Shown here piece by piece: positions 1 through 11,290 of a stretch of DNA of 11,290 nt. The notes under the pieces were generated by a model. It made no database searches. It was not told the origin of the DNA and saw only the letters and a list, made by a program, of their open reading frames with translations. The stretch is from Xanthobacteraceae bacterium (GTDB lineage Bacteria > Pseudomonadota > Alphaproteobacteria > Rhizobiales > Xanthobacteraceae): positions 1-11,290 of the forward strand of contig JASHWN010000536.1 of assembly GCA_030044035.1 (NCBI GenBank), read 5' to 3'. The stretch's first letter is position 1. Every line of letters starts with the position of its first letter. A program made the position numbers and the translations under genes.

Positions 1-852
1 ACCTGGCTGCGAGCCTGGCTGTGCAGCCTGGTGTCGGGCCGCCCCGCCGAGATCAACGATCTATCCCGGCTCGGACCATTTGCCGGCAGCCGGTCGCATT
101 TCGACGCCACGCTTGGCATCGCCAGCGTCGCGCTGTCGCGCGATCAGGAGTTCAACCTTCGCCCGCGCGTATTTGAAGTCGTCGCCGCCGAAGCCAAGCG
201 TCCGCTCTATTGCAAGACGCACGATGCCTATCAGCTGACGCCGGCGGGCAAGCCGCTGTTTCCGACCGCGGCCACGGCCGGCGCGGTCTACGTCGTGCGC
301 GATCCGCGCGCGGTAGCGGTATCGGTGGCTCATTACATCGCGGAGCCGATCGAGCCGGCGGTCGCCCACATGGACGATCGCGAGGCCCTCTCCGGCGGGT
401 CGACAACGCGGCTGTCCAATCATTTACGCCAATATCTGCTGCGCTGGAGCGACCACGTCGAATCCTGGCTCGGCGCGCCGTTTCCGGTGCATCTCGTGCG
501 CTACGAGGATATGCAGGCCGACCCGCACGCGGCCTGCGCCGCGGCCGCGGCGTTCCTCGGCCTGCCCAGCGACGCGGCAGCGATCGCGGCCGCAGTCGAG
601 GCCGCGTCATTCTCCCGGCTGCAGGCGCAGGAGCGCGCGTTCGGTTTTGTCGAAAAGCCGCGCCGCGCTGCCGCGTTCTTCCGCGAGGGCCGGGTCGACG
701 GCTGGCGCGAAGCGCTCACGGCCGAGCAGGCCGCCCGCATCGTCGCCGCGCATGGCACGGTGATGCGGCGATTGGGTTACGATCTGACGGCGTTGCCGCT
801 GACCGGCGAAGGCGAGCGAATTGTGGAGCGCGCATGTCTGCCGGGCCGGTGA
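1..852 (+). CDS. Sulfotransferase domain protein, 5' end cut by the window
   Basis: This open frame runs from the first base, so the gene starts upstream; 283 residues are visible. The first visible residues, TWLRAWL, look like the end of the PAPS 5'-phosphosulfate-binding loop (family pattern PxSGTTWLR), so only a short N-terminal piece is probably missing. A GTG at 31 is in frame but would remove this motif, so it is unlikely to be the start. At about 286-325 the segment YVVRDPRAVAVSVAHY matches the 3'-phosphate-binding motif, with its Arg and Ser. VRYEDM (about 496-513) and FFREGRVDGWREALT (about 676-720) match the conserved C-terminal part, where the family has RKGxxGDWKxxFT. The family moves sulfate from PAPS to hydroxyl or amino groups; the acceptor here is unknown. 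The gene end overlaps the next gene by 19 nt, suggesting translational coupling. Family assignment is firm; substrate is open. Confidence 0.85.
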   Translation, partial: TWLRAWLCSLVSGRPAEINDLSRLGPFAGSRSHFDATLGIASVALSRDQEFNLRPRVFEVVAAEAKRPLYCKTHDAYQLTPAGKPLFPTAATAGAVYVVRDPRAVAVSVAHYIAEPIEPAVAHMDDREALSGGSTTRLSNHLRQYLLRWSDHVESWLGAPFPVHLVRYEDMQADPHAACAAAAAFLGLPSDAAAIAAAVEAASFSRLQAQERAFGFVEKPRRAAAFFREGRVDGWREALTAEQAARIVAAHGTVMRRLGYDLTALPLTGEGERIVERACLPGR

Positions 853-3185
853 CGAAGTCCGACGCTGCGTGGCGGCTCGCCGTCCGCCCGGCGCTCATCA
901 CGCAATTTGTTCTGTACCTCGGCGGCTACGCCGCGCTGCTCGGCTGGTTCAAATCCGTCGATGTCTATCATCTGCATTTCGCCGATACCGGCGCCCTGAT
1001 CCTGGTGCACAACCTGTTTCGCATTCTGTTCGTCTTTTATCTGTTCTGGATGGTTCAGGCGGCGGGCGCCGTGCTGTTGCGCCTGATCGGCAGGCTGCGC
1101 CCGCAACAGGTCGGCATGGCCGGCTACCTCGCCGTGACGTTTTTTGCCGGAGCGGGCGTCTGGCAGGTCGTGCTCTTCGCGGTCGGCTATGCCGGCCTGC
1201 TCAACGCCCCCATCATGATCGTGCTGGCGACCCCGATGGTCGCGGCGTCATTCGGCGAAGTCCGCGCGGCAATCCCCGCATTGCACATGAGCTTGGCCCG
1301 GCTATGGCAAAGCGGCGCGCTGGCCAAAAGCCTGGTCGTGCTGCTGTTCCTTTCCTGGGCGGCGCTGCTGATCGTCAAGGGACTCTATCCCGGCAACGGC
1401 ATCTACTATTACGAACCTTATTTGCAAACTTATAAAGCGTTCCTGGTGGAGGGCAGCCTCTGGCCGCACGCCGCGTGGTGGTTTTCCTTCTATTGCCAGG
1501 GCGCCGGACTTTTCTTTCTTGGCATGCTTTTGACCGATGCGATGGCCGTTCAACTCGTGACGTTTTGTCTCGTATCCGTCGCCGGGCTGACCACGTTGCT
1601 CTTCATCCGCCATTTAACTCCACGCAGCCACTGGCCCTTGGCCGGCGCTGTGCTGTTGTTCGCCACGTTCGTGTATACGCCGGGCTGGGCCGAGTTTCGC
1701 AAGCTGCACGAGTTCAACACCGCGTTCGTCGTCGCCATCCTGTGGATGACGACGATGGCACTCGCCGCTGCCGGGCCGGCGCGCAAAATCTGGTGGTGCG
1801 CCGCGGCTTCGACATTGATCGCCGCGATCATCGCCAGCAACTACATCGGCGTCTTTCTGGGCGTGGTGTTTGCCGTTCTCGCGCTCGCTTACTTCGCTCT
1901 GGGCGAGCGCGCGCGTGCGTTCGCCTGCTTCGGGCTGGCGGCGCTTGGCGGTTTCTTGGTCGCCGATACGCTGGCGATCAATTACCTGGTCTACGGGCTG
2001 TTCAACGGCTGGGATCCGACCCTGACGCTGCTTTGGCAGTTCGCGGATGTCGAGAAAGTCTACCGGATGGGCGCCCTGCCCACGGTCGTCGACATTCTCA
2101 ATTCGGTCTCTCACAGCAACGCAGCCCGCGTACATATTGCCTGGGCCGAGTTCTTGATCCGAGCCTTGCGGTTGGAAATATTCTGGCCGCTGGTCCTCGG
2201 CGGCGGATTGGTCGCAGCGATCGCTTTGCGCGACCGCTTTTCCGACGGCAAAGCTTCCGGGCGCCACGTTCCGGATGCAGCGCTCGTTCTTAGCGTGGCG
2301 CTGGCCGTCTACGTGCTGCTCGCGCTCGTCGTGGGTCGATCGGATGCGTCCACGTTCTACCGATTTTCGAGCTTTACGGTCCCAATCGTCATCGTCGCGG
2401 GGATCGCGCTGTGGACGGCGACGCCGCGCCCGCGTGCCACTTTGCTCAGATGGTTCGCAGGGCCGGCGGGGCCGATCGCGGTTTTGCTCCTATGCGGGGC
2501 CATGCTGGTCGGCAAGACGCGGTTCGATCCCGGTGTGCCGCGGCTCGCGGTGCACGCGCTCGAATATACGATCGGAGCCATCAGCATCGATGACGCCTAC
2601 ACGCAACCGTCCGAGGGCGGTTTCACGGTGCCTTGGGCGGATATTTATCCGGGCGTGCGCGGAGTCTATGCGGTGGTCGGACCGCACACACCTGTTTTGT
2701 CGCTTAATTTCCACACGTTTTGCGAACTACCCGACTGCCGGATCATGTGGTCAGCGACATCTATTCTGGTCCCGGGCATCGAGCAGGTCCTATGGGGGAC
2801 GCCCGAAAAGGCGCGCGCAACATTGCAGAAAGCCGGCTTGGACTTTTTCCTGGTCTCGCGCGCGACGCCGCTTGCCTATGGCCCACTTCTGGCGAGTCCA
2901 CTGTTCTCGCCCGACAATATCGGCAAAATCTTCGGCGTTCGCTGGACCGACGGCGCCACCACGCTTTTGACCTGGGCCGGTCCCGCCACTTTTGCCATCG
3001 ACGAAAAATGGCTGGCCGGGTACCGCAGCCAGCTCGCCGAGTCTCGCAGCCGACTGGCGACGGCACGCGGACGGACCGATGAACTGACCGCCGTCTTCGA
3101 CCGGCTGCGGACGCTGCCGCATCCCTGGCATCCATCCGACGTGCCTCGGCGGCAAGCAGGCTGGCCCAACGTCCCGGAGCAATGA
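834..3185 (+). CDS. Polytopic membrane protein, probable GT-C-type glycosyltransferase
   Basis: The frame encodes 783 residues from the ATG at 834, which has GGAG at 825-828 five bases upstream. The frame stays open to 210, but that upstream part is out of frame over the sulfotransferase gene and is a shadow. About 14 hydrophobic segments are visible, roughly at residues 22-38, 53-72, 96-135, 165-183, 222-258, 266-283, 294-312, 322-352, 366-387, 450-466, 483-502, 514-530 and 546-561. A soluble tail of about 220 residues follows, ending in a charged, possibly coiled stretch (about 728-760). A loop after residue 184 (YYYEPYLQTYKAF) contains Glu194 and resembles the first extracytoplasmic loop of GT-C enzymes, which use lipid-linked sugars. 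No signature proves this, so a different integral membrane function is possible. The stop overlaps the next start in ATGA. The N-terminal five segments look like an extra module before the GT-C-like core. Confidence 0.6.
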   Translation: MSAGPVTKSDAAWRLAVRPALITQFVLYLGGYAALLGWFKSVDVYHLHFADTGALILVHNLFRILFVFYLFWMVQAAGAVLLRLIGRLRPQQVGMAGYLAVTFFAGAGVWQVVLFAVGYAGLLNAPIMIVLATPMVAASFGEVRAAIPALHMSLARLWQSGALAKSLVVLLFLSWAALLIVKGLYPGNGIYYYEPYLQTYKAFLVEGSLWPHAAWWFSFYCQGAGLFFLGMLLTDAMAVQLVTFCLVSVAGLTTLLFIRHLTPRSHWPLAGAVLLFATFVYTPGWAEFRKLHEFNTAFVVAILWMTTMALAAAGPARKIWWCAAASTLIAAIIASNYIGVFLGVVFAVLALAYFALGERARAFACFGLAALGGFLVADTLAINYLVYGLFNGWDPTLTLLWQFADVEKVYRMGALPTVVDILNSVSHSNAARVHIAWAEFLIRALRLEIFWPLVLGGGLVAAIALRDRFSDGKASGRHVPDAALVLSVALAVYVLLALVVGRSDASTFYRFSSFTVPIVIVAGIALWTATPRPRATLLRWFAGPAGPIAVLLLCGAMLVGKTRFDPGVPRLAVHALEYTIGAISIDDAYTQPSEGGFTVPWADIYPGVRGVYAVVGPHTPVLSLNFHTFCELPDCRIMWSATSILVPGIEQVLWGTPEKARATLQKAGLDFFLVSRATPLAYGPLLASPLFSPDNIGKIFGVRWTDGATTLLTWAGPATFAIDEKWLAGYRSQLAESRSRLATARGRTDELTAVFDRLRTLPHPWHPSDVPRRQAGWPNVPEQ

Positions 3186-3400
3186 CCGTGTCCGATTCGC
3201 CTTTGCAAAGCTTCGCGGCGCTCCTGCACGCCGATCCGGCCTTGGCGGCCGAATTGCGGCGGGCGCCGGATCAGGAGGCTTTTGTGGCCTTGCTGGTGGC
3301 GCGGGCGCGCGAGCGCGGGCTCGCGATCAGCGCGGCGGAGGTTACGGCGGCGCTCGATGCCGCCAAGCGCGCCTGGATGGTGCAGTGGCTGACCCGTTGA
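3182..3400 (+). CDS. Nif11-like small protein, possible RiPP leader or leader-only peptide
   Basis: This 72-residue protein resembles the Nif11 domain (PF07862, leader part of many RiPP precursors). It shows the pattern FAALLHADPALAAELR, then a D-x-EAFVALLVARARERG helix, then the AISAAEVTAAL segment that corresponds to 'ft.eel..al'. It ends in KRAWMVQWLTR, with two Trp. There is no Cys, no Gly-Gly or Gly-Ala cleavage site and no evident core, so it differs from lanthipeptide-type Nif11 precursors. It could be a leader-only adapter, a structural protein, or a precursor whose core is the Trp-rich tail. The ATG at 3182 overlaps the previous stop (ATGA). GGAG at 3176-3179 is only two bases from this ATG but eight from an in-frame GTG at 3188, so the start may be 3188. 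Its end overlaps the next gene by 16 nt. The Nif11 call is from recalled family pattern, without a profile search. Confidence 0.65.
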   Translation: MTVSDSPLQSFAALLHADPALAAELRRAPDQEAFVALLVARARERGLAISAAEVTAALDAAKRAWMVQWLTR

Positions 3401-4374
3401 CCATCCCCGCCGACCCGAATTGGCTGCCGATGCAAATCCTCTGGACCGCGCCGGAACCTTTGCTCGAGTGGTGCCATCTCGGCGCGACGCGTTTCACCGA
3501 TCCGTTCTTCGTGCAGACCCTCGCCGTGGCGATGCGGCATCCGTTCAACCTGTTGTTTCGCCGCACCACGCCGCTCGACGCGCTCGCCGTCCCCGACGAC
3601 CCGGAGCTGCGCCTCGCCGGCTTCATCTTTCATACGTCGCATTGCGGCTCGACCTTGGTGGCGCAGATGCTGGCGGCGCTGCCGTGCAACGTGGTGCTGT
3701 CGGAGCCGAGGCCGCTCGATCAAATCCTGCGCCTGGCGCCGCGGCTGGCGGCGCTCGCGCCCGACCGCCTGCCCCGCTGGCTCGCCGGCCTCGCCGCCGC
3801 CTTCACGCGCCGCCGCTTTGCCGAGGAGCGCGATCTGTTCGTCAAGTTCGAGGGCTGGCACGTTTTGTTGCTGCCGCTCATTCGGCGGGCGTTTCCCGAC
3901 GTGCCGTGGATTTTTCTCTACCGCGATCCACTCGAAGTGCTGACGGCGTTTGCGGAACAGTTTCCGGCCGAGATCGAACCGTCGCTGCTCGGTTTGTCGT
4001 GGCAAGAGGCACACGAGCTGTCGACCCCGCGTTACTGCGCGCTGGTGCTGGAGCGCATCTACGCGGCGGCCATCGCGCAACATCATGAGCGTGGCGGCTT
4101 GTTGATCGAGTACCGCGAATTGGCCGATGCCGTCTGCGGGCAGATGCTCGATCATTTCGGGCTGCGCTACGGAGCGGAACAGCTTACGCGCATGCGCGAG
4201 GCCGCGCGGTTCGATGCCAAGCAACCGACCAAGCTCTTTGTCGCCGACGCCGCGCAAAAACGCGCCTCGGCTGACGCGGAGGTTGCCGAACTCGCAGCGA
4301 CACGGCTCGCACCGTTCTATCGTGAGCTCGAAGCGTTGCGGCTTTTCGACAGGCCGCCGGCACCTTCAAGTTAG
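3385..4374 (+). CDS. P-loop sulfotransferase-family protein
   Basis: The frame encodes 329 residues from the GTG at 3385, inside the end of the Nif11-like gene. A TTG at 3397 and an ATG at 3430 are other in-frame starts, and no strong ribosome site settles it (only GGATGG at 3375-3380). The nucleotide-binding loop is FHTSHCGSTLVAQML at residues 82-96, the form seen in a divergent sulfotransferase family (HTSxCGSTL). LSEPRPLDQILRL (105-117) and FLYRDPLEVLTAF (177-189) follow. The latter corresponds to the 3'-phosphate-binding motif, but with Thr where classical enzymes have Ser. IEYRELAD (241-248) matches the VRYEDL position, and ARFDAKQP (274-281) is near the C-terminal PAPS-contacting region. 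It is clearly distinct from the sulfotransferase at 1-852. The position after a peptide gene suggests action on that peptide or on a shared product, which is inference. Catalysis of sulfate transfer is not proven. Confidence 0.75.
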   Translation: MADPLTIPADPNWLPMQILWTAPEPLLEWCHLGATRFTDPFFVQTLAVAMRHPFNLLFRRTTPLDALAVPDDPELRLAGFIFHTSHCGSTLVAQMLAALPCNVVLSEPRPLDQILRLAPRLAALAPDRLPRWLAGLAAAFTRRRFAEERDLFVKFEGWHVLLLPLIRRAFPDVPWIFLYRDPLEVLTAFAEQFPAEIEPSLLGLSWQEAHELSTPRYCALVLERIYAAAIAQHHERGGLLIEYRELADAVCGQMLDHFGLRYGAEQLTRMREAARFDAKQPTKLFVADAAQKRASADAEVAELAATRLAPFYRELEALRLFDRPPAPSS

Positions 4375-4377
4375 CTC

Positions 4378-4405
4378 GGCGCGCCTAAGCCGTAGCCGGC
4401 GCGCC
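4378..4405. repeat. GC-rich inverted repeat after the second sulfotransferase gene
   Basis: Two copies of the 8-bp palindrome GGCGCGCC (4378-4385 and 4398-4405) are separated by 12 nt. They can pair as a hairpin three bases after the stop of the preceding gene. Only a short run of three T follows (4408-4410), so this is a weak candidate for an intrinsic terminator or an mRNA-end hairpin. It sits directly before the promoter-like pair at 4409-4437. Confidence 0.35.
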
Positions 4406-4408
4406 CGT

Positions 4409-4437
4409 TTGGGAATCTGCCGAACATTTTGTATGAT
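4409..4437 (+). promoter_or_regulatory. Candidate sigma-70-type promoter before the kinase gene
   Basis: TTGGGA (4409-4414, four of six matches to TTGACA) and TATGAT (4432-4437, five of six matches to TATAAT) are 17 bp apart. Transcription would begin near 4444 and leave a leader of about 55 nt before the GTG at 4500. It lies in the only sizeable gap of the 1-7148 gene array, so the second block could be transcribed on its own. In a GC-rich genome such a TA-rich hexamer stands out, but chance is not excluded. Confidence 0.35.
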
Positions 4438-4499
4438 CGAGCGGCACGCAGGGACCAGCGCAAAGTCCGGCTGCGGTATTCGGGGATGAGCGAGGCACC

Positions 4500-5426
4500 G
4501 TGCATCTTTACACCATTGCGGGGCTGTCGGTCGGCAGCGACGTTGCGCTGCCGAGCCTGAATGCGGCCGGCGCCGTGCCGCGGCGGCCCGACGTTCGGAT
4601 CCGGCGCGCTGCAGTACCGCGGGCGCTCGACGGCGCCGAAGCGCTGGGCCCCAATTGGCAGATCGCCGGCCGGCGCTTCCTGCTGCGCGTGCCCAACATT
4701 GCGCGCTTCCTGCTCACCGACGGGCGCGAGATCGCGTTCGAAGCCGAGCCCGGCGTCGATGCTCCCGACATTTCGATCTTTCTCCTTGGTACCGCCTTCG
4801 GCATTTTGCTGCATCAGCGCCGACAGATCGTGCTGCATGCCAGCGCCGTGCGCGTCAACGGCAAGGCGGTGCTGTTCTGCGGTCCGTCCGGCGCCGGCAA
4901 ATCGACGCTGGCAGCGGCGCTGGCGCAGCGCGGCTATCCGGTCATGACCGACGATTTCTGCGCGGTGACGGTGACGCAAGCGAGCATCCCGATGGTGCAT
5001 CCCGGCGGCCGGCAGTTGAAATTGTGGGCGCATACCATCGAGCGCCTGCAGCTCAAGGGCCGCAGCGGCGCGCGCGTGCGCAGTCGCTCGGAGAAATTCT
5101 ATGTCGACCCCGGCCTTACCCAGGCCGATGCCCTGCCGCTCGGCGCGCTCTACGCGCTGCGTCAGACGCAACTGCCGCAGGCCGGCGCGATCGAGCGGCC
5201 GAGCGCCGCCGAGGCTGCACCCATTCTGCGTCGGGTCGCCTATCGGCCGCGGCTCGTCAGCCGGATGGGGCAACGCGTCGATTATTTTCATGCCGCGACG
5301 GCAGTCGCCAATCATGCCGGAATTTTTTATCTGAGCCGAGCACCCGACTTCGCAGCCATGCCGCGGCTCATTGCGCAACTGGAACGCCACTGGCGCGACA
5401 TTGGCGTGGCCGAACAGGCGGCTTGA
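4500..5426 (+). CDS. HPr-kinase-related kinase (HprK-like)
   Basis: The frame encodes 308 residues from the GTG at 4500, with GAGG at 4492-4495 upstream. The C-terminal half is the HPr kinase/phosphorylase-type P-loop domain. It contains LHASAV (112-117), the Walker A loop GPSGAGKST (128-136), and MTDDF (149-153), with the two Asp where HprK has its second acidic motif. HPGGRQLKLW (167-176) also fits HprK-related proteins. The N-terminal part (1-100) is a separate domain with no recognised motif. True HprK acts on Ser46 of HPr; proteins of this shorter, divergent type occur in lasso-peptide and other RiPP-like clusters, where some phosphorylate the peptide. The neighbours (Nif11-like peptide, B2 protease, nucleotidyltransferase) favour that role over sugar-transport control, because no PTS gene is nearby. 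The next gene starts 38 nt downstream. The kinase fold is confident; the substrate is inferred. Confidence 0.87.
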   Translation: MHLYTIAGLSVGSDVALPSLNAAGAVPRRPDVRIRRAAVPRALDGAEALGPNWQIAGRRFLLRVPNIARFLLTDGREIAFEAEPGVDAPDISIFLLGTAFGILLHQRRQIVLHASAVRVNGKAVLFCGPSGAGKSTLAAALAQRGYPVMTDDFCAVTVTQASIPMVHPGGRQLKLWAHTIERLQLKGRSGARVRSRSEKFYVDPGLTQADALPLGALYALRQTQLPQAGAIERPSAAEAAPILRRVAYRPRLVSRMGQRVDYFHAATAVANHAGIFYLSRAPDFAAMPRLIAQLERHWRDIGVAEQAA

Positions 5427-5464
5427 GGCAAGCGCGGTTCGGCCCAATGCAGCGGTGAAGTGTA

Positions 5465-5938
5465 ATGTCGGCACGCTCGATCGGCGCTGGGCTCATGAGA
5501 TTGGGGCAACTCGGCAAAAGCCGCCGCGCGCTCCTCTTCGAGGCGGCGGCGTGGCTGCTGCTGGCGCGCCTCAGTCTGCTCGTGGTCTCGTTTCCGCGAC
5601 TAGCTCGGCATCTTGGCACGGTGGTTACGCCGACCGACCCGCGCGCCCGGCACGCGGCAGCCGGCAATTCGCCCGACGCCGCGCGCCTCGCCGCCGAGAT
5701 CGGATGGGCAGTGACGCGTGCCGCGCGGCACGTGCCGTTCAAGGCCGTGTGCCTGCCGCAGGCCATGGCCGCACGTCTCATGCTGCGGCGCCGCGGCGTC
5801 GACAGCGTGCTGCATTTCGGCGCCAGGATCGGCTACGCCAAACCAATCGATGCCCATGCCTGGCTCGATGCGGCCGGCGTCCAAGTCACCGGTTACCCGG
5901 TCGCCGATGCATTTACCGAAATCGCCTGCTTTGTCTGA
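5465..5938 (+). CDS. Lasso-peptide B2-type transglutaminase-like protease
   Basis: The frame encodes 157 residues from the ATG at 5465 (GAAG at 5457-5460); an in-frame ATG at 5495 is an alternative start. The family is the lasso-peptide B2 protein, a cysteine protease of transglutaminase fold that removes the leader from a precursor. The N-terminus has the usual hydrophobic, basic segment (RRALLFEAAAWLLLARLSLL, 20-39). The catalytic Cys is Cys96 in AVCLPQAMAARLMLRRRG. The catalytic His is His131 in DAHAWLD, 35 residues later, which is the normal spacing. The third member, Asp, is not obvious: the region after His reads GYPVADAF, with Asp148 as the best candidate. In lasso clusters B2 works with a separate PqqD-like B1 protein; none is visible here. 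It lies between the kinase and nucleotidyltransferase genes and probably shares their transcript. The family call is strong; its target peptide is unknown. Confidence 0.85.
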   Translation: MSARSIGAGLMRLGQLGKSRRALLFEAAAWLLLARLSLLVVSFPRLARHLGTVVTPTDPRARHAAAGNSPDAARLAAEIGWAVTRAARHVPFKAVCLPQAMAARLMLRRRGVDSVLHFGARIGYAKPIDAHAWLDAAGVQVTGYPVADAFTEIACFV

Positions 5939-5969
5939 TGATGCATCCGCGCTTGCGCCCGCAATCCGC

Positions 5970-7148
5970 ATGAGCGGACGAACCCTTTCCTCCGACTTTC
6001 TGCTCGCCGCCGCCTGTTGCCGTTGGCCGGCATCGCCGGCGCGCGACGCCGCGATTGGTGCCGCCGCCGCGCAGGTGGGCGACTGGGAGGCTTTTCTCCG
6101 CGTCATCGAGCGTCACCGCGTCGTCGGCCTCGTCCACGATGCGTTGCCCGCGGCGGGACCGATCGTGCCGGCCGCAGTCAGCGCCAAGCTTGCCGCGCGC
6201 CTGAAAAATATCGCGCAGCGCAATCGGCTCCTGCTCGAAGAGCTGTCGTTGCTGCAGCGCGCGTTCGCCGCGGCAGGGATCGAATTTCTGGTTCTCAAGG
6301 GCCCGGCTCTCGCGCAAATCGCCTATGGCGCAGCGACCTGCAAACAGACCCGGGACATCGATCTGTTGGTGGCGCCGGATTGCGCGCGCGCGGCGCTGCA
6401 AGTGCTCGAACGCCACGGTTACGCGCCGCTGCCGCCGGCCGTCGGCCTGAACGACATGCAATTCGCCGCCTTGCTGCGCTACTGCAGGGAAATCGACCTG
6501 GCGCGGCCCGCCAGCAAGCTGCCGGTCGAGCTGCAATGGCGCGCCGCCGACAATCCGACGCTGCTCGACGGCATCGATGCCCGTTCGCCGGCGCAGCGCG
6601 TGACGCTGGCCGACGGCTTGGTCGTCCGCACCTTGGCGGCCGACGATCTGTTCGCCTATTTGTGCGTACACGGCGCCTATCATTCCTGGTCGCGGCTCAA
6701 ATGGCTCGCTGATCTCAACGCCATGCTGCATACCACCGGCGCTGACGTGACATCGCGCTATCGTCACGCGCAACGCGTCGGCGCCGGCCTGTGCGCCGGA
6801 CAGGCGCTGCTGCTTTGCCGTCGCTTATTCGGTTTGCCACTGCCGGACGCGCTCGCGCGCGAGCTTGAAACGAACCGAAGAACGTCGAAGCTGCTACAAA
6901 TCGCGTTACGCGCGATGACCGAGCGGCCAGCCGCTCACAAGCGTATGCGGGCGGTGTCCACCAACGTCCATACGCAATTTCTGTTCGGTGAAGGCTGGCG
7001 CTTCTTCGCAGCGCAGTGCCGCGCGGTCGCGGTCGGCATGCAAGACATTATGACGGTAGCGCTGCCGCCGGCCCTGTATTTTCTTTATCCGCTACTGCGG
7101 CTGCCACTGTGGCTGTTGCGCCACTTGCGCGCCGGTCTCAGGCGCTAG
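5970..7148 (+). CDS. Nucleotidyltransferase-fold protein (NTP_transf_5 type)
   Basis: The frame encodes 392 residues from the ATG at 5970. An in-frame ATG at 5907 would add 21 residues and overlap the previous gene by 32 nt, and neither has a clear ribosome site. The pattern fits the uncharacterised nucleotidyltransferase family PF14907: IEFLVLKGPALAQ (104-116), then TRDIDLLV (127-134), with the Asp pair of the polymerase-beta-like fold at Asp129 and Asp131. VELQW (186-190) and HGAYHSWSRLKWLADL (234-249) follow. The family is found beside HprK-like kinases and B2 proteases in lasso-peptide and related clusters, where some members are thought to nucleotidylate the peptide. The C-terminus ends in a hydrophobic, basic stretch (about 360-390, ALYFLYPLLRLPLWLL) that may contact the membrane. 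It is the last gene of the array; no clear terminator follows. Reaction and substrate are inferred from context only. Confidence 0.85.
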   Translation: MSGRTLSSDFLLAAACCRWPASPARDAAIGAAAAQVGDWEAFLRVIERHRVVGLVHDALPAAGPIVPAAVSAKLAARLKNIAQRNRLLLEELSLLQRAFAAAGIEFLVLKGPALAQIAYGAATCKQTRDIDLLVAPDCARAALQVLERHGYAPLPPAVGLNDMQFAALLRYCREIDLARPASKLPVELQWRAADNPTLLDGIDARSPAQRVTLADGLVVRTLAADDLFAYLCVHGAYHSWSRLKWLADLNAMLHTTGADVTSRYRHAQRVGAGLCAGQALLLCRRLFGLPLPDALARELETNRRTSKLLQIALRAMTERPAAHKRMRAVSTNVHTQFLFGEGWRFFAAQCRAVAVGMQDIMTVALPPALYFLYPLLRLPLWLLRHLRAGLRR

Positions 7149-7268
7149 TGAAACGGGAAGCGCCGACGGCGATTCGGCTCTCACAGCAACAGCGTTCTTT
7201 CGCGGGCGGCCGCTTACCCTCTAGACCTAGGAGTTGTCGCAGATCGCCGGTACCGCCATTTGTGGCTC

Positions 7269-7297
7269 TTTACAGCCGCGAACAAAAAGGGAACAAT
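7269..7297 (+). promoter_or_regulatory. Candidate promoter of the small gene at 7332
   Basis: TTTACA (7269-7274, five of six matches to the -35 consensus) is followed after 17 bp by AACAAT (7292-7297, four of six matches to the -10 consensus). The LexA-type box at 7280-7294 fills the spacer and runs into the -10, the usual place for repression. The expected start is near 7304, giving a leader of about 28 nt with GAGG at 7322-7325. Confidence 0.45.
7280..7294 (+). promoter_or_regulatory. LexA (SOS) box, GAAC-N7-GAAC
   Basis: The sequence GAACAAAAAGGGAAC is an exact match to the alphaproteobacterial LexA operator, a direct repeat GAAC-N7-GAAC (GTTC-N7-GTTC on the other strand). The A-rich spacer is also typical. 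It lies 37 bp upstream of the ATG at 7332, inside a promoter-like pair. It predicts repression by LexA and induction by DNA damage. Confidence 0.65.
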
Positions 7298-7331
7298 GCC
7301 TCGTCTGGGCCTTTTGTAAGCGAGGCAAACC

Positions 7332-7589
7332 ATGACCCCGGACGAGAAAAGCGCGTGGCTGCGCAAGCTTGACGCCGAATGTCCCTATCAGGTGGTGCTG
7401 CCGCGACGGCAGCTGACCGACGACAGCGCGATCCTGGACTTCTTGATCAAATATGTCGGCGTGTTCGACATGTACGTCGAAGACGATTACGCGGCCTTCG
7501 TGCGCTATTGCTTTGCCGACCCGCTGGACGCCGAAATTTTCCGCGCCCGCTTCGAGCCGAAGGACGAGCGGTTGAAGCTCGCGGGGTGA
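7332..7589 (+). CDS. Small hypothetical protein, probably SOS-regulated
   Basis: The frame encodes 85 residues from the ATG at 7332, with GAGG at 7322-7325 at good spacing. I do not recognise the family. The protein is soluble, acidic in the middle and has one Cys near the N-terminus (Cys17) and one at Cys60. The pattern suggests a small alpha/beta fold: a strand (YQVVLP), a helix (DSAILDFLIKYVG), a strand-helix (FDMYVEDDYAAFVRYCF) and a final 'FADPLDAEIFRARF' segment. That last pattern resembles other short alphaproteobacterial hypothetical proteins. A LexA box in the promoter suggests a role in the DNA-damage response. The gene converges on ligD, but no shared control can be seen. It is separate from the array ending at 7148 by a 183-nt gap and its own promoter. 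Coding status is well supported by start, ribosome site and codon use. Confidence 0.8.
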   Translation: MTPDEKSAWLRKLDAECPYQVVLPRRQLTDDSAILDFLIKYVGVFDMYVEDDYAAFVRYCFADPLDAEIFRARFEPKDERLKLAG

Positions 7590-7599
7590 ACTCCGTAGG

Positions 7600-7664
7600 G
7601 GGCAAAATCGTCTGCGCAACGTTGACCGCGTGGGCACCACGCTTGCACGATTTTGCCCACGCGG
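7600..7664. terminator. Set of overlapping inverted repeats between convergent genes
   Basis: A perfect 12-bp inverted repeat has GGGCAAAATCGT at 7600-7611 and ACGATTTTGCCC at 7647-7658. A perfect 6-bp hairpin with a 3-nt loop lies inside it (7628-7642). A third pair, CCGCGTGGGCA at 7626-7636 and TGCCCACGCGG at 7654-7664, is a perfect 11-bp inverted repeat that shares bases with both others. Only some of these stems can form at once. The place, between a plus-strand gene ending at 7589 and ligD ending at 7697, suits a bidirectional terminator. There is no long T run, so a protein-binding or REP-like element is also possible. Confidence 0.5.
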
Positions 7665-7696
7665 CTCGGCCTCCACGACGCGGTGCCGACCTACGA

Positions 7697-10444
7697 TTAT
7701 TTGCTCGGCAATCTCTGGCGGACTTTGTCGATGTCGCGCCAAGCGTCCTGGCGGATATGTTTTTTCAGATTGAGCACGGTGAACTCGTTGGCGGCCTTGA
7801 CGCGGGAGAGTTGCTCCCAGGTCAGCGGCACCGAAACCGGGGCGCCAGCGCGCGCGCGTGTCGAGTAGGCGGCCACCGAGGTCGCCTCGCGCGAGTTGCG
7901 GAAATAATCGATGAAGATTTTGCCCTTGCGCAGCGCCTTGGTCATCTTGCCGACGTAGCGCTGCGGGCTGTCGGCGGCCATGCGCAGCACGATCTTCTGC
8001 GTGAAGTCCTTGGCGGTATCCCAATCGACCGGAGCGAGCGGCAGCACGACGTGAACGCCCTTGCCACCCGAGACCTTGACGAAGCTTTCGAGCTTTTCCG
8101 CCTTGAGCCGGTCGCGCGTCTCGCGGGCGGCAGCGACAATGTCGTTCCAAGCGACGCCTTCGCCGGGATCGAGATCGAACACGATGCGGTCGCACATTTC
8201 GAGGGCGCCGAGCCGCGAGCCGCGCACGTGGACTTCGAGCGCGCCGGACTGCACCAGCGCGATCAGATCGCCGAGACTTTCCACCGCGATGACGTCGTGC
8301 TCCTTGCCCTCGACGAGATGGCGCAGGGCTGAGTCCTTGACGTTGCCGGCGATGTGCTTCTGGAAAAAGCATTCGCCGCCGGTGCCGTCGGGGCAGCGCA
8401 CCAGAGCAAGCGGCCGATCGGTCACGTGCGGCGCCATCCAGTCCCAGACCGAGGCGTAGTACTCGGCGAGATCCTGTTTGGTCACGCCAACATCGGCCCA
8501 ATAGACACGGTCGGGATGCGTGAGAGGCATGTCGGCAACCTCATCGCTTCGGGCCGTGGCGCGGCGTTTCTCCGCGCGCGCGGCTTTCGGCTTCGCTGCC
8601 GGCGGATCCGATTTTGCCGACGCCTGCCGCGCGCGCGCCGCTGCGGCCGATGCGGCCGGCGTCTCGCGCACCACTTGGCCGGCCGGCTTGTCCTCGCGCA
8701 AGCCCTTGTAGGCAGCCTGGCGCAGCAGCCCGTCATGGGTGATGCCGCGGAATTCGACCTCGGCGACCAGCTGCGGCTTGACCCAGATGACGTCCTTGCG
8801 CCGTTCGGTCTTCGGCACGACCAGCGGCGGCCGCTCGATCCGCAGCTTTTGCAGGCGCCGCCACAGATCGCGTGCGGTGGCATGGCTATAACCGGTACCG
8901 ACCCGGCCGGCATAACGCAGCTCGCCGTCCTCGTAGTAGCCGACGGTCAGCGCGCCGATAGCGCTTGGCATCGCGGCCGATGGGGTGAAGCCAGCGACGA
9001 CGAATTCCTGCTCGTCGTGGCACTTGCTCTTCACGAAGTTTTCGGTCCGCCCAGAACTATACGGTGCGTCGCGGCGTTTTGAGACCACGCCCTCGAGGCC
9101 CAGTTCGCAGGCGTGCTCAAGCAGGCGCGGTCCGTCGTCGTCGAAATGCTCCGCGTAGCGGATTGGATCGGTGGCGCCGCGCAACAGCTTCTGCAGCACC
9201 GCCTTACGCTCGACCAACGGCCGCCCGGTCAGATCGGTGCCATCGAGATACAGAATGTCGAACACCCAATAGACGAAGCGGTCGGTACGGCCTTCCTTCA
9301 GCGCGATCTGCAGCAGCGAAAAACCCGAAACGCCCTTGTCGTCCTCGACCACCACCTCGCCATCCAGCAGCGCACTCTTGGCCGGAAGCCTGGCAACCGC
9401 TTGCGCGATCGGCTCAAAGCGGTGCGTCCAGTCCTGCCGATTGCGCGTCAAGAGCTGCACTTGGCCGCCGTCGAGCCGCGCCTCGATGCGATAGCCATCG
9501 AATTTGATCTCGTGCAGCCAGTTCGGCCCGCTCGGCGCGGTGTCTTGCAACGTGGCCAGGGCGGGCGGCACGAAGTCGGGCAGGCGCGCGTCGGCCGCTG
9601 CTTTGGAGCGCGGGGCTGGATCGCTTTTCTTTTTGCTTTTTTTGGCCGCAACCGCGCTGGTCGCCGCTTTCGCCCGCTTTGACGATGACGTTGGAGCGCG
9701 CGCGGCTAGTTTCGCTGGCGCCGACTTAGGCTGCACCTTAGGTTTGGCCTTCGCTTTAGATTTGGCCAATGCCTGAGCTTGCGCGCGCAGTTCTTCGCGA
9801 AACGCACGCTGCGACTGCGGGGGCGCGGCATTGCCGCTGTCAGCGGAACGGTTGCTGTGCCAGACGCGCTTGCGGCCCTTGCCGCCGGCAATCTCCTCCA
9901 TGGTGCGGCCGGTCGCCGCCGACCGCGGCTCCCTCTCCAGAATGTCGGCGTCGCGTCCGCTGTGCGCCTCTTCGTCCTTGCCCTTGATCAGGAGCCAGTT
10001 CTCATGGCGGTCGTTGGCGCGGCGCTGCATGCGCACAAGGTGCCAACGGCCGTGGAGCTTCTCGCCGTCCAGATCGAATACCAGGTGGCCTTTGGCATAA
10101 CCCTTGTGGGGGTCGCCTTCCGGAACCCAGTGACCGCGGTCCCAGATCATGACCGTGCCGCCGCCATATTCGCCGGCCGGGATGGTGCCCTCGAAGCTGT
10201 TGTAGTCGATCGGATGGTCTTCGACGTGGACCGCGAGCCGCTTGTCGCCGGGGTCCAGGCTCGGGCCGCGGGTGACCGCCCAGCTCTTCATCACCCCGTC
10301 GAGCTCAAGGCGAAGGTCGTAGTGCAGCCGGCGCGCCGCGTGTTTCTGGATGACGTAGCTGTTGCCGCCGCGCTTTCCGCGGCGCCCGCGCGGCTCCGGC
10401 GTTACGCCGAACTGCCGCTTTTTACGGTAAATCTCGAGCGCCAC
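7697..10444 (-). CDS. ligD: Multifunctional DNA ligase D of non-homologous end joining
   Basis: The frame encodes 915 residues from the GTG at 10444 (GAGG at 10449-10452, minus strand). It starts with ALEIYRKKRQFGVTPEP, as rhizobial LigD proteins do. The order is 3'-phosphoesterase (about 5-175; HYDLRLEL at 41-48 with His41 and Asp43, HVEDHP at 73-78), ligase (about 287-585) and primase-type polymerase (about 638-910). In the ligase part the adenylated Lys is Lys314 in EIKFDG, with FDILYLDG (395-402), EGVVSKR (451-457) and KSK (472-474) as later nucleotidyltransferase motifs and VEFRGITHDGLLR in the OB domain. The polymerase shows FDLDPG (756-761, metal-binding Asp pair) and SGGKGVHV (792-799). 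Linkers rich in Ala, Lys and Arg (about 211-286 and 590-637) join the domains. LigD fills in, trims and seals double-strand breaks with Ku; no ku gene lies in the window. Length and motifs indicate an intact gene. Confidence 0.97.
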   Translation of the reverse strand: MALEIYRKKRQFGVTPEPRGRRGKRGGNSYVIQKHAARRLHYDLRLELDGVMKSWAVTRGPSLDPGDKRLAVHVEDHPIDYNSFEGTIPAGEYGGGTVMIWDRGHWVPEGDPHKGYAKGHLVFDLDGEKLHGRWHLVRMQRRANDRHENWLLIKGKDEEAHSGRDADILEREPRSAATGRTMEEIAGGKGRKRVWHSNRSADSGNAAPPQSQRAFREELRAQAQALAKSKAKAKPKVQPKSAPAKLAARAPTSSSKRAKAATSAVAAKKSKKKSDPAPRSKAAADARLPDFVPPALATLQDTAPSGPNWLHEIKFDGYRIEARLDGGQVQLLTRNRQDWTHRFEPIAQAVARLPAKSALLDGEVVVEDDKGVSGFSLLQIALKEGRTDRFVYWVFDILYLDGTDLTGRPLVERKAVLQKLLRGATDPIRYAEHFDDDGPRLLEHACELGLEGVVSKRRDAPYSSGRTENFVKSKCHDEQEFVVAGFTPSAAMPSAIGALTVGYYEDGELRYAGRVGTGYSHATARDLWRRLQKLRIERPPLVVPKTERRKDVIWVKPQLVAEVEFRGITHDGLLRQAAYKGLREDKPAGQVVRETPAASAAAARARQASAKSDPPAAKPKAARAEKRRATARSDEVADMPLTHPDRVYWADVGVTKQDLAEYYASVWDWMAPHVTDRPLALVRCPDGTGGECFFQKHIAGNVKDSALRHLVEGKEHDVIAVESLGDLIALVQSGALEVHVRGSRLGALEMCDRIVFDLDPGEGVAWNDIVAAARETRDRLKAEKLESFVKVSGGKGVHVVLPLAPVDWDTAKDFTQKIVLRMAADSPQRYVGKMTKALRKGKIFIDYFRNSREATSVAAYSTRARAGAPVSVPLTWEQLSRVKAANEFTVLNLKKHIRQDAWRDIDKVRQRLPSK

Positions 10445-10551
10445 GGGACCTCAATCGGCGACTGCGGGCATTTTCTGGCCCCTTGCCATGGCCTAGTCGA
10501 CATATTTTTCGTCGCCAGGCACCATGGTCAGAACGAAACCCGCTCCCTATC

Positions 10552-10580
10552 ATTATATGAACCGGATGGGCACGTGGGAA
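10552..10580 (-). promoter_or_regulatory. Candidate ligD promoter
   Basis: Read on the minus strand, TTCCCA (10580-10575, four of six matches to the -35 consensus) and a perfect TATAAT (10557-10552) are 17 bp apart. The predicted start near 10545 gives a leader of about 100 nt before the GTG at 10444. The -10 element is an exact match in GC-rich surroundings. Confidence 0.4.
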
Positions 10581-10754
10581 ACTAACGCTGTATGAACCAG
10601 GCCTCGACCTTCGCGGTTCCCGAGGTTCCCTGGCGGGGCCGGGACAAATTGCCTATCCGGGCCGGGATGGTGTAAGCACAGCGGAATTTACGTGTTCCGG
10701 TCAGTAACTGGGCGCGCACTCAACCCCAATAAAGGCCGTTAGGCCGGATAATAT

Positions 10755-10758
10755 GGAG
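10755..10758 (+). promoter_or_regulatory. Ribosome binding site of dxs
   Basis: GGAG lies seven bases before the GTG at 10766 and decides this start. The ATG at 10753 is out of frame with the DXS protein, and no in-frame ATG lies between the ribosome site and the conserved TPLLDLI segment. Confidence 0.65.
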
Positions 10759-10765
10759 CTTAAGC

Positions 10766-11290
10766 GTGACAGTTCGCTCAACCCCGTTGCTCGACCTCAT
10801 CAAGATCCCCGAAGACCTCAGACGCCTTGAGCCGAGCCAGCTGCGTCAGCTCGCCGATGAGCTGCGGCAGGAGACGATCGACGCTGTCGCGGTGACCGGC
10901 GGCCATCTCGGCGCCGGTCTGGGCGTGATCGAGCTGACCGTAGCTCTGCATTACGTGTTCGACACGCCGACCGACCGGCTGATCTGGGACGTCGGCCACC
11001 AGGCTTACCCGCACAAGATTCTGACCGGCCGCCGCGATCGCATCCGCACGCTGCGCCAGGGCGGCGGACTGTCCGGCTTCACCAAGCGCGCCGAGAGCCA
11101 ATACGACCCGTTTGGCGCCGCCCATTCCTCGACTTCGATCTCCTCGGCGCTCGGCATGGCGGTCGCCCGCGACCTGTCCGGCAAACAGAACAACGTCATC
11201 GCGGTGATCGGCGACGGCGCCATGTCGGCCGGCATGGCGTACGAGGCCATGAATAACGCCGGCTCGATGGATTCCCGGCTGATCGTCGTG
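10766..11290 (+). CDS. dxs: 1-deoxy-D-xylulose-5-phosphate synthase, N-terminal part
   Basis: The gene begins with GTG at 10766 and runs off the right edge; 175 residues are visible, about a quarter of the usual 640. The enzyme condenses pyruvate and glyceraldehyde 3-phosphate with thiamine diphosphate, the first step of the MEP pathway to isoprenoids and a branch to thiamine and pyridoxal. TPLLDLI (6-12), [12 protein letters not shown] (30-41), [13 protein letters not shown] (45-57), [17 protein letters not shown] (73-89) and [17 protein letters not shown] (116-132) are characteristic of DXS. They include the active-site His residues (His47, His78, His120). [17 protein letters not shown] (149-165) is the thiamine-diphosphate and Mg-binding motif. 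The sequence is nearly that of rhizobial DXS. No defect is visible in the part present. It is transcribed away from ligD, with GGAG upstream of the start. Confidence 0.97.

Follow-up and report, generated by a model that had tools for sequence, protein, structure and literature searches.

This locus raises two linked questions: whether the short Nif11-like ORF found among two sulfotransferases, a HprK-like kinase, a B2-type protease and a nucleotidyltransferase-like gene is the peptide on which these enzymes act, and whether the locus belongs to the lasso peptides at all. The window, by which we mean the whole stretch of 11,290 nucleotides that was analysed, is an entire contig (G000:C485) of a Xanthobacteraceae genome that is 68% complete. 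The preliminary description reported an array of seven plus-strand genes, and we found these genes to be real and named about right. We consider it probable that the window is the right-hand end of a kinase-type (paeninodin/pseudomycoidin-like) lasso cluster, and that the Nif11 ORF is the partner of the second sulfotransferase, ST2, and not a precursor.

The array opens with ST1 (1..852, + strand), a Sulfotransfer_1 protein (PF00685, E 1.5e-17) with its 5' end cut by the contig end; it seems to begin within the 5' donor loop, and the 3' motif VRDPRAVAVS is kept. Next comes a polytopic membrane protein of 783 aa (834..3185, +) with a GT-C-like glycosyltransferase fold, as had been proposed, then the Nif11-like ORF and ST2, described below. 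The HprK-related kinase of the lasso-tailoring type (4500..5426, +) scores 52 bits with TIGR04352, under the cut-off of 200, and its motifs LHASAV at 112 (His 113), P-loop GPSGAGKS at 128 and TDD at 150 (Asp-Asp) supply the His-Lys-Asp-Asp set, matched by eye to the motif given in the available part of PMC9266682. The transglutaminase-like lasso B2 leader protease (5465..5938, +) has its Cys and His and scores 87.5 bits with NF033537, above the cut-off of 33. The last gene encodes a NTP_transf_5 nucleotidyltransferase-like protein (5970..7148, +; PF14907, 163.8 bits), which has relatives at 36% in locus L144 and at 31% in genome G018 (L122).

Neither B1 nor an asparagine-synthetase-like cyclase is present in the window, which stops at the contig end, nor is there within it a lasso-type precursor (leader motif, Thr at -2, acidic residue at 7-9). 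No cyclase of the lasso type was found elsewhere in the G000 assembly, at its 68% completeness. Since the window is the whole contig, the cyclase, B1 and precursor may simply sit past its end, and we infer that they do. To the right, the cluster is followed by X85 (7332..7589, +), an ORF outside the cluster that belongs to the genus core (17/20 genomes) and marks the site, then by a minus-strand LigD and the beginning of DXS. In a locus without the cluster (L128) the order is the small exonuclease VII subunit (Exonuc_VII_S in Pfam naming), X85, LigD and DXS, and L125 and L133 resemble it in gene order. Cluster genes adjoin X85 in three genomes, those of the window, G009 (L085) and G018 (the L122 locus named above), and no cluster families were found in 13 fetched X85 loci, six of them contigs shorter than 8 kb. 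In G009, of the same genus, this site holds ST1, HPRK, a JmjC-type protein, a cyclase, a precursor-like ORF, a 2OG oxygenase and an unnamed ORF, together with B2, B1, Nif11-ST2, a hydroxylase, three tail-collar genes, GNAT and DUF6916. Given that the gene content differs among the three genomes, the X85 site looks like a variable island.

The presence of a cyclase and B1 at the same site in G009, and of cyclases in the clusters that hold the nearest kin of the window's HprK, B2 and ST1, makes a kinase-type lasso cluster, of an already known kind and cut by the contig end, the most likely identity of the locus as judged from sequence. The nine closest kin each of HPRK (36-62%), B2 (55-66%) and ST1 (40-64%) all lie in cyclase loci, where "closest" holds among the fetched loci, since these were chosen through ST2, collar, cyclase or X85 searches and are no unbiased survey. 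The closest ST1 kin (62-64%, in L085 and in L166 of G018) both adjoin HPRK and a cyclase. Most of the clusters with the nearest kin also have B1, and many have a lasso-type precursor-like ORF. Two loci (L144 and L208) each carry HPRK, ST1, B2, Nif11-ST2, B1, cyclase, three collar genes, GNAT, DUF6916 and NTP_transf_5 in a single run. The best NCBI models for the L144 cyclase and B1 are the lasso cyclase (306.6, below the cut-off of 525) and the lasso PqqD (58.9, below the cut-off of 80). It had been suggested that the locus was possibly not lasso in type; this is unlikely, and we rejected it on the same-site cyclase and B1 of G009. As for a standard lasso cluster, the lasso type stands and the word standard does not, with collar, GNAT, DUF6916 and hydroxylase genes accompanying the relatives.

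By eye, a W..P-type ORF was seen near the cyclase in 10 of 11 distinct contigs, always with a Ser end (none in L092). With a fixed search the full precursor signature occurred at 14/36 cyclase entries, which include loci fetched more than once and ordinary asparagine synthetases; each of the 14 ends in Ser, and the background was 35/1153 windows, one of them with a terminal Ser. Just 2/14 have Gly as the first residue of their predicted core. Ending in a C-terminal Ser is a feature shared with the kinase-tailored lasso clusters (paeninodin PadeK, ThcoK, SyanK; pseudomycoidin PsmK/PsmN), as are, in the window itself, B2, the HprK-like kinase with its His-Lys-Asp-Asp and the nucleotidyltransferase-like gene; unlike those clusters, the relatives of the window add the collar triplet, GNAT, DUF6916, hydroxylase and Nif11-ST2. 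According to the part of PMC9266682 available, lasso kinases bear the His-Lys-Asp-Asp motif and phosphorylate the C-terminal Ser, and PsmN, which carries a nucleotidyltransferase annotation, adds hexoses. In the lasso branch of the locus the HprK-like kinase would phosphorylate the precursor's C-terminal Ser, B1 and B2 would cut off the leader, the cyclase would close the ring, and the NTP_transf_5 protein, by analogy with PsmN, and ST1 may decorate the lasso product. Sulfotransferase and nucleotidyltransferase genes beside lasso genes have been published, including a putative sulfotransferase next to lasso clusters in Firmicutes (PMC8498205, as far as its text was available). In the accessible part of a Pontixanthobacter/Allopontixanthobacter study, a table lists, with nearly consecutive numbers (1738-1748) and no comment, a lasso B2, nucleotidyltransferase, sulfotransferase, aspartyl beta-hydroxylase, hypothetical protein, sulfotransferase, PqqD, asparagine synthase-related protein and glycosyltransferase (PMC10040529); going by the numbers, these genes are probably neighbours.

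Several lasso-like clusters showed other arrangements. The one in Tistrella mobilis KA081020-065 (L148; NC_017958.1), on a 1.1-Mb replicon, has an ST2-like gene and two precursor-like ORFs, with no Nif11 or collar. In a same-genus cluster (L016), a radical SAM/SPASM protein (1709-3223) lies between the cyclase and B2. Genome G001 has a collar-type cluster (L101) and a second cluster (L167) with CYC, B2, B1, HPRK and a W..P-type ORF, no collars on the contig, and an adjoining ORF that we take to resemble an ABC transporter.

ST2 (3385..4374, +) is a TPST-like sulfotransferase, a call made from 30 named relatives, residue counts and the predicted fold of a fused relative, P0079. The family is large, with at least 1382 relatives among 7997 candidates scored. 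The sulfotransferase fold was assessed on P0079; it comes closest to the tyrosylprotein sulfotransferases, at 15-19% identity, with the sulfotransferase domains of PKS scoring nearly equal to TPST in the fold match. TPST1/2 are thus the nearest solved folds, but ST2 is bacterial and has a Nif11 partner. Against PDB sequences the ST2 profile matched two designed helical proteins only. Across the best 120 database matches plus the 16 rows of A1, the 5' loop Arg is found in 135/136 ST2 and the 3' Ser in 132/133, and in both counts the single exception is the window copy, with His in the 5' loop (SHCGSTL) and Ala at the 3' site (YRDPLEVLTA). It therefore lacks the 5' Arg and 3' Ser of a PAPS sulfotransferase. 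The Glu conserved in 135/136 ST2 is kept, presumably where TPST has its catalytic base. Because two near-invariant donor-site residues are lost, the window copy may be inactive or altered, and its activity is doubtful; it also sits on a long branch of the ST2 tree, as expected of a decaying or altered copy. One locus (L017) has two divergent Nif11-ST2 pairs, the second with Asp for the conserved Glu. Carriage of Nif11-ST2 by phages or plasmids was rejected: there was no phage match at 1e-5, and of three plasmid records at 1e-20 none reached 80% coverage. In seven loci of genus g34 genomes (L086, L088, L091, L093, L094, L095, L096), ST2 is adjoined by a roughly 605-aa ORF, apparently similar to an ABC-type ATPase. 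A cyclase is nearby at five ST2 places without Nif11, so ST2 kin accompany lasso genes without Nif11 too.

The Nif11-like protein (3182..3400, +; PF07862, 25.4 bits) is 72 aa long, and its ORF overlaps ST2 by 16 bases and stops two residues past the conserved domain. The 11 separate forms that we saw end 0-2 residues past the domain, without a variable core, as measured with a domain model built from the same kind of separate sequences. The window ORF fails the curated precursor model TIGR03798 (16 against a cut-off of 32.3), and a relative in L009 passes it (36.5). Separate Nif11 ORFs precede ST2 in Acidobacteriota, Verrucomicrobiota, a Chloroflexota MAG, a locus of the same family (L087) and the window, and in 10/10 measured pairs, from the 11 seen, they overlap the first possible ST2 start by 4-28 bases. 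The domain is otherwise found attached to enzymes. Within the window's family, 11 of 14 Nif11-containing genomes carry it as the N-terminal part of ST2 (of the other three, L087 and the window have it separate, and L021 was left out of the fusion check), and the same fusion occurs in three Sphingomonas loci. Both Pfam domains lie on one protein in 2 of the best 120 database matches (P0079 and P0122). In L008 (Verrucomicrobiota) and L143 (an alphaproteobacterium), Nif11 is instead the C-terminal part of an aspartyl-hydroxylase-like protein, at a Pfam score below cut-off in the former and undetected by Pfam in the latter. On the ST2 tree the fusion must have been gained or lost two or more times, and the AlphaFold model of P0079 (pLDDT 94.2, pTM 0.93) is consistent with a docked Nif11 domain. 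Based on the missing core, the overlap with ST2, the fusions to ST2 and to the hydroxylase, and the co-occurrence with collar genes described below, the reading of the Nif11 protein as an enzyme partner of ST2 and not a precursor is well supported at the sequence level. The preliminary description was right that Nif11 with this sulfotransferase is unusual, and the pairing turned out to be conserved elsewhere; the Nif11-like ORF is better read as a partner than as the peptide on which the enzymes act. It would be a small helical protein that partners ST2, and also the aspartyl-hydroxylase-like enzyme where one is present. The module occurs in alphaproteobacteria, Acidobacteriota, Verrucomicrobiota and Chloroflexota, and Nif11 detection can miss cases: L217, and probably L216 and L218, were scored as lacking Nif11 with a Nif11-like stretch before ST2.

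A tail-collar gene lies within 9 kb of 22/29 ST2 places with Nif11, versus 1/28 without it (L092); the Fisher test of this contrast takes no account of relatedness. Six of the seven misses, the window included, have a contig end no more than 3.5 kb away, and the seventh, L020, is genuine. When both flanks are at least 5 kb, a collar gene is near 19/20 Nif11-containing places; these 20 have GNAT in 17, DUF6916 in 17, ASPH in 11 and a cyclase in 9. The link was less strong in a subsequent sample, taken from family f64 (3/8 places, 3/7 with full flanks), which brings the full-flank count of both samples to 22/27. At the genome level, 31 of 33 Nif11-containing genomes, a tally that leaves out those of L009, L011 and L014, hold a collar gene, compared with a base rate of 65/216 in the window's family; the misses are G000 (no collar gene found at 68% completeness) and G1082 (none at all). 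We also fetched 36 collar-triplet loci (L171-L206, from 32 genomes), omitting those already obtained through ST2: GNAT is in 30, DUF6916 in 10, and cyclase and HPRK together in 10, with B2 probably under-counted. Family models were made from the fetched loci themselves, and all ORFs of at least 45 aa were counted, because in some GC-rich loci a simple gene caller sets gene starts wrongly. Three or more collar genes in tandem with GNAT behind them are a common arrangement in the family, mostly in loci that lack lasso genes. So collar-GNAT forms an independent unit, and the sequences suggest that lasso genes and Nif11-ST2 have been joined to it repeatedly. A similar set of three collar genes and an acetyltransferase, with neighbouring numbers (AM1_3686-3690), is among the strongly light-regulated genes of Acaryochloris (PMC11633204), and the available part of that source mentions neither Nif11-ST2 nor a tie to lasso genes. 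We found no description of the Nif11-sulfotransferase or lasso-collar association among the literature matches listed, and no matches for DUF6916. The Nif11-ST2 module would most likely act on a protein or peptide encoded in its own cluster, and the collar proteins, the best candidates, are a guess from the neighbourhood. Large Ig-like, PKD, RTX, DUF11, P-domain or DUF4347 proteins are near Nif11-ST2 in seven loci (L008, L010, L012, L013, L014, L017, L090).

Three other explanations need to be weighed. The Nif11-like ORF could be a true RiPP precursor or leader with a short C-terminal tail sulfated by ST2, the fusions then being precursor-enzyme fusions. Nif11 domains are known as leaders (PMC2887384, in the part available), the N11P precursors (TIGR03798) share the domain, Nif11 adjoins ST2 at 29/57 ST2 places, and the L009 relative scores above the cut-off of TIGR03798. 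However, unlike N11P, the proteins here have no core and are overlapped with or fused to a sulfotransferase, or fused to a hydroxylase in two cases; in the ST2 fusions the domain is followed by a linker and a 320-residue enzyme, and the Xanthobacteraceae clusters mostly carry a different ORF with the lasso precursor signature. We regard a precursor as quite improbable. It is somewhat less improbable, though still unlikely, that the window is a non-working remnant that has lost its cyclase, B1 and collar genes and in which ST2 is decaying. The two altered residues, the long branch and an assembly with neither a collar gene nor a lasso-type cyclase fit such a remnant, but all six complete ORFs are open, the HprK, B2 and NTP_transf_5 motifs are kept, the genome is far from complete and the contig stops within ST1. 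A sulfated and phosphorylated glycoconjugate pathway centred on the GT-C protein and unrelated to lasso peptides could draw on that protein's fold and on the sulfotransferases and nucleotidyltransferase-like gene, but is very hard to credit: B2 and HprK are of the lasso type, and relatives of the GT-C protein (E up to 1e-40) are in just 2/296 family genomes, the other copy in a different neighbourhood, and on that count of genomes we rejected the GT-C protein as the core of the locus.

Returning to the Nif11 protein as a partner of ST2, we tentatively propose, as a possibility at somewhat under even chances, that the Nif11 domain serves two protein-modifying enzymes, one a TPST-like sulfotransferase and the other aspartyl-hydroxylase-like, as an integral subunit for docking or activation. 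The module, found across phyla, would modify tail-collar proteins, and in alphaproteobacteria it would have been combined with a phosphorylated lasso peptide. If so, leaders would be domains able to sit on the enzyme or on the substrate. Man-made leader-enzyme fusions exist as a parallel for a leader sitting on an enzyme. Pipelines may label such Nif11 ORFs as RiPP precursors, as the L009 relative illustrates by passing the NCBI model, and set off a search for a non-existent peptide. If Nif11 is an enzyme partner, it would be a second use of the leader fold and would point to an uncharacterised system, possibly of protein sulfation and hydroxylation, that crosses phyla and is linked to tail-collar proteins. 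The clusters also offer a concrete type in which to ask what role phosphorylated lasso peptides play.
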